A stretch of 57,056 bases of DNA from an uncultured Pseudomonadota bacterium (lineage in GTDB: Bacteria > Pseudomonadota > Alphaproteobacteria > RF32 > CAG-239). A program made the position numbers and the translations under genes. The DNA lies in assembly GCA_902785935.1 (NCBI GenBank), contig CADAAN010000001.1, forward strand, positions 1 to 57,056. The letters are read 5' to 3'. This document shows, one piece after another, positions 1 to 57,056 of the stretch. Positions within the stretch are counted from its first letter, which is position 1. The number at the start of each line of letters is the position of its first letter. The notes under the pieces were generated by a model that saw only the letters and a list, made by a program, of their open reading frames with translations, had not been told where the DNA came from and ran no database searches.

Positions 1-429
<429 letters not shown>

Positions 430-435
430 GGAAAA

Positions 436-1023
436 ATGATGACTTTTGTGCGCAAAATCTATGATAAAATGCTTGCTCTGTCAGAGGGAAACGCCGCTAT
501 GTGGGCACTGTTTGCCGTGGCATTTGCCGAAAGTTCTTTTTTTCCGATTCCGCCGGATATTATGCTTATTCCGATGATTTTAGCCGCACCATCTAAAGCT
601 TGGCATATTGCGGGTCTTGCGACGTTTGCCTCTATTTTAGGTGGTTATTTCGGTTATGCCATCGGTATTTTTCTCTTTGATTTAATTGCCGAACCGCTTT
701 TGAAATTTTATGGTTATTTGGAAAAATTCAAAGAATTTGAAAACTATTATCATGAGTACGGCGCATGGATTGTTTTCGGGGCTGGTTTAACTCCGTTTCC
801 GTACAAAATCATTACCATCGCAAGCGGTGCCGTCAAACTCGATTTACTTGTTTTCACAATTGCCTCCGTTTTGGCGCGCGGCGGACGTTTTTTCATTGTC
901 GCATGGCTTCTGAAACGTTACGGCGCACCAATGAAAACGTTTATCGAAAAAAATCTCGGCTGGCTTTCGATTTTGTTTTTAATTTTGCTTATCGGCGGCT
1001 TTGCCTTGATTAAATACATATAA
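436..1023 (+). CDS. YqaA/DedA-like inner-membrane protein (VTT domain)
   Basis: A 195-residue integral membrane protein with about five hydrophobic segments. It carries SNARE-associated/VTT family features: an acidic residue in the first membrane segment (FAVAFAESSFFPIPPDI) and a later G-x-x-P-F-P-Y-K motif (GAGLTPFPYKIITIASG). Family members are linked to lipid flipping and membrane homeostasis, but no substrate can be read from the sequence. The length and the PFPYK motif fit the YqaA branch better than classical DedA. The gene follows ligA by 6 bp. A weak AAGGAAAA ribosome site precedes the start, and MM offers two adjacent start codons. Confidence 0.8.
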   Translation: MMTFVRKIYDKMLALSEGNAAMWALFAVAFAESSFFPIPPDIMLIPMILAAPSKAWHIAGLATFASILGGYFGYAIGIFLFDLIAEPLLKFYGYLEKFKEFENYYHEYGAWIVFGAGLTPFPYKIITIASGAVKLDLLVFTIASVLARGGRFFIVAWLLKRYGAPMKTFIEKNLGWLSILFLILLIGGFALIKYI

Positions 1024-1079
1024 AATGCAGCTTTTGTTTTTGCTTGACTTTATCCTTTAAAAGGTTTATTGCAAAGTTT

Positions 1080-3344
1080 ATGAAAACAGAACTTTTGGCT
1101 CCGGCCGGTGACATAGAGGCTGCTTATGCCGCGCTTTTTTTTGGCGCGGACGCAATTTATCTCGGCCTGAAATCATTTTCGGCACGTGCGACGGCAACCA
1201 ATTTTGATGCCGAACAACTTGGTGAAATTACAGCCTATGCCCACCATTTAAAACGCAAGGTTTACGTCACGGTCAATACCCTTGTGACGCAAAACGAATT
1301 GCCCGATTTAATTCAAAATCTTGATATTTGCCGCCAGTCAAAAGTTGATGCCGTTATTTTACAAGATTTAGGGGTGGCTCATCTTATCAAAACACAATAT
1401 CCCGAACTTGAGATGCACGCCAGCACACAAATGGCCGTGCATAATATTGAAGGCGCTTTGTTTTTGAAAAAACTCGGCTTTTCACGCGTTGTGCTCGCCC
1501 GTGAACTCAGCTTAAAAGAAATTAATGATATTGCCGCGATTGAAGGTTTGGAAACCGAGGTTTTTATCCACGGGGCTTTATGTTATTCATACAGCGGTAT
1601 TTGCCAATTTTCGGCATTTGAATATGCCAAAAGCGCTAATCGCGGCAAATGTTTATATCCCTGCAGAGCCATATTTGATGCAGACAAAGAAAGCAAACAC
1701 TTTTTTTCAATGAAAGATATGGCCTTAGAAGGTGATATTTTGAAAATCCGCGCAACATCACTTAAAATTGAGGGACGTAAAAAATCAGCTCTTTATGTTG
1801 CCGCCGTGACGGATTTTTATCGCCACATTTTGGACGGGCAAAAACCGGATGAAACAAAAGCCGAAAATATCAAACAAATTTTTTCACGCCCATGGTGTAA
1901 ATTTCATTTTGCCGGCAAAAATAAAAATGTTGTCGACAAAGATTTTGTCGGACACCGCGGACTTGAAATCGGCAAAATCGAAAACATTGTCAAAGGTCGG
2001 CTTATCTTTACCCCGACACACGATATCGGCCGATTTGACGGGCTTCAAATTGATGTTTGGGATAAAGAAAAACCGTTTGGATTTTCTGTTCAAAAAATGC
2101 TTGTGGCGGGCAAATCCGTTTTGACGGCAAAAAAAGGAAAAACGGTTGAAATCGAATTACCCAAAGGGTATCCTTTGCTTAAAAAAGGTATGGTTGTTTA
2201 TTTGGCCTCATCATCTGCCGTCAAGGGTGCTTACGATTATAAAAAACCAAAGCCCAAAGAATTTCAAAACAAAATTGATATTTCCGTTAAGGCTGAAGTT
2301 TTTAAGGATAAAATTCGTGCAACATCGGAAGGTTTCAGTTTTGAAGTTGAAGGGCATTTTGAGCCGGCAATTGATACAAACAAAGTTGATGAAGCTTTTT
2401 TGAAAAGTTTTCAAAAAACGGGGGATACGATTTTCAGACTTAAGGATTTTGAACTCAAAAATCACCAAAAATGTTTTGTGCCGGCCTCTGTCATCAATGA
2501 TTTAAGGCGCGGTTTGTATGAAAAAATCAAACCTGATACAAAATCGGGACACATCAGCATTTTGCCTCAAAGCCTGCAAAACAAGACGCCTCAATGGATT
2601 ATTAAAACAGATTGTTTGCAAAATTTAGAGATGCTCGATTTAGGCCGTTTTTCTGAAATTATTTATTTGATAAATCAAAATATTGATAAAAAAGAACTTT
2701 CAAAGTTCGATAAAGACAAATTGCGTCTGTCTTTGCCCGTTGTCTGCCGAAATCCTGAAATTTTTGCTCAAACGATTCAAAATCTCATCGACAACGGTTA
2801 TCACAAGTGGGAAGTTTCAAATTATTGGGCGCTTAATTTGATTGATGCTTCAAAATATGATGTTACTTTTTCGCCGATGATATACACACTCAATACCGAG
2901 GCTTTTTTAATGGCTCAAAAAATCGGGGCAAAGCGTGTGTCATTTGCTTTGGAAGACACGCTTGAAAACATCAAAAATCTAATTGATGTTTCGCCGCTTG
3001 AAACAAGTCTTGTCATTTATCAGGATGCAGCATTATTTACAAGCGCCGTTTGCATCCGCAACAACGATTGCGCACACTGCACGGGCCAGAAAAAGTGGCT
3101 TGAGCTTCAAAAAGACGGACGTCGATTTATGGCTTTATCCGTTCCGTGCGAAACAATGCTGTTCGATAAGTCTCCTTTTTGTATTGCATCAAATGCGCAT
3201 GTGCTTAAGCCGACTTTTTATCAAATGGACTTTTGCCATTTTGATTATACACCTCAAAAAGTCAGTCAAATCAGTGATAAACTGATGAAATTTGAAGATA
3301 TCATGCCTTGTATAAAAGCAAATTTTTTAAAATCCGCAATTTAA
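1080..3344 (+). CDS. Peptidase U32 family protein (RlhA-like)
   Basis: A 754-residue protein starting MKTELLAPAGDIEAA. This start was chosen because the U32 family begins with exactly this LLAPAG segment; an ATG 36 bp upstream would add a non-family extension. Visible family motifs are GADAIYLGLKSFSARA, the strand KVYVTVNTLV, and the cysteine region HGALCYSYSGICQFS followed by SANRGKCLYPCR. These cysteines bind an Fe-S cluster in U32 proteins. A second cysteine group (CIRNNDCAHC) lies near the C-terminus. The length and extra C-terminal domain resemble RlhA, which acts in 23S rRNA C2501 hydroxylation. Exact function is inferred; protease activity should not be assumed. Confidence 0.85.
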   Translation: MKTELLAPAGDIEAAYAALFFGADAIYLGLKSFSARATATNFDAEQLGEITAYAHHLKRKVYVTVNTLVTQNELPDLIQNLDICRQSKVDAVILQDLGVAHLIKTQYPELEMHASTQMAVHNIEGALFLKKLGFSRVVLARELSLKEINDIAAIEGLETEVFIHGALCYSYSGICQFSAFEYAKSANRGKCLYPCRAIFDADKESKHFFSMKDMALEGDILKIRATSLKIEGRKKSALYVAAVTDFYRHILDGQKPDETKAENIKQIFSRPWCKFHFAGKNKNVVDKDFVGHRGLEIGKIENIVKGRLIFTPTHDIGRFDGLQIDVWDKEKPFGFSVQKMLVAGKSVLTAKKGKTVEIELPKGYPLLKKGMVVYLASSSAVKGAYDYKKPKPKEFQNKIDISVKAEVFKDKIRATSEGFSFEVEGHFEPAIDTNKVDEAFLKSFQKTGDTIFRLKDFELKNHQKCFVPASVINDLRRGLYEKIKPDTKSGHISILPQSLQNKTPQWIIKTDCLQNLEMLDLGRFSEIIYLINQNIDKKELSKFDKDKLRLSLPVVCRNPEIFAQTIQNLIDNGYHKWEVSNYWALNLIDASKYDVTFSPMIYTLNTEAFLMAQKIGAKRVSFALEDTLENIKNLIDVSPLETSLVIYQDAALFTSAVCIRNNDCAHCTGQKKWLELQKDGRRFMALSVPCETMLFDKSPFCIASNAHVLKPTFYQMDFCHFDYTPQKVSQISDKLMKFEDIMPCIKANFLKSAI

Positions 3345-3349
3345 GTTGA

Positions 3350-3868
3350 TTACAAGCCGAATGTATAGCCTAAGATACCGGAAGCCGAAATGTAAAAAAT
3401 CGGACCGGCTTTGTAAAAACGCATTAAAACAAGCATAAAAACCAAAATCACCCAGGATTGTGTATTAAGCAGGCTGATTTTTGCAATTTCAAGCGTGGCA
3501 GAAAGTATCAAAGCAACAACTGCCGGCTGCACAAATTTTAATACATCATGCAAAAATTGTTCACACGCCAATCTTTCAAACAACTTATTGATGGCGATGA
3601 TAATCACAACCGATGGCAGAACAAGCCCGAAAACAGCCGAAACGGCACCCGAAACACCGGCCGTTTTATAGCCTGCATAAACAGCCATATTGACCCCCAT
3701 CGGTCCCGGCGTCGATTCGGATACGGCAATCATATCCGTCAGTTCTTTGATGCTGAACCAATCATATTTCGCGCTTAAATCAAACAAAAACGGAATTGTT
3801 GCAGCTCCGCCGCCGACCGCCAACAACCCAATCAGCAAAAACTGATAAAAAAGCATTAAATAAATCAT
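3350..3868 (-). CDS. Chromate transporter family protein, second half (ChrA-like)
   Basis: A 172-residue membrane protein of the CHR family. It has the N-terminal glycine motif GGGAATIPFLFDL and the family signature STPGPMGVNMAVYAGYK. Full-length ChrA has two homologous halves fused. Here the halves are separate genes, as in the short-chain CHR pairs of many bacteria. The start codon overlaps the stop of the upstream half by 4 bp, so the two are translationally coupled and probably form a heterodimer. Chromate export is only the family name; the natural anion is unknown. Confidence 0.85.
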   Translation of the reverse strand: MIYLMLFYQFLLIGLLAVGGGAATIPFLFDLSAKYDWFSIKELTDMIAVSESTPGPMGVNMAVYAGYKTAGVSGAVSAVFGLVLPSVVIIIAINKLFERLACEQFLHDVLKFVQPAVVALILSATLEIAKISLLNTQSWVILVFMLVLMRFYKAGPIFYISASGILGYTFGL

Positions 3869-4419
3869 TTCAGTCGCCTTTTAAGCAAAGTCAAAACGCC
3901 TCCCGTAAAAAATGCGCCGACAATAATTTTGACAGCTGAAAGGCGTGCCAAAATCAGACCTGATACCGCACACAAAAAAATCACGGCAGGGACTAACTTT
4001 CGCTTATTTGCAAAATAAATTTGCGCACCTAAATCATATACAACCTTGATTAAAAGTGCTGCAACACCGATTTTAACCCCGTTGAAGATATGCAAAATGC
4101 TCTGATTTGTTGCCATTTTATTTAAGCTTGAGGCAATCAGGATAATCACAATCATTGACGGCAAAACAACGGCTGTTGTCGCAACAACGGCACCGATACT
4201 TTTTTTGAGTTTATAGCCGCAAAATGTCGCAACGTTGATGGCAATAATGCCCGGAGTGCAGCCTCCGATTGAAAAATAATTTAACAGCTCATCTTCAGAA
4301 AGCCATTTTTTCTCCGTCACAAGTTCCTGCCTTAAAAGCGGCAACATCGCATATCCGCCGCCAAAGGTGAACAATCCTGTTCTAAAAAAGCTGATAAAGA
4401 GCTCAAATAAAACTTTCAT
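3865..4419 (-). CDS. Chromate transporter family protein, first half (ChrA-like)
   Basis: About 184 residues starting MKVLFELFISFFRTG. This ATG was preferred over one 57 bp upstream because family members begin just before the F-x-x-G-x-x-x-F-G-G-G motif (here TGLFTFGGGYAMLPLLRQEL). A short AGGC-type ribosome site precedes it. The second signature is GCTPGIIAINVATFCGYK. It is the upstream member of a two-gene unit with the following CHR half. The unit is transcribed divergently from pntAA, with about 75 bp between the chosen starts. Confidence 0.85.
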   Translation of the reverse strand: MKVLFELFISFFRTGLFTFGGGYAMLPLLRQELVTEKKWLSEDELLNYFSIGGCTPGIIAINVATFCGYKLKKSIGAVVATTAVVLPSMIVIILIASSLNKMATNQSILHIFNGVKIGVAALLIKVVYDLGAQIYFANKRKLVPAVIFLCAVSGLILARLSAVKIIVGAFFTGGVLTLLKRRLK

Positions 4420-4493
4420 ACACGCCTGCCTTTGTTTTTTACCCGTCGTGATTATATCTATATAACACGCAAACATCGAAAGTCTATAAAAAA

Positions 4494-5489
4494 ATGAAAA
4501 TCGGCATTGTCAACAATTGTTTGAGATCAGAAACACGAGTCGCCGCCACGCCTCAAAGCGTGCAAAAAATGATTGGCGACGGGCATCGGGTTTTGTGTGA
4601 ATACGGATTGGGTGCACAGTCTTTTTTTGATGATAAACAATATCTTGATGCCAAAGCGGAACTTAAATCGCGCGATGAAGTTTTGGATTGCGATATCATT
4701 TTATCTGTCGTGCCGCCTAAAAAAACGGATTTGCATTTTTTTAAAAAAGGCCAATGGCTGATTTGCAATTTAACTTCTTTTGAAGATAAAGCGGACATGC
4801 AAGATTTGGTTGCAACGGATATAGGGGTCATTGATTTAGGAAAAATGCCGCGCATCTCCCGTGCACAAACAATGGATATTTTATCTTCACAATCGCTTAT
4901 TGCAGGTTACAAAGCGGCGACGGATGCATTATATTATTTAAAAAAATCGGCACCTTTAATGATGACTTCGGCCGGCACGCTTTTTGCCGCAAAAGCCGTG
5001 GTTGTCGGATTGGGGGTCGCAGGGCTTTCGGCCGCCTCTGTTTTAAAAAGAATGGGCGCCAATGTTTTGGCAACGGACATCCGCCCTGAGAGCAAAATAG
5101 AGGCACAATCCGTCGGTGCAAAATTTGTTCAGGACATCACGCCGGAACTCAAGACAGCGGATATTTTAATCACTTCGGCTTTTTCGGCAAAGCAAACCCC
5201 TCCGCTTTTGATAAAAAAAGAACAGGTGGAAGAATTAAAGCCAAATGCCGTTGTGATTGATATGGCTCAAGGCAATATTGAAAGTACTTTTTCAAGAGAA
5301 GATATCACTTTTATCTCGGATAAATATTTAGAGCGAAAGCTCAGCTTTTCGGCAAGTACACTTTTTGCAAACAACGTATATGCGTTTTTAAGCACGTTCG
5401 GCTATTTGCAAAAGCCTGATTTTAATGATGAAATATTGCGAACCGTTCTAACTTGTTCAGACGGTTTTTTGATAAGGATGGTACAATGA
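4494..5489 (+). CDS. pntAA: NAD(P) transhydrogenase alpha subunit, part 1 (NAD-binding domain)
   Basis: A 331-residue soluble NAD(H)-binding domain of the proton-translocating transhydrogenase, which reduces NADP+ with NADH using the proton gradient. The N-terminus (MKIGIVNNCLRSETRVAATP) matches the alanine dehydrogenase/PntA N-terminal domain. The dinucleotide fold shows at VVVGLGVAGLSAASVLKRMG. The stop overlaps the next gene in an ATGA junction. The split alpha subunit is typical of alphaproteobacteria. It is somewhat shorter than the usual 370-380 residues. Confidence 0.9.
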   Translation: MKIGIVNNCLRSETRVAATPQSVQKMIGDGHRVLCEYGLGAQSFFDDKQYLDAKAELKSRDEVLDCDIILSVVPPKKTDLHFFKKGQWLICNLTSFEDKADMQDLVATDIGVIDLGKMPRISRAQTMDILSSQSLIAGYKAATDALYYLKKSAPLMMTSAGTLFAAKAVVVGLGVAGLSAASVLKRMGANVLATDIRPESKIEAQSVGAKFVQDITPELKTADILITSAFSAKQTPPLLIKKEQVEELKPNAVVIDMAQGNIESTFSREDITFISDKYLERKLSFSASTLFANNVYAFLSTFGYLQKPDFNDEILRTVLTCSDGFLIRMVQ

Positions 5490-5776
5490 CGCTTTTATTT
5501 TTAATCACGATTTTTTTACTTTCAATGTTTATCGGATATTTTGTTGTTCAAGGCGTCACACCGGCGCTTCATTCGCCTTTGATGAGTGTTTCAAATGCGA
5601 TTTCCGGCGTCGTGATTATCGGGGCATTGTGGACGGCGGCTTTGGCAGAGGGCTTTAATGCCGAAGAAATACTCAGCCTGTTTGCCGTGTTTTTTGCCGG
5701 TTTTAATATTTTCGGCGGATTTGCCGTGTCCGAGCGTATGCTCAAATTATTTGAAAAAAAAGGAAAAAATAAATGA
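5486..5776 (+). CDS. pntAB: NAD(P) transhydrogenase alpha subunit, part 2 (membrane domain)
   Basis: A 96-residue membrane protein with three hydrophobic segments supplying part of the proton channel. It begins MTLLFLITIFLLSMFIG and contains SPLMSVSNAISGVVIIGA, the PntAB signature. The ATG at 5486 overlaps the pntAA stop; a longer in-frame start at 5453 would run deep into pntAA and lacks family similarity. The 3' end overlaps pntB by 4 bp, so all three subunits are translationally coupled. Confidence 0.92.
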   Translation: MTLLFLITIFLLSMFIGYFVVQGVTPALHSPLMSVSNAISGVVIIGALWTAALAEGFNAEEILSLFAVFFAGFNIFGGFAVSERMLKLFEKKGKNK

Positions 5777-7113
5777 TTGCGTTTGAAGGAATTTTTCTAA
5801 TTTATCTGTTGTCGTCCATCTTTTTTATTTTGGCAGTCAGAGGCCTTGCCTCACCCGCTTCGGCCGAGCGAGGCAACCATCTTGGCATAACGGGTATGGC
5901 TGTTTGTGTATTGGTCACGCTTCTTGTTGTTCCGTCCAGAAATGATGTCGGTATTTTTTTGGCACTGATTGCGGCGGCAATTTCAGGCATCACAATTGCA
6001 AACAAAATCAAAATGACCGCTTTACCGCAGATGATTGCTTTGCTCAACGCCGCCGGCGCTTTATCTTCGCTTTTGGTGGGCGTGGTGCAAATTTTGCGTC
6101 ATCAGGCACATGCTTTTGATACATCCGTCGGTATGATTATCGGTGCCGTGGCTTTTTCAGGATCTTGTGTCGCTTTTTTTAAGCTCAGTGGCTTATATAC
6201 CTTTCAAAGGCTTAAATTTGCAAACCTCATCAATGCATTAATTTTAGGCGTCATTGCTTTTTATTGGACGCGTTTTTCAATCGACGGAACAATGCAAACG
6301 GCATATATGATGATTGCACTTTCGCTTGTGTTCGGCGCAACAATCACCTTGCCGGTCGGCGGAGCGGATATGCCGATTATGATATCCGTTTTGAACGCGG
6401 CATCGGGATTTGCGGCGGCGGGTATCGGTTTTTCGCTTTCAAACATTGTGTTGATTATCACGGGTGCGATTGTCGGTGCAAGCGGGACGATTTTAGCTTT
6501 TGTCATGACAAAGGCGATGAACAAAAACTTTTTTCAAATTTTATTTCAACACAAAAACGTTGAACAAAAACAAGCCTTAAATGAAAAGACGGCGCACACG
6601 GCAAGCGTTCAGGATGCGGCTTTTTTGATGCAAAATGCCTCTAAAGTAATTATTGTGCCGGGGTTTGGCATGGCCTCTGCCGGCGCTCAATATGCCTTGA
6701 AAAATATGACCGATGTTTTAGAAGACAAATATGGCGTTGAAGTTAAATTTGCCATTCACCCCGTCGCCGGCAGAATGCCCGGACATATGAACGTTTTACT
6801 CGCAGAAGCAAAGGTTGACTACGAAAAAGTTTATGGCCTTGAGGACATCAATCCCGATTTTGTTTCAGCCGATGTTGCTTATGTCATCGGGGCAAACGAT
6901 ATCACCAATCCGGCAGCCAAAACAGACACATCATCACCCTTGTACGGAATGCCCGTTTTAGATGTTGTTAAGGCCAAGACGGTTATCTTTGTCAAGCGCT
7001 CGCTTGCTGCCGGTTATTCAGGCGCAGACAATCCGTTGTTTTTTGCGGATAATACTTTGATGCTTTACGGCGATGCAAAAAAAATCACCGAAGAAATCAC
7101 CGCCGACTTGTAA
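5773..7113 (+). CDS. pntB: NAD(P) transhydrogenase beta subunit
   Basis: A 446-residue protein with an N-terminal bundle of hydrophobic helices and a C-terminal NADP(H)-binding domain. The NADP domain is recognised by VIIVPGFGMASAGAQYAL, HPVAGRMPGHMNVLLAEA and the region VIGANDITNPAAKTD. It completes the pntAA-pntAB-pntB operon, which supplies NADPH for biosynthesis. It ends 5 bp before the convergent LRR gene, with no obvious terminator between them. Confidence 0.93.
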   Translation: MIAFEGIFLIYLLSSIFFILAVRGLASPASAERGNHLGITGMAVCVLVTLLVVPSRNDVGIFLALIAAAISGITIANKIKMTALPQMIALLNAAGALSSLLVGVVQILRHQAHAFDTSVGMIIGAVAFSGSCVAFFKLSGLYTFQRLKFANLINALILGVIAFYWTRFSIDGTMQTAYMMIALSLVFGATITLPVGGADMPIMISVLNAASGFAAAGIGFSLSNIVLIITGAIVGASGTILAFVMTKAMNKNFFQILFQHKNVEQKQALNEKTAHTASVQDAAFLMQNASKVIIVPGFGMASAGAQYALKNMTDVLEDKYGVEVKFAIHPVAGRMPGHMNVLLAEAKVDYEKVYGLEDINPDFVSADVAYVIGANDITNPAAKTDTSSPLYGMPVLDVVKAKTVIFVKRSLAAGYSGADNPLFFADNTLMLYGDAKKITEEITADL

Positions 7114-7118
7114 ACATT

Positions 7119-7895
7119 TTACCGATACCTTATCGAGAAGGTATTTGTCTTGCCCGCCACGGCATTCGCCTCATCGATGGTGTAAATGCGCTTTTTGATG
7201 TAATTCGGCGTGCCGATATCACTGAGCCGAGCATAGTATTTGCCGCCTACAAGATATTGATTGTCAGATGTTTGTTGATATTCAATAACTTCTGCCGCGT
7301 CGCCGCGATAAGCGATGGCGGCTTCACAAGCATCCTTCATTTGAGGAGCGCAATAAAGTTTTTCAATCAATGTCGGAGTACTATTATTAGCTTTGAAAGC
7401 TGTCGGACTCAATGTAGTATTTGCGGGAATAACAAGTGTTGTGATACCTGTTGTTTCGAGCGCTTCTGTATCAATAGTAACATTATCCGGTATTGTTAAA
7501 TTTTCAAGAGAGGTACAATTTTCTAATCCGCCTGGGAGTATCTCTCTTAAAGATTGCGGTAATTCAATATTTTTCAAATTTTCAAATCTAAAAAATGCAT
7601 TATAACCAATGCTTGTAATGCCTTCCTCGATACTAATGTTTTGGATGTTATTTCTAACAGCATACCAAGGTTCGCTCGTCGTGTACCAGCCTCCCATCGG
7701 GCCCTGACCGGAAAGTGTCATTGTACCGACCGATTTGATTGAGCCGTCGGGCTGAACTTCATCTTCATAAGTCACGTGTGCGAGGCAATTTTCGCCGCAC
7801 TGAAAACAATCAGTGTCGTTAAGTGTTTCAAGTGTACAATCCGCTTTTGCATTGAAACTCAGAATTAATCCCAAAATCAAAACATATTTCTTCAT
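7119..7895 (-). CDS. Secreted LRR (BspA-like) protein 1 with conserved C-terminal tail
   Basis: A 258-residue protein with a signal peptide (MKKYVLILGLILSFNAKA, cleavage before DCTLE). A cysteine-rich N-terminus (CFQCGENC) is followed by short leucine-rich repeats of the LRR_5/BspA type (ITSIGYNAFFRFENLKNIEL, then LRE, LENLTIP, ITTLVIP units). A linker (EKLYCAPQMKDACEAAIAYRGD) leads to the tail KKRIYTIDEANAVAGK then NTFSIRYR. The tail recurs in LRR genes at 30327, 33742 and 41030 and in the remnant at 55825. BspA-like LRR proteins often mediate surface adhesion; no ligand can be predicted here. A class 1 leader RNA ends just upstream. Confidence 0.82.
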   Translation of the reverse strand: MKKYVLILGLILSFNAKADCTLETLNDTDCFQCGENCLAHVTYEDEVQPDGSIKSVGTMTLSGQGPMGGWYTTSEPWYAVRNNIQNISIEEGITSIGYNAFFRFENLKNIELPQSLREILPGGLENCTSLENLTIPDNVTIDTEALETTGITTLVIPANTTLSPTAFKANNSTPTLIEKLYCAPQMKDACEAAIAYRGDAAEVIEYQQTSDNQYLVGGKYYARLSDIGTPNYIKKRIYTIDEANAVAGKTNTFSIRYR

Positions 7896-7926
7896 AATTT
7901 ATTCCCTGTTTTCTCTTTTTCTTCAT

Positions 7927-8082
7927 AAAAAAATCACTTCAGAAAAAATCCAAAGTGGGAGCTATACGAACTGTGTAGATGCAGTTTCTCTTCTTCGTCA
8001 CAAAGTGCTTATTCCGAGAACTCCCTTTAAAAGGAGTCTTTATCTACAAAGTGTCGTATAACACCGCAACCATTTTGGTTAC
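7927..8082 (-). ncRNA. Class 1 structured leader RNA, copy a (upstream of LRR protein 1)
   Basis: Read on the minus strand, the RNA starts with the conserved hairpin AACCAAAATGGTT and GCGGTGTT. Two long-range helices follow: P1 (TATACGA 8060-8054 with TCGTATA 7969-7963) and P2 (TGTAGAT 8048-8042 with ATCTACA 7980-7974). An internal hairpin ACTCC/GGAGT lies at about 8035-8019. The RNA ends in an intrinsic terminator (CACTTT/GAAGTG stem, U-run 7933-7927) 31 bp before the ATG. P1 and P2 keep pairing in the three other copies despite different bases. The family is not one I recognise. It is either a cis-acting attenuator/riboswitch or a separate small RNA. Confidence 0.8.
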
Positions 8083-8088
8083 ATTCTT

Positions 8089-8117
8089 ATAATGGCATAC
8101 ATCACAATTCTTGTCAA
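8089..8117 (-). promoter_or_regulatory. Promoter of class 1 leader RNA copy a
   Basis: The minus strand carries TTGACA (8117-8112), a 17-bp spacer ending in TGC, and CATTAT (8094-8089). The conserved RNA 5' end GTAACC begins 6 bp after the -10 box. The same geometry occurs at all four class 1 copies. Confidence 0.75.
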
Positions 8118-8300
8118 CAAATATTTTGCAATAAAAGATGGTGTTTTATGTAAAACATCCCCAAACAACGTAATCAACCGGATTACTAACAGCCTAAATT
8201 AAGTTAAAATAAAGGCACAAGTACCTGGAAAATTAAAACTTGAATAATGAGGTAAATGCGACGGAACTTTTTTGCGCAGTGTACAAATATCATTTAAAAG

Positions 8301-8415
8301 CTTAAATAACGGGTGAGATAGAGTTAAAATAAAGGCGGGAGTACCGCAGCGTACATAGACGTACGTGAGGAACTTCCGTCCTGAAATTTTGGCTCTAGAT
8401 GACCCGTTATTTAAG
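8301..8415. repeat. Imperfect palindromic element with a GTAC-GTAC core, copy 1
   Basis: A perfect 14-bp inverted repeat (CTTAAATAACGGGT 8301-8314, ACCCGTTATTTAAG 8402-8415) closes a longer imperfect hairpin. The core is GCAGCGTACATAGACGTACG. Related cores lie near 25188 and 55756. A decayed partial copy seems to sit at about 8203-8286 (it shares GTTAAAATAAAGGC and GCAGTGTAC). The element fills the gap between the class 1 promoter and cvpA. It looks like a REP/MITE-type repeat. It could also serve as a terminator for cvpA, although it lacks a strong U-tract. Confidence 0.55.
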
Positions 8416-8420
8416 TTTTA

Positions 8421-9095
8421 TTATTCGACTTCGGTTTCAATCAGCCTATCTAAGCTCTTTGTTTCAGTATTATCATAACCTTGCGGCTCGTTTTTTTGTT
8501 CCTTTTCGGCAGGTTGCTTGATTTTCGGCTCAGCCAGTTTTTCAAACAATTCTTTAGAACTGTTTTTATCTTTTGAAGATCTGACTTTTGATTTTTCTTT
8601 TATACCTTCAAGTGTTTCTTGAGGAATAAGACTCTTAATCGGCTCTGAAAAATCACCTGCAATTTCAAAATATTTGCTTTTTGCAAAAAACGGTGCATCG
8701 GCCTCATTCGGCAAAAGCGTCGTCAGCAAAATATGAAACAAAACAACAAGCAAAAATGCCCTCAAAGCACCGAAAATCAGACCAAGCCCCCTGTCCAAAC
8801 CGGACAATTTGCTCTTGCGTAGTTTTTTGAGCAGCTTAAAAGTTGCCAAAAACCATAAAATATAAAAGACAACAAGCAATATCAGTGCCGCCACAAATGT
8901 CGCCGTCATGGCACTTTCAACATAATTTTTGGTCAACGGCGTCAAATACGGCAACAGATAAAAAATAAATATCGAAACCAAAATCCATCCGATGATGGAA
9001 AGCACTTCTTTGACAAGCCCGCGTGCCAGCGAAATAACCATTGATAAGATTGTTAAAATGATTAAAATTACATCTAAGTTGTTGAGTTGATGCAT
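8421..9095 (-). CDS. cvpA: CvpA family membrane protein
   Basis: A 224-residue protein with about four hydrophobic segments in the first 125 residues, typical of CvpA (LDVILIILTILSMVISLARG, GLDRGLGLIFGALRAFLLV). A charged, low-complexity C-terminal tail follows (about residues 150-224). CvpA proteins were named for colicin V production and are linked to envelope function; the mechanism is unknown. It is the last gene of a seven-gene minus-strand operon and starts 17 bp after radA. Confidence 0.85.
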   Translation of the reverse strand: MHQLNNLDVILIILTILSMVISLARGLVKEVLSIIGWILVSIFIFYLLPYLTPLTKNYVESAMTATFVAALILLVVFYILWFLATFKLLKKLRKSKLSGLDRGLGLIFGALRAFLLVVLFHILLTTLLPNEADAPFFAKSKYFEIAGDFSEPIKSLIPQETLEGIKEKSKVRSSKDKNSSKELFEKLAEPKIKQPAEKEQKNEPQGYDNTETKSLDRLIETEVE

Positions 9096-9112
9096 CTTTT
9101 TTCCTCTTATTT

Positions 9113-10480
9113 TTAATTAAACCAATTGATTAAGCGATGGACATTGCCGATTTCATAACACGACATATCCGTCTGTTTTGTTTCTTTTTTAAAACTTGTC
9201 GGCACAATTGCATTTGTAAATCCGAGTTTTGCCGCCTCTTTTAAGCGAAGCGACGGCTGCGTCACCGCCCGTATTTCACCCGACAAACCAATCTCACCGA
9301 AAATCACCATATCCGATGGCAACGGCTTGTTTGAAAGCGATGAAATCACTGCCATCGCTACCGCCAAATCCGCGGCCGGCTCTGATATTTTTAAGCCGCC
9401 TGCCACATTCAAATACACATCCTGCCCGCTGAAATTATAGCCGCATCTGGCCTCTAACACGGCTAAAATCATCGATAGCCTGTTTGAATCCCAGCCGACA
9501 ACGGCGCGTTTCGGCGCAGCATAACCGCTTTGGCTCACAAGCGCCTGAATTTCAACCAAAAGAGGCCTTGAACCCTCAATCCCTGCAAAAACGCACGAAC
9601 CGGAAACATTGCCTTGTCTTTCAGCCAAAAACAACGCCGAAGGATTTTCAACCTCGACAAGCCCCTTATCCTGCATCTCAAAAACGCCGATTTCATCAGT
9701 TGCGCCATAGCGATTTTTGACCGCCCTTAAAATCCGGAAATGGTGCCCGCGTTCACCTTCAAAATAAAGCACCGTATCGACCATATGTTCCAAAATGCGC
9801 GGACCCGCAATCGCACCCTGTTTGGTCACATGCCCGACCAAAAACAGCACAAATCCCTTCTTTTTAGCCAGTTTAATAAGCTCATAGGCACACGCTCTGA
9901 CCTGAGATACACTGCCCGGCGTCGATTCCACATCTTCTAAATACATGGTTTGTATCGAATCGATAATCACGACAGATGGCTTGTTTTTTTCCAGCGTTGC
10001 AATAATGTCTTTCACCTCTGTTGTTGAGGCTAATTTAACAGGACTTTCGGCAACCCCCAAGCGTTGAGCCCGAATCCTGACCTGATCCAAAGCCTCTTCA
10101 CCTGAGATATAAAAACATTCCGGATTTCCTTGTTTTGAAGCAATACCTGCCGCAATCTGAAGCAAAAGTGTCGATTTGCCAATCCCCGGATCTCCGCCGA
10201 CCAAAATCGCTGACCCCGGAACCAAACCACCGCCCGAAACGCGATCAATCTCTTTAATACCCGTTTTCAACCGTTCATACGTTTGCGTTGTCCCGTTCAA
10301 CGATACAAATTCAATCATTGACCCTTTTTTCTTGGTATTTAAAATCGAAAAACCGGCTTGCTCAATTTTTTCTTCTTCCAAAGTATTCCATTGTCCGCAG
10401 GCATCACACTTGCCCTGCCATTTCGGATAACTTGCACCGCATTCGCGGCAAACATATTGTACACTCGGTTTTTTTGCCAT
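9113..10480 (-). CDS. radA: DNA repair protein RadA/Sms
   Basis: A 455-residue protein of full family length. In order: a four-cysteine zinc finger (YVCRECGASYPKWQGKC, then DAC), a RecA-like ATPase with Walker A GGDPGIGKST, the RadA signature KNRYG, and a C-terminal Lon-protease-like domain (LNVAGGLKISEPAADLAVAM). RadA drives branch migration during recombinational repair. It lies 4 bp after the mlaF reading frame and 17 bp before cvpA, inside the long operon. Confidence 0.95.
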   Translation of the reverse strand: MAKKPSVQYVCRECGASYPKWQGKCDACGQWNTLEEEKIEQAGFSILNTKKKGSMIEFVSLNGTTQTYERLKTGIKEIDRVSGGGLVPGSAILVGGDPGIGKSTLLLQIAAGIASKQGNPECFYISGEEALDQVRIRAQRLGVAESPVKLASTTEVKDIIATLEKNKPSVVIIDSIQTMYLEDVESTPGSVSQVRACAYELIKLAKKKGFVLFLVGHVTKQGAIAGPRILEHMVDTVLYFEGERGHHFRILRAVKNRYGATDEIGVFEMQDKGLVEVENPSALFLAERQGNVSGSCVFAGIEGSRPLLVEIQALVSQSGYAAPKRAVVGWDSNRLSMILAVLEARCGYNFSGQDVYLNVAGGLKISEPAADLAVAMAVISSLSNKPLPSDMVIFGEIGLSGEIRAVTQPSLRLKEAAKLGFTNAIVPTSFKKETKQTDMSCYEIGNVHRLINWFN

Positions 10481-10484
10481 TTTA

Positions 10485-11255
10485 TCAGACCTCTACTTTA
10501 ATCGGCCCTTGCGCACAGCCGTTGATAAACTGAACGACATACGGGTCATCTGTTTTTTCCATCTCTTTGACCGTACCCTGCCAAATAATTTTTCCCTGAT
10601 AAAGCATCGCTACTCTATCCGCAATTTTTTTGACCGAAGCCATATCATGTGTGATGGTCAGTGTTGTCGCACCCAAACCTTTGGCCGATTCAATAATCAA
10701 ATCATTAATCACATCCGCCATAATCGGATCAAGCCCCGTTGTCGGCTCATCAAAAAAGATAATCTCAGGATTTGTGATAATGGCACGTGCCAAACCGACA
10801 CGTTTTTGCATTCCTCCCGACAATTCAGACGGGTATAAATCCGCAACATCCGGGGCAAGCCCGACCTGACGCAACACGCGCACCGCCTAAACCTTTGCTA
10901 AATCGCGCGGTGTCTTTTTGTTCTCTAAAAGCGAAAAAGCCACATTTTCCCAAACGCTTAAACTGTCAAACAATGCGCCACCCTGAAAAAGCATCCCCAT
11001 CTTGGCATGCATATTTTTTTGATTAAAATTTTTACCGTCCGTCGTTTCAAGTCCGTCAATTATAATCGAACCGGAATCAGGGACAAGCAATCCTTGGATG
11101 CATTTGATAAGCACCGATTTTCCGGTACCTGAGCCACCGATGACAACAAGAGATTCGCCCTTTTTAACATCTAAATCAACACCATCCAAAACTTTTTTGC
11201 GACCAAAACTTTTTTTTAAGTTGCGAATAGAAATTTTCACATTATCCATATCCAT
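10485..11255 (-). pseudogene. mlaF: MlaF-like ABC transporter ATPase interrupted by an in-frame UAG
   Basis: The ATPase of the Mla phospholipid-transport complex, partner of the adjacent MlaE permease. Residues 1-122 hold Walker A (VIGGSGTGKSVLIK) and the Q-loop (GMLFQGGALF). The frame then meets TAG at 10889-10887 and continues in the same frame through the ABC signature (LSGGMQKRVGLARA), Walker B (EIIFFDEPTTGLDP) and the H-loop (TITHD). All motifs are intact and only one codon is wrong. This points to a recent nonsense mutation, strain polymorphism or sequencing error. UAG recoding is unlikely because 14514, 18050 and 49738 end in TAG. If real, the truncated protein would lack Walker B. Confidence 0.85.
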
Positions 11256-11270
11256 TTTTTGCCCTTCCTT

Positions 11271-12062
11271 TTACTTTGCAAAGAAAATTTCGGTAATGAT
11301 ATAGTTAAAAATCAAAATCAAAATCGAGGCTGAAACAACGGCATTCGTTGTCGCTTGACCGACACCTTGCGCACCGCCTTTTGACTGATATCCGTTGTAG
11401 CATCCCATCAACGCAATGATAAAGCCGAAAACCGCGGCTTTTGTCAGACCCGAAATAATACCGATGGCCTCAAGATGTTCAATCGTTGAATTGATATAAT
11501 TGGCCGGATTAAAACCAAGTTTATAGACACCGACGACATACCCGCCGAAAACACCGATAACATCACCAAATAAAACCAAAAGCGGCAGCACGAAAAGCCC
11601 TGCCCACAAACGCGGCGCAAAAAGGTACTTAAAGGGATTTGTCGACAATGTCACAAGTGCATCAATTTGCTCCGTCACTTTCATTGTACCGATTTCGGCC
11701 GCCATCGCCGCACCGATACGACCCGCTACCATCAAAGCCGATAAAACAGGAGCCAATTCACGTGTCACCGATATCAAAACAACATTAGCCACAGCACTTT
11801 CTGCCCCGTATTTTGAAAAACCGGAATATGTTTGAAGTGCAATCACCATACCGGCAAAGATTGTGGTTAAACCGACAACCGGTACAGAATAAAAGCCTAT
11901 TTCCAAAACCTGCTTTACAAAGTTTTTAACATAAAAAGGCGGCGTAATTGCGTGATATAAGGCTTTCAAGATAAAAAACGATAAATTTCCGAGTGAAATA
12001 ATAAATTTCAAAAGGGGCTTACCCAACGTTCTTAAAAAATTTTCAATTTGTTTTGCTATCAT
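11271..12062 (-). CDS. mlaE: MlaE-type ABC transporter permease
   Basis: A 263-residue integral membrane protein of the MlaE/YrbE family. A short N-terminal amphipathic region leads to family motifs VGLTTIFAGMVIALQTYSGF, RELAPVLSALMVAGRIGAAM and AEIGTMKVTEQIDAL. Mla systems move phospholipids between the outer and inner membrane. It is paired with the mlaF frame 15 bp downstream. No MlaD/MCE subunit is visible in the window. Confidence is high for the family and moderate for transport direction. Confidence 0.9.
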   Translation of the reverse strand: MIAKQIENFLRTLGKPLLKFIISLGNLSFFILKALYHAITPPFYVKNFVKQVLEIGFYSVPVVGLTTIFAGMVIALQTYSGFSKYGAESAVANVVLISVTRELAPVLSALMVAGRIGAAMAAEIGTMKVTEQIDALVTLSTNPFKYLFAPRLWAGLFVLPLLVLFGDVIGVFGGYVVGVYKLGFNPANYINSTIEHLEAIGIISGLTKAAVFGFIIALMGCYNGYQSKGGAQGVGQATTNAVVSASILILIFNYIITEIFFAK

Positions 12063-12092
12063 AACCTTTTTCCCGTTTCATTTTTTTCAAGT

Positions 12093-12530
12093 TTATGCGT
12101 TTTGTCTTTCTTCTTCAAGTACGGCATTTAATTTGACCACAACCTTATCAGGCGCTGAAGCCTCTAAAAGATTGAGCAGTATGCATTCAACCTCAACACC
12201 TTGCTCTTTAAAAAAAGTTTTTTCAGGCATGCGCTCGATTTTTTCATTTTTCGGTGCCGCTACAACAAGCTTAATGATTGTTTGTTCCTTAAAATCTTTT
12301 TGAATAAGACCAATTCCGCGCACTTCTATAACACCTTTAATGTTTTCAGGTGCCTTGGCCAATAGCATACCGTTTTTTGCTTCAAGATTTGTTCTGTCAT
12401 CTGCGACAAGCATCGCCCCTTTGTTTTCAATCAGGCGTAATGCCAAATCAGATTTTCCGGCACCCGACGGTCCGACAATTAAGACCCCTGCCCCGTTGAT
12501 ATCAAGAGATGTCGCATGAATATTATTCAA
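12093..12530 (-). CDS. hprK: HPr kinase/phosphorylase C-terminal-domain protein (short alphaproteobacterial form)
   Basis: A 145-residue protein equal to the catalytic domain of HprK. Walker A is GPSGAGKSDLALRL, followed by LVADDR and the capping segment VRGIGLI. Alphaproteobacteria often have this short form, which phosphorylates HPr of the nitrogen-type PTS and links carbon state to regulation. The start is a TTG preceded by AGAGG. It lies 3 bp after tsaE, so the two are probably coupled. Confidence 0.85.
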   Translation of the reverse strand: MNNIHATSLDINGAGVLIVGPSGAGKSDLALRLIENKGAMLVADDRTNLEAKNGMLLAKAPENIKGVIEVRGIGLIQKDFKEQTIIKLVVAAPKNEKIERMPEKTFFKEQGVEVECILLNLLEASAPDKVVVKLNAVLEEERQNA

Positions 12531-12533
12531 ATT

Positions 12534-13010
12534 TCAAACCTCTTCAAATATACCAAGTTTTTTAAGCCGCGATTCTTTTTCATCAGAATTTGTTTCAACC
12601 TCGAACAAACGCGCCCCGTCGCTCATAACCTCAACGTGAACTTTGAAAACGTCACGCGGCAGGTACGGCCCCATTTTTTCAGGCCATTCAATCAGTGTAA
12701 CAGCGCCGAAAAGAGCTTCTTCAATATTAAGCTCCCAAATTTCTTCTTGAGATTTCAAGCGATACAGGTCATAGTGATAAATTTCAAAATCACCCGCGTC
12801 ATAGGTCTGCACAAGCGTAAACGTCGGGCTCGGCACTTCTTTAGCCTTTGTCAATTTTTGAATAAAGGCGCGTGCAAAAACAGACTTTCCGGCACCGAGT
12901 GTCCCGAAAAGCGCATACGTATCGCCGATGCCGCTGATTTCGGCCAGCGCTTTTGCCAAATCTTGCGTTTGCTCTTGATTAAAGCACTTTTTTTTGAAGA
13001 CTTTACTCAT
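12534..13010 (-). CDS. tsaE: tRNA threonylcarbamoyladenosine biosynthesis ATPase TsaE
   Basis: A 158-residue P-loop protein with Walker A FGTLGAGKSVFARAF, a switch segment VPSPTFTLVQTY, and the family motif LIEWPEKMGPYLP. TsaE is the ATPase of the complex that installs t6A37 on ANN-decoding tRNAs. The Sua5-type synthase for the same pathway is encoded at 18055. The gene begins 2 bp after the stop of the SNase-like gene. Confidence 0.92.
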   Translation of the reverse strand: MSKVFKKKCFNQEQTQDLAKALAEISGIGDTYALFGTLGAGKSVFARAFIQKLTKAKEVPSPTFTLVQTYDAGDFEIYHYDLYRLKSQEEIWELNIEEALFGAVTLIEWPEKMGPYLPRDVFKVHVEVMSDGARLFEVETNSDEKESRLKKLGIFEEV

Positions 13011-13012
13011 TT

Positions 13013-14053
13013 TTAATGCCCGAACAGACCGATTTTAGGCTGTTTTTTCCTAATCACTTTAACATTTTGCTGGCGCGCCTGAATTTTTTTCCAATCCCAA
13101 GGTTTATAAAACTGACCCTGCCAAAGTCCGCGTCGGTTTTGCTGAGCCTGATATTCATAAGGTAAATAAGCGCCCGTATATTTTGTATATGCCACGGCCC
13201 AACCGGCGTTGACGAGTGCAGCACCCAAATCATATGGCCCGTAAGAACATGTCCCGACCATATTGCCCCTTGTATCTTGCTGAATGATGTGACACTCAAG
13301 CTCTGCATTTTCAATCCAGTTTTTGAGCCAAACAGCGGCTTGTCTGCCGCAATTGTAGGATTTACCCGTCGCATCGGCGCAAGTCTGGCTGATTTCAGGC
13401 GCCGCAACACCGAAAAGCTTAAAATACCGTCCTCTGATTTCAAGCATATCACCGCTCAAAACACGAGCCGAGGCATAAATCACGGGAAAATCATTCGGGT
13501 TAAACGGACGATCTTCGGTTTTTTGTTGCTCCGGCATAATCGCAGACACAACCTGATCAATCAGGCCTTTTTTAGGCTCGTCCTTCGGCATTTCATTCTC
13601 AAGCGTCTTTTCGGCTTCGACCTTATAGTCATCAAACAATTCCGGACTTGCATTTGAATTTTCGATAGTGATGGCTTCAGAAGGCTGCTCAACTTCTTGC
13701 ACCTCAAGCGGTTTTTCTTGTTTGATATCCGGCGCTAAAAGCGGCTGGCTTGCAACCTGATCACGGCCGATAAAGCGCGAAACGGCATCTGCCACGCCTG
13801 AAATCCCGTTGTTAAACATCCCTAGAGTATACATCATAAAAAGCCCGACACCCGCCATAATCAAAAGCGAAGGCATACAGCCTAAACCTCTGAGCAACAT
13901 ACGCGCAAAGAAAAACAAAATAAAAGCGATAATCAACAAGCCGATAAAACTCATTGCCTGAATAAAAAGACTGGAACTCTGCGTGCCGGAACTGCCGCCG
14001 TAAATCAAAATAAGCAACCCCGAGAGCAAAGCGATTTTTTTTATCCAGAACAT
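13013..14053 (-). CDS. Membrane-anchored thermonuclease-like (SNase) domain protein
   Basis: A 346-residue protein. Residues 1-90 hold about three hydrophobic segments. An acidic/proline-rich linker follows. The SNase-like domain spans about 190-320 (IYASARVLSGDMLEIRGRY, FGVAAPEISQTC, GWAVAYTKY, YQAQQNRRGLW). Compared with staphylococcal nuclease, the first catalytic arginine appears as lysine (YFKLFG), the glutamate is kept (PEIS), and the second arginine position reads DTRGN rather than D-x-x-G-R. Nuclease activity is therefore doubtful. It is the first gene of the seven-gene operon. Confidence 0.75.
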   Translation of the reverse strand: MFWIKKIALLSGLLILIYGGSSGTQSSSLFIQAMSFIGLLIIAFILFFFARMLLRGLGCMPSLLIMAGVGLFMMYTLGMFNNGISGVADAVSRFIGRDQVASQPLLAPDIKQEKPLEVQEVEQPSEAITIENSNASPELFDDYKVEAEKTLENEMPKDEPKKGLIDQVVSAIMPEQQKTEDRPFNPNDFPVIYASARVLSGDMLEIRGRYFKLFGVAAPEISQTCADATGKSYNCGRQAAVWLKNWIENAELECHIIQQDTRGNMVGTCSYGPYDLGAALVNAGWAVAYTKYTGAYLPYEYQAQQNRRGLWQGQFYKPWDWKKIQARQQNVKVIRKKQPKIGLFGH

Positions 14054-14137
14054 TTTTATCCCTCTTATTATTGATAAAATTTAAGCGTATTAGAACACAT
14101 AAATCATCCGAATGCAAATATTTTTTTTATAATTTTC

Positions 14138-14166
14138 TTGACAAAAGTCCTTTATCATGCTAGTAT
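14138..14166 (+). promoter_or_regulatory. Predicted sigma-70-type promoter for the 14296 gene
   Basis: TTGACA (14138-14143), a 17-bp spacer ending in TGC (extended -10) and TAGTAT (14161-14166). The predicted transcript starts near 14173, giving a leader of about 120 nt. The same TTGACA-17-TGC-TA pattern is found before the other orphan units. No gene was called in 14173-14295; a 33-codon frame from 14182 has no ribosome site. Confidence 0.6.
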
Positions 14167-14295
14167 TATTTACGATAAGATATGGATTATGTAGAGTTTG
14201 TGTTGATTATAAGGATTAAAGTTTTTTCCTTAAGTGTGTTTCTTATCCACCCTAAAGGATTTTTACTTGAAATAAATAAATAAATAAAAAAATAT

Positions 14296-14514
14296 ATGGT
14301 TATTTTTTGGATCTGCTTGTTCGTCGTGCTTGCGATCAAGCATAGCGTCGTTGAGGCGTTAATGGGCACAATCGGGTGTGCCATCATGTTCTACGGAATA
14401 TGCTGGCTCGGTCCGATTCTTCTTCCCATCGCATGGGAAATTATAGCTCCGTGGTTTCCGCTGATTTTTATCATCGGCGCCGCAATAATTGCATTGCGGG
14501 CTATATTCAGATAG
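14296..14514 (+). CDS. Small hydrophobic protein of unknown function
   Basis: A 72-residue protein made almost wholly of hydrophobic stretches (MVIFWICLFVVLAIKHSVVE, then GICWLGPILLPIAWEIIAPW and IIGAAIIALRAIF), predicted as two or three membrane helices. I do not recognise a family. Support for a real gene is an upstream promoter and a strong terminator 12 bp after the stop. There is no visible Shine-Dalgarno sequence; an in-frame stop at 14281 and a TAAA tetranucleotide tract sit directly before the ATG. Codon use is more G/C-ending than in neighbours. Confidence 0.6.
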   Translation: MVIFWICLFVVLAIKHSVVEALMGTIGCAIMFYGICWLGPILLPIAWEIIAPWFPLIFIIGAAIIALRAIFR

Positions 14515-14525
14515 ATAAGAAAATT

Positions 14526-14558
14526 GTTCCGCCACTTTCAAGTGACGGAACTTTTTTT
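14526..14558 (+). terminator. Intrinsic terminator after the 14296 gene
   Basis: Stem GTTCCG-c-CACTT with AAGTG-a-CGGAAC and a two-base loop, followed by seven T (14552-14558) on the plus strand. The U-tract direction fits the small membrane-protein gene rather than pepA. Confidence 0.85.
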
Positions 14559-14577
14559 ATGGATGAACACAAAGCGC

Positions 14578-16020
14578 CTAAAGATTTTTCATGAGTTCTG
14601 CAAAAAGCTTAACACCGAAACCCGTCGCACCTTTCGGGGTTAAGGGTTTGCCTTTTGTTTCTTTATCCATGCCGGCAATATCAAGGTGCGCCCAAGATGT
14701 GCCTTTTTTGATAAAACGCTCTAAAAAACATGCGGCGGTAATAGAACCGGCATTGCGCGACTCGCTGATATTTTTCATATCCGCAATTTCAGAATCCATC
14801 ATTTTATTATAGGCACTTGTCAGCGGCAATTGCCAAACCTCTTCGCCAGAGGCAAAACCCGCTTTTTTAACATCATCAATCAATTTTTGCGAATTGCCCA
14901 TCACACCTGCCATTTCGGTACCGAGCGCCACCATAATCGCGCCTGTTAAGGTCGCAATATCAATCACTTTTTTGACGCGATATTCTGATTGAATGTACCA
15001 CAACAAATCTGCCAAAACAAGGCGTCCTTCAGCATCTGTATTTAAAATTTCAACTGTCTGTCCGGACATAGATGCCACAACATCGCCCGGGCGTATGGCA
15101 CTGCCTGAAGGCATATTTTCAACCAAACCCACAACACCGACAACGTTAATCGGCAACTTTTGAAGCGCCGCAACCTTTAATGCACCGACGACAGCCGCTG
15201 CGCCTGCCATATCTTGTTTCATATCCCACATACCGTTTCCGGGTTTTAAGGATATACCGCCGGCATCAAAAGTAACGCCCTTGCCGACAAGACCTAAATC
15301 AATATCTGATTTTTCTTTATTGCCAAGCCATTTAATAACGACAACACGCGGTTTATTTTCAGACCCCTGAGCAACGGCAAGTGCTAAGTTAAAGCCACAA
15401 GATTTCATCCGTTTTTCATCTAAAACTTCTACATCCAAGCCAAGATAACTCAATCGTTTGATATCATCAGACATTATTTCAGGTGTCATATTATTAGCCG
15501 GCTCATTGGTTAAATCTCTGGCATAGCGCACACCGTTTGCAAGTGCCGCATATGGAACATATTTTTTGGCTGATAAATCAAGGTGTTTTGCCTTAAAAAT
15601 AACTGTTTCCAATTTTGCAAAATCTTTATCTTCACGCTTTGTCAGGTATTTATCAAACGAATATGAGCCGAGTTCGATGCCGAGCGCCATTTGATAAACG
15701 CCTTCTTCTTTCAGATTTTGAGGGACAATAATGGCAACAGAGGCTTCATTCTTGATGTGTTTATACATTTTACCGCCCGTTAACGTCAAATCTTTTTGCG
15801 CATGATCAAAAATCACAATAAAAATCGGGCGATGCGGACTTTCAAAAGAAACAACGTCTCCTGATTTGACCTCTTTTTTGCGGCAGATGTGAAGCGCGAT
15901 TTTTGCCTCTTCATCCGAAAGTGATGCCTCTAAAGTTTGTTTTAAGGTTTTAAGCTCGGATAAAATGACGACAGGTGTACCGCTTGTCAATCTTTTGTTT
16001 TCAAAAACATATTCGGTCAT
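14578..16020 (-). CDS. pepA: Cytosol (leucyl) aminopeptidase, family M17
   Basis: A 480-residue two-domain M17 aminopeptidase that removes N-terminal residues using two metal ions. The catalytic half shows VGKGVTFDAGGISLKP (metal-binding lysine and aspartate), DMAGAAAVVGAL, and the signature NTDAEGRLVLADLLWY. Length is close to the E. coli enzyme (503). It is monocistronic on the minus strand and divergent from the HNH-like gene, with about 140 bp between starts. Confidence 0.93.
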   Translation of the reverse strand: MTEYVFENKRLTSGTPVVILSELKTLKQTLEASLSDEEAKIALHICRKKEVKSGDVVSFESPHRPIFIVIFDHAQKDLTLTGGKMYKHIKNEASVAIIVPQNLKEEGVYQMALGIELGSYSFDKYLTKREDKDFAKLETVIFKAKHLDLSAKKYVPYAALANGVRYARDLTNEPANNMTPEIMSDDIKRLSYLGLDVEVLDEKRMKSCGFNLALAVAQGSENKPRVVVIKWLGNKEKSDIDLGLVGKGVTFDAGGISLKPGNGMWDMKQDMAGAAAVVGALKVAALQKLPINVVGVVGLVENMPSGSAIRPGDVVASMSGQTVEILNTDAEGRLVLADLLWYIQSEYRVKKVIDIATLTGAIMVALGTEMAGVMGNSQKLIDDVKKAGFASGEEVWQLPLTSAYNKMMDSEIADMKNISESRNAGSITAACFLERFIKKGTSWAHLDIAGMDKETKGKPLTPKGATGFGVKLFAELMKNL

Positions 16021-16158
16021 ATTTATTTCTCCTTTTCTTAGATTTAAAACACTTTAGCACCATTTTATAAAAAATATATTACTTATTGATAAAAAATTCT
16101 TGCATTATTAATCATTTTATTTTATATTTTTGACAAAATGATAGCAAGGTTTTTTTAA

Positions 16159-17646
16159 ATGTCAGAAGATAAGACAGAAATCGAGGTTAAATATGATGAT
16201 GCCGTCGCGGATGCGATTGCTCAAAATCCTTTTTTGTCCGTGATTTATCAAAAAAAAGGTTTTGTTGAAAAATTTCACGCATTTGATTATGAAAACCAAA
16301 TCAAAGCCTATCAAACGCTTGTCAAATTGGCTTCGGATTCTAATGAAAACAAGCAAAGCCGGAATGATGCATTTTATAAGCTTGAACGCATTATGGAAAG
16401 CATCGGCCTTTATATGGTTGAACAACAGAATTGTTATTTAAGCAAAGATGAACGCTTGATTATCCGTATGGATTTTTACGGTTCCATTGACCGTATACAA
16501 GCCGGTGAGCGCAAGCGAAAATTAAGTGCGCCTTATCTTGAATTGATGAATAAGCCTTGCAGAAAACGTCCGAAGATGAGGGATTATGATTTTAAATCTT
16601 CTCCCGTTTGGCCTCTTTTTGCAAGATTTAAAAGTTTCCGCAAGATTGAAAACAACTTAAAGCGCTATCTTGTCAAAAACAAAATAAGTCCTGAAATTTT
16701 GAGTATAATGAATGTGCGCGATTTTTCGGATTTAATCGTTCATGCTTTTCAAACCGACGATTCGCAAATGAAGATTGAGTTTCAAAAGCCTACAACCGTG
16801 CGCAAAAAATTTGTGATGGATTTGGCTGCAAATCACGGCGACGAGATTGAAAAGATTTTGGCCTCCAAGGGGTACGACAAACGCTATATCGCATCAATGC
16901 TTAATGCGATGAAGTGTTTCGGCGCCACAAAAACAGAAAAACTTGTCATTACGGAAACACATTTTACGCAAAGGGCGTTAAATGAATTAAAAAAACACGG
17001 TATTGAATGCAAAGGGTACAAAAAAGATGACCCCATTCCCCAAGAGCTGATTAATCGCTTAATCGCTGAAGGCCACGGTATTTGGATTGCGGCATATGAT
17101 GAAAACGGACAGCGGCTGAAAAGCTGTGATTTTCCGTCATTTGAGGTACATCACAAGCACGCCGTAAGCACAAGCGGTGATTTGTTCAATACGGCAGCTA
17201 TCAATTATAAAGACAATTTATGCCTTGTCTTGACGGATATTCACACACACGTTTTGCATGGAATGGATATTATTGTTGACGACAAACGCGACGCATATTC
17301 AAGACGGACGGAATTTTTTGATGAAGATGTGGCTTTTATGGCCGGTTTTGAACCCAATGACAAAATTTATATTTCATATGCCAACACCTCATCACGCAGA
17401 AAAAAAGACAAGGAAGACAGCCTTATTCATGTACTTTATGATGAATGCATGGCAAAACTTTATGAAAACCAAAATGCTTATGAAATGCGGCATAAAACAC
17501 CTAAACAAAGCAAAAAATCTTTTGATGTGGATGCTGTTGTCAAAATGGTTAATCAAACGTATGAGAAAAAACCGGTCACACGTCAAAATCTTTCCGTCAG
17601 ACATTATGCGCTCGTTAAAGAAATTAAGGGCAGAAGACAACGATGA
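16159..17646 (+). CDS. Uncharacterised protein with an HNH/NHN-like motif
   Basis: A 495-residue protein I do not recognise as a whole. Residues 328-370 resemble a zinc-knuckle-free HNH nuclease core: FEVHHKHAV (His331-His332), an Asn (KDNLCLVLT, N353), and H-x-H-x-x-L-H (His362, 364, 367). The N-terminal 300 residues are charged and helical with no clear domain. No signal peptide is seen. The stop overlaps the start of a SUKH-like gene by 4 bp, a pairing typical of nuclease effectors and immunity proteins, so an effector role is possible but unproven. It could also be a housekeeping or mobile-element nuclease. The start is 12 bp after AGCAAGG. Confidence 0.6.
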   Translation: MSEDKTEIEVKYDDAVADAIAQNPFLSVIYQKKGFVEKFHAFDYENQIKAYQTLVKLASDSNENKQSRNDAFYKLERIMESIGLYMVEQQNCYLSKDERLIIRMDFYGSIDRIQAGERKRKLSAPYLELMNKPCRKRPKMRDYDFKSSPVWPLFARFKSFRKIENNLKRYLVKNKISPEILSIMNVRDFSDLIVHAFQTDDSQMKIEFQKPTTVRKKFVMDLAANHGDEIEKILASKGYDKRYIASMLNAMKCFGATKTEKLVITETHFTQRALNELKKHGIECKGYKKDDPIPQELINRLIAEGHGIWIAAYDENGQRLKSCDFPSFEVHHKHAVSTSGDLFNTAAINYKDNLCLVLTDIHTHVLHGMDIIVDDKRDAYSRRTEFFDEDVAFMAGFEPNDKIYISYANTSSRRKKDKEDSLIHVLYDECMAKLYENQNAYEMRHKTPKQSKKSFDVDAVVKMVNQTYEKKPVTRQNLSVRHYALVKEIKGRRQR

Positions 17647-18050
17647 AACAGCTCTTAAAACTTTTGGCTGAAAATGATGTTTTAAAAAAAGAAAAACCGC
17701 TTGAATCGAAAGATACAATCAGCGCGCAAAAAGATTTGGTTATGGCAGGTTTTGAGCTTTTGCCTGAAAAATTTATCGCACTTTTGAAAGTTTATAACGG
17801 CATTCAAAGTCAGGACGGTGCTGTTTTGGGCATAAAGCCTGAAAATGATGCGATTGATATTGTTCGCTTTAACAAAGAACACAACCGCTCAAAAAGTAAA
17901 ATCATTTTGGGCTATGACGATTTTGCTTTTTTGGTTTATGATTTTCAAGAAAAAAACTATTTATTAATTGACAGGGGGGACGGTCTGGAACTTGATGATT
18001 TTTTGGATGATGAATTTACATCAGCCATCAGTTCCATACTGCATTTTTAG
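17643..18050 (+). CDS. SUKH (SMI1/KNR4)-like protein, possible immunity partner
   Basis: A 135-residue protein with SUKH features: LLPEKFIALLKVYNGIQSQD (the LP-x-x-F-x-x-LL-x-x-x-NG pattern), KIILGYDDFAFLVYDFQEK and YLLIDRGDGLELDDF. SUKH proteins commonly neutralise nuclease toxins encoded directly upstream. Here the gene overlaps the HNH-like gene by 4 bp (ATGA), so the two are translationally coupled. The stop is TAG, and tsaC starts 5 bp later, so all three share a transcript. The immunity role is inferred from context. Confidence 0.65.
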   Translation: MKQLLKLLAENDVLKKEKPLESKDTISAQKDLVMAGFELLPEKFIALLKVYNGIQSQDGAVLGIKPENDAIDIVRFNKEHNRSKSKIILGYDDFAFLVYDFQEKNYLLIDRGDGLELDDFLDDEFTSAISSILHF

Positions 18051-18054
18051 GACA

Positions 18055-18996
18055 ATGAACAATATTTTTGAGATAAATGACGAAAACATTTCAAAGGCCG
18101 CTGATGTGATTAAAAACGGCGGTTTGGTGGCTTTTCCGACAGAAACGGTTTACGGGCTGGGGGCAAATGTTTACGATTCCAAAGCGGTGGCCAATATTTA
18201 TGCGGCGAAAGGAAGGCCTGCTTTCAACCCACTGATTTCACACATTGCCGAGATTGATTTTTTAAAAACTTATGCAGTTGCTGATGAGCGCGCTTTGGCG
18301 CTTGCAAAGCATTTTTGGCCGGGGCCGCTGACTTTTGTTTTGAAGCGAATCGATGAAAACCCGGCACTTGATTTGGCTTGTGCCGGTTTAAGAACCGTGA
18401 CGGTGCGGATGCCGCGCCATCAGGTTGCGCTTGAACTTATTAAAAAAAGCGGTGTGCCGATTGTGGCGCCGTCGGCCAATAAATCACAAACGATATCACC
18501 GACAACGGCCGCACACGTAGCCGACAGTTTGGGCGATAAAGTTGATATGATTTTGGACGGTGGGCAATGTTCTGTCGGAGTCGAATCGACAATCATCGAT
18601 TTGACGGGAAAAGATGTTGTGTTGCTCCGTGCCGGCGGGATTGCTCTTGAAGAATTAGAGTCATTTTTAGGCCAAAAAGTCTTAATTTCACACGGCAATC
18701 CGGACTTACCTTCATCTCCGGGACAGCTTTTGAAACATTATGCACCGAAGCACGCCTTCCGCATCAATGCGGTCAAACGTGAAGGTGATGAGTTTTTTAT
18801 CGGTTTCGGTGATGTGAAAGATTGTGACCTTAATTTAAGCAAATCAGGTGATTTATGCGAAGCGGCCGCTAATTTGTTTGCCTTTATGAGAATTGCGGAC
18901 GAAGATGGGCGCAACATTGCCATGTCGCCCGTCCCGAATAAAGGATTGGGGCTCGCAATCAATGATCGCATTCGCCGCGCATCTTATAAAAAATGA
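18055..18996 (+). CDS. tsaC: L-threonylcarbamoyladenylate synthase, Sua5 type
   Basis: A 313-residue enzyme that makes threonylcarbamoyl-AMP for t6A tRNA modification. The YrdC domain shows FPTETVYGLGANVYD, AAKGRPAFNPL, WPGPLTFVLKR and PSANKSQTISPT. The C-terminal Sua5 domain is marked by SPGQLLKHYAPKHAF. The ATG at 18055 was chosen because the homologous region begins MNNIFEINDENISKAADVI; an upstream in-frame ATG lies inside the preceding gene. TsaE for the same pathway is at 12534. Confidence 0.93.
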   Translation: MNNIFEINDENISKAADVIKNGGLVAFPTETVYGLGANVYDSKAVANIYAAKGRPAFNPLISHIAEIDFLKTYAVADERALALAKHFWPGPLTFVLKRIDENPALDLACAGLRTVTVRMPRHQVALELIKKSGVPIVAPSANKSQTISPTTAAHVADSLGDKVDMILDGGQCSVGVESTIIDLTGKDVVLLRAGGIALEELESFLGQKVLISHGNPDLPSSPGQLLKHYAPKHAFRINAVKREGDEFFIGFGDVKDCDLNLSKSGDLCEAAANLFAFMRIADEDGRNIAMSPVPNKGLGLAINDRIRRASYKK

Positions 18997-19046
18997 ATTT
19001 TATCGGCATTTAATCAACACATGATTTTTATCACTGGTTACACACA

Positions 19047-19391
19047 TTAATAAAAACACTTCATAAAGAGGTCTATTGTTTTGCCGATGTAATCCAAATC
19101 GGCACCATTTAGGCGTTTGATGTTTTCAAATATCTCAACCTCTTTTTTAAGGCGCATTATGCTTTTTGACTCTTCTGTATGAAATCCGAATAATTCATCA
19201 AGACCGGTGTTAAAAATTTTCGATATGCTTAAGACCAGTCTTAGTTCAGGCATCACAAAACCGCGTTCTAAATTTGAAATTGTCCGCCACGACACATTGC
19301 ATTTTGCGGCTAAATCTTCTTGCGTCAGGTGATTGCTTTTACGTAAGGTTTGCACTTTAATCCCTAAGTATTTTTGAATTTCATTTGCCAT
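19047..19391 (-). CDS. XRE-family helix-turn-helix regulator
   Basis: A 114-residue protein with an N-terminal HTH_3 domain (KVQTLRKSNHLTQEDLAAKC, VSWRTISNLERGFVMPEL). A short helical tail follows. The ATG at 19391 (MANEIQKYLG) was chosen; an upstream ATG extends well into the preceding gene. It overlaps the 3' end of the PLD-like gene by 11 bp, so it is probably co-transcribed with it and with the class 2 leader. It may regulate the nuclease or its own transcript; the target is unknown. Confidence 0.8.
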   Translation of the reverse strand: MANEIQKYLGIKVQTLRKSNHLTQEDLAAKCNVSWRTISNLERGFVMPELRLVLSISKIFNTGLDELFGFHTEESKSIMRLKKEVEIFENIKRLNGADLDYIGKTIDLFMKCFY

Positions 19392-19908
19392 TAAACCACG
19401 CCTTTGATTTTTTTTCTGAGTTGACAGACCATAATTCATTAAAGCGATTTTGATATTTTTTTACAATCTCAGGTTCACTCAATAAAAAAATACAGTTTTC
19501 TGTATTTTGTTTGCTTGCCGCATTTGTCCAATTGTATGAGCCGGTCAATATGAATGCATCATCAAAAATCGCAAATTTATCGTGTGCGGATTTATATTTT
19601 GTGTGTACTTTGATATTGATGCCATTGGCAAATATTTGCCGTGCTTTTGAGGATTTAAGGCTTGCCTGACTCTTATCGGTTAAAATACGCAATTTTATAC
19701 CACGTCGGTGCGCTTTTTCTAAGGCTTTAACAATATTTCGGTTATTGATTGCATAAACAGCAATATCAATTGTTTTTTGAGAATTATTTATCAAATCAAT
19801 GATTTCATTTTCGCAGTCATTTGATGGTGAAAAGAAAACTTTGATTTCAGCTTTCACCGAAAAAACCCACATCAATATTAAAAATATACAAACAGTTTTT
19901 TTTCTCAT
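19381..19908 (-). CDS. Secreted phospholipase D-like nuclease (Nuc family)
   Basis: A 175-residue protein with a signal peptide (MRKKTVCIFLILMWVFSVKA, cleaved before EIKVF). A single PLD motif follows: H-D-K-F-A-I-F-D-D with TGSYNWTNAAS, the HKD motif of Nuc-type endonucleases. Such enzymes act as dimers and degrade DNA outside the cytoplasm. The start at 19908 was picked for its signal peptide and a GAGGG ribosome site. The terminator of a class 2 leader RNA ends just upstream, so expression probably depends on read-through or a site inside the leader. Confidence 0.82.
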   Translation of the reverse strand: MRKKTVCIFLILMWVFSVKAEIKVFFSPSNDCENEIIDLINNSQKTIDIAVYAINNRNIVKALEKAHRRGIKLRILTDKSQASLKSSKARQIFANGINIKVHTKYKSAHDKFAIFDDAFILTGSYNWTNAASKQNTENCIFLLSEPEIVKKYQNRFNELWSVNSEKKSKAWFNGK

Positions 19909-19921
19909 CAAAACCCTCAGT

Positions 19922-20172
19922 AAAAAACCGCTTTTGATAAGCGGCCGGGGCATGCAAAAATCATATTCGCTAAAATGACTTCGATAGCCTTTAGAAAATA
20001 TCCTTGAACATCCGCTATCGATACCCCGACCAAGTTTTCGGGGATAATCGTGCTTAACTAAAAAAAGAAAAACACATCAAAAACAGTGTTATCCATCACT
20101 GTAGCGAATAGAGCCTTTGCAAGCTCCGTGCCCTTTAAAAGGCACTTAATAAAAAGATAAATCTCTTTATCT
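19922..20172 (-). ncRNA. Class 2 structured leader RNA, copy a (upstream of PLD-like nuclease)
   Basis: On the minus strand, 5' hairpins (AGATAAA/TTTATCT, GTGCC/GGCAC) are followed by three conserved helices: a long-range helix ATTCGCTA (20109-20102) with TAGCGAAT (19972-19965), helix TCGATAGC (20021-20014) with GCTATCGA (19988-19981), and a CCCCGA/TCGGGG hairpin after GATTAT. The RNA ends with a CCGCTT/AAGCGG terminator (19944-19928, U-run 19927-19922), 14 bp before the start codon. Promoter: TTGACA 20207-20202, 17-bp spacer, TTGAAT 20184-20179. The same helices with different bases occur at 34605 and 56043. I do not recognise the family. Confidence 0.78.
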
Positions 20173-20281
20173 AAGGTCATTCAATCATAAAAAAATAAAC
20201 TTGTCAAATAAAATATAAAGGATTGGGTCTTGCAATCATGATCGCATTCGCCGCGCATCTTATCGATAAGATTTTACAGGT

Positions 20282-21235
20282 TTATTTTTGCAAAAAATTT
20301 GCCGTGTTTCTTTCCCAAAAAACGCCATCACGATAGCCTTGAATGCTGTTGTCATTTTCGGCCGAAGCAAGACGTTTTTCCGCCATTAAGGCATATTCTT
20401 TACTCAGCTCAATACCGACATATTTTCGTCCGAGTTTTTTAGCCACAACACTTGATGTGCCGCTGCCTAAAAACGGATCAAAAACAACATCATCTTTTTT
20501 TGATGATGCCAAAATCAGTTTGGCATAAAGCTTTTCAGGCTTTTGTGTCGGATGCGGCGTATTTTCTTTCATTGACCAAAAAGGCACTGAAATATCGTCC
20601 CAAAAATTAGACGGGCATGTATCTCTGAATTTACCGCAATCGGTTTGCCTCCAATCTTTTGGCTGTCCGTCAACCTTATAAGGCGCGCGAACAAGGCGTC
20701 GCTGCATAATTGAGTGCATATCAAAATAGTAATCTTTCGGATTTTTAACGGCAAACCAAATGTCTTCCATGCTATTCTTAAAATTTTTTGCTGCACCTCG
20801 ACCCTTTTCGCGCTGCCACGTGATACGATTTAAGATGGTCAATTCTTTTTTGATGACCCTCTCCATAGCGCAAGAACATTTATAATCACCGCACATATAA
20901 AGCGTGCCGTTTTTCTTTAACTTTTTTGCGACAAGAAAAAACCATGAATCCAAATATTTTTCATAAAGTTCATCATTCATCGCATTAAATTTTTTGCCAT
21001 TAAAATCTTTTGTTAAATTATACGGCGGGTCGATGATGATTAAATCCGCAAATTCATCCGGCAAAAATTGCAAAGCCTGCAGACAATCACCTAAAATTAT
21101 TTTATTTATAAAATCCGCACCTTTTTTTAAATCATCCGGTAAAAGCAATGATTTTTGAAAAGTATTGATATCTTCTGTCGTTAAAGTCAAAGTTTTATTT
21201 TTCGGTGCTTTATTTTGTGTTGTTTCAGGCGCCAT
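20282..21235 (-). CDS. Site-specific DNA methyltransferase (beta-class, N4/N6)
   Basis: A 317-residue amino-methyltransferase. The catalytic motif IV (LIIIDPPYNLTKDF) precedes the AdoMet-binding motif I (VVFDPFLGSGTSSVVA), the order of beta-class enzymes such as CcrM and M.MboII. The start at 21235 (MAPETTQNK) is placed by an AGGAG site; an ATG 60 bp upstream lacks one. A conserved HPTQKPEKL segment fits the family. No restriction enzyme is adjacent, so it may be an orphan regulatory methyltransferase or the rest of a decayed system. The recognition sequence cannot be read from sequence. Confidence 0.88.
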   Translation of the reverse strand: MAPETTQNKAPKNKTLTLTTEDINTFQKSLLLPDDLKKGADFINKIILGDCLQALQFLPDEFADLIIIDPPYNLTKDFNGKKFNAMNDELYEKYLDSWFFLVAKKLKKNGTLYMCGDYKCSCAMERVIKKELTILNRITWQREKGRGAAKNFKNSMEDIWFAVKNPKDYYFDMHSIMQRRLVRAPYKVDGQPKDWRQTDCGKFRDTCPSNFWDDISVPFWSMKENTPHPTQKPEKLYAKLILASSKKDDVVFDPFLGSGTSSVVAKKLGRKYVGIELSKEYALMAEKRLASAENDNSIQGYRDGVFWERNTANFLQK

Positions 21236-21309
21236 AAATACTTTCTCCTCATTTTTATTTTTTTGCTTAACATATGTCTTTTTTTTAGTCAACAAAAAAC
21301 GTTTACATC

Positions 21310-21345
21310 AAAAAAAGCGCCTGCAAAAAAACAAGCGCTTTTGTT
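21310..21345 (-). terminator. Intrinsic terminator downstream of the OmpH/Skp-like gene
   Basis: Minus-strand hairpin AAAGCGC/GCGCTTT with a T-rich loop followed by a run of T (plus-strand A-run near 21310-21316). It lies between the OmpH-like gene and the methyltransferase, on the strand of both. Confidence 0.7.
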
Positions 21346-21364
21346 TAATAAAAACAACAAATCA

Positions 21365-21937
21365 TTATTTGACAAGCTTAACCACATCAGCGGTAATATC
21401 GTTTTCGCCATAAACTACATTTGATTTGGCAAGTACAACGTTATAGCCCTGCTTTCTGGCTTCATTAATAATGAGCTGTGTAATATTTGCATCTAAAATT
21501 TGAAGTTGTCTGTTATAATATTGATTATTTTCATCTCTTTTTGCTGCAAATTCAGCACTGTATTGCTTCAAAAGAGCCTCTTTTTTCGCAGCATCTTTTT
21601 CTGCTTCAACAGCTTTTTCAGCCTCTTGAAGCCAAGTGGCCAATTCTTGAGATTTGGCAACTTGATCGTTTTTCAATGCCATAACTTGTTTTGAATTGGC
21701 AACAATAGCGTTGATGTCAACAATTGCAATACTCGCTGTTTTTTTAGAGCAAGATGTGCAGCAACCAAAACATAAGCACAATGCCACAACAGCCGCGACA
21801 GCGACCAAAACATAGGCCTTTAAGCGATTGGCTTTATTGGCAAAAAAAGATTTGACGGCACAGCAAAATTTGCATTTGCATTCACAAGATTTTGTTTGTG
21901 CAGCCGTATCTTGAGATTTTTTTTCATTATCTTTCAT
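21365..21937 (-). CDS. OmpH/Skp-like periplasmic protein with N-terminal membrane anchor
   Basis: A 190-residue protein. The N-terminal 40 residues are cytoplasmic and cysteine-rich (CECKCKFCC). One membrane helix follows (AYVLVAVAAVVALCLCFG). The rest is a Skp/OmpH-like domain (SIAIVDINAIVANSKQVMAL) with a charged coiled coil of about 70 residues. Skp proteins hold outer-membrane proteins during transit. The uncleaved-looking anchor and long cysteine-rich start differ from the usual cleaved signal. It is monocistronic with its own terminator. Confidence 0.72.
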   Translation of the reverse strand: MKDNEKKSQDTAAQTKSCECKCKFCCAVKSFFANKANRLKAYVLVAVAAVVALCLCFGCCTSCSKKTASIAIVDINAIVANSKQVMALKNDQVAKSQELATWLQEAEKAVEAEKDAAKKEALLKQYSAEFAAKRDENNQYYNRQLQILDANITQLIINEARKQGYNVVLAKSNVVYGENDITADVVKLVK

Positions 21938-22141
21938 AAGTTTTTTCCTTTATGTTAAAAATATTTCGCGCGAAAATTTGCCGTTTATGACAAACAGCAA
22001 ACAGACTTCTAGCACATGTTTAAACAAAATACAAGTATTTTATTCAAATTTTAATTCAATAAAAACAAGCATAATTTTGATTGCATTTTGAAGCAATATC
22101 CGTTATAACAACCAAAAAATTCGATTTTCAAGGAGATTAAA

Positions 22142-23251
22142 ATGGGTTTTAATTGTGGTATTGTCGGACTTCCAAATGTCGGGAAATCAACGCTTTTTAA
22201 CGCTTTAACAGCAACAATTTCAGCACAAGCGGCTAACTTTCCCTTCTGCACGATTGAGCCGAATACGGGTCGTGTCGCCGTGCCTGATGAACGTCTTGAT
22301 AAACTCGTTGAAATGGTTAAGCCTAAAAATGTTGTGCCGACTCAACTTGAATTTGTTGATATTGCAGGGCTTGTCAAAGGTGCATCGAAGGGCGAAGGCT
22401 TAGGCAACCAATTTTTATCCAACATCCGTGAAACAGATGCCATTATCCACGTTTTGCGTTGTTTTGAAAATGACAACATCACACATGTCGAAGGCAGTGT
22501 TGATCCGATAAGAGATGCCGAAATCGTTGAAACGGAATTAATGCTTGCAGATCTCGAAAGCTTAGAAAAACGCATTGAACAAATCAAGAAAAAGGCCAAA
22601 GCGGGCGATAAGGAAGCCAAAATTCAAGAAAGCGTCATTATGCCGATTATCGAGGCTTTAAGGCAGGGAAAACCTGCGCGCACGGCCGCCCCGAGTGAGG
22701 CTGAAAAAGATGCTTTCAAACAATACAAAATGTTGCAGCTTTTGACGTCAAAACCTGTTTTGTATGTGTGCAATGTTGATGAAGATTCGGCCTCAACCGG
22801 CAATTGTTTTTCAGAAGCCGTTTTCAAAAAAGCCGCATCCGAAAATGCTAAAGCCGTCATTATTTCAGCAGAAATCGAATCGGAAGTGGCTCAGCTTGAA
22901 GATGAAGCCGAAAAGCGTGAATTTTTGCAAACACTCGGCTTAGAAGAAACCGGACTTTCAAAAATCATCAAGGCCGGATATGCACTGCTCGGACTTCAAA
23001 CATATTTTACGGCTGGACCGAAAGAAGTTCGCGCATGGACGTTTATCAAAGGTTATAAAGCGCCGCAATGCGCCGGCATTATTCACTCAGACTTTGAACG
23101 CGGCTTTATCAGGGCAGAAACAATCTCTTATGATGATTATGTTAAATTCGGCGGTGAACAGGCTTGCAAAGAGGCAGGCAAGATTCGCTCGGAAGGCAAA
23201 GAGTATGTCGTTCAGGACGGTGATATCATGACATTTTTATTCAATGTCTGA
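22142..23251 (+). CDS. ychF: Redox-regulated/ribosome-binding ATPase YchF (OLA1 family)
   Basis: A 369-residue Obg-superfamily P-loop protein. G1 is [15 protein letters not shown]3 is [20 protein letters not shown], and the unusual NVDE (CNVDEDS) replaces NKxD, as expected for an ATP-preferring YchF. The C-terminal TGS domain contains [16 protein letters not shown] and [10 protein letters not shown]. Length matches E. coli YchF (363). A strong AAGGAG site sits 8 bp before the ATG. Confidence 0.96.
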
Positions 23252-23354
23252 TTTTTATTTGTTCGTGCATAATAAAATACTTAACTCTTGACTGTCACGT
23301 TTTGAGTGATTATAAACATCATCACAAAACAATTGTGAGGAAAAGTATTTTTTG

Positions 23355-23600
23355 ATGCAAACACGTATCGCTTTAATTGCCATTATTGTCAAAGATATTA
23401 AGGCAAGTACCAAAGTCAATAATATATTACACGAGTACGGTGATTATATTATCGGTCGATTTGGGTTGCCTTATCGCAAAAAGGGTGTCAATATCATTTC
23501 TGTTGCCATCGATGCGCCGCAAGATAAAATTGCCGCGATATCCGGCAAAATCGGAATGATTGACAATGTGTGTGCAAAAACACTTTATTCCGATTGTTAA
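23355..23600 (+). CDS. TM1266-like putative regulator of the iron-only hydrogenase system
   Basis: An 81-residue protein with an ACT/ferredoxin-like pattern (RIALIAIIVKDIKASTKVNN, IIGRFGLPYRKKGVNIISVA). This matches small TM1266-type proteins that are often encoded beside hydrogenase maturation genes. It is placed 52 bp before hydG on the same strand, which supports the call. Either TTG at 23352 or ATG at 23355 could start translation; a GAGGAAA site is upstream. Its regulatory role is a family-level inference. Confidence 0.8.
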   Translation: MQTRIALIAIIVKDIKASTKVNNILHEYGDYIIGRFGLPYRKKGVNIISVAIDAPQDKIAAISGKIGMIDNVCAKTLYSDC

Positions 23601-23652
23601 TCAACAACTGACGGGAAAGATTTTTTTCTGACCCATAAGAAAAGGAAAATAC

Positions 23653-25068
23653 ATGTATAACCCTAAATCCTCTAAGGCTGAAGAGTTTATCAGCCATGAA
23701 GAAATCTTGGCAACGCTTGAGTATGCCGACAAAAATAAAACAAATGCCAAATTAATTGATGAAATCTTAGAAAAAGCCAAGCTTCGCAAAGGTTTAAATC
23801 ACCGTGAAGCGAGTGTATTGCTTGCATGTGAAATCAAAGATAAAAACGATGAAATTTTCGCTTTGGCAGAGCAATTCAAAAAAGATTTTTACGGCAATCG
23901 CATTGTTTTGTTTGCTCCGCTTTATCTTTCAAACTATTGCGTCAACGGTTGCAGATATTGCCCCTATCACGCCAAAAACAAAGAGATGCCTCGAAAAAAG
24001 CTTTCTCAGGAAGAAGTCCGCGAGCAAGTCATCGCGCTTCAGGATATGGGTCATAAGCGTCTTGCGATTGAAGCGGGTGAAGACCCTGTCAACAACCCGA
24101 TTGAATATATTTTAGATTGCATCAAAACAATTTATTCCATCAAACACAAAAACGGCGCCATTCGAAGAGTCAATGTCAACATTGCCGCTACGACGGTTGA
24201 AAACTACAAAAAACTCGCCGATGCCGGCATCGGCACATATATTCTCTTTCAAGAAACGTATAACAAACAATCTTATGAATATTTGCATCCGACAGGGCCG
24301 AAACATAATTATTGCTACCATACCGAAGCGATGGACCGCGCCATGGAAGGCGGCATTGATGATGTCGGGTTGGGCGTTTTATTCGGGCTCGAATCCTATA
24401 AATACGAATTTGCCGGTCTTTTGATGCACGCCGAGCATTTGGAAGCCAGATTCGGTGTCGGTCCGCACACCATCTCATTTCCAAGGCTTAAACACGCGGC
24501 AGATATCGACCCGAAGGCATTTTTGCACGGCATTGATGATGATATTTTTGCAAAAATCATCGCTTGCACCCGCATTTCTACGCCCTACACGGGCATGATT
24601 ATTTCAACCCGCGAAAGTCAGGCTTGCAGAGAGCGTGTGATTCACTATGGTATTTCTCAAATTTCAGGCGGTTCGCGTACCTCTGTCGGCGGCTATGAAA
24701 AAGAGGAACGCCCGCACGATAGCGAACAGTTTGATGTCAGCGACCAGCGAAGCCTTGATGAAGTTGTGCGCTGGCTCATGCAAATGGACTATATCCCGAG
24801 CTTTTGCACGGCATGCTATCGCGCCGGACGCACGGGCGACAGATTTATGGATTTATGCAAAAAAATGCAGATTTTGAACTGTTGCCACCCGAATGCGCTT
24901 TTGACGTTAAAAGAATTTTTGGTTGACTACGCCTCGCCTGAAACAAAAAAGGTTGGTGAAGCTTTAATCGCGCGTGAAATAAATCGCGTTAAAAGCGAAA
25001 AAGTCAAAAGCTTAACGGCAGATTATTTATCCAAAATCGAAAAAGGCGAACGCGATTTCAGATTTTAA
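23653..25068 (+). CDS. hydG: FeFe-hydrogenase H-cluster maturation radical SAM enzyme HydG
   Basis: A 471-residue radical SAM tyrosine lyase that makes the CO and cyanide ligands of the H-cluster. The N-terminal cluster motif is NYCVNGCRYCPYHAKN (C-x3-C-x2-C). The C-terminal auxiliary-cluster motif is SFCTACYRAGRTGDRFM, which separates HydG from ThiH. The preceding TM1266-like gene agrees with a hydrogenase role. HydA, HydE and HydF are not in this window. The gene ends at a strong terminator. Its presence implies fermentative hydrogen metabolism and an anaerobic life style. Confidence 0.94.
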   Translation: MYNPKSSKAEEFISHEEILATLEYADKNKTNAKLIDEILEKAKLRKGLNHREASVLLACEIKDKNDEIFALAEQFKKDFYGNRIVLFAPLYLSNYCVNGCRYCPYHAKNKEMPRKKLSQEEVREQVIALQDMGHKRLAIEAGEDPVNNPIEYILDCIKTIYSIKHKNGAIRRVNVNIAATTVENYKKLADAGIGTYILFQETYNKQSYEYLHPTGPKHNYCYHTEAMDRAMEGGIDDVGLGVLFGLESYKYEFAGLLMHAEHLEARFGVGPHTISFPRLKHAADIDPKAFLHGIDDDIFAKIIACTRISTPYTGMIISTRESQACRERVIHYGISQISGGSRTSVGGYEKEERPHDSEQFDVSDQRSLDEVVRWLMQMDYIPSFCTACYRAGRTGDRFMDLCKKMQILNCCHPNALLTLKEFLVDYASPETKKVGEALIAREINRVKSEKVKSLTADYLSKIEKGERDFRF

Positions 25069-25080
25069 TAATAGAAAAAA

Positions 25081-25114
25081 ATACCTTTCGATATTACCGA
25101 AAGGTATTTTTTTT
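25081..25114 (+). terminator. Intrinsic terminator of hydG
   Basis: Stem ATACCTTTCG with CGAAAGGTAT (loop ATATTAC) followed by eight T (25107-25114), 12 bp after the hydG stop. Confidence 0.88.
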
Positions 25115-25149
25115 CATTTATAAAGGTAAAACAAAAAAATGCAAGATTT

Positions 25150-25255
25150 AAGGTGTATAATAAGGTTCGAAAACAAGGCGAAGGGAGTGTACATAAACGT
25201 ATACGACTGAGCTTTAGTCGGAGAATCTGTATTTAGTTCCCCGCCAGACGCATTT
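25150..25255. repeat. GTAC-core palindromic element, copy 2
   Basis: Contains GGAGTGTACATAAACGTATACG at about 25185-25206, like the cores of the elements at 8301 and 55716, followed by a CGACT/AGTCG hairpin. The outer arms are less symmetrical than in the other two copies. It fills the gap between the hydG terminator and the end of kdsA. Confidence 0.45.
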
Positions 25256-25256
25256 T

Positions 25257-26102
25257 TTAGTAATCGTGAATTGTTGTTTTCGTGATTTCGTCATACGCCT
25301 TGAGCTCTCTTAAAACACCTTCCATATCGGCAAGGGCAATTGTATTTGGCCCGTCAGAGAGTGCTTTATCGGGATTGTCATGCGTTTCCATAAAGACACC
25401 CGCAACACCGACTGCCACGGCGGCACGCGCCAAAACAGGTGCAAATTCACGCTGACCGCCGGTTGATGTTCCGTTGATGCTCGGCTGTTGAACAGAATGT
25501 GTTGCATCCATAATCACGGGGCAACCTGTATCTTTGGCCATCTGGACAAGACCGCGCATATCCACGACCAAGGCGTTATAACCAAAGCTTGTCCCTCGTT
25601 CGGTCAAAAGCACATTATCATTGCCCGAATCGACTGATTTTTGTACCAAACTTTTCATGTTCCACGGCGCTAAAAATTGACCTTTTTTGATATTAACGGT
25701 TTTACCCGTTTTGGCTGCGGCCACGACCAAATCCGTCTGACGGCACAAAAATGCCGGAATTTGAAGCATATCAACATGCTTGGCAACCTCTGCACATTGC
25801 CAAACTTCATGCACATCGGTCACAATCGGTAAATCGGGATAAAGTCTTTTAATCTCGTCAAAAGTCTTCATTCCCTCTTCAATGCCGACTCCGCGTGCGC
25901 CATGTATTGATGTGCGATTGGCTTTATCAAATGATGCCTTAAAAACATAAGGGATATTGAGCTTTTTTGTGATTTCACGCATGGCACCCGCAATCATAAT
26001 TGCATGATCTCTGCTTTCAATCTGGCACGGACCGCAAATTAAAGCAAACGGCAGTTTGTTTGAAAAACTGACGTTGCCTACTTTAACAACTTTTTGTTCC
26101 AT
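25257..26102 (-). CDS. kdsA: 3-deoxy-8-phosphooctulonate (KDO-8-P) synthase
   Basis: A 281-residue enzyme that condenses phosphoenolpyruvate with arabinose-5-phosphate to make KDO-8-P for lipopolysaccharide. Family motifs are FALICGPCQIESRDHA, YVFKASFDKANRTS, TDVHEVWQCAEVA, DMLQIPAFLCRQTDL and MDATHSVQQPS. Together with pagP it indicates a lipid A/KDO outer membrane. A clear downstream start codon is followed by MEQKVVKVG; it is monocistronic as far as seen. Confidence 0.95.
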   Translation of the reverse strand: MEQKVVKVGNVSFSNKLPFALICGPCQIESRDHAIMIAGAMREITKKLNIPYVFKASFDKANRTSIHGARGVGIEEGMKTFDEIKRLYPDLPIVTDVHEVWQCAEVAKHVDMLQIPAFLCRQTDLVVAAAKTGKTVNIKKGQFLAPWNMKSLVQKSVDSGNDNVLLTERGTSFGYNALVVDMRGLVQMAKDTGCPVIMDATHSVQQPSINGTSTGGQREFAPVLARAAVAVGVAGVFMETHDNPDKALSDGPNTIALADMEGVLRELKAYDEITKTTIHDY

Positions 26103-26176
26103 CGTTTTTTTTCCTTTATAAATATTAACCTGTCTTTAGGCTACACAAAATGAGCCAAAATATCAAAGGTCTTTAT

Positions 26177-26452
26177 TTATTTATTCACTTTGTTTTTTTT
26201 GCCCGAAACAATCATAAAAAGAATTGTGCCGGCAAAAACAAGCGAAATGGCATTAAACAGCATCATTTGCAAAGACCCTAAGTACACGCCGTACAAAATC
26301 CACGATAGAATGCCGATGTTATAAATCAAATAGCTCCAAAAAGACAGGCCGCCGACATCTTTTGTTTTGATGGTTTTGATTGTCTGCGGCAAAAAGCAAA
26401 CGGCTGTTGAAATACCTGCCAAATAGCCCAAAAATTCACCTAAAAAATGCAT
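26177..26452 (-). CDS. SemiSWEET/PQ-loop family transporter
   Basis: A 91-residue protein with three membrane helices, the size of a bacterial SemiSWEET. The PQ-loop motif is at CFLPQTIKTIKTKDVGGLSF. SemiSWEETs dimerise to carry sugars by facilitated diffusion. The substrate is unknown. It lies between rpoH and kdsA with 60-75 bp on either side. Confidence 0.85.
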   Translation of the reverse strand: MHFLGEFLGYLAGISTAVCFLPQTIKTIKTKDVGGLSFWSYLIYNIGILSWILYGVYLGSLQMMLFNAISLVFAGTILFMIVSGKKNKVNK

Positions 26453-26515
26453 ATCTTTTCTCCGTTAAAAAAATTTTTTTCAATGCGCAAAAAGATAGCA
26501 CAAAAAGATTAAAAT

Positions 26516-27391
26516 TTATTGAAGCATGCCGACGGCCTTGCTGATTTTTTTGATGGAATTGAGTTCGATTTGACGCACGCGTTCTTTTGAGATATTATAT
26601 GAGCGGCTTAAATCTTCAAGTGTTTCGGCTTTGTCGGTCAACCGCCTTTTAAAAAGGATGTCTTTTTCGCGTGAATTTAAAACCTTCAATGCCTCGTTAA
26701 ACAAGCGTTTCCGATAGCGCATCACCTCAATCTGTCCGTATGTTTCTTCCTGATTGGGTTTGTTATCAGAGATAAAATCCATCCATTCGGCACCACTGTC
26801 AGCCGAATCGCTTAAAGCGGTATTAAGCGAACCGTCATGGGCTTGCAGGCGCATATTCATATCCGATACATCCTGTATAGTTACATCAAGCGACTTGGCA
26901 ATTTTTTGCAAAACGGGTTCAGACATTTGCCTGTCATCAACAACGTTTAATTTATTTTTGATTTTTCTTAAATTGAAAAACAGTTTTTTTTGCGCAGCTG
27001 TTGTCCCGAGTTTAACAAGTGACCACGAATTTAAGATGTATTTTTGCACCGAAGCTTTAATCCACCAAAGCGCATAAGTTGAAAAACGAAAACCTTTTTC
27101 TGGTTCAAATTTATCAATCGCCGACATCAAGCCCAAAGTGCCTTCCGAAATCATTTCAGCAATCGGCAAACCATAGCCTTTGTATTTTGAAACAACTTTA
27201 ACAACAAGCCTCAAATGTGAAGTAATCAGTTTATAAGCAATTTTTTGATCATGTGTTTTTTGATAGAGCATGGCAAGTTCATATTCTTCATCAGCTTCTA
27301 AAATCGGAAATTTTCGAATATTTTGCAAATAGCGTGCCAGATTATATTCAGGCGAAAAATCAAGTCCAACAAGTCCGTTTGAATCGTTCAT
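26516..27391 (-). CDS. rpoH: RNA polymerase heat-shock sigma factor RpoH (sigma-32)
   Basis: A 291-residue group 3 sigma factor. Region 2 shows LITSHLRLVVKVVSKYKGYG, ISEGTLGLMSAIDKFEPEKG and FSTYALWWIKASVQKYIL. The RpoH box is recognisable (AAQKKLFFNLRKIKN). Region 4 shows LEDLSRSYNISKERVRQIE. The start at 27391 (MNDSNGLVG) has a strong AAGGAG site; an ATG 42 bp upstream does not. It should direct expression of chaperones such as the clpB in this window. Confidence 0.94.
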   Translation of the reverse strand: MNDSNGLVGLDFSPEYNLARYLQNIRKFPILEADEEYELAMLYQKTHDQKIAYKLITSHLRLVVKVVSKYKGYGLPIAEMISEGTLGLMSAIDKFEPEKGFRFSTYALWWIKASVQKYILNSWSLVKLGTTAAQKKLFFNLRKIKNKLNVVDDRQMSEPVLQKIAKSLDVTIQDVSDMNMRLQAHDGSLNTALSDSADSGAEWMDFISDNKPNQEETYGQIEVMRYRKRLFNEALKVLNSREKDILFKRRLTDKAETLEDLSRSYNISKERVRQIELNSIKKISKAVGMLQ

Positions 27392-27496
27392 GATAAATCT
27401 CCTTGATGGTTTTACAAAACGCATCATAGGCAAAAAATAAACACATGCAATATATCAAAAGGTTCTAATATAATACAAAAGATGATGTTCGAAATC

Positions 27497-27530
27497 AAAA
27501 AAATCCCGTTCTTAAAAAAGAGCGGGATTG
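27497..27530 (-). terminator. Intrinsic terminator of the 28039 orphan gene
   Basis: Minus-strand stem AATCCCG (27529-27523) with CGGGATT (27508-27502), followed by a U-run (plus-strand A-run 27497-27503). It lies directly after the orphan gene stop. Confidence 0.8.
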
Positions 27531-27535
27531 GTTTT

Positions 27536-28039
27536 TTACTTGCCTGCCGACACTTGGGCGTCGATGTAAGTGTTTTTGAGGCTCCAGAGTTTCGGATCTT
27601 CGTTGATGAGCTTTTCAGCATCATCATCAAGGGTGTGAAATTTTTCAATCCACAACTTGAAAAGCTCCGATTCGCCTCGTTTGAGCATGGCGACCTCTAC
27701 CTCGGATGAAGGCTTGTTTTTCAAGGCCTTGACCACTCTTTCCGCCGTCTCAGGTGTACCCTCGTTCAAAGCCCACAAAAGGGTCTGAGGATAAAAACCA
27801 TAGCGCACGCGCAAAAGATGCACCGTTTCATCGCTTCCGTAAAGGACAATTGCCTTTTCGGCTTCAGGTCCGGGAGCGCAAGAGTTCAATACGGTCTGTT
27901 TCCAGTCTTCAGGCGCTTCGCGGTAAAAATCTGCCGCATCCGAATCGTTGATACCATTCGTCGCGGTGGAGTGGACGAACCGCAAAAGGGCGGAATAATC
28001 GCTTTCAGCGAGATATTCCATTAAAGTTTTATTAGCCAT
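27536..28039 (-). CDS. Orphan protein of unknown function
   Basis: A 167-residue soluble, acidic, largely helical protein (starts MANKTLMEYLAESDYSALLR). I do not recognise a family. Repeating helical segments (AIVLYGSDETVHLLRVRYGF, LLWALNEGTPETAERVVKAL, MLKRGESELFKLWIEKF) suggest an alpha-solenoid-like fold. It has its own promoter and terminator. No Shine-Dalgarno sequence is visible before the ATG. Codon choice favours GAG, AAG and C/G-ending codons relative to neighbours, which hints at separate origin. Confidence 0.75.
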   Translation of the reverse strand: MANKTLMEYLAESDYSALLRFVHSTATNGINDSDAADFYREAPEDWKQTVLNSCAPGPEAEKAIVLYGSDETVHLLRVRYGFYPQTLLWALNEGTPETAERVVKALKNKPSSEVEVAMLKRGESELFKLWIEKFHTLDDDAEKLINEDPKLWSLKNTYIDAQVSAGK

Positions 28040-28087
28040 AATCTGTGTATTTTTAATTGGTTTTACATAAATCTTTTTATTTATGCT

Positions 28088-28140
28088 AAAATAGCACCCT
28101 CATTTTGCTTTGTCAAGAAAAAGTTTTGTCAAAATGAGGG
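28088..28140 (-). promoter_or_regulatory. Promoter of the 28039 gene flanked by an 11-bp inverted repeat
   Basis: Minus strand: TTGACA (28116-28111), 17-bp spacer ending TGC, TATTTT (28093-28088). A perfect inverted repeat (CCCTCATTTTG 28097-28107, CAAAATGAGGG 28130-28140) brackets the -35 box, with one arm between -35 and -10. The repeat could be an operator. It is outside the predicted transcript of this gene. On the plus strand it is followed by TTTTTG, but no plus-strand gene ends there. Confidence 0.6.
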
Positions 28141-28149
28141 TTTTTGTGA

Positions 28150-29634
28150 TTAAAGTTTGATGATGCCCGTCATAAGCGCATAAATCGCAGCCAATGCGAG
28201 CAGAATAAGCAAGACGGCAAAACAAAATTCGCGTTTTGTAAAAATCTTGTCATTCGGTGCATTTTGCGTGCGAGCCCAAATATAAAACGGAATACCGACA
28301 GCAATAAAAATCACGGCCGCCAATAAATATTGCAATCCCGCGGCATAAATCAGCCACAGAGCGTAAATTGCACCGATGATTGCGGCAAAAAGTGCTGAAG
28401 ACCGTTTAATGTATGTATCTTTAGGATATTCGTGGTCTTCACACAATTTCCACAAATACGCACAAGATGAAAAATAAGCCGGCAAAACCATGACGCTTGT
28501 GATTGAAAGCATCGTGTTCCACGCATTGTTTGAAAAATACACAAGAAGCATGAAAACCTGCATCATCAAGCTTGTCATATAAAGCGAAAATGACGGTGCG
28601 TGGTGCGAATTTTCTCTTGCAAAAGCTTTAGGAAATGTGCCGTTTTCAGCTGCCGCTTGCGGAATTTGGGCCGTCACCATCGTCCATGCAAGCCAACTTG
28701 TCAAAACAGATACCAAAAGCCCGATATTCATAATATAGGCGCCCGATTTGCCCATGATTTTTTCTAATATTCCGGCTGTTGAAGGATTGGCTATGTTTGC
28801 AAGTTCGGTTTGTGACATATAACCAAACGGCAACAATGAAAGCAAAACATAAATCGTTAAGCATCCGATAAAACCAAGCACCGTTGCTCTGCCGACAGAT
28901 TTTGCCGATTTGGCATGCTTTGACATAACAACTGCGCCTTCAATACCGATAAACGACCACAAAGTCACAAGCATTGTGCTTTTGATTTGCTCTGAAAGCG
29001 AGCCGAGAGATTTACCGCCGATGACATTTTCGCCCCAAAAATCAAATGAAAATTTATCAGAATGGAAGACAAAAATCATCACCAAAATAAACAGCAAAAG
29101 CGGCAAAATTTTGGCTACCGTGCCGATTAAATTAACAAAAGTGGCCTGTTTTATACCGCGTAAGACCAAAAAGTTAAATCCCCAAATAATCAGCGATCCG
29201 CCGATGATGGACGCCAAATTGTTGCCCCCCGCAAAATACGGCGGAAAAAAATAATTTAAGGCATCCATTGTAATCACGGCATACCCTACATTGCCGCAAA
29301 TCTGACAAAGCCAGTATGACCAACCGATGCTAAAACCGGCATAAGGACCGAAACCTTGTCTGCTGTACATATAAATACCCGCCGTTAAATCAGGCTTAAC
29401 AACCGATAAAATGCGAAAGGTATTCGCAATAAAATAAACACCGATACCGGTAATCACCCATGCAAGCAAAACCGCACCGGCCGATGCGCCGGAGGCCATA
29501 TTTTGCGGCAACGAGTAAATACCTCCGCCGATCATTGAACTGACCACAATCGCGGCCAAAGCCATCACGCCCAAACCGGCAGATGTCTTTTTTCCATCCG
29601 CCGGCATGACTTGTTTTTTATTTTCATGAAACAT
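28150..29634 (-). CDS. aaxC: Arginine/agmatine antiporter-like APC transporter (AaxC-like)
   Basis: A 494-residue APC-superfamily transporter with about 12 membrane helices. The substrate-binding glycine motif is SSMIGGGIYSLPQN; further family segments are GIYMYSRQGFGPYAGFSIGW and WSFIGIEGAVVMSKHAKSA. It resembles the basic amino acid/polyamine antiporter branch (ArcD/AaxC). The gene is 17 bp downstream of a pyruvoyl arginine decarboxylase. By context it should exchange arginine for agmatine, which consumes protons in the cytoplasm. Confidence 0.8.
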   Translation of the reverse strand: MFHENKKQVMPADGKKTSAGLGVMALAAIVVSSMIGGGIYSLPQNMASGASAGAVLLAWVITGIGVYFIANTFRILSVVKPDLTAGIYMYSRQGFGPYAGFSIGWSYWLCQICGNVGYAVITMDALNYFFPPYFAGGNNLASIIGGSLIIWGFNFLVLRGIKQATFVNLIGTVAKILPLLLFILVMIFVFHSDKFSFDFWGENVIGGKSLGSLSEQIKSTMLVTLWSFIGIEGAVVMSKHAKSAKSVGRATVLGFIGCLTIYVLLSLLPFGYMSQTELANIANPSTAGILEKIMGKSGAYIMNIGLLVSVLTSWLAWTMVTAQIPQAAAENGTFPKAFARENSHHAPSFSLYMTSLMMQVFMLLVYFSNNAWNTMLSITSVMVLPAYFSSCAYLWKLCEDHEYPKDTYIKRSSALFAAIIGAIYALWLIYAAGLQYLLAAVIFIAVGIPFYIWARTQNAPNDKIFTKREFCFAVLLILLALAAIYALMTGIIKL

Positions 29635-29651
29635 ATCAAGCGCCTCTTTGA

Positions 29652-30236
29652 TTAAATTTCAACAGGGTCAGCATGTTCAAAATTTAAAAATCCGAGACAT
29701 GTCAAACTGTACCCGAACTCTTGGGTGATATTCAAATAATTATGGAACATCTGAAATTCGCTATGCTTTTCGACACCCCTGATTTCAAGCTCGTGTTTTA
29801 AGGATTTGTTGAGCCACATTTTGGCGTGACCCTCGGCAATTTCATCATCAATGTGTGTGTCAAAATATTCAACATATTCAGCCGCCCAACCGCCGATGAG
29901 TTCACCGTTTTTGTCTTTGCCCCAGCATATACCGACACCCGTTGCTATGGCTTTGTGATCATCGCGTTTGGCACCGTTGCCGGCCATAATGACCTCTAAA
30001 ACCGCACCATGCTTAAATTTATTTACAACTTTGTCGACAGGTACGATATGCCCGAAAAGTTCTTTAGGCAAAACAGAAGTATAGGGCACAACGTTGAAGT
30101 TTTCAATCTTGGCCTGCATTAAAGCGCTGTCATAGCAAAATGTTTCAAACGGCTGCGGCGGAATACCGTCATTGGCCTGACCGACACCGCCCGTGTGAAA
30201 AGCTAAAGTCGGATAACGTACACCTTGAGTTGTCAT
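29652..30236 (-). CDS. aaxB: Pyruvoyl-dependent arginine decarboxylase (AaxB-like)
   Basis: A 194-residue proenzyme that converts arginine to agmatine. The expected self-cleavage site is VVPYTSVLP (Thr53-Ser54), where the serine becomes the pyruvoyl group; a Thr-Ser site is as reported for the Chlamydia enzyme. Other conserved segments are [36 protein letters not shown] and [13 protein letters not shown] strong AGGAGAAAA ribosome site precedes the ATG. It forms an operon with the antiporter downstream, giving an acid-resistance or energy module. Confidence 0.88.
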
Positions 30237-30326
30237 GATTTTTTCTCCTAAAAAATGTTAAAATAAAGACACAAGAGAAAATAATCATGACAAATACCGC
30301 TTTCAATATCATAAAATCAAAAGTTT

Positions 30327-31172
30327 TCAGCGGTATCTTATCTTGACCGAATTAACCTTTCCCGCCACCTGATTTGCATCATCGATAGTGTAAATGCGCT
30401 TTTTGATATAATTTTGTGTACCGATTTTACCGAGACTGTCATAAAATTTGCCACCATAAAGATACTCGTTTCCAAGACGTCTGTACATTTTTAAGTCCAC
30501 ATCTTCAAGAGGTACATAGCCACCGTCAACCCCCGTAAAAGAGTCGGCGTCTTTTAAGTAATCAGCGCATTTTTTCTGATATTTTTCTGAGCAATATATT
30601 TCATTGATATGTGTTAATGCGCTATGAGCCATCCCTAAACCACCCTCATCAAACAAAGAGTCCGGAAGTATAAGACTTGTCACACCGGATGCTCCGAAAT
30701 TATAATGTCCGAGGTATTTAAGCGAATCCGGCAACTCGATATGCGTCAATAAAGGGTCACCATAAAAAACGGCTACATTTATCCTTTCAAGCTGTGAATT
30801 TTCTTCAAAATTAACTGATGTTAAGTTTCTCATTGACTGAAAAGCTCCATCGCCGATAGATAGAACCGAATTGCCTATTTTAGCAGACGTTAACTGCGCT
30901 TGATGAAAAGCAAGTGTTCCGATAGATGTAATACCCGATATTTCAACCGTAGAAATATCTGTTCCCCATGGTGAAGGATTGTCATAATAAGTATGTGTAT
31001 AATCAGCCATTTTTCCAGTACCCCAAATCTTGAGATTTCCCTCATCATCAAGGCTCCAGTTACAATCATCATAAGTTTGTGTATTTTCATTATATGCACC
31101 GCAATTACCCGATGTTTCGGCATTGACGTTAAAACTTAAAACTAACCCTAAAATCAAAATTATTTTTTTCAT
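30327..31172 (-). CDS. Secreted LRR (BspA-like) protein 2 with conserved C-terminal tail
   Basis: A 281-residue protein with a signal peptide (MKKIILILGLVLSFNVNA). LRR units occur at about residues 75-190 (ISGITSIGTLAFHQAQLTSA, NSVLSIGDGAFQSM, LTHIELPDSLKYLG, VTSLILPDSL). A linker containing CSEKYQKKCADYLKD and YLYGGKFYDSLGKIG precedes the tail KKRIYTIDDANQVAGK then NSVKIRYR. The YLYGGKFYDSLG segment matches YLVGGKYYARLS in LRR protein 1. A class 1 leader RNA ends about 95 bp upstream. Host-surface binding is a family-level guess. Confidence 0.82.
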   Translation of the reverse strand: MKKIILILGLVLSFNVNAETSGNCGAYNENTQTYDDCNWSLDDEGNLKIWGTGKMADYTHTYYDNPSPWGTDISTVEISGITSIGTLAFHQAQLTSAKIGNSVLSIGDGAFQSMRNLTSVNFEENSQLERINVAVFYGDPLLTHIELPDSLKYLGHYNFGASGVTSLILPDSLFDEGGLGMAHSALTHINEIYCSEKYQKKCADYLKDADSFTGVDGGYVPLEDVDLKMYRRLGNEYLYGGKFYDSLGKIGTQNYIKKRIYTIDDANQVAGKVNSVKIRYR

Positions 31173-31266
31173 ATTTATTCTCCTTTAATGGAATATTGAT
31201 GTTATTTCTATCACCCTCTCCAAACCTCCCCTTTTCCGGGGGGGAGGATTCAAAAACGGCAAAACC

Positions 31267-31423
31267 AAAAAAAATCACTTCAGAAAATTCCAAAGTGGGA
31301 GCTAGATGAACTGTCAAAACGCAGTTTCTTTTATTCGTCACAAATGTGCTTATCTCAAGAACTCCCTTTTAAAGGAGTTTATGTTTTGAAAGTGTCATCT
31401 AACACCGCAACCATTTTGGTTAC
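31267..31423 (-). ncRNA. Class 1 structured leader RNA, copy b (upstream of LRR protein 2)
   Basis: Minus strand, starting GTAACCAAAATGGTT. P1 pairs TAGATGA (31401-31395) with TCATCTA (31309-31303); P2 pairs TCAAAAC (31389-31383) with GTTTTGA (31320-31314). Both differ from copy a yet stay paired. The internal hairpin is ACTCCT/GGGAGT. The terminator ends in the U-run 31274-31267. Unlike the other copies, about 95 bp separate the terminator from the gene start. Promoter: TTGACT 31458-31453, 17-bp spacer, AAAAAT 31435-31430. Confidence 0.8.
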
Positions 31424-31535
31424 GCTTTTATTTTTCCATATAAAAAAACAAAAGTCAAATAAAAAAACAAAAAATGCTTGATTTTTATTTCAAGTCTTGT
31501 AATTTATCCGCATACCATATCAAAGGATAATTGAA

Positions 31536-31904
31536 TTGAAAAATATGAAAAAAAACATCATTCAAGGCATCAAACGTATTTTAAATGCGTTTATTTTTTC
31601 TAAGGACGGTTTTTGTGCAATGTTTCAATCCGAGCCGGCCTTCAGACAGGATTTGGCTGTTTTTGTTGTTTTTGCAATATTGGCGTTTTTATGCCCCGTC
31701 AGCTCCGTTGAGCGTGCGTTGATGCTCTTTTCGCTTTTTTTGATTTTGTTTGCCGAAAGCGTCAATACTGCGATTGAAGTTTGCATTGACAGAATATCCG
31801 AAGACATTCACCCCTTATCAAAAAAAGCCAAGGACATAGGCTCTTTTGTTGTTTTGCTTTCGTTTATCAATGCGATTGTCGTTTGGGCTGTTATTTTGCT
31901 TTAA
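31536..31904 (+). CDS. dgkA: Diacylglycerol kinase DgkA
   Basis: A 122-residue membrane kinase that phosphorylates diacylglycerol, recycling lipid from envelope glycan synthesis. The catalytic/metal segment is FAESVNTAIEVCIDRIS, followed by SKKAKDIGSFVVLLSF; three membrane helices fit the family. A TTG at 31536 is 8 bp after AAAGGA and gives the best ribosome-site spacing; ATG at 31545 is the alternative. It leads a three-gene plus-strand unit with the HAD and pagP genes. Confidence 0.9.
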   Translation: MKNMKKNIIQGIKRILNAFIFSKDGFCAMFQSEPAFRQDLAVFVVFAILAFLCPVSSVERALMLFSLFLILFAESVNTAIEVCIDRISEDIHPLSKKAKDIGSFVVLLSFINAIVVWAVILL

Positions 31905-31922
31905 CATCAAGGATAAAATCTG

Positions 31923-32753
31923 ATGAAACGTATGATACCGATGGCAATATGTTATGATTTTGACGGCACACTTGCGCCGGGCAACATGCAAGAATACGGC
32001 TTTGTCAAAAAGCTTCATATGGCGCCTTCTGATTTTTGGGAAACGGCCAACGGACTTGCCAGAGATCAAAAAGGTGATGAAATTTTGACCTATATGAAGG
32101 TGATGATTGACGAATCTTGTCGTCGCGGTCTTTCCGTTCGGCGTGAAGATTTTCAAAGCTATGGCAAAGATATCCAATTTTTTGAGGGTGTAGAAGATTA
32201 TTTTGCCCGCATCAATCGCTATGCCAAAGCCAAAGGTGTCAAGCTCAAGCATTATATTATTTCATCCGGCTTGAGAGAAATTTTAGAGGGTACGTCGATT
32301 GCGCATGAATTTGCAGAGATGTTTGCTTCAAGCTTTTTGTATGATAAAAACGGCAATGCCGTTTGGCCGGCAATGGCACTTAATTTTACATCAAAAACAC
32401 AATATATTTACCGCATCAATAAAGGCTGTTTGGACGTGACGGATATCGAAGGCGTTAACAGGCATGTTGCAAAAGAATGCAAGCCCGTCCCGCTGACAAA
32501 TATCCTGTACATCGGTGACGGCAACACGGATATCCCGTGCATGGCCATGCTCAACAAAGCGGGCGGTCATACGATGGCCGTCTACAAAGACGGGCAAAAA
32601 GAGCGTGCCGCATCGCTCAATCGTGACGGTCGGGCACATATGGTTGCGCATGCCGATTATCGTGAGGGCAAAAAAATCGATTTGTTCGTCAAGGCCGTGA
32701 TTGATAAAATTGCCGCTGACGGACGCTTAAAACAAATTACTTGTCAAAAATAA
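31923..32753 (+). CDS. HAD-superfamily phosphatase
   Basis: A 276-residue HAD hydrolase. Motif I is CYDFDGTLAPGN, motif II is the serine in YIISSGLRE, and motif III/IV is LYIGDGNTDIPCM. The pattern is closest to phosphoserine phosphatase-like HADs. Substrate is not predictable. It lies 18 bp after dgkA and 24 bp before pagP, so a role in envelope lipid metabolism is possible but only from position. Confidence 0.8.
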   Translation: MKRMIPMAICYDFDGTLAPGNMQEYGFVKKLHMAPSDFWETANGLARDQKGDEILTYMKVMIDESCRRGLSVRREDFQSYGKDIQFFEGVEDYFARINRYAKAKGVKLKHYIISSGLREILEGTSIAHEFAEMFASSFLYDKNGNAVWPAMALNFTSKTQYIYRINKGCLDVTDIEGVNRHVAKECKPVPLTNILYIGDGNTDIPCMAMLNKAGGHTMAVYKDGQKERAASLNRDGRAHMVAHADYREGKKIDLFVKAVIDKIAADGRLKQITCQK

Positions 32754-32777
32754 CATGATTGAATACGGACAATAAAT

Positions 32778-33332
32778 ATGAAAAAAATATCTGCACTTTG
32801 CGTGCTTTTTATAACACTTGTTTTTTCATCTCAGGCCAAGGCCGGCATTTGTGATACTTTGGGTGACTGGTATTGCACGATTCGCTACAATGTCATCGAA
32901 ACGTTTAATGACCATGGTTATGATGCGTATATCCCCCTTTATGCGTGGCACAACCGCTTGACCTATGACAGAGAGCATATTAAAAAATATAACGAAAATC
33001 CGTGGGGTGCCGGTTTGGGCGTTTCGCGCTATGATGAAGACGGTGACTGGCACAGTCTGTACGGTATGTATTTTGAGGATTCTAACGGATATGGCGAAAC
33101 AATGCTCGGTTATGCCTTTTTGAAAAACAAATATTGGCATGATTTTCGCCTTGGGTATGGTTTTACGCTCGGCTTGACGCAACGCCATGAGTATGCTTAT
33201 GTCCCTGTGCCATTGCCCTTGCCGATGATTGGTATCGGATACGGCAAAGTCGATTTGCAGGCCGCTTATGTGCCGGGGATAAAAAATGACGGCAACGTTC
33301 TTTTTATCTGGACAAGAATACAACTTTACTAA
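32778..33332 (+). CDS. pagP: Lipid A palmitoyltransferase PagP
   Basis: A 184-residue outer-membrane beta-barrel enzyme that moves palmitate from phospholipid to lipid A. A signal peptide (MKKISALCVLFITLVFSSQA) is followed by YIPLYAWHNRLTYDREHIKK and NENPWGAGLGVSRYDEDGDW. The catalytic triad His58, Asp101 and Ser102 is in place (WHNR, FEDSNG), with the same 43-residue spacing as His33-Asp76 of the E. coli enzyme. The terminal strand ends in FIWTRIQLY. PagP is best known from enterobacteria, so its place here is notable and may reflect transfer. Confidence 0.9.
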   Translation: MKKISALCVLFITLVFSSQAKAGICDTLGDWYCTIRYNVIETFNDHGYDAYIPLYAWHNRLTYDREHIKKYNENPWGAGLGVSRYDEDGDWHSLYGMYFEDSNGYGETMLGYAFLKNKYWHDFRLGYGFTLGLTQRHEYAYVPVPLPLPMIGIGYGKVDLQAAYVPGIKNDGNVLFIWTRIQLY

Positions 33333-33341
33333 AAAAAAGTG

Positions 33342-33370
33342 CTTGCAAAGCAAATTTGTTTATGCTATAA
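33342..33370 (+). promoter_or_regulatory. Predicted promoter of the 33416 orphan gene
   Basis: TTGCAA (33342-33347), a 17-bp spacer ending TGC (extended -10), TATAAA (33365-33370). It starts 10 bp after the pagP stop, which marks the 33416 gene as an independent unit. Confidence 0.7.
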
Positions 33371-33415
33371 AAGGACAAATATTAAAAATTTGTCAACCAT
33401 TCTAAACCAATTTTT

Positions 33416-33676
33416 ATGAGAAAGTTTATTGCTTCCAAAAATGACGTCTTTTACTCGATAGAGCAGGAAGGCGATGTGGTTAAGTTCTACGCCCACAAAA
33501 GGTATTCGCATTACGACCAAAGAAAGGACGTGACTCCCAAGGTTCTGCCCAACAAGACGGTCATCAATGAGATTATCGAGCGTCCGACCATCGGCACCGT
33601 GATGAGCTCAGAGCTCGCGCGCTTCATTAATGAGTTGGAAGAACTCTTTAAGGCGGTGGAAGCCGAAAAGAAGTAA
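33416..33676 (+). CDS. Small orphan protein of unknown function
   Basis: An 86-residue, charged protein (starts MRKFIASKNDVFYSIEQEGD) with predicted beta strands in the first half and a helix at the end (SSELARFINELEELFKAVEA). No family recognised. It is a single-gene unit with its own promoter and a strong terminator 15 bp after the stop. No Shine-Dalgarno sequence is present; the ATG follows AAACCAATTTTT. Codon use is rich in AAG, GAG and C-ending codons, like the orphan genes at 28039 and 40401. Confidence 0.75.
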   Translation: MRKFIASKNDVFYSIEQEGDVVKFYAHKRYSHYDQRKDVTPKVLPNKTVINEIIERPTIGTVMSSELARFINELEELFKAVEAEKK

Positions 33677-33690
33677 AGTCTTTTTTCAGA

Positions 33691-33728
33691 TACCCTTCAG
33701 TATAAAACTGAAGGGTACTGTTTTTTTT
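33691..33728 (+). terminator. Intrinsic terminator of the 33416 gene
   Basis: Perfect 10-bp stem TACCCTTCAG (33691-33700) with CTGAAGGGTA (33708-33717), then CTG and eight T. Confidence 0.88.
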
Positions 33729-33741
33729 GATATTCAGCTTT

Positions 33742-34578
33742 TCATCTATACCTAATCGAAACAGTATTCGTCTTGCCTGCAACAACATTCGCTTCATCGA
33801 TGGTATAAATACGTTTTTTGTTGTAATCACCTGATAAAATATCACTTGCGTTGTTATACCAATGATTTTTATAAAAAATTTTATTACCATCTTTTTTATA
33901 GGTTATTATATTGATTTCTTTTCCTAAATCTTTTTTCCATTGTGTGGCTGCTGCACATTGGTCGGCAACAGCTTCACTGCAATAGAGATTTTTAATTAAA
34001 GCGCTACTATGATCGTCATCTTCTCCACCAAAAGCGTTAGGTGAAACAATTGTTACGGTTGACGGAACGGTAAAATTTTCGATTTGTGTATTACAAAAAG
34101 CGCGATAAGGAAGTTCTGTAATACCTTCAGGAATATTATTAATATTTTCAAGCTGAGAGTACGCAAATGCATAAACTCCCAAGGACGTTAAAGTGCTCGG
34201 TAAATCAATGTTTGTAATATTCGTTGCTTCAAAAGATGAATTACCGATTGATTCCAGGCCTTCCGGCAATTCAACGGAAGTTACTGAGTGCATCCTGAAA
34301 AAAGCACCATCACCGATTGATGAAATACCATCACTGACAATAATTTTTGATACACCGCTATCATACCATGGAGCATCATTGTAACAGTCAAAGTCGTCGC
34401 AATGTATATAAGATTGTATGCTTGCCGACTGGGAAAAATCAATCGGTGAAATGGTCAAAACACCATCTTCAATGATATATTTGCAATTTGTACCGCAAGT
34501 GTAAAGTTCATCAGCTTTGAGGTTAATGCACAATAAAAAAGCAGATGCAAAAGAAATTAACAATTTTGAATAATTCAT
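33742..34578 (-). CDS. Secreted LRR (BspA-like) protein 3 with conserved C-terminal tail
   Basis: A 278-residue protein with a signal peptide (MNYSKLLISFASAFLLCINL, cleaved near KADEL). A CGTNCKYIIEDG motif is followed by LRR units (ISSIGDGAFFRMHSVTSVEL, LESIGNSSFEATNITNIDL, LTSLGVYAFAYSQLENI). A linker with CSEAVADQCAAATQWKKDLG leads to KKRIYTIDEANVVAGK then NTVSIRYR. In contrast to the other intact LRR genes, it is preceded by a class 2, not class 1, leader RNA. An AAGGATAAATGAG ribosome site precedes the ATG. Confidence 0.82.
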   Translation of the reverse strand: MNYSKLLISFASAFLLCINLKADELYTCGTNCKYIIEDGVLTISPIDFSQSASIQSYIHCDDFDCYNDAPWYDSGVSKIIVSDGISSIGDGAFFRMHSVTSVELPEGLESIGNSSFEATNITNIDLPSTLTSLGVYAFAYSQLENINNIPEGITELPYRAFCNTQIENFTVPSTVTIVSPNAFGGEDDDHSSALIKNLYCSEAVADQCAAATQWKKDLGKEINIITYKKDGNKIFYKNHWYNNASDILSGDYNKKRIYTIDEANVVAGKTNTVSIRYR

Positions 34579-34604
34579 CTCATTTATCCTTATTTAGTTG
34601 AAAC

Positions 34605-34858
34605 AAAAAGTCGCACCTTTGATGGAGCGACGGGGTGTAAAACAACCATATAGTATGAAATGATCCCAATAATCTTTAGGAGAACCTTGTACATTCATTA
34701 TCGGCACCCCGACTTTTTTCGGGGATAATGGTGTTTTTAAAAACAAAAAAAACACTATAAAATTACAGTGTTACCATCACTGCATACTATAATAAGCTGT
34801 TTTAGAGCCCCGCACCCTATCAGGGTACTGAACAGAAAAGCCCAAACTTCTCTATCTG
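34605..34858 (-). ncRNA. Class 2 structured leader RNA, copy b (upstream of LRR protein 3)
   Basis: Minus strand. The long-range helix pairs TATAGTATG (34791-34783) with CATACTATA (34657-34649). The second helix pairs CCGATAAT (34704-34697) with ATTATTGG (34673-34666; one G-U). The CCCCGA/TCGGGG hairpin is conserved. 5' hairpins include ACCCT-GAT-AGGGT. The terminator has stem GTCGC/GCGAC (34631-34610) with U-run 34609-34605, 26 bp before the ATG. Promoter: TTGACA 34893-34888, 17-bp spacer, AATCAT 34870-34865. Bases before the terminator (CCCCG) are complementary to CGGGG at 34812-34808. Confidence 0.78.
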
Positions 34859-34986
34859 ATTTTCATGATTACATACCTCAAATCAAATGTCAAGTAAAAA
34901 AATCCCCGCGAAGTATATGATATTTTTCTTATAATATAGACGCCATAAAATCAAATAACGCATTGATTTTTCATATAAAAACGCAG

Positions 34987-35006
34987 AATGTTTCACGTGA
35001 AACATT
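34987..35006. other. parS centromere site (ParB-binding)
   Basis: The 20-bp perfect palindrome AATGTTTCACGTGAAACATT contains TGTTTCACGTGAAACA, the established bacterial parS consensus bound by ParB. It lies between the class 2 promoter and the end of ftsA. It is the only such site found in the window. parS sites cluster near chromosomal origins, which fits rpmH-rnpA 22 kb away. parA and parB themselves are not in the window. Confidence 0.92.
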
Positions 35007-35029
35007 TAAAAAATCAGTATTAATATTGC

Positions 35030-36286
35030 TTAAAAATTTTGCTTAAACCAGGCTAAAATCTTTTTGACCCCGCCGATGTCGGTCAATGTTGTTGTATTGT
35101 TTGTATACGGGCGACGCTCTCTGAAATTGATGGCAAACAGAAGCATTCCGAGCGCGGTGGAATACTTCGGATCATAAAGATATGTCGGGATATTCGGAAT
35201 ATTGCGCGGAATACCCAAACGCACCTGTTTATTAAGTACTAAATTCGCAACTTCGCGAATACCGTTCAATGAGCTGCAACCGCCGGTTAAAACCACACGA
35301 TGATTTGACACATCTTTTAAGCCTTGTTCTGCAAGCTTTTTGCCAACCATCTCAAAAATTTCTTCAACACGCGGCGTGATAATGTTAATCAAATCAGATT
35401 TTGGCACCTGACGAATGGAATTATCATCTTCTTCACCGACAGGATAAACATCTATCGTTTCGCGCTCGTCCTGACTGATTAAAAAGGCACATCCATGTCT
35501 GATTTTTAAATCTTCGGCATAAGCAAAGGATGTTGTCAACCCCCAGGCGATATCGTTTGTAATATTGTTTCCGCCGACGGGCAATGTTGAAAAATAAGCG
35601 GGATAGCCGTTTTTAAATGTCGTGATACTCGTTGTCCCGCCGCCAATATCCACAACCGTTGCACCCAGCTCTTTTTCATCATCTACAAGACACGAAAGTG
35701 CAGATGCATAGCCCGAAAATGCTTTGGAAGCCACCTCAAGGTGCGCACTTTCAATCACATTTTCAAGATTTTTATATAACAACTCAGGATATGTCCCAAA
35801 CAACATATCAAGTCCCAAACTTTCGGCATAAAGCCCTTTTGGGTCTTTAATCGGTTCATTTTTATCGCCTAGAAAATCAAGCGGAATACAATGTATCGCT
35901 TCACCTTCAAAATTTTTGATTTTTGCGACACTCTGCGACATCAATTTTTCAACATCAATTTCCGAAATCGGGCGGTTTTTATGCAATTGAATACGGTTGT
36001 GTGTAATAAAACTTTGTGTTTTGTCACCCGAAACATTGACAATCAGGCTGTTAATGCGCTCTTTGGCCTGTTGTTCTGCATCTTCAACTGCATTACAAAT
36101 GGAAAGCGTCGCTTGATTGATGTCGGTAATCACACCGTTTTTAATCCCTTTTGAAGCATTGTATCCATAGCCGACAATCTCGATTTTTTTATCCCGCGGC
36201 GTGATGTGCGCAATCAGGCAACAGACCTTAGATGAACCGATATCTAAGGTTGCCAAAGTGGATGCTCTTGCAAAAGAATGATTCAC
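35030..36286 (-). CDS. ftsA: Cell division protein FtsA
   Basis: A 418-residue actin-like ATPase that tethers FtsZ to the membrane and recruits later division proteins. The phosphate-1 motif is LATLDIGSSKVCCLIA, phosphate-2 is ATVVDIGGGTTSITTF, and the adenosine segment is VVLTGGCSSLNGI. A C-terminal amphipathic tail (KKILAWFKQNF) fits the membrane-targeting helix. It is last in the cluster mraY-ftsW-murB-ftsQ-ftsA; ftsZ does not follow. Confidence 0.95.
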   Translation of the reverse strand: MNHSFARASTLATLDIGSSKVCCLIAHITPRDKKIEIVGYGYNASKGIKNGVITDINQATLSICNAVEDAEQQAKERINSLIVNVSGDKTQSFITHNRIQLHKNRPISEIDVEKLMSQSVAKIKNFEGEAIHCIPLDFLGDKNEPIKDPKGLYAESLGLDMLFGTYPELLYKNLENVIESAHLEVASKAFSGYASALSCLVDDEKELGATVVDIGGGTTSITTFKNGYPAYFSTLPVGGNNITNDIAWGLTTSFAYAEDLKIRHGCAFLISQDERETIDVYPVGEEDDNSIRQVPKSDLINIITPRVEEIFEMVGKKLAEQGLKDVSNHRVVLTGGCSSLNGIREVANLVLNKQVRLGIPRNIPNIPTYLYDPKYSTALGMLLFAINFRERRPYTNNTTTLTDIGGVKKILAWFKQNF

Positions 36287-36318
36287 TTTATTTATGCCCT
36301 TGTTTTTTGTATTAAATT

Positions 36319-37149
36319 TTATTCGGCGATATTAACCGTCACTTTATCTTCATATCTTAAATCGATGAAAGTTAATTTACGTTTAAAAATTCCGTATTTA
36401 TGATCAATTTTTATCAATTTTTTCCACGCTTTTTCAAGATTTTTTTCAGGCATTTTAACCGTCAAACCGTTTTCCAAATCATCAAAAACCAAATCCCATC
36501 TGCGACCGGAATGCCAAATCGCCGCTTTTATACGTTCATAAAGTAAAGGTTCGCTTGACGTGATTTTAATCAAATCAGCCAAATGCTCGGGCGCGCCATC
36601 ACCAACAAGAATCAAAAACGGCCTTGAGGGAACATAATCAGCCTCAATCACATGTCCATCCTTGTCTACCGGATAATAAAATTCGCCTGTTTGGTAAAGC
36701 GCAATAATATCTTTTTCTTTCAAATTGATTTGCAATACATTTGGAAAATACGAGCGTTTAAGTTCTGCCTTATCGACCCAAGGCATACCTTCAATTTTGC
36801 TTTTTATTTGATTTAAATCGACACTTAAAATACTGTCGTTTCGACTTAAATCAAGCTCATTTTTTAGGGCTTCAAGCGTTGTTTGATCGCGTCCTTCAAT
36901 CACAATATCTTCTATTGCAAAACCGTGTTTTGCGGCATAATCAAAAGCCTCCATTTTCATCTCGTCGATCTTTTTTTCAATCAAACTATCACGCAATGTA
37001 ATTGCCGTCAAAACGCAGGAAACGCCCATAAATATCAAAAACAGATGTGCAAAAAATCGAAACGGTGCGTCAGATTTCAGCTCAAAACGATTAGGATTTT
37101 GAAGCGGTTTTTGATGTTTGAAAAATGCGTATTTTTTCAAAAACTTCAT
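36319..37149 (-). CDS. ftsQ: Cell division protein FtsQ
   Basis: A 276-residue bitopic protein with a cytoplasmic start, one membrane helix (FFAHLFLIFMGVSCVLTAIT), a POTRA domain (IEDIVIEGRDQTTLEALKNE, DLNQIKSKIEGMPWVDKAEL) and a C-terminal beta domain. FtsQ links early and late division proteins. It starts 1 bp from the end of murB and precedes ftsA by 32 bp. Sequence conservation in FtsQ is low, but the position and POTRA motif make the call firm. Confidence 0.9.
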   Translation of the reverse strand: MKFLKKYAFFKHQKPLQNPNRFELKSDAPFRFFAHLFLIFMGVSCVLTAITLRDSLIEKKIDEMKMEAFDYAAKHGFAIEDIVIEGRDQTTLEALKNELDLSRNDSILSVDLNQIKSKIEGMPWVDKAELKRSYFPNVLQINLKEKDIIALYQTGEFYYPVDKDGHVIEADYVPSRPFLILVGDGAPEHLADLIKITSSEPLLYERIKAAIWHSGRRWDLVFDDLENGLTVKMPEKNLEKAWKKLIKIDHKYGIFKRKLTFIDLRYEDKVTVNIAE

Positions 37150-38040
37150 CTAATTATCCCCGATTTTTTCAATTTCCCAAGCTAAAGTTATACCCGTTTT
37201 TTCTTTAACTTTTTGAATAATTTTTTCACCGAGCATTTCCAAATCCAAAGCTGAGGCATTGTTTTCGTTTATCATAAAGTTGCAATGTATATCCGAAAGC
37301 TTTGCCCCTCCGACGCTCAAAGTATCGGCATTTGCCTGCTTAATCAGTTCCCAAGCACGCTCTCCGTTCGGGTTTTTAAATGTTGAACCCGCCGTTTTAA
37401 CATTCATCGGCTGGTGTTTTTTGCGATACAAAGCTTGCTCTTTGATAATCAAAGCAATATTTTCTTTTGTATCTTTTTGTGTTTTAAGCTTTAAGGACAG
37501 AATAATCCAGCTTGCGGGAAAATCGCTTTTTCGGTATGAAAAGTGAAATTCTTCCGGCATAACGGTACGTTTGTTGCCGTCTGCATCCATGATTGTTGCC
37601 TCAAGCAAAACATCACTCAACGATTTTGAAAAACAGCCGGCATTTGTTTTAACCAGTCCGCCGATTGTGCCGGGGATTGAACACAAAAACTCAAGTCCGC
37701 CAAGCTCATTTTCAATCAAAATTTTTTTAAGTGAGCTGTTTAAAACGCCGGATTTGCAGGTTATGCTGTTTTTTTCTATCTCAATTTCTTTAAAATAAGG
37801 CGTATTTAATTTAACAACCGCACCTTTTATTCCGCCATCTCTGACCAAAAGATTTGACCCGCCGCCTAAAATAAAAACAGGCATATTTTCGGGTTTATTT
37901 TGCAAAAAAATACGCAAATCTTCATCATTTTTCGGAAAAAACATAACTTCTGCCGGTCCGCCGACACCGAGCCATGTATGCTTTTTGAGCTCTTCACCGT
38001 AAAGTATCTTTCCTTCAAGATTTTTGATTTCAAGCATCAT
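37150..38040 (-). CDS. murB: UDP-N-acetylenolpyruvoylglucosamine reductase MurB
   Basis: A 296-residue FAD enzyme completing UDP-MurNAc synthesis. FAD-binding segments are TWLGVGGPAEVMFFP and VFILGGGSNLLVRDGGIKG. IPGTIGGLVKTNAGCF corresponds to the usual IPGTIGGA-x-x-NAG. AGSTFKNPNGERAWELIKQA contains the C-terminal catalytic region. The start overlaps the ftsW stop (TGATG), so the two are coupled. Confidence 0.94.
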   Translation of the reverse strand: MMLEIKNLEGKILYGEELKKHTWLGVGGPAEVMFFPKNDEDLRIFLQNKPENMPVFILGGGSNLLVRDGGIKGAVVKLNTPYFKEIEIEKNSITCKSGVLNSSLKKILIENELGGLEFLCSIPGTIGGLVKTNAGCFSKSLSDVLLEATIMDADGNKRTVMPEEFHFSYRKSDFPASWIILSLKLKTQKDTKENIALIIKEQALYRKKHQPMNVKTAGSTFKNPNGERAWELIKQANADTLSVGGAKLSDIHCNFMINENNASALDLEMLGEKIIQKVKEKTGITLAWEIEKIGDN

Positions 38041-39167
38041 CAGGCATCCTTATCTTCTGCCGTTTGGTTTTTGCGTGTCAGCGCAAGGAGCATACCCATA
38101 CCGAGTGCCGATGCAAAAATTGATGACCCGCCGTAAGACATAAACGGCAAAGTCATGCCTTTTGTCGGCATTAAATGCAAGGTAGATGCCATATTGATAA
38201 TGCTTTGCAGGCCAAATGAGGCAGCTAACCCCGAAGAGGCATAAATGATAAATAAGTTGTTGTCTTTTAAGGACAAATAAAGTGCGCGCACAACAATAAT
38301 CGCAAAACACGCAATAATCAGCAGGCAAAGCCAGACCCCGAATTCTTCACCCGCAACGGCAAAAATAAAATCGGTATGCGCATCAGGCAAATGCAATTTG
38401 ACAACACCTTCACCGGGACCACGCCCCAAAAGATTGCCGTTTTCAAAGGCTTCCATCGATTTTTTGACCTGATAACTGAGTTCTCCGCCGGAAAACAAAA
38501 ATTGCTGAACACGATCATGAAAGTGTCCGAAAGTAAAATAAGCACCAACACCTGCCAGAACACCGCATATACCCAAAACGGACACAAGCAAAAGCGGCAA
38601 TCCGGCCAAAAAGAGCTGAAACACCCATACGCATGTGACCACTACCGTCATACCGATATCGGGTTGCAACAAAAGCATTGTAACCGTCATCAAATAAAGA
38701 CCGCCTGAAAGAACACTACCCGGAAAATCATCAAACTTTTTTGCCCCCTCCAAAAGCCATGCCGACACCACGACGAATGTCGGTTTTATAAATTCGGAAG
38801 GCTGCAATGTAAAGCCCAACACTCTGATCCAACGCGATGCACCCTTTGTTTCGTAACCGGCAAAAAGCGTAATACCCATCAAAATAAAAAACACAATATA
38901 GCCGACAATCGACAATCTTCTTATATTTTTTAAGCGCATCATTGATGTTGAAAACAAAATCACAAGCGCCCCGAATATAAAAACAATCTGTTTTTTGATA
39001 AAGTGATAATCCGAAAAATTATTTGTACGGGCAACCGGCGGACTGGCCGAAAAGACCAAAAAGGCACCGATAAATATAATAAGCATCAAAAGGCCCAATG
39101 TGATTTTATCAACGGTCCACCACCAGTTTGCAATTTTTGATTTATTTAATCTTGAAAAGGCAATCAC
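38040..39167 (-). CDS. ftsW: Lipid II polymerase/division protein FtsW
   Basis: A 375-residue SEDS protein with about ten membrane helices that polymerises septal peptidoglycan. Conserved parts include GASRWIRVLGFTLQPSEFIK, LQPDIGMTVVV, and MPTKGMTLPFMSYGGSSIFA. It lies between mraY and murB. In many bacteria murD precedes it and murG follows it; neither is present here. Confidence 0.94.
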   Translation of the reverse strand: MIAFSRLNKSKIANWWWTVDKITLGLLMLIIFIGAFLVFSASPPVARTNNFSDYHFIKKQIVFIFGALVILFSTSMMRLKNIRRLSIVGYIVFFILMGITLFAGYETKGASRWIRVLGFTLQPSEFIKPTFVVVSAWLLEGAKKFDDFPGSVLSGGLYLMTVTMLLLQPDIGMTVVVTCVWVFQLFLAGLPLLLVSVLGICGVLAGVGAYFTFGHFHDRVQQFLFSGGELSYQVKKSMEAFENGNLLGRGPGEGVVKLHLPDAHTDFIFAVAGEEFGVWLCLLIIACFAIIVVRALYLSLKDNNLFIIYASSGLAASFGLQSIINMASTLHLMPTKGMTLPFMSYGGSSIFASALGMGMLLALTRKNQTAEDKDA

Positions 39168-39179
39168 GCTTTGAGCTCC

Positions 39180-40235
39180 TTAAAACTTAATGAGTGAGAG
39201 CATGGCAATAAATGCAAAAACAAAACCCGCAAGCCAAAAGCACGACACAACCTTTTTTTCAGGCCATCCGCATTGTTCAAAATGGTGATGTATGGGCGCC
39301 ATCTTAAAAAAGCGCTTGCCTGTTTTTTTATAATAAAAGACCTGTATAATAACGGAAATCGTTTCAAAAACAAAGACAAAACCGGCAACGGCAAGCAAAA
39401 TTTCCTGTTTTAAGATAACGGCAACCGTACCCAATAATGCCCCCAAAGCCAGAGATCCCGTATCGCCCATGAAAACTTCGGCCTTCGGTGCATTAAAGCG
39501 CAAAAATCCGAGACACGCCCCGACGATTGAAGCGCAGACAACAGCCATCTCAGCACTGCGCGGAATATAAGGCAGAGCAAATCCGTGCGCCAGAGGCGTA
39601 CCGATGATATAAGCCATAATCGCAAAAAATGTAAAAGCTAAAACCAAAAGGCCCGAGGCCAATCCGTCTAAACCGTCGCTTAAATTAACCCCGTTTGATG
39701 TGCCTGAAATAACAATGACGGCAAACGGGATATAAAGCCACGACAAATAAAGCGATACCCTGAAATAAGGAATATACAAAATGTTGCTTACGGCCTGAGG
39801 CGTGGCTGCCGTCACAATTGTTGCCACCACGACAGCCGTCATAAATTGTAAAAAAAGCTTGGCTTTGGCTGTTAAGGCATTCGGCGTTTCTTTGGTGACT
39901 TTGATATAATCATCAATAAAGCCCGTCAAGCCGTATACAAACAAGACAAGCAAACTTACCCACACAAAATGATAGGTGACATTGGCATAAAGCAAAATCG
40001 ATAATACGGATGTCCCCAAAATAAGCAAACCGCCCATCGTCGGGGTGCCCTGTTTTGTCTTAAGATGTGACTGAGGGCCGTCTGTTCTGATAGGCTGACC
40101 GTGATGCTGATGTTTTCTTAAAAAATTGATAAGCGTACGTCCGAATAAAAGCGACAAAACAAAAGTCGTCAGAAGAGCCATAAAAGCCCTTAAAATAACG
40201 TTGATATCAAGATTAAAAAAAGAAAGAAGCATCAT
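39180..40235 (-). CDS. mraY: Phospho-N-acetylmuramoyl-pentapeptide transferase MraY
   Basis: A 351-residue membrane enzyme that makes lipid I. Signature elements are TKQGTPTMGGLLIL, GFIDDYIKVTKETPN (aspartates for Mg2+), NGVNLSDGLDGLASG, EVFMGDTGSLALGALLG and MAPIHHHFEQCGWPEKKVV. It is the first gene of the five-gene cell-wall/division operon. An AAGGA site precedes the MM start. Confidence 0.95.
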   Translation of the reverse strand: MMLLSFFNLDINVILRAFMALLTTFVLSLLFGRTLINFLRKHQHHGQPIRTDGPQSHLKTKQGTPTMGGLLILGTSVLSILLYANVTYHFVWVSLLVLFVYGLTGFIDDYIKVTKETPNALTAKAKLFLQFMTAVVVATIVTAATPQAVSNILYIPYFRVSLYLSWLYIPFAVIVISGTSNGVNLSDGLDGLASGLLVLAFTFFAIMAYIIGTPLAHGFALPYIPRSAEMAVVCASIVGACLGFLRFNAPKAEVFMGDTGSLALGALLGTVAVILKQEILLAVAGFVFVFETISVIIQVFYYKKTGKRFFKMAPIHHHFEQCGWPEKKVVSCFWLAGFVFAFIAMLSLIKF

Positions 40236-40331
40236 ATTGGTCCTTAAAATTTATATTAATAAGGTGATTTTTAACACAAAATATTAAAATAAGTCTTAAA
40301 GCAAAAAAAATTTTAAAAAAACAAAAAACTC

Positions 40332-40360
40332 TTGACAAAAACAAAAATTACGGCTAATGT
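40332..40360 (+). promoter_or_regulatory. Predicted promoter of the 40401 lipoprotein gene
   Basis: TTGACA (40332-40337), a 17-bp spacer, TAATGT (40355-40360). The rest of 40236-40331 is A/T-rich and shows nothing further. Confidence 0.65.
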
Positions 40361-40400
40361 AGCAACAATTGAAAAAATTATGATTTAACCCCCCAAAATT

Positions 40401-40970
40401 ATGAAAAAATTTTTATTCATCATCGCATGCGTTGCGATGTTCGGCTGCACCAAAGAACAGCTGTCTGATTCTTATTCCGTGGAAGGTGATAAAGTCACTT
40501 TGACCTCACAAGGCAAGACTTCGACCGTATCGCTTGATTTCTTTTCCATGCATTACACTTCTAACCTCTTGTTTTATGAAGAAACTTCTTCACAGAACGG
40601 GGTGATGACCGGAAAAAGAAGTTTTACCGATCCACACGAGGTTCGCGTTTCAGCTTACATGTATGAGGGAAACTTTGAAATTCGCCGCGTCGATTATTCG
40701 ACTGCATACATTGTGTGGATTCTCACACCGGCCGGCGAAATGCAAGAGAAAAAGTTGGATTTTTACTACACGGTCACGGAAGTCTATCTTGACGGTGAAA
40801 AAATTGCTTCACCGGATTGTAGGTTTAGTGCGGGAGATATGACTTTGACGCCCCTTGAGCTCTCGAAAGAAAGGCCCGACGTCTATGACCTGTGGGAATT
40901 TAAATTCCCGATAACAGCGTTTAACGGGCACACGGGTGAGACCCTCAAAGAGTTTGAGCTCGTTTTGTAA
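40401..40970 (+). CDS. Orphan predicted lipoprotein
   Basis: A 189-residue protein with a lipoprotein signal peptide (MKKFLFIIACVAMFGC, lipidated Cys16). The mature part is beta-rich with no family I recognise. It resembles Bacteroidetes-style small lipoproteins in composition. It has its own promoter and terminator, no Shine-Dalgarno sequence (the ATG follows CCCCCCAAAATT), and G/C-ending codons, as do the orphans at 28039 and 33416. A cell-envelope location is well supported; function is unknown. Confidence 0.78.
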   Translation: MKKFLFIIACVAMFGCTKEQLSDSYSVEGDKVTLTSQGKTSTVSLDFFSMHYTSNLLFYEETSSQNGVMTGKRSFTDPHEVRVSAYMYEGNFEIRRVDYSTAYIVWILTPAGEMQEKKLDFYYTVTEVYLDGEKIASPDCRFSAGDMTLTPLELSKERPDVYDLWEFKFPITAFNGHTGETLKEFELVL

Positions 40971-40998
40971 ACAAAGCTCTTGTTTGACTAAAAGAAGA

Positions 40999-41031
40999 GA
41001 ACCACGCCCTTTATGCGTGGTTCTTTTTTTT
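40999..41031 (+). terminator. Intrinsic terminator of the 40401 gene
   Basis: Perfect 9-bp stem GAACCACGC (40999-41007) with GCGTGGTTC (41015-41023), followed by T8. It abuts the stop of the convergent LRR gene. Confidence 0.88.
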
Positions 41032-42043
41032 ATCGATACCGAATCGAGAAAGTATTGGTTTTACCTGCGACCTGATTGGCCTCATCGATGGTGTAAATGC
41101 GGAATTTGACATTGTTGCCTAAAGCAAAATCTTCCATCGAATTATAAATCTTTGAACCGACTTTGAAAGGCGCACCGTTTGAGGCCAATATATCTTCACA
41201 GTTTTGTTTGTCCGTGCATGCCGCACCACTTGCAAACAAATCAAGCGTTGCCCAATATTTTCCGCCGACTTCAAAGGGCTTGCCCTGCGAGGCGGCATCC
41301 AAAATATCTTGGCAGTTTTGCGCATTATCACAAGCGGCGCCTTTGGTCATCAAATCTGCCGTTGCATAAAGTTTATCCCCGATTTGATAAAATCCGTCGT
41401 CGCTTTTTTGATACGCTATCACAGAAACATTATCTCCGCGATAAGCAACCACTGCCGCACAAGCATCTTTCTGTTCAGAAAGACAATAAATTTTTTCAAT
41501 CGGCGTACTGCCATAATACGGACTGTCAAAAATATCCTCTCCTGAAAGTAATTTTGCATTCTTGGGGATAACAATGCTTGTTAAGCCGGTTCCCTGCAAT
41601 GATGCACGATGGATATTAACACCATCCGGAAGTGATAGCGATTTTAATTGAGGACAAGATTGAAAAGCCCCCGGTTCTAAATTAAGCAATGTTGACGGGA
41701 GTTCAACTTCAGATAAGTTCATAAAATGATAAAAACCATTAAACCCGACAGAGGTTATTCCTTCATCAACCACGACTTTTGTAACTTCTGAAGATTTGAC
41801 ATACCAAGGTGTGGGTGTGTCGCCATCATAATTAAAATTTCCCATATTACCTTCACCCGAAACGGTTAGAATTTTTTCGGTCGTATTATTATTTTTTATC
41901 GATTCGCTATATCTCATAACACAACTTGCACCACATTCAAAACAAGTCTTTGCTTGCATTTCCGAATCACTGCAAGGTACATATGTTGATGCATATATTT
42001 TAAAACTGAGCATAAAACTCACAATAAAGGCCCTTTGTTTCAT
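41030..42043 (-). CDS. Secreted LRR (BspA-like) protein 4 with a duplicated C-terminal module and conserved tail
   Basis: A 337-residue protein with a signal peptide (MKQRAFIVSFMLSFKIYAS). CFECGASC resembles CFQCGENC of LRR protein 1. LRR units follow (ITSVGFNGFYHFMNLSEVEL, LTSIVIP). The linker CLSEQKDACAAVVAYRGDN matches protein 1. Two copies of a module of about 36 residues occur at about 225-298 (LYATADLMTKGAACDNAQNC; YWATLDLFASGAACTDKQNC). The tail FRIYTIDEANQVAGK then NTFSIRYR closes the protein. A class 1 leader RNA ends 26 bp upstream. Confidence 0.82.
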   Translation of the reverse strand: MKQRAFIVSFMLSFKIYASTYVPCSDSEMQAKTCFECGASCVMRYSESIKNNNTTEKILTVSGEGNMGNFNYDGDTPTPWYVKSSEVTKVVVDEGITSVGFNGFYHFMNLSEVELPSTLLNLEPGAFQSCPQLKSLSLPDGVNIHRASLQGTGLTSIVIPKNAKLLSGEDIFDSPYYGSTPIEKIYCLSEQKDACAAVVAYRGDNVSVIAYQKSDDGFYQIGDKLYATADLMTKGAACDNAQNCQDILDAASQGKPFEVGGKYWATLDLFASGAACTDKQNCEDILASNGAPFKVGSKIYNSMEDFALGNNVKFRIYTIDEANQVAGKTNTFSIRYR

Positions 42044-42068
42044 ATTTTTTCCCCTATTTTACAAAATT

Positions 42069-42225
42069 AAAAAAATCACTTCAGAAAAATTCCAAAGTGG
42101 AGGAGCTACTAAACTGTCAACACACAGTTTCTCTCATTCGTGCAAAAGCCTTATATCGAGAACTCCTACCAAAGAGGAGTTATGTGTTGAATGTGTTTAG
42201 TAAACACCGCAACCATTTTGGTTAC
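42069..42225 (-). ncRNA. Class 1 structured leader RNA, copy c (upstream of LRR protein 4)
   Basis: Minus strand, starting GTAACCAAAATGGTT. P1 pairs TACTAAA (42202-42196) with TTTAGTA (42113-42107). P2 pairs TCAACACA (42190-42183) with TGTGTTGA (42124-42117). The internal hairpin is ACTCCT/AGGAGT, and AGGAGTT (42167-42161) can pair with AGCTCCT (42107-42101) ahead of the terminator. The terminator stem CACTTT/GAAGTG ends in U-run 42075-42069. Promoter: TTGACA 42261-42256, 17-bp spacer, CATGAT 42238-42233. Confidence 0.8.
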
Positions 42226-42273
42226 GATGCTTATCATGCCTGGATTTTAATCAAATGTCAAATAAAAAATGAA

Positions 42274-43185
42274 TTATGCAAGTTGCGTATTCTTTTGAAA
42301 TTCAAAACCGCGCAACAGCTCATCAATCTGCATCATACGTTTGCCTTGACGCTGAATCTGCAAAATCTCAAGCGCCTTATCCGCGCAAGCTATTTGAAGC
42401 GCCGTTTTGCCCTCTATAATCACACCGGATTGTGCGTGCGCATCAACCACTTTTGCTTTTAAGACCTTAAAACGTTCGCCCTGATATTCAAAATACGTTG
42501 CCGGAAAAGGATTAAATGCTCTGATTTTGTATTCTAAAAACATCGCAGGCATCGTAAAATCAAGTTTTTCTTCTTCTTTTTCAAGTTTAGAGGCATATGT
42601 CACAAGCGCTTCATTTTGCGGTTGCGGTTTAATTTCATCAATACGGGATAAAACATCACTCATCAAATCTGCACCCATGAGCGAAAGTTTGTCATGCAAA
42701 TCACCGCCCGTCATATCAGGAGTAATCGCAACCTCACCTTTTTGGTACATCGCGCCCGCATCCAATGCCTCAACAATTTGCATAATCGTTACGCCGGATT
42801 TTTCATCACCTGCTTCAATCGCGCGCTGTATCGGTGCCGCACCGCGCCAACGCGGTAAAAGCGAGGCATGCACGTTTAAGCATCCGTACTTAAAAGCCTC
42901 TATCACGGGTTTTGGTAAAATAAGCCCGTAAGCCGCCACCACCGCAACATCTGCCTTTAAGGCTCTAAATTCTTCCTGAGCGGTATCGTTTCGCAAAGTT
43001 TTCGGCGTTCTGACTTCAATACCGTATTTTTCGGCGACCAGATGAACGGGTGATTTTTTGAGCTCATGCCCCCTGCCGGCCTCTTTCGGCACGCGCGTGT
43101 AAACGCATATCACATCATGTTCTTTAATCAATCTTTCTAAAACAGGTACCGAAAAATCAGGTGTCCCCATAAAAACAATCTTCAT
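42274..43185 (-). CDS. fmt: Methionyl-tRNA formyltransferase
   Basis: A 303-residue enzyme that formylates initiator Met-tRNA. The N-terminal domain has KIVFMGTPDFSVPVLERL and the formyl-folate motif LLPRWRGAAPIQRAIEAGD (with ASLLPRWRGAAP). GVTIMQIVEALDAG follows, then a C-terminal domain (IRAFNPFPATYFEYQG). The N-terminal FMGTPDF is intact. No def gene is adjacent. It follows the ppiD-like gene by about 55 bp, with a GAGGAAA ribosome site. Confidence 0.95.
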   Translation of the reverse strand: MKIVFMGTPDFSVPVLERLIKEHDVICVYTRVPKEAGRGHELKKSPVHLVAEKYGIEVRTPKTLRNDTAQEEFRALKADVAVVAAYGLILPKPVIEAFKYGCLNVHASLLPRWRGAAPIQRAIEAGDEKSGVTIMQIVEALDAGAMYQKGEVAITPDMTGGDLHDKLSLMGADLMSDVLSRIDEIKPQPQNEALVTYASKLEKEEEKLDFTMPAMFLEYKIRAFNPFPATYFEYQGERFKVLKAKVVDAHAQSGVIIEGKTALQIACADKALEILQIQRQGKRMMQIDELLRGFEFQKNTQLA

Positions 43186-43239
43186 CTTTTTATTTTCCTC
43201 ATGAAAGCAAAGCCGCCATTTGATAAAGGCGGCTTTTTT

Positions 43240-45126
43240 TTAATCTTCAATGCCCATTAATTTGTATTTGACTTTTGTTTTATAGTCTTTAGCGTATGAA
43301 TCGAGCATCGCTTTTTGCAAATCACGCACAACGGCATAACGCGTTTTGAAACGAATCATATTGAGCTCATCCTCACTTAAAGGTACGGAATTTTCAAAAT
43401 CTTCAACCGCGGCAATGACTAAATATTTTTCTTTAACCGAGGCTTGATAAGGCTCATCTAAATTCAAAGAAAACAGCTCTCGCATATCTTCATAGCTCAA
43501 ATCGGCAAAACTTTCATTTCGTGTCACGGGCTGAGATTTATATACATGCAAACCATAACGTTGTCCGGTTTTTGTGAAATCGGCACCTTCCTGCAAATCG
43601 TGCATTATATCGTTGAGCGTTTCCTGAGCCATTGCCGTGCGCTCATTTTCCGCCCAAAGTGTTTTGATTTGATCTGTCACCGACTCAATCGGTTTTTGAT
43701 GTGATTCGATGATTTCATCCACACGCAAAACAATCAAACCGTCATCCGTTTCAATTGTCTGGCTCGTTTCACCCTTAGCGTATGAAAAAGCATTGTCAAT
43801 CACGTCAGATAATTTTACCATATCTTTTAAGTTTTCAGGCACACTCAAAGCCTCTCCGTTATCGGCAAGACCTTTGATTGTTTGAACTTTGGCACCTTTT
43901 TGCGTGGCAATTTCTTCCAAAGTTTTACCCGCACCGATGAGGTCTTCCATCTGACCCAAAACCTCATAAACGGCGTCATAAAGCTTTTCGCTCACAAGCT
44001 CAGCCCTAATCTCGGCAGAAGCCGACACATAGTCTGTTTTTGAAGGGGCGATAATATCCACAACCTTGATGATTTGAAAGATATCACCGACCTGAACGGG
44101 TTTTGTAAAACCGCCTTTTTCAAGCGCAAATGTATCTTCGGCGATTTCAAAAACCAAATCGTTTTCAAAAACAACGCCAAGTTCTGTTTGCTCTTTGCTT
44201 TGAGAGGCTTTATCCGAGGCAACCTCATAAAAATCAGCACCGTTTACCAAAGCATCATAAGCCTCCGTTGCGGACTGCTCATCTTCAAACATCATTTGCA
44301 AAACTTCACGCTGTTCTTTTTTCTCATAGTCATCAATATGCTCATCATAATAAGCCTTGATATCTTCATCTGAGATATTCATCTGACGGGCAATATCATC
44401 AAGTGAAAGATAAAGCACGGATAAATCGCGTCTTTCCGGCTCAACAAAAAGTGAGGCAAAGTCATCATAATATTGCTCAACTTCCTCATCGGAAATGGCG
44501 CGGTCAATACGCATATCTTGAGGCTCAATCGTCATATACTTAAATGTACGGCGTTTGCCGTCGATTTTGACTTGAGCATTGACAAGCGTTTCAGGCACAT
44601 AAATTTTTTGCACCGGCCAAGCGGTCAAAATCTGTTCTGCCAAACCTCGCGAAACGGATTGAACATATTCCTGTTCGCTGATATTGTTTTCATTTAAGAC
44701 GCGGCGGAACAAATCACGATTAAAATTGCCGGCCATATCTTGAAAAGAAGGTTCATTTGCAACGATAGAACTGATTAACTCCGGACGAAAAAGGACATGA
44801 TATTTTTGAGCCGTTCTGTCAATGACAGCGTCTTTAAGCATTTTTGATGCAACGGCGTTTGTCAGCGCTAATCTTAAATTTTCAAGCGCGTCGTCATCTA
44901 AATCCGTATTTAAGATATTTTTGGCGGCATTTAATTCTTTTTGCAACTCATACTGAAATTCCGCCTGCGAAATTTCGATGTTATCCACTTTAATCACCGT
45001 ACGGTTATTTGATGCGCTTGATAAATAGCCCGTGATGCCGAACAACGACATAAAGCTCAACGCCGTCAAAGACAAAATCAGTTTTGCAACCCAGCTTTTT
45101 TGTGCTTTTGCCAATTTATTAATCAT
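43240..45126 (-). CDS. ppiD: PpiD-like periplasmic folding chaperone (SurA_N/PPIase family)
   Basis: About 628 residues starting MINKLAKAQKSWVAKLILSL. This start has an AGAGGAAA ribosome site, while the ATG 27 bp upstream does not. One membrane anchor is followed by a SurA-N-like chaperone region (VIKVDNIEISQAEFQYELQK), and a parvulin-like domain at about 240-360. The layout matches PpiD, an inner-membrane chaperone for exported proteins. The parvulin domain is divergent, so isomerase activity is uncertain. Confidence 0.85.
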   Translation of the reverse strand: MINKLAKAQKSWVAKLILSLTALSFMSLFGITGYLSSASNNRTVIKVDNIEISQAEFQYELQKELNAAKNILNTDLDDDALENLRLALTNAVASKMLKDAVIDRTAQKYHVLFRPELISSIVANEPSFQDMAGNFNRDLFRRVLNENNISEQEYVQSVSRGLAEQILTAWPVQKIYVPETLVNAQVKIDGKRRTFKYMTIEPQDMRIDRAISDEEVEQYYDDFASLFVEPERRDLSVLYLSLDDIARQMNISDEDIKAYYDEHIDDYEKKEQREVLQMMFEDEQSATEAYDALVNGADFYEVASDKASQSKEQTELGVVFENDLVFEIAEDTFALEKGGFTKPVQVGDIFQIIKVVDIIAPSKTDYVSASAEIRAELVSEKLYDAVYEVLGQMEDLIGAGKTLEEIATQKGAKVQTIKGLADNGEALSVPENLKDMVKLSDVIDNAFSYAKGETSQTIETDDGLIVLRVDEIIESHQKPIESVTDQIKTLWAENERTAMAQETLNDIMHDLQEGADFTKTGQRYGLHVYKSQPVTRNESFADLSYEDMRELFSLNLDEPYQASVKEKYLVIAAVEDFENSVPLSEDELNMIRFKTRYAVVRDLQKAMLDSYAKDYKTKVKYKLMGIED

Positions 45127-45230
45127 GATATTTCCTCTTTTATTTAAAAGCAATTATTGTCCGCATTATAAGACATTCATTTTTGATTGCAAACATTAAC
45201 ATCACATTGTTGAAAAGTTTTTTGCTATAT

Positions 45231-45268
45231 AAAAAACAGCCGCGGGTTTCCTCACCCGCGGTTTTTTT
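45231..45268 (-). terminator. Intrinsic terminator of clpB (bidirectional form)
   Basis: Stem CCGCGGGT (45240-45247) with ACCCGCGG (45254-45261). On the minus strand it is followed by CTGTTTTTT; on the plus strand by seven T. Confidence 0.8.
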
Positions 45269-45281
45269 CGTTCTTACTTTA

Positions 45282-47786
45282 TCAATCAAAGCAAAGATGA
45301 TCACCTTTATTTTTGATAAAGACCGTTTGACCGTCCTTGACTTTGCCCTCTAAAATCAGCATCGCAAGCGGATTGGATATAGCTTGCTCAATCAAGCGCT
45401 TTAAGGGTCTTGCGCCGAAATCTTTGTCATAACCTTGATGCGCAAGCCATTTTTTGGCCGTATCATCAAGTTTTAAGGTGATATGCCTTTCATCAAGGCG
45501 TTTTTGAAGCCGTGCCAACTGAATATCGATGATTTTTTCAATATCCTTGAGTTCTAACGAACGAAAGACAATCACTTCATCCAAGCGGTTGATAAATTCC
45601 GGCTTAAAGAATGATTTAAGCATTTCGCGCACATCTTTGACATTTTGCCCCGTTCCGAGGTTTGAGGTCATAATCAAAAACGTGTTTTTGAAATCAACGG
45701 TGCGACCTTTGCCATCCGTCAAACGGCCGTCATCCAAGACCTGAAGCAAAACGTTAAACACATCGGGGTGTGCTTTTTCAACCTCATCAAACAAAATCAC
45801 CTGATACGGGCGGCGGCGCACGGCCTCCGTCAAAACACCACCCTCGTCATAACCGACGTATCCCGGAGGCGCACCGATTAAACGTGCAACGGCGTGCTTT
45901 TCCATATATTCGGACATATCTATTCTCAAAACGGCACTTTCATCATCAAACAAAAATTCGGCCAATGCCTTGGCAAGTTCCGTTTTGCCGACACCCGTCG
46001 GACCCAAAAACAAGAAGGAACCGATGGGTTTTGCCCCGTCCGACAATCCGGCTCTTGAGCGTCGAACAGCATTTGAAACGGCTTTAACGGCCTCTTCTTG
46101 TCCGACCACGCGACGGCTTAAATTTTCTTCCATCTTGATTAATTTTTCTTTTTCACTTGTCATTAATTTATCAAGCGGAATACCTGTCCATTTAGAAACA
46201 ACCTGAGCTATAATATCGGGCGTAACCGTTTCAAAACTTGTTGTGGCGGAAGCTTCTTCGTTCAACGACTGAAGCTTTTTTTCAAGTTCCGGAATTTCTT
46301 TATATTGCAATTTACCGGCTTTTTCATATTGTCCGTCACGCAAAGCTTTTTCGGCCTCAATACGCGCTTTATCCAAAGTTTCTCTGATTTTGCCCGTTTC
46401 TTTTAAGGCATTTTTATGCATGCTCCATTTTGCATTTTCCGAGGCTGATTTTTGCTCTAAATCAGATATTTCGCGCTCGATTTTTTGCAGTCGCTCGACA
46501 GAAGCATCATCTGTTTCTTTTTTTAGGGCCTCTCGCTCGATTTTAAGCTGTAAAAGGCGGCGATCCAGTTCATCTAATTTTTCAGGCTTTGAATCAAGTG
46601 CCATTTTAAGCTTTGAGGCCGCTTCATCAATCAAATCAATCGCTTTATCAGGCAAAAAGCGTTCTGCAATATACCTGTTTGACATCACGGCTGCCGAAAC
46701 AAGCGCCGCATCAGAGATACGCACCCCGTGATGAAGTTCATACTTTTCTTTGATACCGCGCAAAATGGATATCGTGTCTTCAACACTCGGCTCGCCGATA
46801 TAAACAGGTTGAAAACGACGTGCAAAAGCGGCGTCTTTTTCAATATATTTTTGATATTCTTTTAAGGTTGTTGCACCGATACAATGCAACTCACCTCGTG
46901 CAAGTGCCGGTTTTAAGAGGTTTGAGGCATCCATTGAACCCTCACTTGCACCGGCGCCGACAACGGTATGCATTTCATCAATAAACAAAATAATTTGCCC
47001 GCCGGCGTGACTGACTTCCTCCAGAACGGCTTTAAGGCGTTCTTCAAATTCTCCGCGGTATTTTGCCCCTGCAATCAACGCGCCCATATCAAGCGCCATC
47101 AAACGCTTATGCTTTAAGCTTTCGGGTACATCTCCGTTAATGATACGAAGTGCCAAACCTTCAACAATTGCGGTTTTTCCGACACCCGGCTCACCGATTA
47201 AAATCGGGTTGTTTTTGGTACGGCGCGACAAAACCTGAATTGTATGACGAATTTCTTCATCACGCCCGATAACGGGATCAAGCTTTCCTTCTCGCGCTCG
47301 CTCGGTATAATCGGTTGCAAATTTTTTTAAGGCATCCATCGTATCTTCTGCACTCGGGCTTTGAGCGGTGCGACCCTGACGCATCTCGTTGATGGCATCA
47401 TTTAGTTTTTTTAAGTCAACGCCATATGATTTGATGCTCAAAAGTGCTTGAAGCAACCTTTCTACCGTAACAAACGAATCGCCCGCTTTGGTTGCCAAAT
47501 TCTCTGCCAAATCAAGCACTTTAACAAAGTTTTGCGACACGGAAAGTTGCACCGACGAACCTTCAACCCGAGGCAGTTTTTCAATATCTTTTTGCAGTTC
47601 AAAACGAATTTCATCGACATTGGCACCTGCTTTTTCCAAAAGTTCGGATGCCATACCTTTTTTATCGTCAAGCAACGTTTTAAGCAGATGCTCCGGCGCT
47701 AAAAACTGATTGGAATTTCGAGAGGCAAAACCTTGTGCCGCTTCGATAAAACCCTTTGATCTGTCCGTTAATTTTTCCATATTCAT
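45282..47786 (-). CDS. clpB: ATP-dependent chaperone/disaggregase ClpB
   Basis: An 834-residue AAA+ disaggregase. N-domain ([20 protein letters not shown]), first ATPase (Walker [14 protein letters not shown], Walker [12 protein letters not shown]), coiled-coil M-domain (about 400-520), second ATPase (Walker [14 protein letters not shown], Walker [15 protein letters not shown]) and a C-terminal domain are all present. It is slightly shorter than E. coli ClpB (857). An AAAGGGA site precedes the start. It is an expected RpoH target; no heat-shock promoter was resolved. Confidence 0.96.
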
Positions 47787-47909
47787 TTGATTAAATCCCT
47801 TTCATATTTTATGATATAGGGATTAAAAATCTCAGATGCAAGCATACCTCAAAACTTGCATAAATTTATAGAAACAAATTTTCAGACTTTTAATTTTTTC
47901 AAAAAAATC

Positions 47910-47938
47910 TTGACAAGTATTCAAAACTGTAATTAAAT
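47910..47938 (+). promoter_or_regulatory. Promoter of class 1 leader RNA copy d
   Basis: TTGACA (47910-47915), a 17-bp spacer, TTAAAT (47933-47938). The conserved RNA start GTAACC begins 6 bp later at 47945, the same geometry as at copies a and b. Confidence 0.75.
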
Positions 47939-47944
47939 GAGAAC

Positions 47945-48106
47945 GTAACCAAAATGGTTGCGGTGTTTAGATGACATCTTCTTGAAGCATAGCTCCTTTA
48001 AAGAGGAGTTGTTGAGATAAGGGTATTTTGCCGCGAATAAAACAAACTGTGCTTCAACAGTTCATCTAGCTCCTCCGTTTTAGGTTATTTAAGACGGATT
48101 TTTTTT
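47945..48106 (+). ncRNA. Class 1 structured leader RNA, copy d (upstream of prepilin-like gene)
   Basis: Plus-strand copy starting GTAACCAAAATGGTTGCGG. P1 pairs TAGATGA (47968-47974) with TCATCTA (48062-48068); P2 pairs TTGAAGCA (47982-47989) with TGCTTCAA (48050-48057). The internal hairpin is CTCCT/AGGAG. The terminator has a different stem from the other copies (TCCGTTTTA 48074-48082 with TAAGACGGA 48090-48098) but the same position, then T8 (48099-48106). The gene starts 20 bp later. This copy shows the leader is not confined to LRR genes. Confidence 0.82.
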
Positions 48107-48126
48107 ATAAAAGAAAGGTACAACCA

Positions 48127-48741
48127 ATGAAAAATAATGAAACAGGCAGAAGTATGGTCGAGATGCTGGGCGTGTTGGCCATTGTCGGGGTATTATCGGC
48201 GGGCGCGTTAAAAGGTTATTCATCCGCGATGTTTAAATACAAAATGAATCAAACGATTGACATCACAACAAGGATGTTTCAACGCATTGAGGAACTGTCT
48301 CAAAAAGATTTGGGGAGCGAAGCGATTATCCAAGCAAGCAATGCCGTTGAATGGGGGCTTTTGGAAAAATGCGATTTAGAAGATGGATACAAATGCCGCC
48401 TGCCGATAGGAAGTGTTAGCGTAGATTTTTATGATATACCTGCTGATTATTGTTTTGATGGCAGTCCTGCAGGACTCGGAGGCCAGTTAGAATTTGAATT
48501 CACGGATGCAAAAAGTTGCACAGCCTTTTTATCGGCGCATTGGGAGCAAATGTTGCCTCAGGATTGGTGGAATCCGAATGGGTTTTTATTGGTTGAAGGA
48601 GAAAAAGAAGAAACCCATCTTTATTATCCGGGAGAAGATATAACGGAGATGCCGACAATGTCTGATTTTACAAATGCCTGCCAAAAAATATGTATAAACG
48701 GAAAGTGCTGGATTTTCTTACGATATCGTAACTGGTGTTAA
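48127..48741 (+). CDS. Prepilin-like protein (type IV pilin N-terminal methylation motif)
   Basis: A 204-residue protein. The start MKNNETGRSMVEMLGVLAIV has a prepilin peptidase site (cleavage after Gly7, Glu at +5) and a hydrophobic helix to about residue 30. The rest is a cysteine-containing globular domain ending in a cysteine pair (CQKICINGKC) and LRYRNWC. It is probably a pseudopilin or minor pilin placed at the surface by type II/IV machinery; no assembly genes are nearby. It is preceded by a class 1 leader RNA and followed by its own terminator. Confidence 0.82.
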   Translation: MKNNETGRSMVEMLGVLAIVGVLSAGALKGYSSAMFKYKMNQTIDITTRMFQRIEELSQKDLGSEAIIQASNAVEWGLLEKCDLEDGYKCRLPIGSVSVDFYDIPADYCFDGSPAGLGGQLEFEFTDAKSCTAFLSAHWEQMLPQDWWNPNGFLLVEGEKEETHLYYPGEDITEMPTMSDFTNACQKICINGKCWIFLRYRNWC

Positions 48742-48789
48742 AACTGACCGAACGTCGATTCGGTGCTGATAATTTCATTTTACCACAAG

Positions 48790-48822
48790 AAAAAAGCGGC
48801 CTTTAAAAGAAGCCGCTTTTTT
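48790..48822 (+). terminator. Intrinsic terminator of the prepilin-like gene
   Basis: Stem AAGCGGC (48794-48800) with GCCGCTT (48812-48818), T-run 48817-48822. The flanking A-run would let it act in both directions. Confidence 0.8.
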
Positions 48823-48823
48823 C

Positions 48824-49039
48824 TTAAAAACCACTCAAGGCGACGTCTATGCGCCGAAGAAGATCGTCCCATTTGACCTTTTTGTTTTCATCCTCGGCCT
48901 CAATCTTCTGCTTTAACGCATAATCCTCAAGCCACAGCAAATCCGCCTGTTCAAAGGCGCACAGCTCATCTATGGAAAAGCTGAGCAACTCCGCGCCAAC
49001 GGGAATGGCCTTACCCGAAGGTATGTGTACAAACGTATC
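48824..49039 (-). pseudogene. Decayed orphan ORF (no start codon)
   Basis: An open frame of about 71 codons on the minus strand with no ATG; an in-frame stop lies at 49042-49040. The encoded part reads like real protein (IPVGAELLSFSIDELCAFEQ, then LLWLEDYALKQKIEAEDE, KWDDLLRRIDVAL) and uses GAG/AAG-rich codons like the orphan genes. Probably the 3' remnant of an orphan gene that lost its 5' end. A TTG start inside cannot be excluded. Confidence 0.4.
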
Positions 49040-49042
49040 TTA

Positions 49043-49450
49043 AGCACATACAAACCTTTTGACCTTGCGCACTTTGAGGGCACACACAATAACCAGCGCC
49101 AGCAGTTTCAAAGAAAACGGGGAATACGTTTAAGCTAAGATACAAATAAGGAATTCTTAAGCCCCCTTGACCTCAACGCCTTTAAGGAATTGAGGAGGGA
49201 TTATAATAAAGTCTTGAGCAAATTTTTCAATTGTTCAACGGCAAAAACACATCATATATTGTTTGTTTGCAAAACTTATCCACAAAAGGTTGAAAAAATT
49301 TTTTCATGCCATATCAAGCAGATAGAAAAGAAAAGTATACACTTAATTAAATTGTTAAAAATTATTTTTCACTTTTTAATTGAATATTCCTTTATGTCGT
49401 GATACAAATACTAGTGTATTTTATATAATTCTAATATAAGGAGAAAAATT
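49043..49450. other. Intergenic stretch with no supported gene
   Basis: A/T-rich sequence with one perfect DnaA-box-like 9-mer (TTATCCACA near 49270). A 70-codon frame at 49190 begins with TTG, has odd composition and no homology I recognise. It contains the upstream region of the RHH gene, with a ribosome site AAGGAG just before 49451. Confidence 0.5.
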
Positions 49451-49738
49451 ATGAACTTAAAAAACAGAGTCGTTTCAATTTATAATAAAAAGACAAGTAT
49501 GCGCCTTGCCGCCGAAGAGTGGACTGCGCTTGATGATATTTGCAAACGCGAGCACCTCAAACGCAAACAATTGCTCGAGATGCTTGAAGACCGAAAATCA
49601 CCTCAAATCGGACGCACCTCATTTGTCCGTCTGTTCGCAATTACCTATATGCACAAACTTGTCAAATTCGCTTCGTTGAAAACAAAATCATATCATGAAT
49701 ATGACGATGTTTATCAAACATTAGAGCTTATTTCATAG
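49451..49738 (+). CDS. Ribbon-helix-helix (RHH_4-like) protein
   Basis: A 95-residue protein resembling RHH_4 (COG4321): KKTSMRLAAEEWTALDDICK followed by RKQLLEMLEDRKSPQIGRTS and FVRLFAITYM. Such proteins are small DNA-binding dimers common in alphaproteobacteria. Regulated targets are unknown. A strong AAGGAG site and a terminator after the stop make it a single-gene unit; the stop is TAG. Confidence 0.8.
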   Translation: MNLKNRVVSIYNKKTSMRLAAEEWTALDDICKREHLKRKQLLEMLEDRKSPQIGRTSFVRLFAITYMHKLVKFASLKTKSYHEYDDVYQTLELIS

Positions 49739-49763
49739 ATGGCCTGTTTTTAAGACATATAAA

Positions 49764-49797
49764 AAAGAAGGCTTGAGAATATCAAACCTTCTTTTTT
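49764..49797 (+). terminator. Intrinsic terminator of the RHH gene
   Basis: Stem AGAAGG-c-TTGA with TCAA-a-CCTTCT followed by T7. It lies 25 bp after the RHH stop; flanking A-run may also serve the convergent rplL. Confidence 0.8.
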
Positions 49798-49817
49798 AAT
49801 GTCTCTATAAAGAAGAA

Positions 49818-50189
49818 TTACTTCAACTCAACTTTAGCACCGGCAGCTTCAAGCTTAGCTTTGATTTCTTCAGCTTCAGCTTTCGGAGCACCTTCTTTAA
49901 CAGTCTTCGGAGCACCATCAACCAAATCTTTAGCTTCTTTCAAGCCGAGTTGTGTGATTGCACGGATTTCTTTAATAACGTTGATTTTGTTTGCACCTGC
50001 ATCAGCCAAGATGACATCAAATTCTGTCTTTTCTTCGGCTGCAGCACCTGCAGCGGCGCCACCTGCAGCAACTGCAACAGCAGCAGCGGCTGAAACGCCC
50101 CATTTTTCTTCTAACATTTTTGATAAATCAGCAGCTTCCATAACTGTTAAAGCTGATAATTCGTCGACCAATTTGGCTAAATCTGCCAT
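49818..50189 (-). CDS. rplL: 50S ribosomal protein L7/L12
   Basis: A 123-residue protein with an N-terminal dimerisation helix ([20 protein letters not shown]), a flexible alanine-rich hinge ([15 protein letters not shown]) and the C-terminal factor-binding domain ([20 protein letters not shown]). It forms the ribosomal stalk with L10, encoded 56 bp upstream. The downstream rpoBC genes usual in bacteria are absent here. Confidence 0.97.
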
Positions 50190-50245
50190 ATTTTTTCTCC
50201 AATAAAATAAAATTAAAACTTGTTGTTAAATGATCAAAAAAACCT

Positions 50246-50743
50246 CTAAGCAGCTTCTTTTTCGCTGTATGCTTTTGTAACACGCGCAAGCTGTGAGCCG
50301 GGTGCCTGCAAAAGACCGATAATTTTGGCTCTGAGTTCGTCCATTGACGGAATGGTTGCCAAACGCTTAATCTCATCAAGGGATAAAGCATTTTCACCCA
50401 TTGCACCGCCGACGATAACGAGCTTTTCATTATCTTTTGCGAAATTGACACATGCCTTGCAGGCTGCGACGGGATCTGATGAATACGCAATCGCGGTCGG
50501 ACCCTTGAAAAGGTCGGCTAAGCCTTCAAATTTTGTGTCTTTAAGAGCTAACTTAGTGATCCGGTTTTTCGTCACCCTAAACCCGGCGCCTGCTTTGCGA
50601 ATCGCATTTCTGAGTTCTGAAACTTCTGCCACCGTCAATCCCTTATAATGCGAGATAACGACGATTTCAGAACCACCGATCAGCTCATGCAGTTCGTCGA
50701 GTAATTGTTTCTTTTCATCGCGGTTCACTTTTAAAGTCTCCAC
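50246..50743 (-). CDS. rplJ: 50S ribosomal protein L10
   Basis: A 165-residue protein, family length, starting METLKVNRDEKKQLLDEL. It anchors L7/L12 dimers to the ribosome. Conserved parts: VVISHYKGLTVAEVSELRNA and FRVTKNRITKLALKDTKFEG. The upstream 200 bp carry the L10 leader, the expected autoregulation target. rplK and rplA are not directly upstream, unlike in most genomes. Confidence 0.96.
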   Translation of the reverse strand: METLKVNRDEKKQLLDELHELIGGSEIVVISHYKGLTVAEVSELRNAIRKAGAGFRVTKNRITKLALKDTKFEGLADLFKGPTAIAYSSDPVAACKACVNFAKDNEKLVIVGGAMGENALSLDEIKRLATIPSMDELRAKIIGLLQAPGSQLARVTKAYSEKEAA

Positions 50744-50857
50744 TAAAAAATTTTACCACACCATATACCAAAAACAATTGCTTGCCTTTGCATACGGCAA
50801 CCGAAATCTGTCCTAAAAGGGGAGAAAAAAAACGAATATTAAATAAACTTTTTTTTG

Positions 50858-50915
50858 CTTCCGTCTATGTAGGAAATTAAGGTCTTGAATATTCAATCCC
50901 GCCTACAGTCTTGGA
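50858..50915 (-). ncRNA. L10 (rplJL) leader RNA motif
   Basis: On the minus strand TCCAAGACTGTAGGCGGG is followed by CCTACATAGACGGAAG. This matches the known L10-leader kink-turn that binds the L10(L12) complex: CCAAGAC on one side, AGACGG on the other, closed by CTGTAGG/CCTACA. It lies 115 nt upstream of rplJ and allows feedback control of rplJL. Confidence 0.85.
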
Positions 50916-50950
50916 CAGAGCAATGACATTAAAGTCATCACTTGGCGCTT

Positions 50951-50979
50951 TTGATACATCAAAAAAAACACCCTGTCAA
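50951..50979 (-). promoter_or_regulatory. Predicted rplJL promoter
   Basis: Minus strand TTGACA (50979-50974), 17-bp spacer, TATCAA (50956-50951). The transcript would start near 50944, just before the L10 leader. Confidence 0.65.
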
Positions 50980-51012
50980 GATGTTTTTTTTTGATTTTTT
51001 TATTTTTTTGCC

Positions 51013-51429
51013 CTAATACTCAGGATAGGTTGAAATTGTCGGATCTATATTCGGTTCGGTGATGGTTTTGATATCTTTTAAGGGATAGGATTGTACATCA
51101 TAAATTCGGCCTCCGCCTTCATAAAGCGTATTTTCGATTTCATTTTTTTGTTCTTGAGGCGAGATAGAAAAAGGTTTCGGGTTTTGCTTTGACCATTGCT
51201 CGATTTCTTTTTGAGGGATTTTTTTTGCTTGCGGCGGCAAAATTTTTTGAACAACCGGCATTTTTTGTTGAGCTTGAGGTTTATAAAGCGGCCGATTTTG
51301 AGGTTCTTCAAACTCAAGCAAGGCTTCTACCGGCGAGCCGCTTTTTGTATTTGCCCGCCCGAAAATTTCAACCTCATCTGAGGCTTGCGCAGAAAATGCA
51401 ATCATCATTAAAACAAGCAAAAAACGCAT
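51013..51429 (-). CDS. Small exported protein of unknown function
   Basis: A 138-residue protein with a signal peptide (MRFLLVLMMIAFSAQA, cleaved before SDEVE). The mature region is proline- and glutamine-rich and predicted mostly unstructured (KILPPQAKKIPQKEIEQWSK). No family recognised. An AAGGAGAAAT ribosome site precedes the start. It may be a periplasmic or envelope-linked protein; nothing around it hints at function. Confidence 0.7.
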   Translation of the reverse strand: MRFLLVLMMIAFSAQASDEVEIFGRANTKSGSPVEALLEFEEPQNRPLYKPQAQQKMPVVQKILPPQAKKIPQKEIEQWSKQNPKPFSISPQEQKNEIENTLYEGGGRIYDVQSYPLKDIKTITEPNIDPTISTYPEY

Positions 51430-51489
51430 CTATTTCTCCTTTTTTTATAAAATAAGATGCGTTTTTATTTTTTAAAGGCTTGTTTTGAT

Positions 51490-52059
51490 TTACCAATTAA
51501 TCAGATGTTTTAAGAAGGCATCAACAAAATCGCCGCGTCTGTTTTGATAATCCAAATAATATGCGTGTTCCCACACATCAATCGTCATCAATGGTCTAAG
51601 ATTATGTGCAATCGGTGTATCCGCATTTGATGTTTTGATGATTTGCAAATCACCGTTTTCATTTTCCGCAAGCCATGCCCAGCCGCTGCCGAATTGAGCA
51701 AGTGCGGCCGACTTAAATTCTTTTTCAAAATTTTCATAACTGCCGAATGTTTGCTCTATCTTTTTTAATAAATCATCGGCCGGACGCTTGAGCCCTGAAG
51801 GTGCCATATGTGCAAAGAAAAAACCGTGATTGAATACTTGTGCGGCGTTGTTAAAAATCGCCGTATATGCGGGATTGTTTGCACTTTTTTGCACAATTTC
51901 TTCAAGCGTCATATTTTCAAATTCGCCGGAAGATATCAGCTTGTTTAAATTATCAACATACGTTTGATAGTGTTTGTCGTGATGAAAGCTGAGTGTTTCT
52001 TGCGACATATAAGGTTCAAGCGCCTTTTTATCATAAGGCAAAGGTTTGACTGTAAACAT
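51490..52059 (-). CDS. sodB: Superoxide dismutase (Fe/Mn family)
   Basis: About 189 residues starting MFTVKPLPYDKKALEPYMSQ; this ATG has an AAGGA site, whereas one 45 bp upstream does not. Metal ligands: His26 in SFHHDKHYQTYV, a second His in FNHGFFFAHM, and Asp/His in DVWEHAYYLDY. Length and sequence fit iron-type SodB more than Mn-type, but metal choice cannot be settled. It removes superoxide, useful for an anaerobe meeting oxygen. Confidence 0.93.
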   Translation of the reverse strand: MFTVKPLPYDKKALEPYMSQETLSFHHDKHYQTYVDNLNKLISSGEFENMTLEEIVQKSANNPAYTAIFNNAAQVFNHGFFFAHMAPSGLKRPADDLLKKIEQTFGSYENFEKEFKSAALAQFGSGWAWLAENENGDLQIIKTSNADTPIAHNLRPLMTIDVWEHAYYLDYQNRRGDFVDAFLKHLINW

Positions 52060-52213
52060 TGTTTTTCCTTGAAAAAAATTAAAATAATCAAATAAAATAT
52101 ACAAAATTTATTGCGGATTTCAAGCTTATTTCTTTGATTAAAACAAAAATAAGGTAAATGATTTGACTTTTTTTTATCTTTCGGTTAGGCTTGAAATTGT
52201 CAGGAGATTTTAG

Positions 52214-52672
52214 ATGGATATCAAAGAATTTAAACAAAGCTTGAAACCTTTCGGGGCACTTTTAGGATTTGATTTCGGGACAAAGCGCTTAGGTGTTGCC
52301 GTATCCGATATGATGCGCATGGTATCAACGTCATATAAGATTATCGATCGCAAAACGTGGCAAAGTGATTTAGAGCAAATCAGACGCATTATTGAAGAAA
52401 AAGAAATTTGCGGTATTGTCTATGGCCTGCCGATGCAAATGGACGGCAAAGAGGGACAAACCGCTCATTTGACGCGTGAATTTGCGCTTCAAATTGCCGA
52501 AAATTTTAATTTGCCGTATATGTTTTGGGATGAACGTTTATCTTCAAAAGCGGTTGAAAGTTTTTTAATCAAAGAAGTTGATTTATCACGACAAAAGCGC
52601 AAAAAGATTTTAGACGCATCGGCCGCAGCGTATATTCTTCAGGGTGCACTTGATGCTTTAAGCCGAATTTAA
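52214..52672 (+). CDS. ruvX: Putative Holliday junction resolvase/pre-16S rRNA nuclease YqgF (RuvX)
   Basis: A 152-residue RNase H-fold protein. The first acidic motif is LLGFDFGTKRLGVAVSD, followed by IVYGLPMQMDGKEG, and the C-terminal motif is FWDERLSSKAVESFL with DASAAAYILQGALD. YqgF processes the 5' end of 16S rRNA. It overlaps the convergent rhodanese gene by 4 bp. Confidence 0.93.
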   Translation: MDIKEFKQSLKPFGALLGFDFGTKRLGVAVSDMMRMVSTSYKIIDRKTWQSDLEQIRRIIEEKEICGIVYGLPMQMDGKEGQTAHLTREFALQIAENFNLPYMFWDERLSSKAVESFLIKEVDLSRQKRKKILDASAAAYILQGALDALSRI

Positions 52673-52980
52673 TTTTTCACAATCGGCAAACCCTCATAAT
52701 CCGCTTCAATAATACCGCCGATAACAACCGCAACGTTGTCATAACCCTCATCTTCAAACATTTTGGCTGCCTGAGATGCGCGCCCGCCGGAATTGCATAT
52801 GATATTGATGGTCTTTGAACCATCCAATGCGTGTTCTTTAATAAAAATTTCAGGTTTTAACGTTTCAAGCGGTGTTAAAACATGCGGATAATCCAAACTT
52901 TCTTTATCATGTTCATACGTATTGCGTACATCTAAAATAAAAGAATCCGTATCTAAATCGCGTGGTTTGATAAATTTCAT
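52669..52980 (-). CDS. Rhodanese-like domain protein
   Basis: About 103 residues starting MKFIKPRDLDTDSFILDVRN, chosen for a strong GGAGGAG ribosome site. It is one rhodanese domain with catalytic Cys in IICNSGGRASQAAKMF. Single-domain rhodaneses carry sulfane sulfur. Substrate unknown; it overlaps the ruvX 3' end tail to tail. Confidence 0.85.
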   Translation of the reverse strand: MKFIKPRDLDTDSFILDVRNTYEHDKESLDYPHVLTPLETLKPEIFIKEHALDGSKTINIICNSGGRASQAAKMFEDEGYDNVAVVIGGIIEADYEGLPIVKN

Positions 52981-53138
52981 TTTCTCCTCCTTTGTTTTAA
53001 TATAAGCTCCTTTATGCGGCAAAAAAACAAAACAAAGGTATAAACTTTTTGCACAACATAAAACTTTTTACTGATTTTAAATAAAATCGTGACTATATTA
53101 TCCAAAAGAAAAAGATATAATAACTAAGGAATAAACCA

Positions 53139-55592
53139 TTGAAAAAAGACATCAACGAACTTGATAAGGCACGCTTAAAACTTTCTATTGAACATTATAT
53201 CAAGTACTTTATCGGCAAACGCCCTGTTGAGCTGACAAAAGAAGAAACTTTGCAGGCCATTTCGCTTGCGGTCAGAGAATTTGCTCTTGATAAAATGTAT
53301 CAAACGATTTCGCGTTATAATGAAGTCGGGGCAAAACGCGTTTATTATCTTTCGATTGAATATTTGCTCGGTCGTTCGCTTGAAAACAATTTGCACAATC
53401 TTGATTTGTTCAAGCTTATCAAAGATATCAAAATTGAGGGCATGCCCAATTTATCGATGTCCGATATTTATGATGCCGAATATGATCCTGCACTCGGCAA
53501 CGGCGGATTGGGGCGCTTGGCCGCATGTTATCTTGATTCGATGGCATCTTTGGGACTTCCGGGATTCGGCTACGGCATCAACTATCAATTCGGTTTGTTT
53601 AAGCAAAAGTTTGAAAACGGTTGGCAGATTGAGCAAACAGACACTTGGCTTTGTGAAGAATCTCCGTGGCAATTTCCTCGCCATGACAGAACGCTTAAAA
53701 TTCCGCTTTTCGGCCGTGTTGAAAGTTATCAGGGCATGAACGGGCGCACATATTTTTCGTGGGTGGATACAAACACCGTCTATGGCGTACCATACGATTT
53801 TCCGATTGTGGGATATGAAGGCAAATCCGTCAACTATTTAAGACTGTTCTCTGCCAAGACCGATGATGAATTAAACATCAAAATTTTCAACGAAGGCGGT
53901 TATATTGAGGCAGTGAAAGATAAAATCCAAACCGAAACAATCTCTAAAGTTTTGTACCCGTCCGATAACATTGAACAAGGCAAAACACTGCGTCTTATGC
54001 AACAATATTTCTTTGTATCGTGTGCTATTCAAGATATTATTCGTCGCTTTTTGGAAAAAAGCAACGATTTTCACCTGATGCCGGATTATGTCTGTATTCA
54101 ACTCAACGATACACACCCGTCACTTGCCATTGCGGAAATGATGCGTTTATTGATGGATCAATACGGGCTTGAATGGGACGATGCATGGGCTGTTACGACC
54201 AAAATTTTTGCCTATACAAACCACACTTTGTTGCCCGAAGCTTTGGAAAAATGGCCGGCACGTATTTTCAGGCGTTTACTGCCTCGTCATTTGCAAATTA
54301 TTTATGAAATTAACCGCCGATTTATGGAATTTGCACGCGAAAAATTTGGCGAAGATGAAGAAAAACTTGAAAAAGTTTCGATTGTTTCGGGTGAAGGTGA
54401 TGCGCAAATTATCAGAATGGCTAATTTATCGATTGTCGGTTCATTTTCAGTCAACGGCGTGGCAAAACTTCACACTGAGCTGATTAAAACCGCGCTTGTG
54501 CCTGAATTTTATGAGCTTTATCCCGATAAGTTTATCAACATCACAAACGGCATTACACCGCGCCGCTGGCTTTTACATGCCAATACGGCACTGTCGGATT
54601 TAATTACCTCTACAATCGGTGACAAATGGATTACGGATTTAGATGAGCTCTCAAAGCTTGAACCGAAGGCTGAAGATGCCGAATTTATTCAAAAATTCGC
54701 AGACATTAAAAAACATAACAAAGAGCGTCTTGCTTTTGAAATTTTTAAATCAACGGGTGAAGTTGTGGACGCAAACAGCATATACATCATTCACGCCAAG
54801 CGCATACATGAATACAAGCGTCAGCTTTTGACCATTTTACAGGTTATAGGCGATTATTTTGCAATCATCAAAGACAACGTCCACCCATTGGTTAAAAAAA
54901 CATATATTTTTGCCGGAAAGGCTGCACCTTCGTACACCTATGCAAAACTTATCATTAAACTGATAAACAACGTAGCGGCTGTTGTCAATCACGATCCGCG
55001 AGTCGGTGATAATTTAAAAGTTGTTTTCATGCCTGATTACAAAGTTTCACTGGCTGAAAAATTGATTCCGGCAGCAGATATCAGTTTACAAACATCAACT
55101 GCCGGCTTTGAAGCATCGGGTACCGGCAATATGAAATTTGCCTTAAACGGGGCTTTAACGGTTGGGACCTACGATGGTGCCAATATTGAAATCAGAGAAA
55201 AGGTCGGCGCAGATAACTTTTATCTTTTCGGTCTTAAAGATGAGCAAATTCGCGCAATGCGCCCTACATATCATCCGCGCGAAGTGTATGAAAAATCAGA
55301 TTACATCAAGCGTATTGTCAACGCCCTTAATTCTGACGTATTTTGTCAGCGTGATCATGCGCTTTTATTCAAACCGATTTATGAAAAACTGCTTTCAGAC
55401 GACTTTTTCTTTGTGCTGGCTGATTTAGAAGACTTTAACAACACCATACACCTGGCCGAAAAAGATTATTTAACGCCAAGCGTTTGGTTTAAAAAAGCGA
55501 TTTTAAATGTTGCGCGAATCGGCTATTTTTCATCAGACAGAGCGGTGATGGAATATGCCAAAAACATTTGGCACATCAAGCCGGTGGATTAA
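53139..55592 (+). CDS. glgP: Glycogen/starch/alpha-glucan phosphorylase
   Basis: An 817-residue GT35 enzyme that releases glucose-1-phosphate from alpha-glucans. Conserved parts: RVYYLSIEYLLGRSLENNL, DPALGNGGLGRLAACYLDSM, NDTHPSLAIAEMMRLL and the PLP-lysine motif EASGTGNMKFALNG. The start is TTG, 8 bp after AAGGA. No other glycogen genes are in the window. Its presence implies stored or imported glucan as a carbon reserve. Confidence 0.95.
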   Translation: MKKDINELDKARLKLSIEHYIKYFIGKRPVELTKEETLQAISLAVREFALDKMYQTISRYNEVGAKRVYYLSIEYLLGRSLENNLHNLDLFKLIKDIKIEGMPNLSMSDIYDAEYDPALGNGGLGRLAACYLDSMASLGLPGFGYGINYQFGLFKQKFENGWQIEQTDTWLCEESPWQFPRHDRTLKIPLFGRVESYQGMNGRTYFSWVDTNTVYGVPYDFPIVGYEGKSVNYLRLFSAKTDDELNIKIFNEGGYIEAVKDKIQTETISKVLYPSDNIEQGKTLRLMQQYFFVSCAIQDIIRRFLEKSNDFHLMPDYVCIQLNDTHPSLAIAEMMRLLMDQYGLEWDDAWAVTTKIFAYTNHTLLPEALEKWPARIFRRLLPRHLQIIYEINRRFMEFAREKFGEDEEKLEKVSIVSGEGDAQIIRMANLSIVGSFSVNGVAKLHTELIKTALVPEFYELYPDKFINITNGITPRRWLLHANTALSDLITSTIGDKWITDLDELSKLEPKAEDAEFIQKFADIKKHNKERLAFEIFKSTGEVVDANSIYIIHAKRIHEYKRQLLTILQVIGDYFAIIKDNVHPLVKKTYIFAGKAAPSYTYAKLIIKLINNVAAVVNHDPRVGDNLKVVFMPDYKVSLAEKLIPAADISLQTSTAGFEASGTGNMKFALNGALTVGTYDGANIEIREKVGADNFYLFGLKDEQIRAMRPTYHPREVYEKSDYIKRIVNALNSDVFCQRDHALLFKPIYEKLLSDDFFFVLADLEDFNNTIHLAEKDYLTPSVWFKKAILNVARIGYFSSDRAVMEYAKNIWHIKPVD

Positions 55593-55631
55593 ACAAAATT
55601 TGTTTTTTGCGCGGGGGAGTTTCTCTTTGTC

Positions 55632-55673
55632 ATTAACGGGCGTGCCCCACATAGGGCGACCTGTCCCGTTAAT
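55632..55673. repeat. Nested inverted repeat after glgP
   Basis: ATTAACGGG (55632-55640) pairs with CCCGTTAAT (55665-55673), and an inner GCCC/GGGC pair (55644-55647, 55654-55657) makes a two-tier hairpin. A T-run does not follow directly (ATCTCTTTT), so it is at most a weak terminator for glgP. It may be a small RNA or repeat fragment. Confidence 0.45.
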
Positions 55674-55715
55674 CTCTTTTCCGTCATTTAAAAACGTAAA
55701 CAAATAGAATCCATG

Positions 55716-55819
55716 GGTGCGGATAATGGTGCAGATTCGAGCAAATTTTGACTCGCAGTGTACAAAAAGACGTACATAAGAGTCAAAATTTACTCTAAGA
55801 TGCGCTGTTAGACACGCCC
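55716..55819. repeat. GTAC-core palindromic element, copy 3
   Basis: Arms of about 30 bp with few mismatches (GGTGCAGATTCGAGCAAATT... against its reverse complement ending at 55809) enclose GCAGTGTACAAAAAGACGTA. AAATTTTGACTC and GAGTCAAAATTT are perfect inner arms. The core matches the elements at 8301 and 25150. It lies between glgP and the LRR remnant. Confidence 0.55.
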
Positions 55820-55824
55820 TTTTC

Positions 55825-56015
55825 TCACCTGTACCTTATCTTCACGAAATTAACCTTCCCCGCAACGGCATTGGCCTCATCGATGGTATAGATGCGTTTG
55901 CCCTCATAGCCGAGAATATCACCATTTGCATTTTTCACGGTTATACTGCCGTCAGCGTTTTTGATATAATAGCTGTTGTTGCCATTAATACAAATATAAA
56001 TTGATTGTTTTTCAT
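55825..56015 (-). pseudogene. Collapsed LRR gene: start plus conserved C-terminal tail only
   Basis: Below the class 2 leader there is a ribosome site (AAGGAG) and an ATG at 56015 opening a signal-like peptide (MKNNQFIFVLMATTAIISK) that ends after 24 codons. In another frame, from 55983 to 55825, the typical LRR-protein end is intact: YYIKNADGSITVKN, GYEGKRIYTIDEANAVAGK, then NFVKIRYR. The signal, LRR and linker regions between were lost, with a frame change. The tail itself has no disabling mutation, so the loss may be recent, or the tail may be kept. Confidence 0.7.
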
Positions 56016-56042
56016 ATTTTTTCTCCTTATAATATTACAAAC

Positions 56043-56269
56043 AAAAACCGCCTTTTAAAAAGCGGTCAGGGTGTTAGAAAATCATACAGAGTGAAATGAC
56101 TCCGATAGCCTTTAGAATAAATTTCCTGAACATTCGCCATCGGCACCCCGATCAAAACTTCGGGGATAAACGTTGTTTAAAACAAAAAACAACACCATAA
56201 AACAACAGTGTTATCCTTCACTGCACCCTGTAAGAGCTTTCTAAAGCCCTGCACTTCTTCTGAAATGCA
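56043..56269 (-). ncRNA. Class 2 structured leader RNA, copy c (upstream of collapsed LRR gene)
   Basis: Minus strand. A 5' hairpin (TGCATTTC/GAAGTGCA) is followed by the long-range helix TACAGGGTG (56232-56224) with CACTCTGTA (56093-56085; one G-U), the helix CCGATGGC (56143-56136) with GCTATCGG (56109-56102) and the CCCCGA/TCGGGG hairpin. The terminator is ACCGC/GCGGT (56066-56047) with U-run 56047-56043. Promoter: TTGACA 56304-56299, 17-bp spacer, TTATAA 56281-56276. CAGGG (56251-56247) is complementary to CCCTG just before the terminator (56071-56067). Confidence 0.78.
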
Positions 56270-56326
56270 TTTTCATTATAATTAAATTCAGCAGTACTTG
56301 TCAACAAAAAAATATATAAAATACCT

Positions 56327-56539
56327 CTACGGCACAGGATCGTCACCTGAACCACCCCACGGATGACACCTTAAAATACGTTTTATTCCAAGGTAAAAAC
56401 CTTTGAAAGGGCCGTATTTTTCAATTGCCTCAATCATATAAGCCGAACAGGTCGGCCTATATCGGCAACACCCCGGAAAAAAGGGGGATAAAAATTTTTG
56501 ATAAAAACGTACAAGCTTAATTAACAGAAACTTCATCAA
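56327..56539 (-). CDS. yidD: Membrane protein insertion efficiency factor YidD
   Basis: A 70-residue protein with the cysteine motif [20 protein letters not shown] and [16 protein letters not shown]. YidD assists membrane protein insertion by YidC. It overlaps rnpA by 23 bp, the usual rpmH-rnpA-yidD order. Confidence 0.94.
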
Positions 56540-56948
56540 TCTGCTCGTTTATTTGATTTTCTTCGGCTTTTTGCGGCGGAGGGGGCGATTTTAATATGCC
56601 TTTTTCAATCATCGCATTCGCCTTTTTGAGCGCCCATTTGATATCGCTTTTAAGCTCCTTAAATGAGCATAAAGATGTATTGTATCGACCAATCAAAACA
56701 TAGTCCACATTTTCAAGCGCACGGGAAGGAAAAACCTCTTGCACCGCAGCGCGCAAACGACGCCTTGTGCGATTTCGCACAACGGCTTTGCCGATTTTTT
56801 TTGTTGTGGTATAGCCGACACGAAAAGGACGCTTTTTATCAGATAAATTCGGAGCCGCCTGCAGGATAACGGTCGAGACGACCATCCGAATCCCTTCGGC
56901 GACTCTTAAAAAATCTCTTCTTTTTTTAATATGAAGAATTTTATCCAT
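56517..56948 (-). CDS. rnpA: Ribonuclease P protein component
   Basis: A 143-residue basic protein that helps the RNase P RNA mature tRNAs. The signature [12 protein letters not shown] is present, preceded by [17 protein letters not shown]-terminal extension (about residues 115-143) is proline- and acid-rich and unlike the family core. It overlaps yidD and lies 6 bp after rpmH. Confidence 0.93.
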
Positions 56949-56954
56949 CAGACA

Positions 56955-57056
56955 TTAAGCGCTTAATTTTTTACGCCCTCTTGCGCGGCGTGCAGCCAAA
57001 ACTTTACGCCCGCCGATTGAAGCCATACGTGCACGAAAGCCGTGACGGCGTGCTCT
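56955..57056 (-). CDS. rpmH: 50S ribosomal protein L34, C-terminal part (cut by window edge)
   Basis: The minus-strand frame reads [20 protein letters not shown] and ends [12 protein letters not shown], the invariant L34 C-terminus. The first few residues lie beyond the window. The rpmH-rnpA-yidD block is usually near dnaA and the origin. Confidence 0.93.

Follow-up and report, generated by a model that had tools for sequence, protein, structure and literature searches.

Many secreted proteins of an uncultured alphaproteobacterium from the ruminant gut share a short C-terminal tail, joined to otherwise unrelated bodies. It is near certain that this tail is a conserved module under selection, and profile comparisons make it very probable that it was derived from the helix and strand at the C-terminus of a type IVb pilin. 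With modest confidence, we favour a role as a split-pilin docking tag, in which the tail would complete a truncated minor pilin in trans; the proteins are probably hung on pili, or exported via the pilus machine, by means of it. If true, this would explain the very large surface-protein repertoire of a gut bacterium with a small genome, and type IV pili would be loadable with interchangeable cargo through the completion of a split subunit.

The tail in the window and in related genomes

The window (the whole stretch of DNA analysed, 57,056 nucleotides) belongs to a genome of 1.46 Mb in 73 contigs with a completeness of over 99%. The following tail-bearing features were located in it:

7119..7895 (-), intact secreted BspA-type LRR protein of 258 aa with a canonical tail; Pfam LRR_5 match
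7122..7193 (-), C-terminal tail of the preceding protein, KRIYTIDEANAVAGKTNTFSIRYR, the 24 codons preceding the stop
30327..31172 (-), intact LRR protein of 281 aa, ending in KRIYTIDDANQVAGKVNSVKIRYR; Pfam LRR_5 match
33742..34578 (-), intact LRR protein of 278 aa, ending in KRIYTIDEANVVAGKTNTVSIRYR; Pfam LRR_5 match, AlphaFold2 model
41030..42043 (-), intact LRR protein of 337 aa, ending in FRIYTIDEANQVAGKTNTFSIRYR; Pfam LRR_5 match
55825..56034 (-), remnant with the start of a signal peptide, then the tail GKRIYTIDEANAVAGKVNFVKIRYR out of frame

The initial annotation had described a shared ending, RIYTIDEAN-x-VAGK-x-N-x3-IRYR, on four intact proteins and a remnant. This was confirmed, with RIYTID(E/D)AN.VAGK.N...IRYR forming the C-terminal end in 4/4 intact LRR proteins of the window, all of which match LRR_5 (Pfam) and contain no prepilin motif. 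The tail consensus reads KRIYTIDEANxVAGKTNTFSIRYR; it contains neither a hydrophobic helix nor a cysteine, and its end is amphipathic with a conserved penultimate aromatic residue.

The recurrence of the tail is far above chance. A single-tail query against the window's own genome returned more than 100 matches, and HMM iteration over fetched stretches placed the tail on about 114 open reading frames (ORFs), nearly all with zero residues beyond it; the weak matches left over were non-specific. A Sec-type signal peptide was called on 91/114 of these ORFs by a simple hydrophobicity rule, the other 23 being mostly short remnants, broken copies or contig-end cuts. Many remnants in the genome retain the tail alone.

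Searches with a 39-row tail profile covered 11 genomes of the genus and a class sample of 385 genomes. The tail is present in 9/11 genomes of the genus, with a few to more than 100 copies each, and matches weakly in one sister-genus genome; no tail was detected with this profile in the other genomes of the class sample. The named tail-bearing relatives (RUG11221, RGIG5118, RGIG9974 and RGIG10106) are ruminant-gut metagenome genomes, labelled "uncultured proteobacterium" or "Alphaproteobacteria bacterium". A related tail, ..YTIQEADAATSDDNENMIEWIFE, occurs on at least 57 secreted proteins of G138, a genome of the sister genus (g3). At the loci inspected there (L265-L273), LRR proteins with this IEWIFE tail (at least 57) are scattered singly among housekeeping genes.

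Bodies joined to the tail

The tail is not a property of LRR proteins as such. It had been presented as a feature shared by all LRR proteins of the window, and most carriers are indeed of this type: Pfam places LRR_5 in 69 of 87 intact tail proteins, while RHS_repeat is found in four, MORN_2 in three, and the rest match nothing clear. In G006, a genome with ten tails and no LRR_5 match, the tail is carried by YD-repeat proteins and by secreted proteins of 120-150 aa that have Ser/Asn-rich linkers. The linkers between LRR and tail vary. In the AlphaFold2 model of the 33742-34578 protein, the LRR body has pLDDT values mostly above 95, and the tail is modelled as a short helix with an extended end at pLDDT 73-82. 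That most tail carriers are LRR proteins would suit a cap that closes the LRR domain at its C-terminus; however, the variable linkers, the separate and less confident tail beside a confident LRR body, and the occurrence of the tail on RHS/YD and short proteins, even in a genome without LRR_5 matches, make a cap extremely unlikely. The cap reading was rejected because the tail is found without LRRs.

Tail proteins of about 125 aa are repeatedly second in a two-gene unit in G006 and G004 (L255-L259, L263), where the first gene encodes a larger secreted protein of about 220-390 aa with YD-like repeats and without a tail.

Selection and species dialects

Selection acts on the tail at the peptide level. 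The 87 ungapped tails give a pN of 0.169 and a pS of 0.738, as compared with 0.658 and 0.722 in the 24 codons immediately upstream, which bears out the earlier remark that the DNA of these ends differs mainly at synonymous positions. Beyond the stop codon, the 3' flank is near random across tail genes.

The peptide also varies by species. Tail identity within genomes exceeds that between genomes by 0.128, a difference reached in 0/300 label permutations, with dialects such as VAGKTNTFSIRYR in the window genome, VAGDKNRVSIKYR in RUG11221 and VSKKTGNTFKLRYK in RGIG5118; loci of the named relatives were retrieved by a pattern on the tail's first half, so that sampling there is not bias-free. At invariant tail residues, the synonymous codon difference is 0.45-0.50 against 0.48-0.49 expected from codon usage (three genomes with at least 17 tails), and synonymous codons are hardly closer within genomes than between them. 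Because these codons lie at the codon-usage expectation, recent DNA copying is not how the dialect spread. Recent gene conversion as the sole cause was rejected on the same codon evidence together with the unrelated 3' flank. The tail thus offers a clear case of about 100 genes with one species-specific peptide code and randomised synonymous sites.

Bodies common to different species (85-95% DNA identity) bear the local dialect. In most pairs whose cross-species block extends as far as the tail, the end of the block lies 30-60 nt upstream of the stop codon; in the L001 group of pairs, similarity continues through the tail with the dialect residues changed, and the L009/L179 pair has an identical tail. 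This pattern may owe something both to selection for a local code and to recombination within the tail, and recombination alone could have placed the breakpoints there. These block ends, along with the many tail-only remnants, are what a recombination handle would leave, that is, conserved DNA which lets bodies swap onto resident 3' ends while the peptide does little. We consider such a handle very improbable, since it would conserve nucleotides, whereas here the residues are strongly constrained and the synonymous codons randomised. The earlier idea that the terminal tag is a sorting, anchoring or assembly signal is supported by the many bodies, the Sec signal peptides (91/114), the dialects and the peptide-level selection.

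Likeness to the type IVb pilin C-terminus

The window genome (G000) contains about 34 type IVb prepilin-like genes (L292-L321), and many of its prepilins end in YTMDDAISACSG..VSWKFY-like segments. Such a number in 1.46 Mb is an unusual expansion of pilin genes. One prepilin-like gene lies in the window:

48127..48741 (+), type IV prepilin-like protein GRSMVEMLGVLAIVGVLSAG..., with the last strand CWIFLRYRNWC at the pilin position resembled by the tail

In the pilin alignment, this last strand aligns with the pilin strand ..WKFY, which the tail resembles. The suggestion that its LRYRNWC ending may be chance can therefore be kept for the letter likeness of LRYR, but not for the strand. When searched against solved structures, the pilin profile matches bundlin and the toxin-coregulated pilin.

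Intermediate "YFR" tails were found on three further proteins (..LYTTDEALSAVTGNGNNRLSIYFK, ..NYTASEAAIAATGHGDNSLSFYFR and ..QYSVQEASELLRDTPDNSITFYFR). In hhalign comparisons, the YFR tails, which are few (n=3), match the pilin C-terminus with a probability of 92% and E 7.5e-7 over 28 columns (0/100 column permutations), and the canonical tail matches the YFR tails at E 1.7e-5 (0/100 column permutations). Likewise, the canonical tail matches the G138 (g3) tail with a probability of 96% and E 3e-9, and the latter matches the pilin C-terminus at E 1.5e-4 (0/150 permutations). The direct comparison of canonical tail and pilin is weak (E 0.02, with 1/150 permutations as good), and the pilin link thus rests on the intermediates. 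A single-profile HMM for pilin versus tail did place the canonical tails above other ORF ends, but with moderate discrimination only (AUC 0.85). A g3-tail profile, built from LRR proteins only and then searched across the family, was examined at 21 loci of other genera; 20 matches could be placed in ORFs, 7 of them at the ORF C-terminus, and 7/7 of these are type IV prepilins (for example, prepilin ..ACSNNDDNQIEWIFY versus tail ..SDDNENMIEWIFE). The AlphaFold2 model of a short tail protein is poor (mean pLDDT 64.5), with the tail helix predicted and nothing further.

The tail proteins are not pilins, since they open with Sec-type signal peptides and have neither a prepilin leader nor a hydrophobic alpha-1 N-terminus. 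As regards the cysteine pair of the D-region disulphide, the tail consensus is without cysteine, and truncated pilins of the genome likewise lack the aligned one (see below). The initial annotation knew of no described sorting signal with this sequence, and literature searches indeed found no description of the tail; the likeness to the type IVb pilin C-terminal helix and strand qualifies that statement. It had also set membership of a known domain fold against the idea of a signal. Owing to the likeness to the genome's own type IVb pilin C-terminus, such membership applies in part: the tail is a piece of a known fold that has come loose and been joined to other proteins.

Truncated prepilins beside tail genes

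Four truncated prepilin genes were found in the window genome and G006, the first three having been recognised in the pilin alignment:

C23:8934, truncated prepilin, window genome
C1:59044, truncated prepilin, window genome
C8:37950, truncated prepilin, window genome
G006 C11, fourth truncated prepilin

The truncated prepilins end where the tail-like segment would start (..NEAEE versus ..NEGKAYSMSDAITTC..VSWKFY). They reach profile positions 103-114 of 151 in Pfam Bundlin and 93-109 of 138 in PilS, as compared with 137/151 and 133/138 for a full pilin, and no frameshifted remainder was found in the frames downstream. The D-region cysteine occurs in 30/30 of the other prepilins in the alignment but in none of the three truncated ones, and the truncated prepilin of G006 lacks it as well. 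For 3/4 truncated prepilin genes, in two species, the next gene encodes a secreted protein ending in the missing segment, and the bodies of these three proteins are unrelated (LRR, unique and YD). One of these operons is found some 1.2 kb past the window's right end. The truncated prepilin at C8:37950 is unlinked and is a candidate common partner of the approximately 100 canonical tails.

A self-standing outer-membrane sorting or anchoring signal with a dedicated translocon, its pilin likeness being superficial or ancestral, would agree with one tail on many bodies, the Sec signal peptides, the species dialects, and the amphipathic end with its conserved penultimate aromatic residue. We regard this as improbable in view of the permutation-controlled profile link to pilins and the pairing with truncated pilins; in addition, the tail has no PEP-CTERM-like hydrophobic helix and no match to CTERM or T9SS tail domains (Pfam, NCBIfam).

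Proposed docking and the pilus machine

In the split-pilin reading, the tail would be a detached copy of the type IVb pilin C-terminal helix and beta-strand. Sec signal peptides would bring the tail proteins into the periplasm, where the tail may insert in the pilin head of minor pilins that miss exactly that helix and strand, a trans-complementation formally akin to a split pilin or donor strand. The type IVb pilus machine encoded on contig C9 would then display the attached body (LRR, YD or other) on the surface or export it. Each species would have a tail dialect of its own since every tail has to fit the same truncated pilin, or the same few. We infer docking, surface display and the service of C8:37950 to about 100 canonical tails beyond the sequence data, and the AlphaFold2 models, being monomers, are uninformative on docking. 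A further proposal, which we hold tentatively and rate somewhat below an even chance, is a one-to-many platform in which one or few truncated minor pilins accept more than 100 secreted proteins, with a species dialect and with bodies swapped between species. The tail peptide and the truncated pilin form a concrete putative binding pair, and the tail could serve as a portable tag for display on pili.

Secretin was matched only once in the window genome, in the type IVb pilus locus on C9, which comprises TcpQ, secretin, PilO, ATPase (T2SSE), platform protein (T2SSF) and PilS genes. This locus adjoins conjugation-type VirB genes, which makes the role of the machine uncertain. Secretin was found in all same-genus genomes examined, with tails or not, except G006 (59% complete). 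It is present in G002 and G008 of the same genus, which have no detectable tails, and the pilus is thus probably there too, a point that weighs against the docking reading. Secretin was rejected as a tail-specific partner, as its occurrence with or without tails is not diagnostic.

For export by type IVb pili, TcpF and CofJ rely on a short, aromatic-centred, species-specific peptide that is bound by a minor pilin (PMC9565799). The tail might be a secretion signal of this kind, bound by a minor pilin, with the protein expelled via the secretin and set free and with no pilin fold completed. Both cases involve Sec-exported proteins tied to type IVb minor pilins by a short tag, a type IVb pilus locus is present, some tail genes lie beside minor pilins, and the failure of TcpF/CofJ signals to be recognised across species (PMC9565799) fits the tail dialects. 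However, those signals are N-terminal, differ from pilin sequences and mark just one or a few cargo proteins in each genome (PMC9565799), whereas the tail stands at the extreme C-terminus and resembles that of pilins; moreover, the pilins neighbouring tail genes miss the very segment that the tail resembles. We therefore judge this alternative unlikely, though the least so of those considered.

Relation to other known systems

Among type IVb pilins (PF05307 Bundlin, PF08805 PilS; BfpA 1zwt, TcpA 8uhf), it is the C-terminal helix and last strand of the window genome's own members that the tail resembles. In contrast to these pilins, the tail proteins have no prepilin leader, alpha-1 helix or D-region cysteine, and instead combine Sec signal peptides with unrelated bodies. 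In the split pilins of Desulfuromonadales, a truncated pilin is accompanied by a neighbouring protein that resembles the C-terminal part of a pilin (PMC5174107), and the truncated prepilin genes described here similarly lie beside a gene supplying the missing C-terminal part (3/4, two species). The Desulfuromonadales pilin is cut after the long helix and its partner is the pilin head (PMC5174107), whereas the tail comprises only the last helix and strand, on large unrelated bodies and in about 100 copies.

Modular pilins presenting large domains are widespread, e.g. PilB of Streptococcus sanguinis (PMC8179133). The tail proteins may likewise be functional modules presented by type IV pili; the PilB module is a covalent part of the pilin, while the body of a tail protein would join in trans by its tag. 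As with the C-terminal domains of type IX secretion and with PEP-CTERM-type tags, a single C-terminal tag recurs on many putative surface proteins. PEP-CTERM-like signals have a C-terminal hydrophobic helix and a basic end, and the tail is without the hydrophobic helix. Type IX secretion and CTERM-type tags were rejected, as no type IX CTD or CTERM family matched the tail proteins (Pfam, NCBIfam); SprA_N (type IX) matched neither the window genome nor any control genome, so that this negative result carries little weight. The combination of split pilin, pilus-export tag and modular display was not found described in the literature.

Leader RNAs of tail and prepilin genes

A class I structured leader RNA (model R1) precedes several of the window's genes:

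7928..8082 (-), class I leader RNA just 5' of the tail gene 7119..7895
31269..31423 (-), class I leader RNA 5' of the tail gene 30327-31172
42070..42225 (-), class I leader RNA 5' of the tail gene 41030-42043
47945..48104 (+), class I leader RNA 5' of the prepilin-like gene

This leader is about 155 nt long and ends in a terminator-like hairpin before the start codon. Covariation is strong, RNAalifold predicting 36 pairs with compensatory changes in 17, and no match was found in Rfam. There are 65 copies in the window genome and 85 in G007; among 53 listed copies of the 65, 42 precede tail genes and five prepilin-like genes, while five run into contig ends and one is unassigned. That tail and prepilin genes have this leader in common supports their co-regulation.

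Located 5' of tail genes are also 19 copies of a second leader type, GTACCCTGATAGGGTGCGG..., which contains a GTCGC/GCGAC hairpin as well as a U run. Two of its positions fall in the window:

about 56040-56330 (-), second leader type
about 34579-34830 (-), second leader type

A possible third leader type opens with ACCGAGAGGTTCGGGGCT.

Follow-up and report, generated by a model that had tools for sequence, protein, structure and literature searches.

The closest described systems are the c4 control element of phages P1 and P7 (Rfam RF01695, C4, and RF03163, c4-a1b1) and the small RNA sRNA-Xcc1 (RF02221). In the record of phage P1, the annotated order of elements is a1, b1, c4, a2, b2 and then icd, and the c4 RNA itself folds into a closing stem, an inner stem and a hairpin with b' in its loop, followed by a single-stranded a' just before the closing strand; in RF03163, a 5' hairpin is followed by a second hairpin whose loop contains a1. 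Processing by RNase P to an RNA of ~77 nt is a further characteristic of c4. The phage P1 RNA stops translation by pairing with a2 and b2, where b' covers part of the ribosome-binding site and a' provides the specificity, and the C4-like Group 1 sRNAs of Acinetobacter baumannii provide an example of a c4-type RNA amplified in a bacterial chromosome (PMC5320573). At the related IsrK locus of Salmonella Gifsy-1 (RF01394), a short RNA ending at a terminator and an mRNA produced by read-through have been described, with two alternative folds proven by compensatory mutations (PMC4825925). sRNA-Xcc1 was detected by Northern blot as an 88-nt RNA with mapped ends (PMC2996969), and its position upstream of symE has already been noted (PMC12444791). 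Finally, a human microbiome study lists 3161 candidate RNAs, of which 100 lie near HTH-XRE genes, and an unnamed fragment of the leader family presented here may already be among them (PMC8040213).

The DNA analyzed here, called the window, is a stretch of 57,056 nucleotides from an uncultured alphaproteobacterium (contig CADAAN010000001.1), in which a sequence-only reading had reported four copies of a structured leader RNA. All four segments were located as claimed and are copies of one ~155-nt RNA, aligning over their full length and sharing the common 5' end GTAACCAAAATGGTTGCGGTGT. Each copy is preceded by a promoter, as the reading had it; the promoters are of the TTGACA/TATAAT type and end 6-9 nt upstream of the 5' end, where 6-7 had been claimed. 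Each copy ends in a terminator hairpin with a T run. The window copies fold far better than shuffled sequences (z of -4.3 to -6.8). The parts of copy 1, the outlines of the other three copies and the genes that follow them are listed here.

8083..8117, minus strand: promoter of copy 1, with TTGACA at 8112-8117 and the -10 element near 8089-8094
7927..8082, minus strand: leader RNA of copy 1, 5' end at 8082, terminator at 7927-7957
8066..8082, minus strand: 5' hairpin P0 of copy 1 (GTAACC/GGTTGC); all 7 pairs change on both sides family-wide
8051..8065, minus strand: hairpin H1 of copy 1 (GGTGT/ACAC); the loop at 8055-8060 corresponds to a1 and has J2 as its partner
8042..8050, minus strand: J1 of copy 1, the b1 equivalent, whose partner is the H4 loop
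8020..8038, minus strand: P3 hairpin of copy 1; its 3' arm B (GGGAG) has as partner either the 5' arm A or strand C (PX)
7986..8019, minus strand: P4, conserved internal loop (GANATAAG...CGAATAA) and P5 of copy 1
7969..7985, minus strand: hairpin H4 of copy 1 (CTG/CAG); the loop at 7974-7981 corresponds to b'
7957..7968, minus strand: J2 of copy 1 (a' equivalent, 7962-7968), then strand C (CTCCC)
7927..7957, minus strand: intrinsic terminator of copy 1, its foot overlapping strand C
7119..7895, minus strand: gene after copy 1, secreted BspA-type LRR protein of 258 aa (PF13306, 2.8e-16)
31267..31423, minus strand: copy 2, with H1 loop 31396-31401, J1 from 31391, B 31361-31366 and, in the 3' half, H4 loop 31314-31321, J2 31302-31308, C 31297-31301 and terminator 31267-31297
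30327..31172, minus strand: gene after copy 2, BspA-type LRR protein of 281 aa
42069..42225, minus strand: copy 3, with H1 loop 42197-42203, B 42162-42166 and, in the 3' half, H4 loop 42117-42124, J2 42106-42111, C 42102-42105 and terminator 42069-42101
41030..42043, minus strand: gene after copy 3, BspA-type LRR protein of 337 aa
47945..48106, plus strand: copy 4, with H1 loop 47967-47973, J1 from 47978, B 48004-48009 and, in the 3' half, H4 loop 48050-48057, J2 48063-48069, C 48070-48073 and terminator 48074-48106
48127..48741, plus strand: gene after copy 4, pilin-like protein of 204 aa with N terminus GRSMVEMLGVLAIVGVLS, without a Pfam match

A repeated motif, AGTTAAAATAAAGGC..AGTACC, also occurs at window positions 8203 and 8323, between copy 1 and the next gene.

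The two variable helices that the sequence-only reading had quoted, P1 and P2, are real, being both paired and covarying, although its inventory had overlooked the 5' hairpin, H1, H4 and PX. Among 83 distinct relatives, scored at 41 pairs in 8 helices, 96.0% of cells are paired, and the covariation score of 0.684 compares with 0.203 +/- 0.007 (sd) for column shuffles and with at most 0.108 when the partners are slid by 1-3 columns. Changes on both sides are found in P0, H1 (GGUGU/ACACC or GGAGU/GCUCC), P1, P2, P3, P4 and P5. H4, nearly invariant within the family as CUG/CAG, reads CUA/UAG, CCA/UGG or CCG/CGG in the alignments of remote members and is thus covarying, and the internal loop of P4/P5 is almost invariant, with the diversity of IL2 at 6% of saturation. 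Because helix P1 joins the H1 loop to J2 and helix P2 joins J1 to the H4 loop, both are cases of hairpin loops or linkers pairing with distant strands. These pairings are specific to the copy, as P1 reaches 7.35 with its own partner against 4.23 with the partner from a swapped copy, and P2 reaches 7.44 against 3.94. The covariation strongly supports the claim that this is a leader RNA of ~160 nt selected for its structure, as a predicted transcript.

The four window copies represent a family about 16 times larger than the four that had been claimed. A BLASTN search with one copy as query found 41 copies in the host genome, and a covariance model built from 40 copies (R1) found 64 in its 1.46 Mb and 86 and 33 in two other species of the same genus, which is made up of MAGs of 1-1.5 Mb. 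To our knowledge, 64-86 copies per ~1.4 Mb would place this family among the densest bacterial cis-regulatory RNA families. Searching related genomes with such a model, as the reading had proposed, yielded many further members: 84/126 genomes and 14/16 genera of the taxonomic family and 101/153 genomes of the order. A broader model (R2) added about nine more alphaproteobacterial families. A sample of the phylum searched with R1 gave none outside the own genome. An exact 20-mer scan returned matches that include the rumen Alphaproteobacteria RGIG5118 and RUG11221; the spread to Oscillospiraceae and others that the same scan suggested was rejected, because only the 20-mer is shared and the model gives 12-25 bits. 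Neither a strict pattern run against phage collections nor a BLAST search of two remote copies against phages found any match, and a loose core pattern gave 69 candidate matches in IMG/VR viral contigs (L224-L292). We also observed four tandem leaders, ~245 nt apart, ahead of one small XRE gene (L170:1899-2774), and smaller tandem sets in L119, L135, L148 and L138.

The reading had further described the RNA as unrecognised and impossible to place in a known family. This is only half right. In an Rfam scan, which it had proposed for the four segments, no family reaches its cut-off in the window. Low-threshold Rfam scans of family members found nothing in the right place, and a match to RAGATH-21 was discarded, as it lies on the opposite strand and below the cut-off. 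The core is, however, homologous to sRNA-Xcc1 by way of intermediate members, and the whole anatomy matches the a1-b1-c4 region of phage P1.

In remote members, RF02221 matches the B-to-C core on the right strand with 45.6 (L218) and 45.4 bits (L217), corresponding to an E value of 2.4e-5 at ~45 bits; these best relatives do not reach its cut-off of 53 bits, and the window copies give no match. An LRR leader of intermediate type in the own genome also matches RF02221 (C8:20627-20714, E 4e-4; L198:240-430) and by eye has the same H1/J1/H4/J2 layout. What the leader and sRNA-Xcc1 share is the PX/P4/H4/J2 core, with a B/C closing stem, an inner stem with an AAUA loop and a b' hairpin in equal order, and the H1 loop and J1 are likewise present upstream at sRNA-Xcc1 loci. 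At the RF02221 loci L293-L322, the loop and linker partners lie ~100 nt upstream, so that the Rfam model looks truncated. In 25 of 25 RF02221 loci from other Proteobacteria, the H4/J2 region finds a complement of 7 or more within 130 nt upstream (mean 8.14 vs 7.00 swapped), and second a/b copies near the Shine-Dalgarno sequence, in the 75 nt downstream, give 7.90 vs 6.39 swapped. These second copies next to the Shine-Dalgarno sequence distinguish the sRNA-Xcc1 loci from the leader, as do a terminator-like hairpin between J1 and B in several loci, a gene set consisting of SymE, Bro-N, KilA-N, P22_AR_N and Rha, and the description of sRNA-Xcc1 as a trans-acting sRNA of ~88 nt. With partners upstream and second copies at the Shine-Dalgarno sequence, what Rfam models as sRNA-Xcc1 seems to be just the 3' half of a longer element acting in cis.

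The resemblance to c4 of phages P1 and P7 extends over the whole order of parts, i.e., 5' hairpin, a1-loop hairpin, b1, closing strand, inner stem, b'-loop hairpin, a' and closing strand, along with a1:a' and b1:b' complementarity and a position upstream of the regulated gene. The leader thus shares the fold of the c4 core, with its closing and inner stems, b' hairpin and single-stranded a', and further upstream it has an a1, placed in the loop of a hairpin, and a b1 that are complementary to a' and b'. In contrast, the a2/b2 sites that define c4 repression were not found at the ribosome-binding site of the leader genes, where the H4 loop gives 4.81 own vs 4.89 swapped and J2 gives 5.59 vs 5.53. 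The leader also carries its terminator after C, whereas that of c4 lies between b1 and c4; it is compact, at ~155 nt in all; its conserved GANAUAAG/CGAAUAA internal loop is missing from phage P1; and it occurs in dozens of chromosomal copies on surface-protein genes. The covariance model of RF01695 has no match in the window, and R2 gives the phage P1 c4 RNA only 5 bits and does not recognise it. The A. baumannii Group 1 sRNAs share the chromosomal amplification and the variable a' loops, but they are reported as processed sRNAs and are not described as leaders of surface-protein genes (PMC5320573). IsrK is likewise a leader that contains an internal terminator, occurs as a short and a read-through isoform and adopts two folds, but it controls the translation of orf45/anrP and its short isoform lacks the a'/b' half (PMC4825925), whereas the terminated RNA of our class 1 leader has both halves.

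As a result of the missing a2/b2 sites, the terminator at the end and the failure of R2 to score phage P1 c4, we do not file the leader as a member of RF01695 or RF02221. Based on the common architecture and the intermediate members, on which the link to c4 rests, it is probably a compact, chromosomal and hugely amplified relative of the phage c4 / sRNA-Xcc1 control elements, working like the c4 type and descended from it. Tables of PMC8040213 aside, the literature searched did not describe the compact form of the leader, the copy number and genes reported here, or the link between sRNA-Xcc1 and c4.

Strand B (GGAG...) is complementary to strand A just upstream, forming P3, and equally to strand C (CUCC...) just before the terminator, forming PX, and PX competes with P3 for this strand. 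Both can be formed at 5 bp or more in 122/132 copies. The first outer pair of PX covaries, being paired in 92% of the 132 copies with six pair types (GC 54, AU 44, UA 10, GU 7, CG 5 and UG 2). In a permissive search, run without a shuffle control, each of the 133 copies parsed has a terminator hairpin followed by a T run; PX reaches 1-5 nt into the foot of this terminator in 105 copies and lies clear of it in about 24. Since B pairs with either A or C and PX overlaps the foot, there are two exclusive arrangements, one with A-B and a complete terminator and one with B-C invading the terminator. Promoter hexamer matches average 9.2/12, compared with 7.1 for shuffled sequences, and the ORF starts 160-220 nt after the RNA start in 98 of the 117 copies having an ORF.

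The pairings, their order, the competition of A, B and C and the terminator are shown here. We consider it fairly probable that every copy is complete in itself as a 5' control element of the c4 / sRNA-Xcc1 type, fused into one compact leader, and that it acts as a transcription attenuator by strand exchange; we infer the attenuator role, and which fold is ON, from the sequences. The shortness of the overlap between PX and the terminator foot, and its absence from about 24 copies, count against this reading. The promoter would start an RNA that runs through the 5' hairpin, H1 (a1 loop), J1 (b1), A, B, the P4/P5 stem, H4 (b' loop), J2 (a') and C to the intrinsic terminator, whose foot overlaps C. 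As long as A holds B, both C and the foot of the terminator would be free and transcription would stop at ~155 nt; with B paired to C, the foot would be invaded and RNA polymerase would read into the surface-protein or XRE gene. The balance may be set by whether a1 and b1 occupy a' and b', either in cis or from a second RNA transcribed at that locus, or alternatively by a factor reading the invariant internal loop. A different route, antitermination by pairing of 5' AACCAAAATGG with the terminator arm CCGTTTTAGG, is striking by eye in this genus, but in other genera the complementarity of P0 and terminator is, by eye, not kept, and it is therefore not a general mechanism.

If the invariant P4 internal loop were a ligand pocket and the terminator an expression platform, each copy would be a metabolite riboswitch, which would agree with the near invariance of that loop, the promoter-aptamer-terminator layout and the placement of one element ahead of many genes. 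We nevertheless think this unlikely, as the genes (LRR, pilin-like, XRE regulators, SymE and phage antirepressors) have no common metabolic theme, most of the conserved pairing is of the long-range a/b type, as in c4, and 64-86 copies per genome would be extreme. It is likewise improbable that the ~155-nt terminated RNA is itself the product, a trans-acting sRNA whose H4 loop and J2 act on other mRNAs: nearly every copy is directly followed by a gene in its own orientation, the loops fit the upstream partners within their own copy and complementarity around the start codon is not enriched, even though sRNA-Xcc1 was seen as a discrete RNA (PMC2996969) and some tandem copies have no intervening gene (L170, L119, L135 and L148).

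In the own genome, 34 of 79 LRR_5 genes have the leader, and 34 of the 56 leaders listed stand ahead of LRR genes, with several others ahead of pilin-like proteins starting GRSMVEMLGVLA; among proteins sampled after own-genome leaders, 33/47 have LRR_5 matches. Other LRR genes follow an unrelated 'class 2' leader with its own promoter and terminator, seen in the window at 34730-34900 (minus strand) and 56172-56254. At least 11 of 20 checked upstream regions carry it, so that two types of leader divide the LRR genes between them. In remote families the leader precedes pilin-like genes again (L210, L214 and L216) and XRE genes (L217 and L223), and in other genera it lies mostly ahead of single genes for HTH/XRE proteins of 70-110 aa, which usually adjoin an oppositely oriented gene.

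This prevalence of small XRE proteins among the leader-linked genes sampled in other genera, and a leader ahead of an XRE operon in the own genome (L178), would be expected of an autoregulatory leader whose core is bound by such a protein, controlling its own gene and, here, the surface genes. We regard such a leader as very unlikely: XRE proteins normally bind DNA, the core is nearly invariant despite several diverged XRE paralogues per genome, and leaders also precede genes unrelated to XRE.

Of the 51 copies from the own genome that were tested, every one matches itself at P1 as well as P2, each with a distinct combination of H4 loop and J2, and only 4 of 2550 cross pairs (0.16%) match at both segments. 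Private codes of this kind would keep the copies from regulating one another. Diversifying selection on the a/b codes was considered and set aside: the saturation seen in the codes is matched by that of the promoter spacer (ratio 0.94) and of the DNA after the T run (1.00), and since these neutral flanks are equally saturated, drift under pairing suffices for the code diversity. We tentatively propose, as a rather doubtful extension, that a domesticated phage immunity RNA may here serve as bar-coded control of the surface-protein repertoire, with ~64 private a/b codes and each terminated RNA switching only its own locus.

The comparison suggests that sRNA-Xcc1, although its annotation is that of a virulence sRNA acting in trans, forms the 3' half of a leader of the c4 type that controls SymE toxins and phage antirepressors. 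It also ties a phage immunity RNA to the surface proteins of uncultured Alphaproteobacteria of the rumen type. If the bar-code reading is true, surface genes could be expressed individually, in an independent or stochastic manner, while sharing a single RNA design.

Follow-up and report, generated by a model that had tools for sequence, protein, structure and literature searches.

The strand GGGAGTT, at 8025-8019 on the minus strand of the window (the whole stretch of 57,056 nucleotides analysed here), is probably the common strand of a bistable leader RNA that acts in cis and would operate as an attenuator, judging from sequence and covariation. This strand, which comprises GGAG and its flanks, takes part in two helices. 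P7 is the long-range GGAG/CTCC pair that the first-pass annotation had pointed out, and P4 is a local hairpin in which the partner is CTCCT. P4 and P7 are both conserved and are mutually exclusive, because a single base is followed by two partner strands.

Architecture and copies of the leader RNA

Reading from 5' to 3', a sigma-70-like promoter is followed by P1, by P2a, which carries the 5' strand of P2 in its loop, and by the 5' strand of P3. P4 and P5/P6 come next, then P3a with the 3' strand of P3 in its loop, the 3' strand of P2 and CTCC. The terminator follows CTCC, and the ribosome site and the ORF lie beyond it. In copy a, which lies on the minus strand, the promoter is TTGACA-17-CATTAT with an extended -10 (8089-8117), and similar promoters were recognized by eye upstream of other copies. 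These promoters, most of them judged by eye, stop a few bases 5' of P1. The structured RNA itself spans 7956-8082 as a model match. It begins with the P1 hairpin GTAACC/GGTTGC (8066-8082), which has compensatory changes in copy L030, and the P2a hairpin GTGT/ACAC (8051-8064), which has the P2 5' strand TATACGA (8060-8054) as its loop and takes the forms GGAGT/ACTCC and GAGGT/ACCTC in relatives. The P3 5' strand TGTAGAT follows (8042-8048; P3 has at least 7 bp in all 38 parsed copies). The P4 5' arm ACTCC (8033-8037) then pairs locally with the GGAGT of the shared strand (8019-8025), which is both the P4 3' arm and the P7 5' strand. The P5/P6 arm (7987-8019) combines covarying helices with an invariant internal loop of ATAAG (8012-8008) and CGAA (7997-7994). 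The P3a hairpin CTG/CAG (7971-7984; CTA/TAG in copy L005) presents the P3 3' strand ATCTACA (7980-7974) in its loop. The P2 3' strand TCGTATA (7963-7969) is assigned by P2 pairing covariation, and the P7 3' strand AGCTCCC (7957-7963), like its partner, by sequence and covariation. The intrinsic terminator (7927-7957) has its stem at 7957-7935, followed by a T run, and precedes a gene for a 258-amino-acid BspA-type LRR_5 protein (7119-7895).

The window contains three other copies. Copy b (31296-31423, minus strand; GGAG 31365-31362, CTCC 31301-31298) and copy c (42100-42225, minus strand; GGAG 42166-42163, CTCC 42105-42102) precede LRR_5 genes at 31172-30327 and 42043-41030, respectively, and copy d (47945-48075, plus strand; GGAG 48005-48008, CTCC 48070-48073) precedes a pilin-like gene at 48127-48741. 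A weak match to the leader model was also seen at 1845-1973, within an ORF. A covariance model built from 35 own-genome copies (R1) detects 64 copies in the 1.46-Mb genome, and a plain DNA search recovers fewer, approximately 40 places. Within the order, R1 has matches in 107 of the 153 genomes, every one of them a member of a single family; one congener reaches 86 copies, the maximum. An exact-pattern scan of a named genome collection led to rumen Alphaproteobacteria MAGs (RGIG5118 from roe deer rumen and RUG11221). The R1 search first suggested that the RNA is confined to its own family, a notion overturned by a second model built from the family copies (R2), which reached other alphaproteobacterial families, where some loci precede weakly Rha-like genes. 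Tandem or closely spaced pairs of leaders were observed at L095/L106, L170, G000:C32:94-459, G000:C47:165-733 and L272.

P2 and P3 are helices of approximately 8 bp whose sequence varies between copies yet pairs inside each copy. The mean longest stem is 7.9 (P2) and 7.8 (P3) with a copy's own strands, compared with 4.2 and 3.9 with swapped strands. Across all 39 pairs of the own-genome alignment, 96.1% of positions are paired versus 78.8% after shuffling and 34-46% after sliding, and double changes number 246 versus 67 in the shuffled alignment. From these private sequences we infer that the P2/P3 codes would prevent cross-folding between copies. Two own-genome copies carry internal deletions, with loss of the P4 5' arm in L020 and of the P3 3' part in L024, and are possibly decaying copies or natural mutants. 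Two other roles were considered for P1. A DNA operator is unlikely, given that L030 and L035 have different hairpins with compensating changes, and an antiterminator role against the terminator 5' arm was dropped, given that L003, L030 and L035 alter P1 without a matching change in the terminator.

Two partners for one strand

The pairing was followed through two positions, x1, immediately 5' of GGAG, and y1, immediately 3' of CTCC. The first-pass annotation had read GGGAGTT against AGCTCCC in copies a and b, and AGGAGTT against AGCTCCT in copies c and d. In copy a, both stretches are present on the minus strand at 8025-8019 and 7963-7957; copy b is identical to it at the matching places, and both altered letters are found in copies c and d. 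The proposal that the local hairpin tolerates either G or A through wobble also agrees with the sequences, because a constant T in the P4 5' arm stands opposite x1 in all four window copies as an A-T or G-T pair. A wider alignment bears out the suspected compensatory changes. The own genome and its relatives supply 136 distinct copies, of which 135 have x1 and y1 paired, as GC (57), AT (42), TA (15), CG (13) or GT (8), and L138 provides the sole mismatch. The corresponding 99.3% is well above the values from 2000 shuffles (mean 52.7%, maximum 63.2%). In the own genome alone, the pair is AU in 21 copies, GC in 12 and GU in two, with no break among 35. The next pair outward is paired in 84.6% of copies versus 73.5% in shuffles. 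The second partner follows the same base, as the P4 5'-arm base opposite x1 pairs in 119 of 120 copies (shuffle mean 67.4%, maximum 76.7%).

Does this pattern reflect one ancestral replacement? The pair types are mixed inside single genera, with CG, GC and TA in genus g7, TA and CG in g8, TA and GC in g11, and further mixtures in g29 and g1. The x1-y1 variation is therefore not one founder event. On a weakly resolved tree, it requires at least 24-30 changes; well-supported branches provide six independent comparisons with none contrary, which are too few for a test. Deep relatives replace GGAG with GGATG, GGAAG or GGGGT and retain P7, as in TGACTGGAAG/CTTCCAGTCA, GGGCGGATGT/ACATCCGCCC and TGCCGGGGGT/ACCCCCGGCA, and the P7 register is shifted in one lineage (TGGAGGATG/CATCCTCCG, L150). 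In 15 such deep or register-shifted relatives, P7 is 6-10 bp long and contains 8.2 Watson-Crick pairs with its own strand versus 5.3 with swapped strands. These observations count against anti-SD mimicry, offered earlier as another cause of the pair: the base beside GGAG takes all four letters along with its partner, and the deep relatives lose GGAG itself while keeping the helix.

Proposed switch and rival explanations

An intrinsic terminator, with a hairpin and a T run, follows the leader in 141 of 145 copies. Its stem begins right after CTCC in 101 of the 145 and within one base of that point in 123. In most copies, the final one or two bases of P7 double as the first bases of the terminator, which pair beside the U tract. 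Two exclusive, covarying pairings thus adjoin an intrinsic terminator, and this part of the earlier switch reading stands; the part that makes P7 an antiterminator is less secure, as its overlap with the terminator stem is just 1-2 nucleotides. A plausible effect of the overlap is to keep the terminator from closing, but P7 could instead stack on the terminator without blocking it, only 1-2 bases being common. Isolated estimates, which exclude pseudoknot costs, are approximately -12.9 kcal/mol for the P7 duplex and -8.5 kcal/mol for the P4 hairpin.

How might such a leader act on the downstream gene? We propose that P4 would form first during transcription, which would allow the terminator to close in the off state. 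Completion of the P2/P3 fold, perhaps with help from a protein or ligand at the P5/P6 loop, would then move the common strand from P4 to P7. P7 would take the first one or two bases of the terminator stem, so that the pairs nearest the U tract could not close. With those pairs open, transcription would read into the gene. We infer this direction, with P7 as the on state, and take it that the copies would be transcribed as drawn and that some trigger would drive the P4/P7 exchange. P7 might also join two separate RNA molecules. The bistable model predicts base changes that should flip the leader, and 64 copies in one genome, each with its own pairing code, amount to an unusually rich collection of natural mutants of a bistable RNA.

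In fluoride- and preQ1-type riboswitches, a pseudoknot strand lies right before an intrinsic terminator and shares bases with it in mutually exclusive helices. The leaders resemble such terminator-linked riboswitches and attenuators in their exclusive helices and in a switching strand that adjoins the terminator. However, they differ from the fluoride and preQ1 types in that no Rfam family of such a kind matches. No covariance model reached its gathering score anywhere in the window, T-box and c-di-GMP families included, and relaxed thresholds applied to the leaders tested yielded nothing relevant beyond sub-threshold matches to sRNA-Xcc1. Type III toxin-antitoxin systems of the ToxIN kind, in which a tandem-repeat RNA precedes a gene for a ToxN-type endoribonuclease, were considered and rejected, given that the downstream ORFs are mostly LRR_5 or XRE-like and the leaders mostly single, with a few tandem pairs.

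Attenuation has to be weighed against readings that use the same helices differently. CTCC might act as an anti-Shine-Dalgarno sequence for the gene's own ribosome site, in which case P7 would sequester CTCC and free the site. We regard this translational switch as unlikely. It would account for the base after the Shine-Dalgarno GGAG, which is T or C in 57 of 64 XRE-linked copies versus 9 of 29 other ORFs at the same loci, for the restriction of GGAGC sites to leaders with GCTCC (19 cases, with 0 of 20 among ACTCC leaders) and for eight-base matches such as TTAACTCC/GGAGTTAA (L158). However, the lineages are confounded and the mean extension is 2.7 with the own leader versus 2.1 with swapped ones; the window genus mostly has GGAGA, just four bases of which are complementary; and the x1-y1 covariation would be left unexplained. 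A static structure appears quite unlikely. Under that reading, the mature RNA would contain P7 or P4 alone, and the second pairing would be either an intermediate of folding or a coincidence arising from the repeated CTCC/GGAG letters. P7 alone is modelled, as a closing helix, in the Rfam family RF02221, and nested minimum-energy folds include P4 in window copies a, b and d. Nevertheless, both partners of one base covary through all four base types, and covariation of P4 as well as P7 likewise disfavours the static pseudoknot suggested in the first-pass annotation.

The leader might, instead, be mainly a source of a short terminated trans-acting sRNA, with the downstream gene read occasionally. 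Nearly every copy has promoter-like sequence and a terminator, and sRNA-Xcc1 was published as an 88-nucleotide Xanthomonas sRNA mapped by RACE (PMC2996969). We consider this reading very unlikely, as the leaders retain a ribosome site with an ORF that mostly lies 47-71 bases past the leader match, ORFs at canonical sRNA-Xcc1 loci mostly start 15-53 bases downstream (some farther away), and the variable helices pair inside each copy.

Kinship with sRNA-Xcc1 and the genes downstream

The best reading of the sequence comparisons is that the leaders belong to a superfamily that includes sRNA-Xcc1 (RF02221). Window copy a has no match to RF02221 at E<=5, and the link therefore runs via intermediates. 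Sub-threshold matches in the right place and register were obtained for L277, L281, L286, L107, L114, L166 and L133, at 26.9-37.8 bits with the best at 35-38, all below the curated gathering cut-off of 53 bits. L277 scores 37.8 bits (E 2.4e-5 on 301 bases), and L286 is a viral contig with the same gene as L277. A bridging copy also exists in the own genome. L317 (C8:20627-20714) scores 32.9 bits. Inspection by eye shows P2 and P3 in it, along with a P7 of GCGGATG/CATCCGC, and it lies upstream of an LRR reading frame, the start region of which is apparently broken by a stop codon. In the RF02221 alignments of L277, L107, L281 and L114, P7, P5/P6 and P3a fall on Rfam helices, and aligning the window copies to these four shows that they share the helices. 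The 9-bp outer, closing helix of sRNA-Xcc1 corresponds to P7, its inner stem with the AAUA/AAUAA loop to P5/P6 and its last hairpin to P3a. The window copies differ from sRNA-Xcc1 in the local P4 that competes with P7 and in the terminator that comes after P7.

RF02221 covers the 3' half only and is filed as an sRNA gene. A sample of 398 genomes spanning the phylum contained it in 58, with 39 of these above the cut-off. A region approximately 95 nucleotides upstream contains P2/P3 partners, with a median of 15 Watson-Crick pairs in nested P2 and P3 at 29 above-cut-off loci. Controls give a median of 8 when swapped and 8 when shuffled, and 23 of the 29 loci beat 95% of swaps, a control that is position-limited. 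Based on these pairings, we newly propose a putative 5' half of sRNA-Xcc1 carrying P2/P3. A literature search, covering largely papers outside subscription and not the 2011 sRNA-Xcc1 paper, retrieved no description of this 5' half or of the antirepressor context. A terminator-like hairpin lies between the halves at 26 of the 29 loci and after the RNA at one. It is thus inside the RNA in canonical sRNA-Xcc1, whereas the terminator follows the RNA in the window leaders, and the same mechanism therefore cannot hold unchanged across the superfamily. An alternative partner for the P7 5' strand is only weakly above shuffles at canonical loci (5.4 versus 4.8 pairs), and we claim no P4 there because this signal barely exceeds the shuffles.

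Among the scanned ORFs at canonical loci, Bro-N is matched by five (one of them under the cut-off), Rha by three, SymE by two, and KilA-N and P22_AR_N by one each; another five have no Pfam match. sRNA-Xcc1 has been placed upstream of symE in integron cassettes (PMC12444791), and seven copies are listed for Xylella (PMC12189769). Related RNAs precede phage regulator genes across Proteobacteria, and the sampled sRNA-Xcc1 loci often lie before antirepressor-type or symE genes. A phage database search with a gammaproteobacterial copy returned one good match, Pasteurella phage Pmp8.

In the own genome, 37 of 54 ORFs downstream of leaders match LRR_5 (BspA-type repeats). Pilin-like proteins containing GRSMVEMLGVLAIIGVLSAGALKGYS, or a sequence close to it, account for several more, and a handful differ from both groups, one being XRE-like and one epimerase-like. 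The ORF after most copies in other genera encodes a small, highly divergent XRE/Cro-C1-like protein of approximately 73-113 amino acids. Among 68 XRE-like ORFs, HTH_3 was matched by 30, HTH_25 by 30 and HTH_31 by 29 (overlapping sets at E up to 0.01, with individual scores often under Pfam cut-offs). ORF starts follow a scoring rule and are uncurated, and a clear ORF is missing after a few copies. The best reading is that the leader, which sister genera have before XRE-like regulators, was amplified before LRR and pilin-like genes in the window's genus. Uncultured rumen Alphaproteobacteria would possess an RNA-controlled surface-protein regulon if the switch operates in the proposed way.

A broader interpretation is offered tentatively, as possible rather than probable. 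sRNA-Xcc1 and the leaders may together make up a single superfamily of RNA locks, built from two halves and set on phage antirepressor-type genes. In these locks, the variable P2/P3 would be a private code, either for folding with the own half or for a short terminated 5' half that silences the matching leader in trans, a form of RNA-based immunity, and the rumen lineage would have domesticated the lock into a 64-member surface-protein regulon. The Rfam sRNA gene RF02221 would then be the visible half of a larger leader before phage regulators and symE. C4 antisense RNA of P1/P7-like phages is a known RNA control before phage antirepressor-type genes, acting through two complementary stretches. 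C4 (RF01695) differs from the leaders in structure, and C4 models match elsewhere in L284. In this gammaproteobacterial prophage-like region, a leader relative lies near C4 and its a1/b1 target, both above the Rfam cut-off.

Two further repeats were observed in the window. The LRR genes have a common 3' end (KRIYTIDEA..) as a repeat of up to 145 nucleotides (7112-7256, 30320-30464, 33735-33879, 41023-41167 and 55822-55899), suggesting that the proteins share a C-terminal segment. Another repeated intergenic sequence, leader-like but apparently of an unrelated type, lies at 34870-34580 on the minus strand, before the LRR_5 gene at 33742-34578. An Rfam scan of 34500-35100 gave no meaningful match. 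This second type recurs as direct repeats at 19922-20101 and 56043-56223 and contains a CAGTGATG..TAACACTG hairpin followed by a T run.

Follow-up and report, generated by a model that had tools for sequence, protein, structure and literature searches.

Candidate transcription-attenuating leaders of two classes precede LRR and prepilin-like genes in an uncultured rumen alphaproteobacterium

The stretch of DNA analysed here, called the window (57,056 nucleotides), belongs to an uncultured bacterium whose assembled genome amounts to 1.46 Mb in 73 contigs and is 99% complete. Among its features (Table 1) is a prepilin-like gene that is preceded by a predicted promoter, a structured leader and an intrinsic terminator. 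This leader, which is copy d of an arrangement that we designate class 1, begins with a 23-nucleotide sequence, GTAACCAAAATGGTTGCGGTGTT, that occurs in exact form at four places in the window (8060-8082, 31401-31423 and 42203-42225 on the minus strand, and 47945-47967 on the plus strand); none would be expected by chance, and none was ever seen in dinucleotide shuffles of the window. The other three leaders (copies a to c) lie upstream of LRR genes, which in this window match LRR_5/BspA. The terminator stem of copy d reads TCCGTTTTAGG...AAGACGGA followed by eight T residues, compared with CACTTTGG...GAAGTG followed by seven in copies a to c. The protein encoded behind copy d contains the prepilin-like segment GRSMVEMLGVLAIVGVLSAG and gives a sub-threshold match to N_methyl (E = 0.007), and it is not similar to the LRR product of gene 7119-7895 (E = 40). 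These comparisons bear out the sequence-only reading of copy d as a class 1 leader with a different terminator stem in the same place, located ahead of a gene whose product is not related to that LRR protein. Downstream of the prepilin-like gene lies a ribbon-helix-helix gene (49451-49738; RHH_4, E = 8e-11), a relative of which is found approximately 300 nucleotides behind a class 1 leader at locus L122.

Leaders of a second class, modelled by their 3′ half, occur at three additional places in the window. One lies ahead of a PLD-like gene whose product matches PLDc_2 (E = 4e-31). Another precedes the remnant of an LRR gene that carries stop codons, and this leader looks intact. The order of elements in class 2 is the same as in class 1, with a 5′ hairpin, a loop strand b that pairs with b′, strand g′ and the terminator. 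A sub-variant of class 2 has the 5′ hairpin GAACCGAGAGGTTC and the terminator CTGCCGCTC...GAGCGG.

Table 1. Leaders, leader elements and associated genes in the window
Feature	Position	Strand	Details
Class 1 leader copy a and terminator	7927..8082	-	Upstream of LRR gene 7119-7895
Class 2 leader (3′ half as modelled)	19945..20050	-	Upstream of PLD-like gene 19381-19953
Class 1 leader copy b and terminator	31268..31423	-	Upstream of LRR gene 30327-31172
Class 2 leader (3′ half)	34630..34731	-	Upstream of LRR gene 33742-34578
Class 1 leader copy c and terminator	42069..42225	-	Upstream of LRR gene 41030-42043
Promoter of copy d (predicted)	47910..47938	+	-35 TTGACA 47910-47915, -10 TTAAAT 47933-47938, spacer 17 nt; consensus match
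Copy d RNA	47945-48106	+	Start ~47945
P0 hairpin GTAACC-AAAAT-GGTTGC, RNA 5′ end	47945..47961	+	99.6% of cells paired; double changes in 6/6 pairs
Hairpin a:a′ GGTGT...ACATC, with loop strand b TAGATGA 47968-47974	47962..47978	+	Compensated in L043, L049 and outgroup L133
Strand c	47982..47989	+	Partner c′ 48050-48057 (P2); 98.6% paired; 7/7 pairs covary
P3 hairpin	47993..48008	+	f CTCCTTT 47993-47999 : g GAGGAG 48003-48008
P4, with conserved internal loop GAGATAAG 48014-48021 / CGAATAA 48034-48040, candidate sensing site	48009..48045	+	
CTG...CAG hairpin d:d′ around c′ TGCTTCAA 48050-48057	48047..48060	+	Nearly invariant; one compensated case, L006
Strand b′ TCATCTA	48062..48068	+	Pairs with b (P1); 99.0% paired; double changes in 6/8 pairs
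Strand g′ CTCCTCC	48070..48076	+	Covaries with g; overlaps terminator base
Intrinsic terminator of copy d, TCCGTTTTAGG-TTATTTAA-GACGGA, T8	48074..48106	+	
Prepilin-like protein gene	48127..48741	+	204 aa
Class 2 leader (3′ half)	56066..56172	-	Upstream of broken LRR gene remnant ~55822-56015

Searches of the whole genome revealed that both classes are abundant. Fifty class 1 copies were found with at most two mismatches to the 23-nucleotide sequence (0 with a reversed-pattern control), and a covariance model (R1) identifies 64, all with E ≤ 2.4e-12. A model of the 3′ half of class 2 (R2) adds 71, for a total of approximately 135 leaders in 1.46 Mb, or one per ~11 kb. A promoter is recognizable by consensus match in all 50 strong class 1 copies, with a spacer of 17 nucleotides in 41 of them, and the distance from the -10 element to GTAACC is exactly 6 nucleotides in 39. 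Because this geometry is fixed, P0 probably starts at or near +1. The leader usually ends 50-65 nucleotides before the start codon. Promoter, leader and intrinsic terminator stand ahead of a co-directional gene in the manner of an attenuator. A 22-base core of the leader is identical in the rumen Alphaproteobacteria MAGs RGIG5118 and RUG11221. P0 is nearly identical across the copies of this species (an exact 21-mer in 41 of the 50, L001-L050) and different in other genera, whereas P1 and P2 differ between copies of this same genome. Homogenization within the genome is confined to one part of the leader. In one copy (L037:3669-3774), a natural deletion has removed c′, the CTG/CAG hairpin and the greater part of b′; the terminator is still present, and so is an open LRR-type gene.

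The class 1 fold was derived by aligning and folding 49 copies, after which 96 copies from several genera were fitted to the resulting model. Of the cells in the 37 pairs of the default fold 98.3% are paired, a count that is biased towards this structure by the fitting of the alignment to it. The covariation of the default fold is 0.719; shuffling lowers it to 0.199 and sliding the partners to 0.099 or less, but the leader copies are related and such shuffle controls therefore overstate significance. The compensated types, in their number and their spread across genera, are the stronger argument; double changes are present in P0, P1, P2 and P4. Judged by this comparative evidence, the class 1 fold is real. 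The helices around the P4 internal loop vary across genera, but the loop itself, GANATAAG/CGAATAA, hardly changes, and its two halves may resemble UAA/GAN modules. Conserved structure of an aptamer-like kind, invariant loop positions and covarying helices are thus found together, as they are in riboswitches. In both leader classes strand b is located in the loop of a:a′ with the geometry of an H-type pseudoknot, and a:a′ and b:b′ may coexist in that form.

Strand g, the 3′ arm of P3, has two covarying partners. It covaries with f, the 5′ arm of P3 (4.83 vs 4.48 ± 0.05 shuffled), and also with g′, a CTCC-led strand between P1 and the terminator. In a test conducted outside the 96-copy alignment (n = 150), g and g′ form 6.07 of 7 possible Watson-Crick pairs, compared with 5.31 ± 0.05 for shuffled partners, and the corresponding values for class 2 are 1.76 of 2 and 1.27 ± 0.06. 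The matched types are GAGGAG:CTCCTC, GCGGAG:CTCCGC, GTGGAG:CTCCAC, GGGGAG:CTCCCC and AGGGAG:CTCCC, and the contingency of g and g′ in the genome of the window is 12/3/0/34. Since f and g′ both pair with one set of bases in g, f:g and g:g′ are mutually exclusive, and this is the only strict exclusion among the leader helices. The terminator 5′ arm shares 2-4 nucleotides with g′ in 124 of 150 copies, at the base pairs that adjoin the U-tract. From their sequences, then, the leaders appear to possess the two exclusive structures of an attenuator, one of which would compete with the terminator.

When g:g′ is forced, the local hairpins GGUGU:ACAYC and CUG:CAG and a shortened terminator form in most copies, at an expense of ~5-18 kcal/mol for the full RNA. 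By nested-energy folding, which is blind to pseudoknots, this fold lies 3-18 kcal/mol above the default, and most often more than 8. Because g:g′ costs energy, the default state is presumably off, and the on state would need binding, kinetics or a pseudoknot. A role for P0 as the antiterminator was considered and rejected. In this species the terminator 5′ arm could pair with the segment TAACCAAAATGG by complementarity (12/12 in L008), but other genera show free variation of P0, and helices between P0 and the terminator are not longer than those with swapped terminators (own, 7.26 vs 7.27; others, 6.72 vs 6.54 ± 0.11).

Leaders of both classes are closely associated with particular genes in this genome. 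Of its 80 LRR_5 genes 72 stand behind a leader (37 class 1, 35 class 2), where about five would be expected by chance, and a model-based search leaves only eight without one; an apparent third of LRR genes lacking leaders proved to be an artefact of searching with an exact class 2 pattern. Among 35 prepilin matches, 16 follow a leader (6 class 1, 10 class 2), and some of the remainder are later genes of the same cluster. Class 1 is accordingly no LRR-specific tag, as had been proposed from copy d alone, and the same is true of class 2. Nor is similarity between leaders tied to similarity between genes. Across the 50 strong copies, whose pairs are not independent, the Spearman correlation of leader-core identity with gene identity is 0.03. 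The leader cores of L010 (LRR) and L042 (prepilin) are 91% identical and their genes 49%. This lack of correlation, together with the shared core of L010 and L042, indicates that leaders have been exchanged between gene families, which agrees with the earlier suggestion that the leader moves between surface-protein genes. L011 and L048 share a gene start and 5′ UTR at 100% and a terminator at 97% identity, and a core at just 73% (background 68%).

Of 58 readable class 1 genes in this genome, approximately 55 look exported when judged by eye, and the exceptions are two HTH genes and one epimerase. A crude test finds an N-terminal hydrophobic stretch in 46 of the 58 downstream ORFs. The epimerase-like gene, which is NAD-dependent and represents a cytosolic exception, lies behind a weak class 1 copy (L143:1313-1453, minus strand).

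The distribution of class 1 across the lineage presents a different picture. Matches to R1 occur in 108 of 153 genomes of the order, representing 14 of 17 genera. Outside the order, among 289 genomes sampled from the class, R1 matches two that belong to a single other family, and there is one further, weak case. Within the genus, copy number ranges from 0 to 86, although some of the neighbours without a leader are incomplete assemblies. Outside the genus, 57 of 60 class 1 downstream ORFs are shorter than 125 amino acids and lack an N-terminal hydrophobic stretch by the same crude test, and most are small XRE/Cro-like HTH genes; the outgroup L133 shows the order leader-HTH-leader-HTH. Because class 1 heads short HTH genes elsewhere, surface genes seem to have been recruited later, within this genus. 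Class 2 elsewhere precedes genes for lipoproteins, exported proteins, glycosyltransferases and a prepilin as well as HTH genes, and across the family it keeps more envelope genes than class 1, alongside HTH and other genes. The view that the leaders define a regulon of exported proteins is consequently supported for class 1 in this genome but not lineage-wide, where class 1 genes outside the genus, but not those inside it, are mostly of the cytosolic kind.

No Rfam 15 family reaches its gathering score on any leader scanned, the c-di-GMP riboswitch (GEMM) is absent even from a permissive Rfam scan of copy d, and there is no Rfam match to T-box RNAs. Two sub-threshold hits were judged to be due to chance. 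One is a PyrR binding site in copy d (21.1 bits against a cut-off of 54; E = 0.75), a reading that also conflicts with the downstream LRR, prepilin or HTH genes, none of which is a pyrimidine gene; the other is RAGATH-21 on the opposite strand of L123. No description of these leaders was found in the open-licence literature. The pattern of leader sequences suggests an RNA switch that is absent from Rfam.

Comparison of the sequences establishes the elements and their positions, the covarying helices, the competition between f and g′, the association with genes throughout the genome and the exchange of leaders. A terminator combined with exclusive, covarying helices fits control by read-through, and we consider it probable that the leader acts in cis as an RNA switch, by means of transcription attenuation. 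In the proposed mechanism, the consensus promoter would yield an RNA of ~160 nucleotides that starts at the P0 hairpin. P1 (b:b′), P2 (c:c′), P3 (f:g) and P4 would be formed in the default fold and g′ would be free of g, leaving the intrinsic terminator intact so that transcription stops (off). In the alternative fold, g would quit f and pair with g′, thereby taking 2-4 nucleotides of the terminator base beside the U-tract, and the weakened terminator would let RNA polymerase continue into the surface-protein gene (on). The fold would be picked by a small molecule or protein, most simply through binding at the conserved P4 internal loop. Recurring at dozens of loci, this element could switch the majority of the LRR repertoire, and numerous prepilin genes, in concert; class 2 leaders, which repeat the layout, would act on the same gene families. 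We infer that g:g′ represents the on state, that the choice is made by a ligand or protein and that the response of the genes is a joint one.

Several other explanations deserve consideration. The closest is a variant of the attenuation switch whose probability overlaps with it, wherein an RNA-binding antiterminator protein or a polymerase-loaded factor, rather than a small molecule, binds the leader and stabilizes g:g′. The near-invariance of the P4 loop amid varying helices would suit a protein site, and the paralogous small HTH genes that the leader heads outside the genus could be self-regulatory, but small HTH proteins normally bind DNA and no candidate protein has been identified; we regard this variant as having real weight while being, on balance, doubtful. 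A challenge to switching itself is that g:g′ could belong, with a:a′ and b:b′, to one simultaneous pseudoknotted structure in which P3 (f:g) is an early folding intermediate. The H-type geometry seen in both classes is in keeping with such a structure, but the helices of f and of g′ draw on identical bases in g and cannot coexist, and f covaries with g across genera, which makes this reading unlikely.

Two further explanations remain. If the terminator stopped most transcripts and the gene lived on constitutive leak-through, each leader could be the source of an RNA of ~160 nucleotides that acts in trans or titrates a protein. A strong consensus promoter and a terminator do make every copy a complete transcription unit, of which there are more than 60 per genome. 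However, the copies are co-oriented with a gene at a characteristic distance from its start codon, nearly all LRR genes have one, and g′ covaries with g as well as with the terminator, which would be needless for a constitutive terminator, and hence we consider such small RNA production improbable. We rate as very improbable the view that the leader is selfish or repetitive DNA that spreads to sites ahead of genes, has no regulatory role and needs its fold only for its own spread or RNA stability. Its high copy number, the exchange of cores between unrelated genes and the location of several copies near contig ends could be explained in this way, but no element-borne gene is seen, orientation, promoter geometry and gene distance are constrained, the association is specific to a few gene families, and conservation of the fold reaches through 14 genera to a second family of the class. 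One strict leader pattern had no match in viral contigs, which is weak evidence against a phage origin given how narrow the pattern is.

The attenuation switch that we favour has recognizable parallels. In attenuators such as the PyrR leader and those of the trp/T-box type, one strand has two possible partners, of which the first leaves the terminator alone and the second disrupts it. Strand g would similarly pick between f, which spares the terminator, and g′, which would disrupt its base, although g′ differs from its counterparts in most known attenuators by overlapping the terminator by a mere 2-4 nucleotides. In its logic, the leader seems nearest to the c-di-GMP-II riboswitches of Clostridioides difficile, which control a conditional terminator upstream of pilA1 and sortase-dependent adhesin genes and turn expression on by read-through (PMC6366702). 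The likeness, which is one of working rather than of family membership, extends to a structured leader with a terminator, multiple copies per genome and location before pilin or surface-adhesin genes. The leaders described here differ in having another fold, no Rfam match and 135 representatives of two classes in 1.46 Mb. Tandem riboswitch copies are known ahead of surface-anchor genes (PMC9481103), and tandem leaders ahead of one gene are likewise found here. Two complete class 1 leaders lie within a few hundred bases of each other at L150, L153, L160, L133, L145, L146 and L178, and there is no gene of annotated size between them at L150, L153, L160 and L178. As a covarying RNA ahead of a characteristic gene set, the leader also resembles orphan riboswitch candidates derived from comparative genomics (PMC8040213), and the main text of that structured-RNA survey names none of these gene types.

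A broader proposal is that two related, undescribed riboswitch-like classes jointly control, through one intracellular signal, almost the whole LRR repertoire and many pilins of this small-genome rumen alphaproteobacterium, and that the element was ancestrally tied to small HTH regulators until, in this genus, it was recruited to surface genes and multiplied there. We offer this tentatively, as slightly more doubtful than likely. If true, it would describe an RNA-based regulon of unusual size, in which 64 class 1 and 71 class 2 leaders head 90% of the LRR genes, and a regulatory leader that moves between gene families in one genome and changes its regulon between genera. The search for a new ligand or RNA-binding factor could start from a defined RNA whose internal loop is conserved. 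Surface display in an uncultured gut lineage would then be controlled at the level of RNA read-through, and one intracellular signal would re-dress the cell surface.
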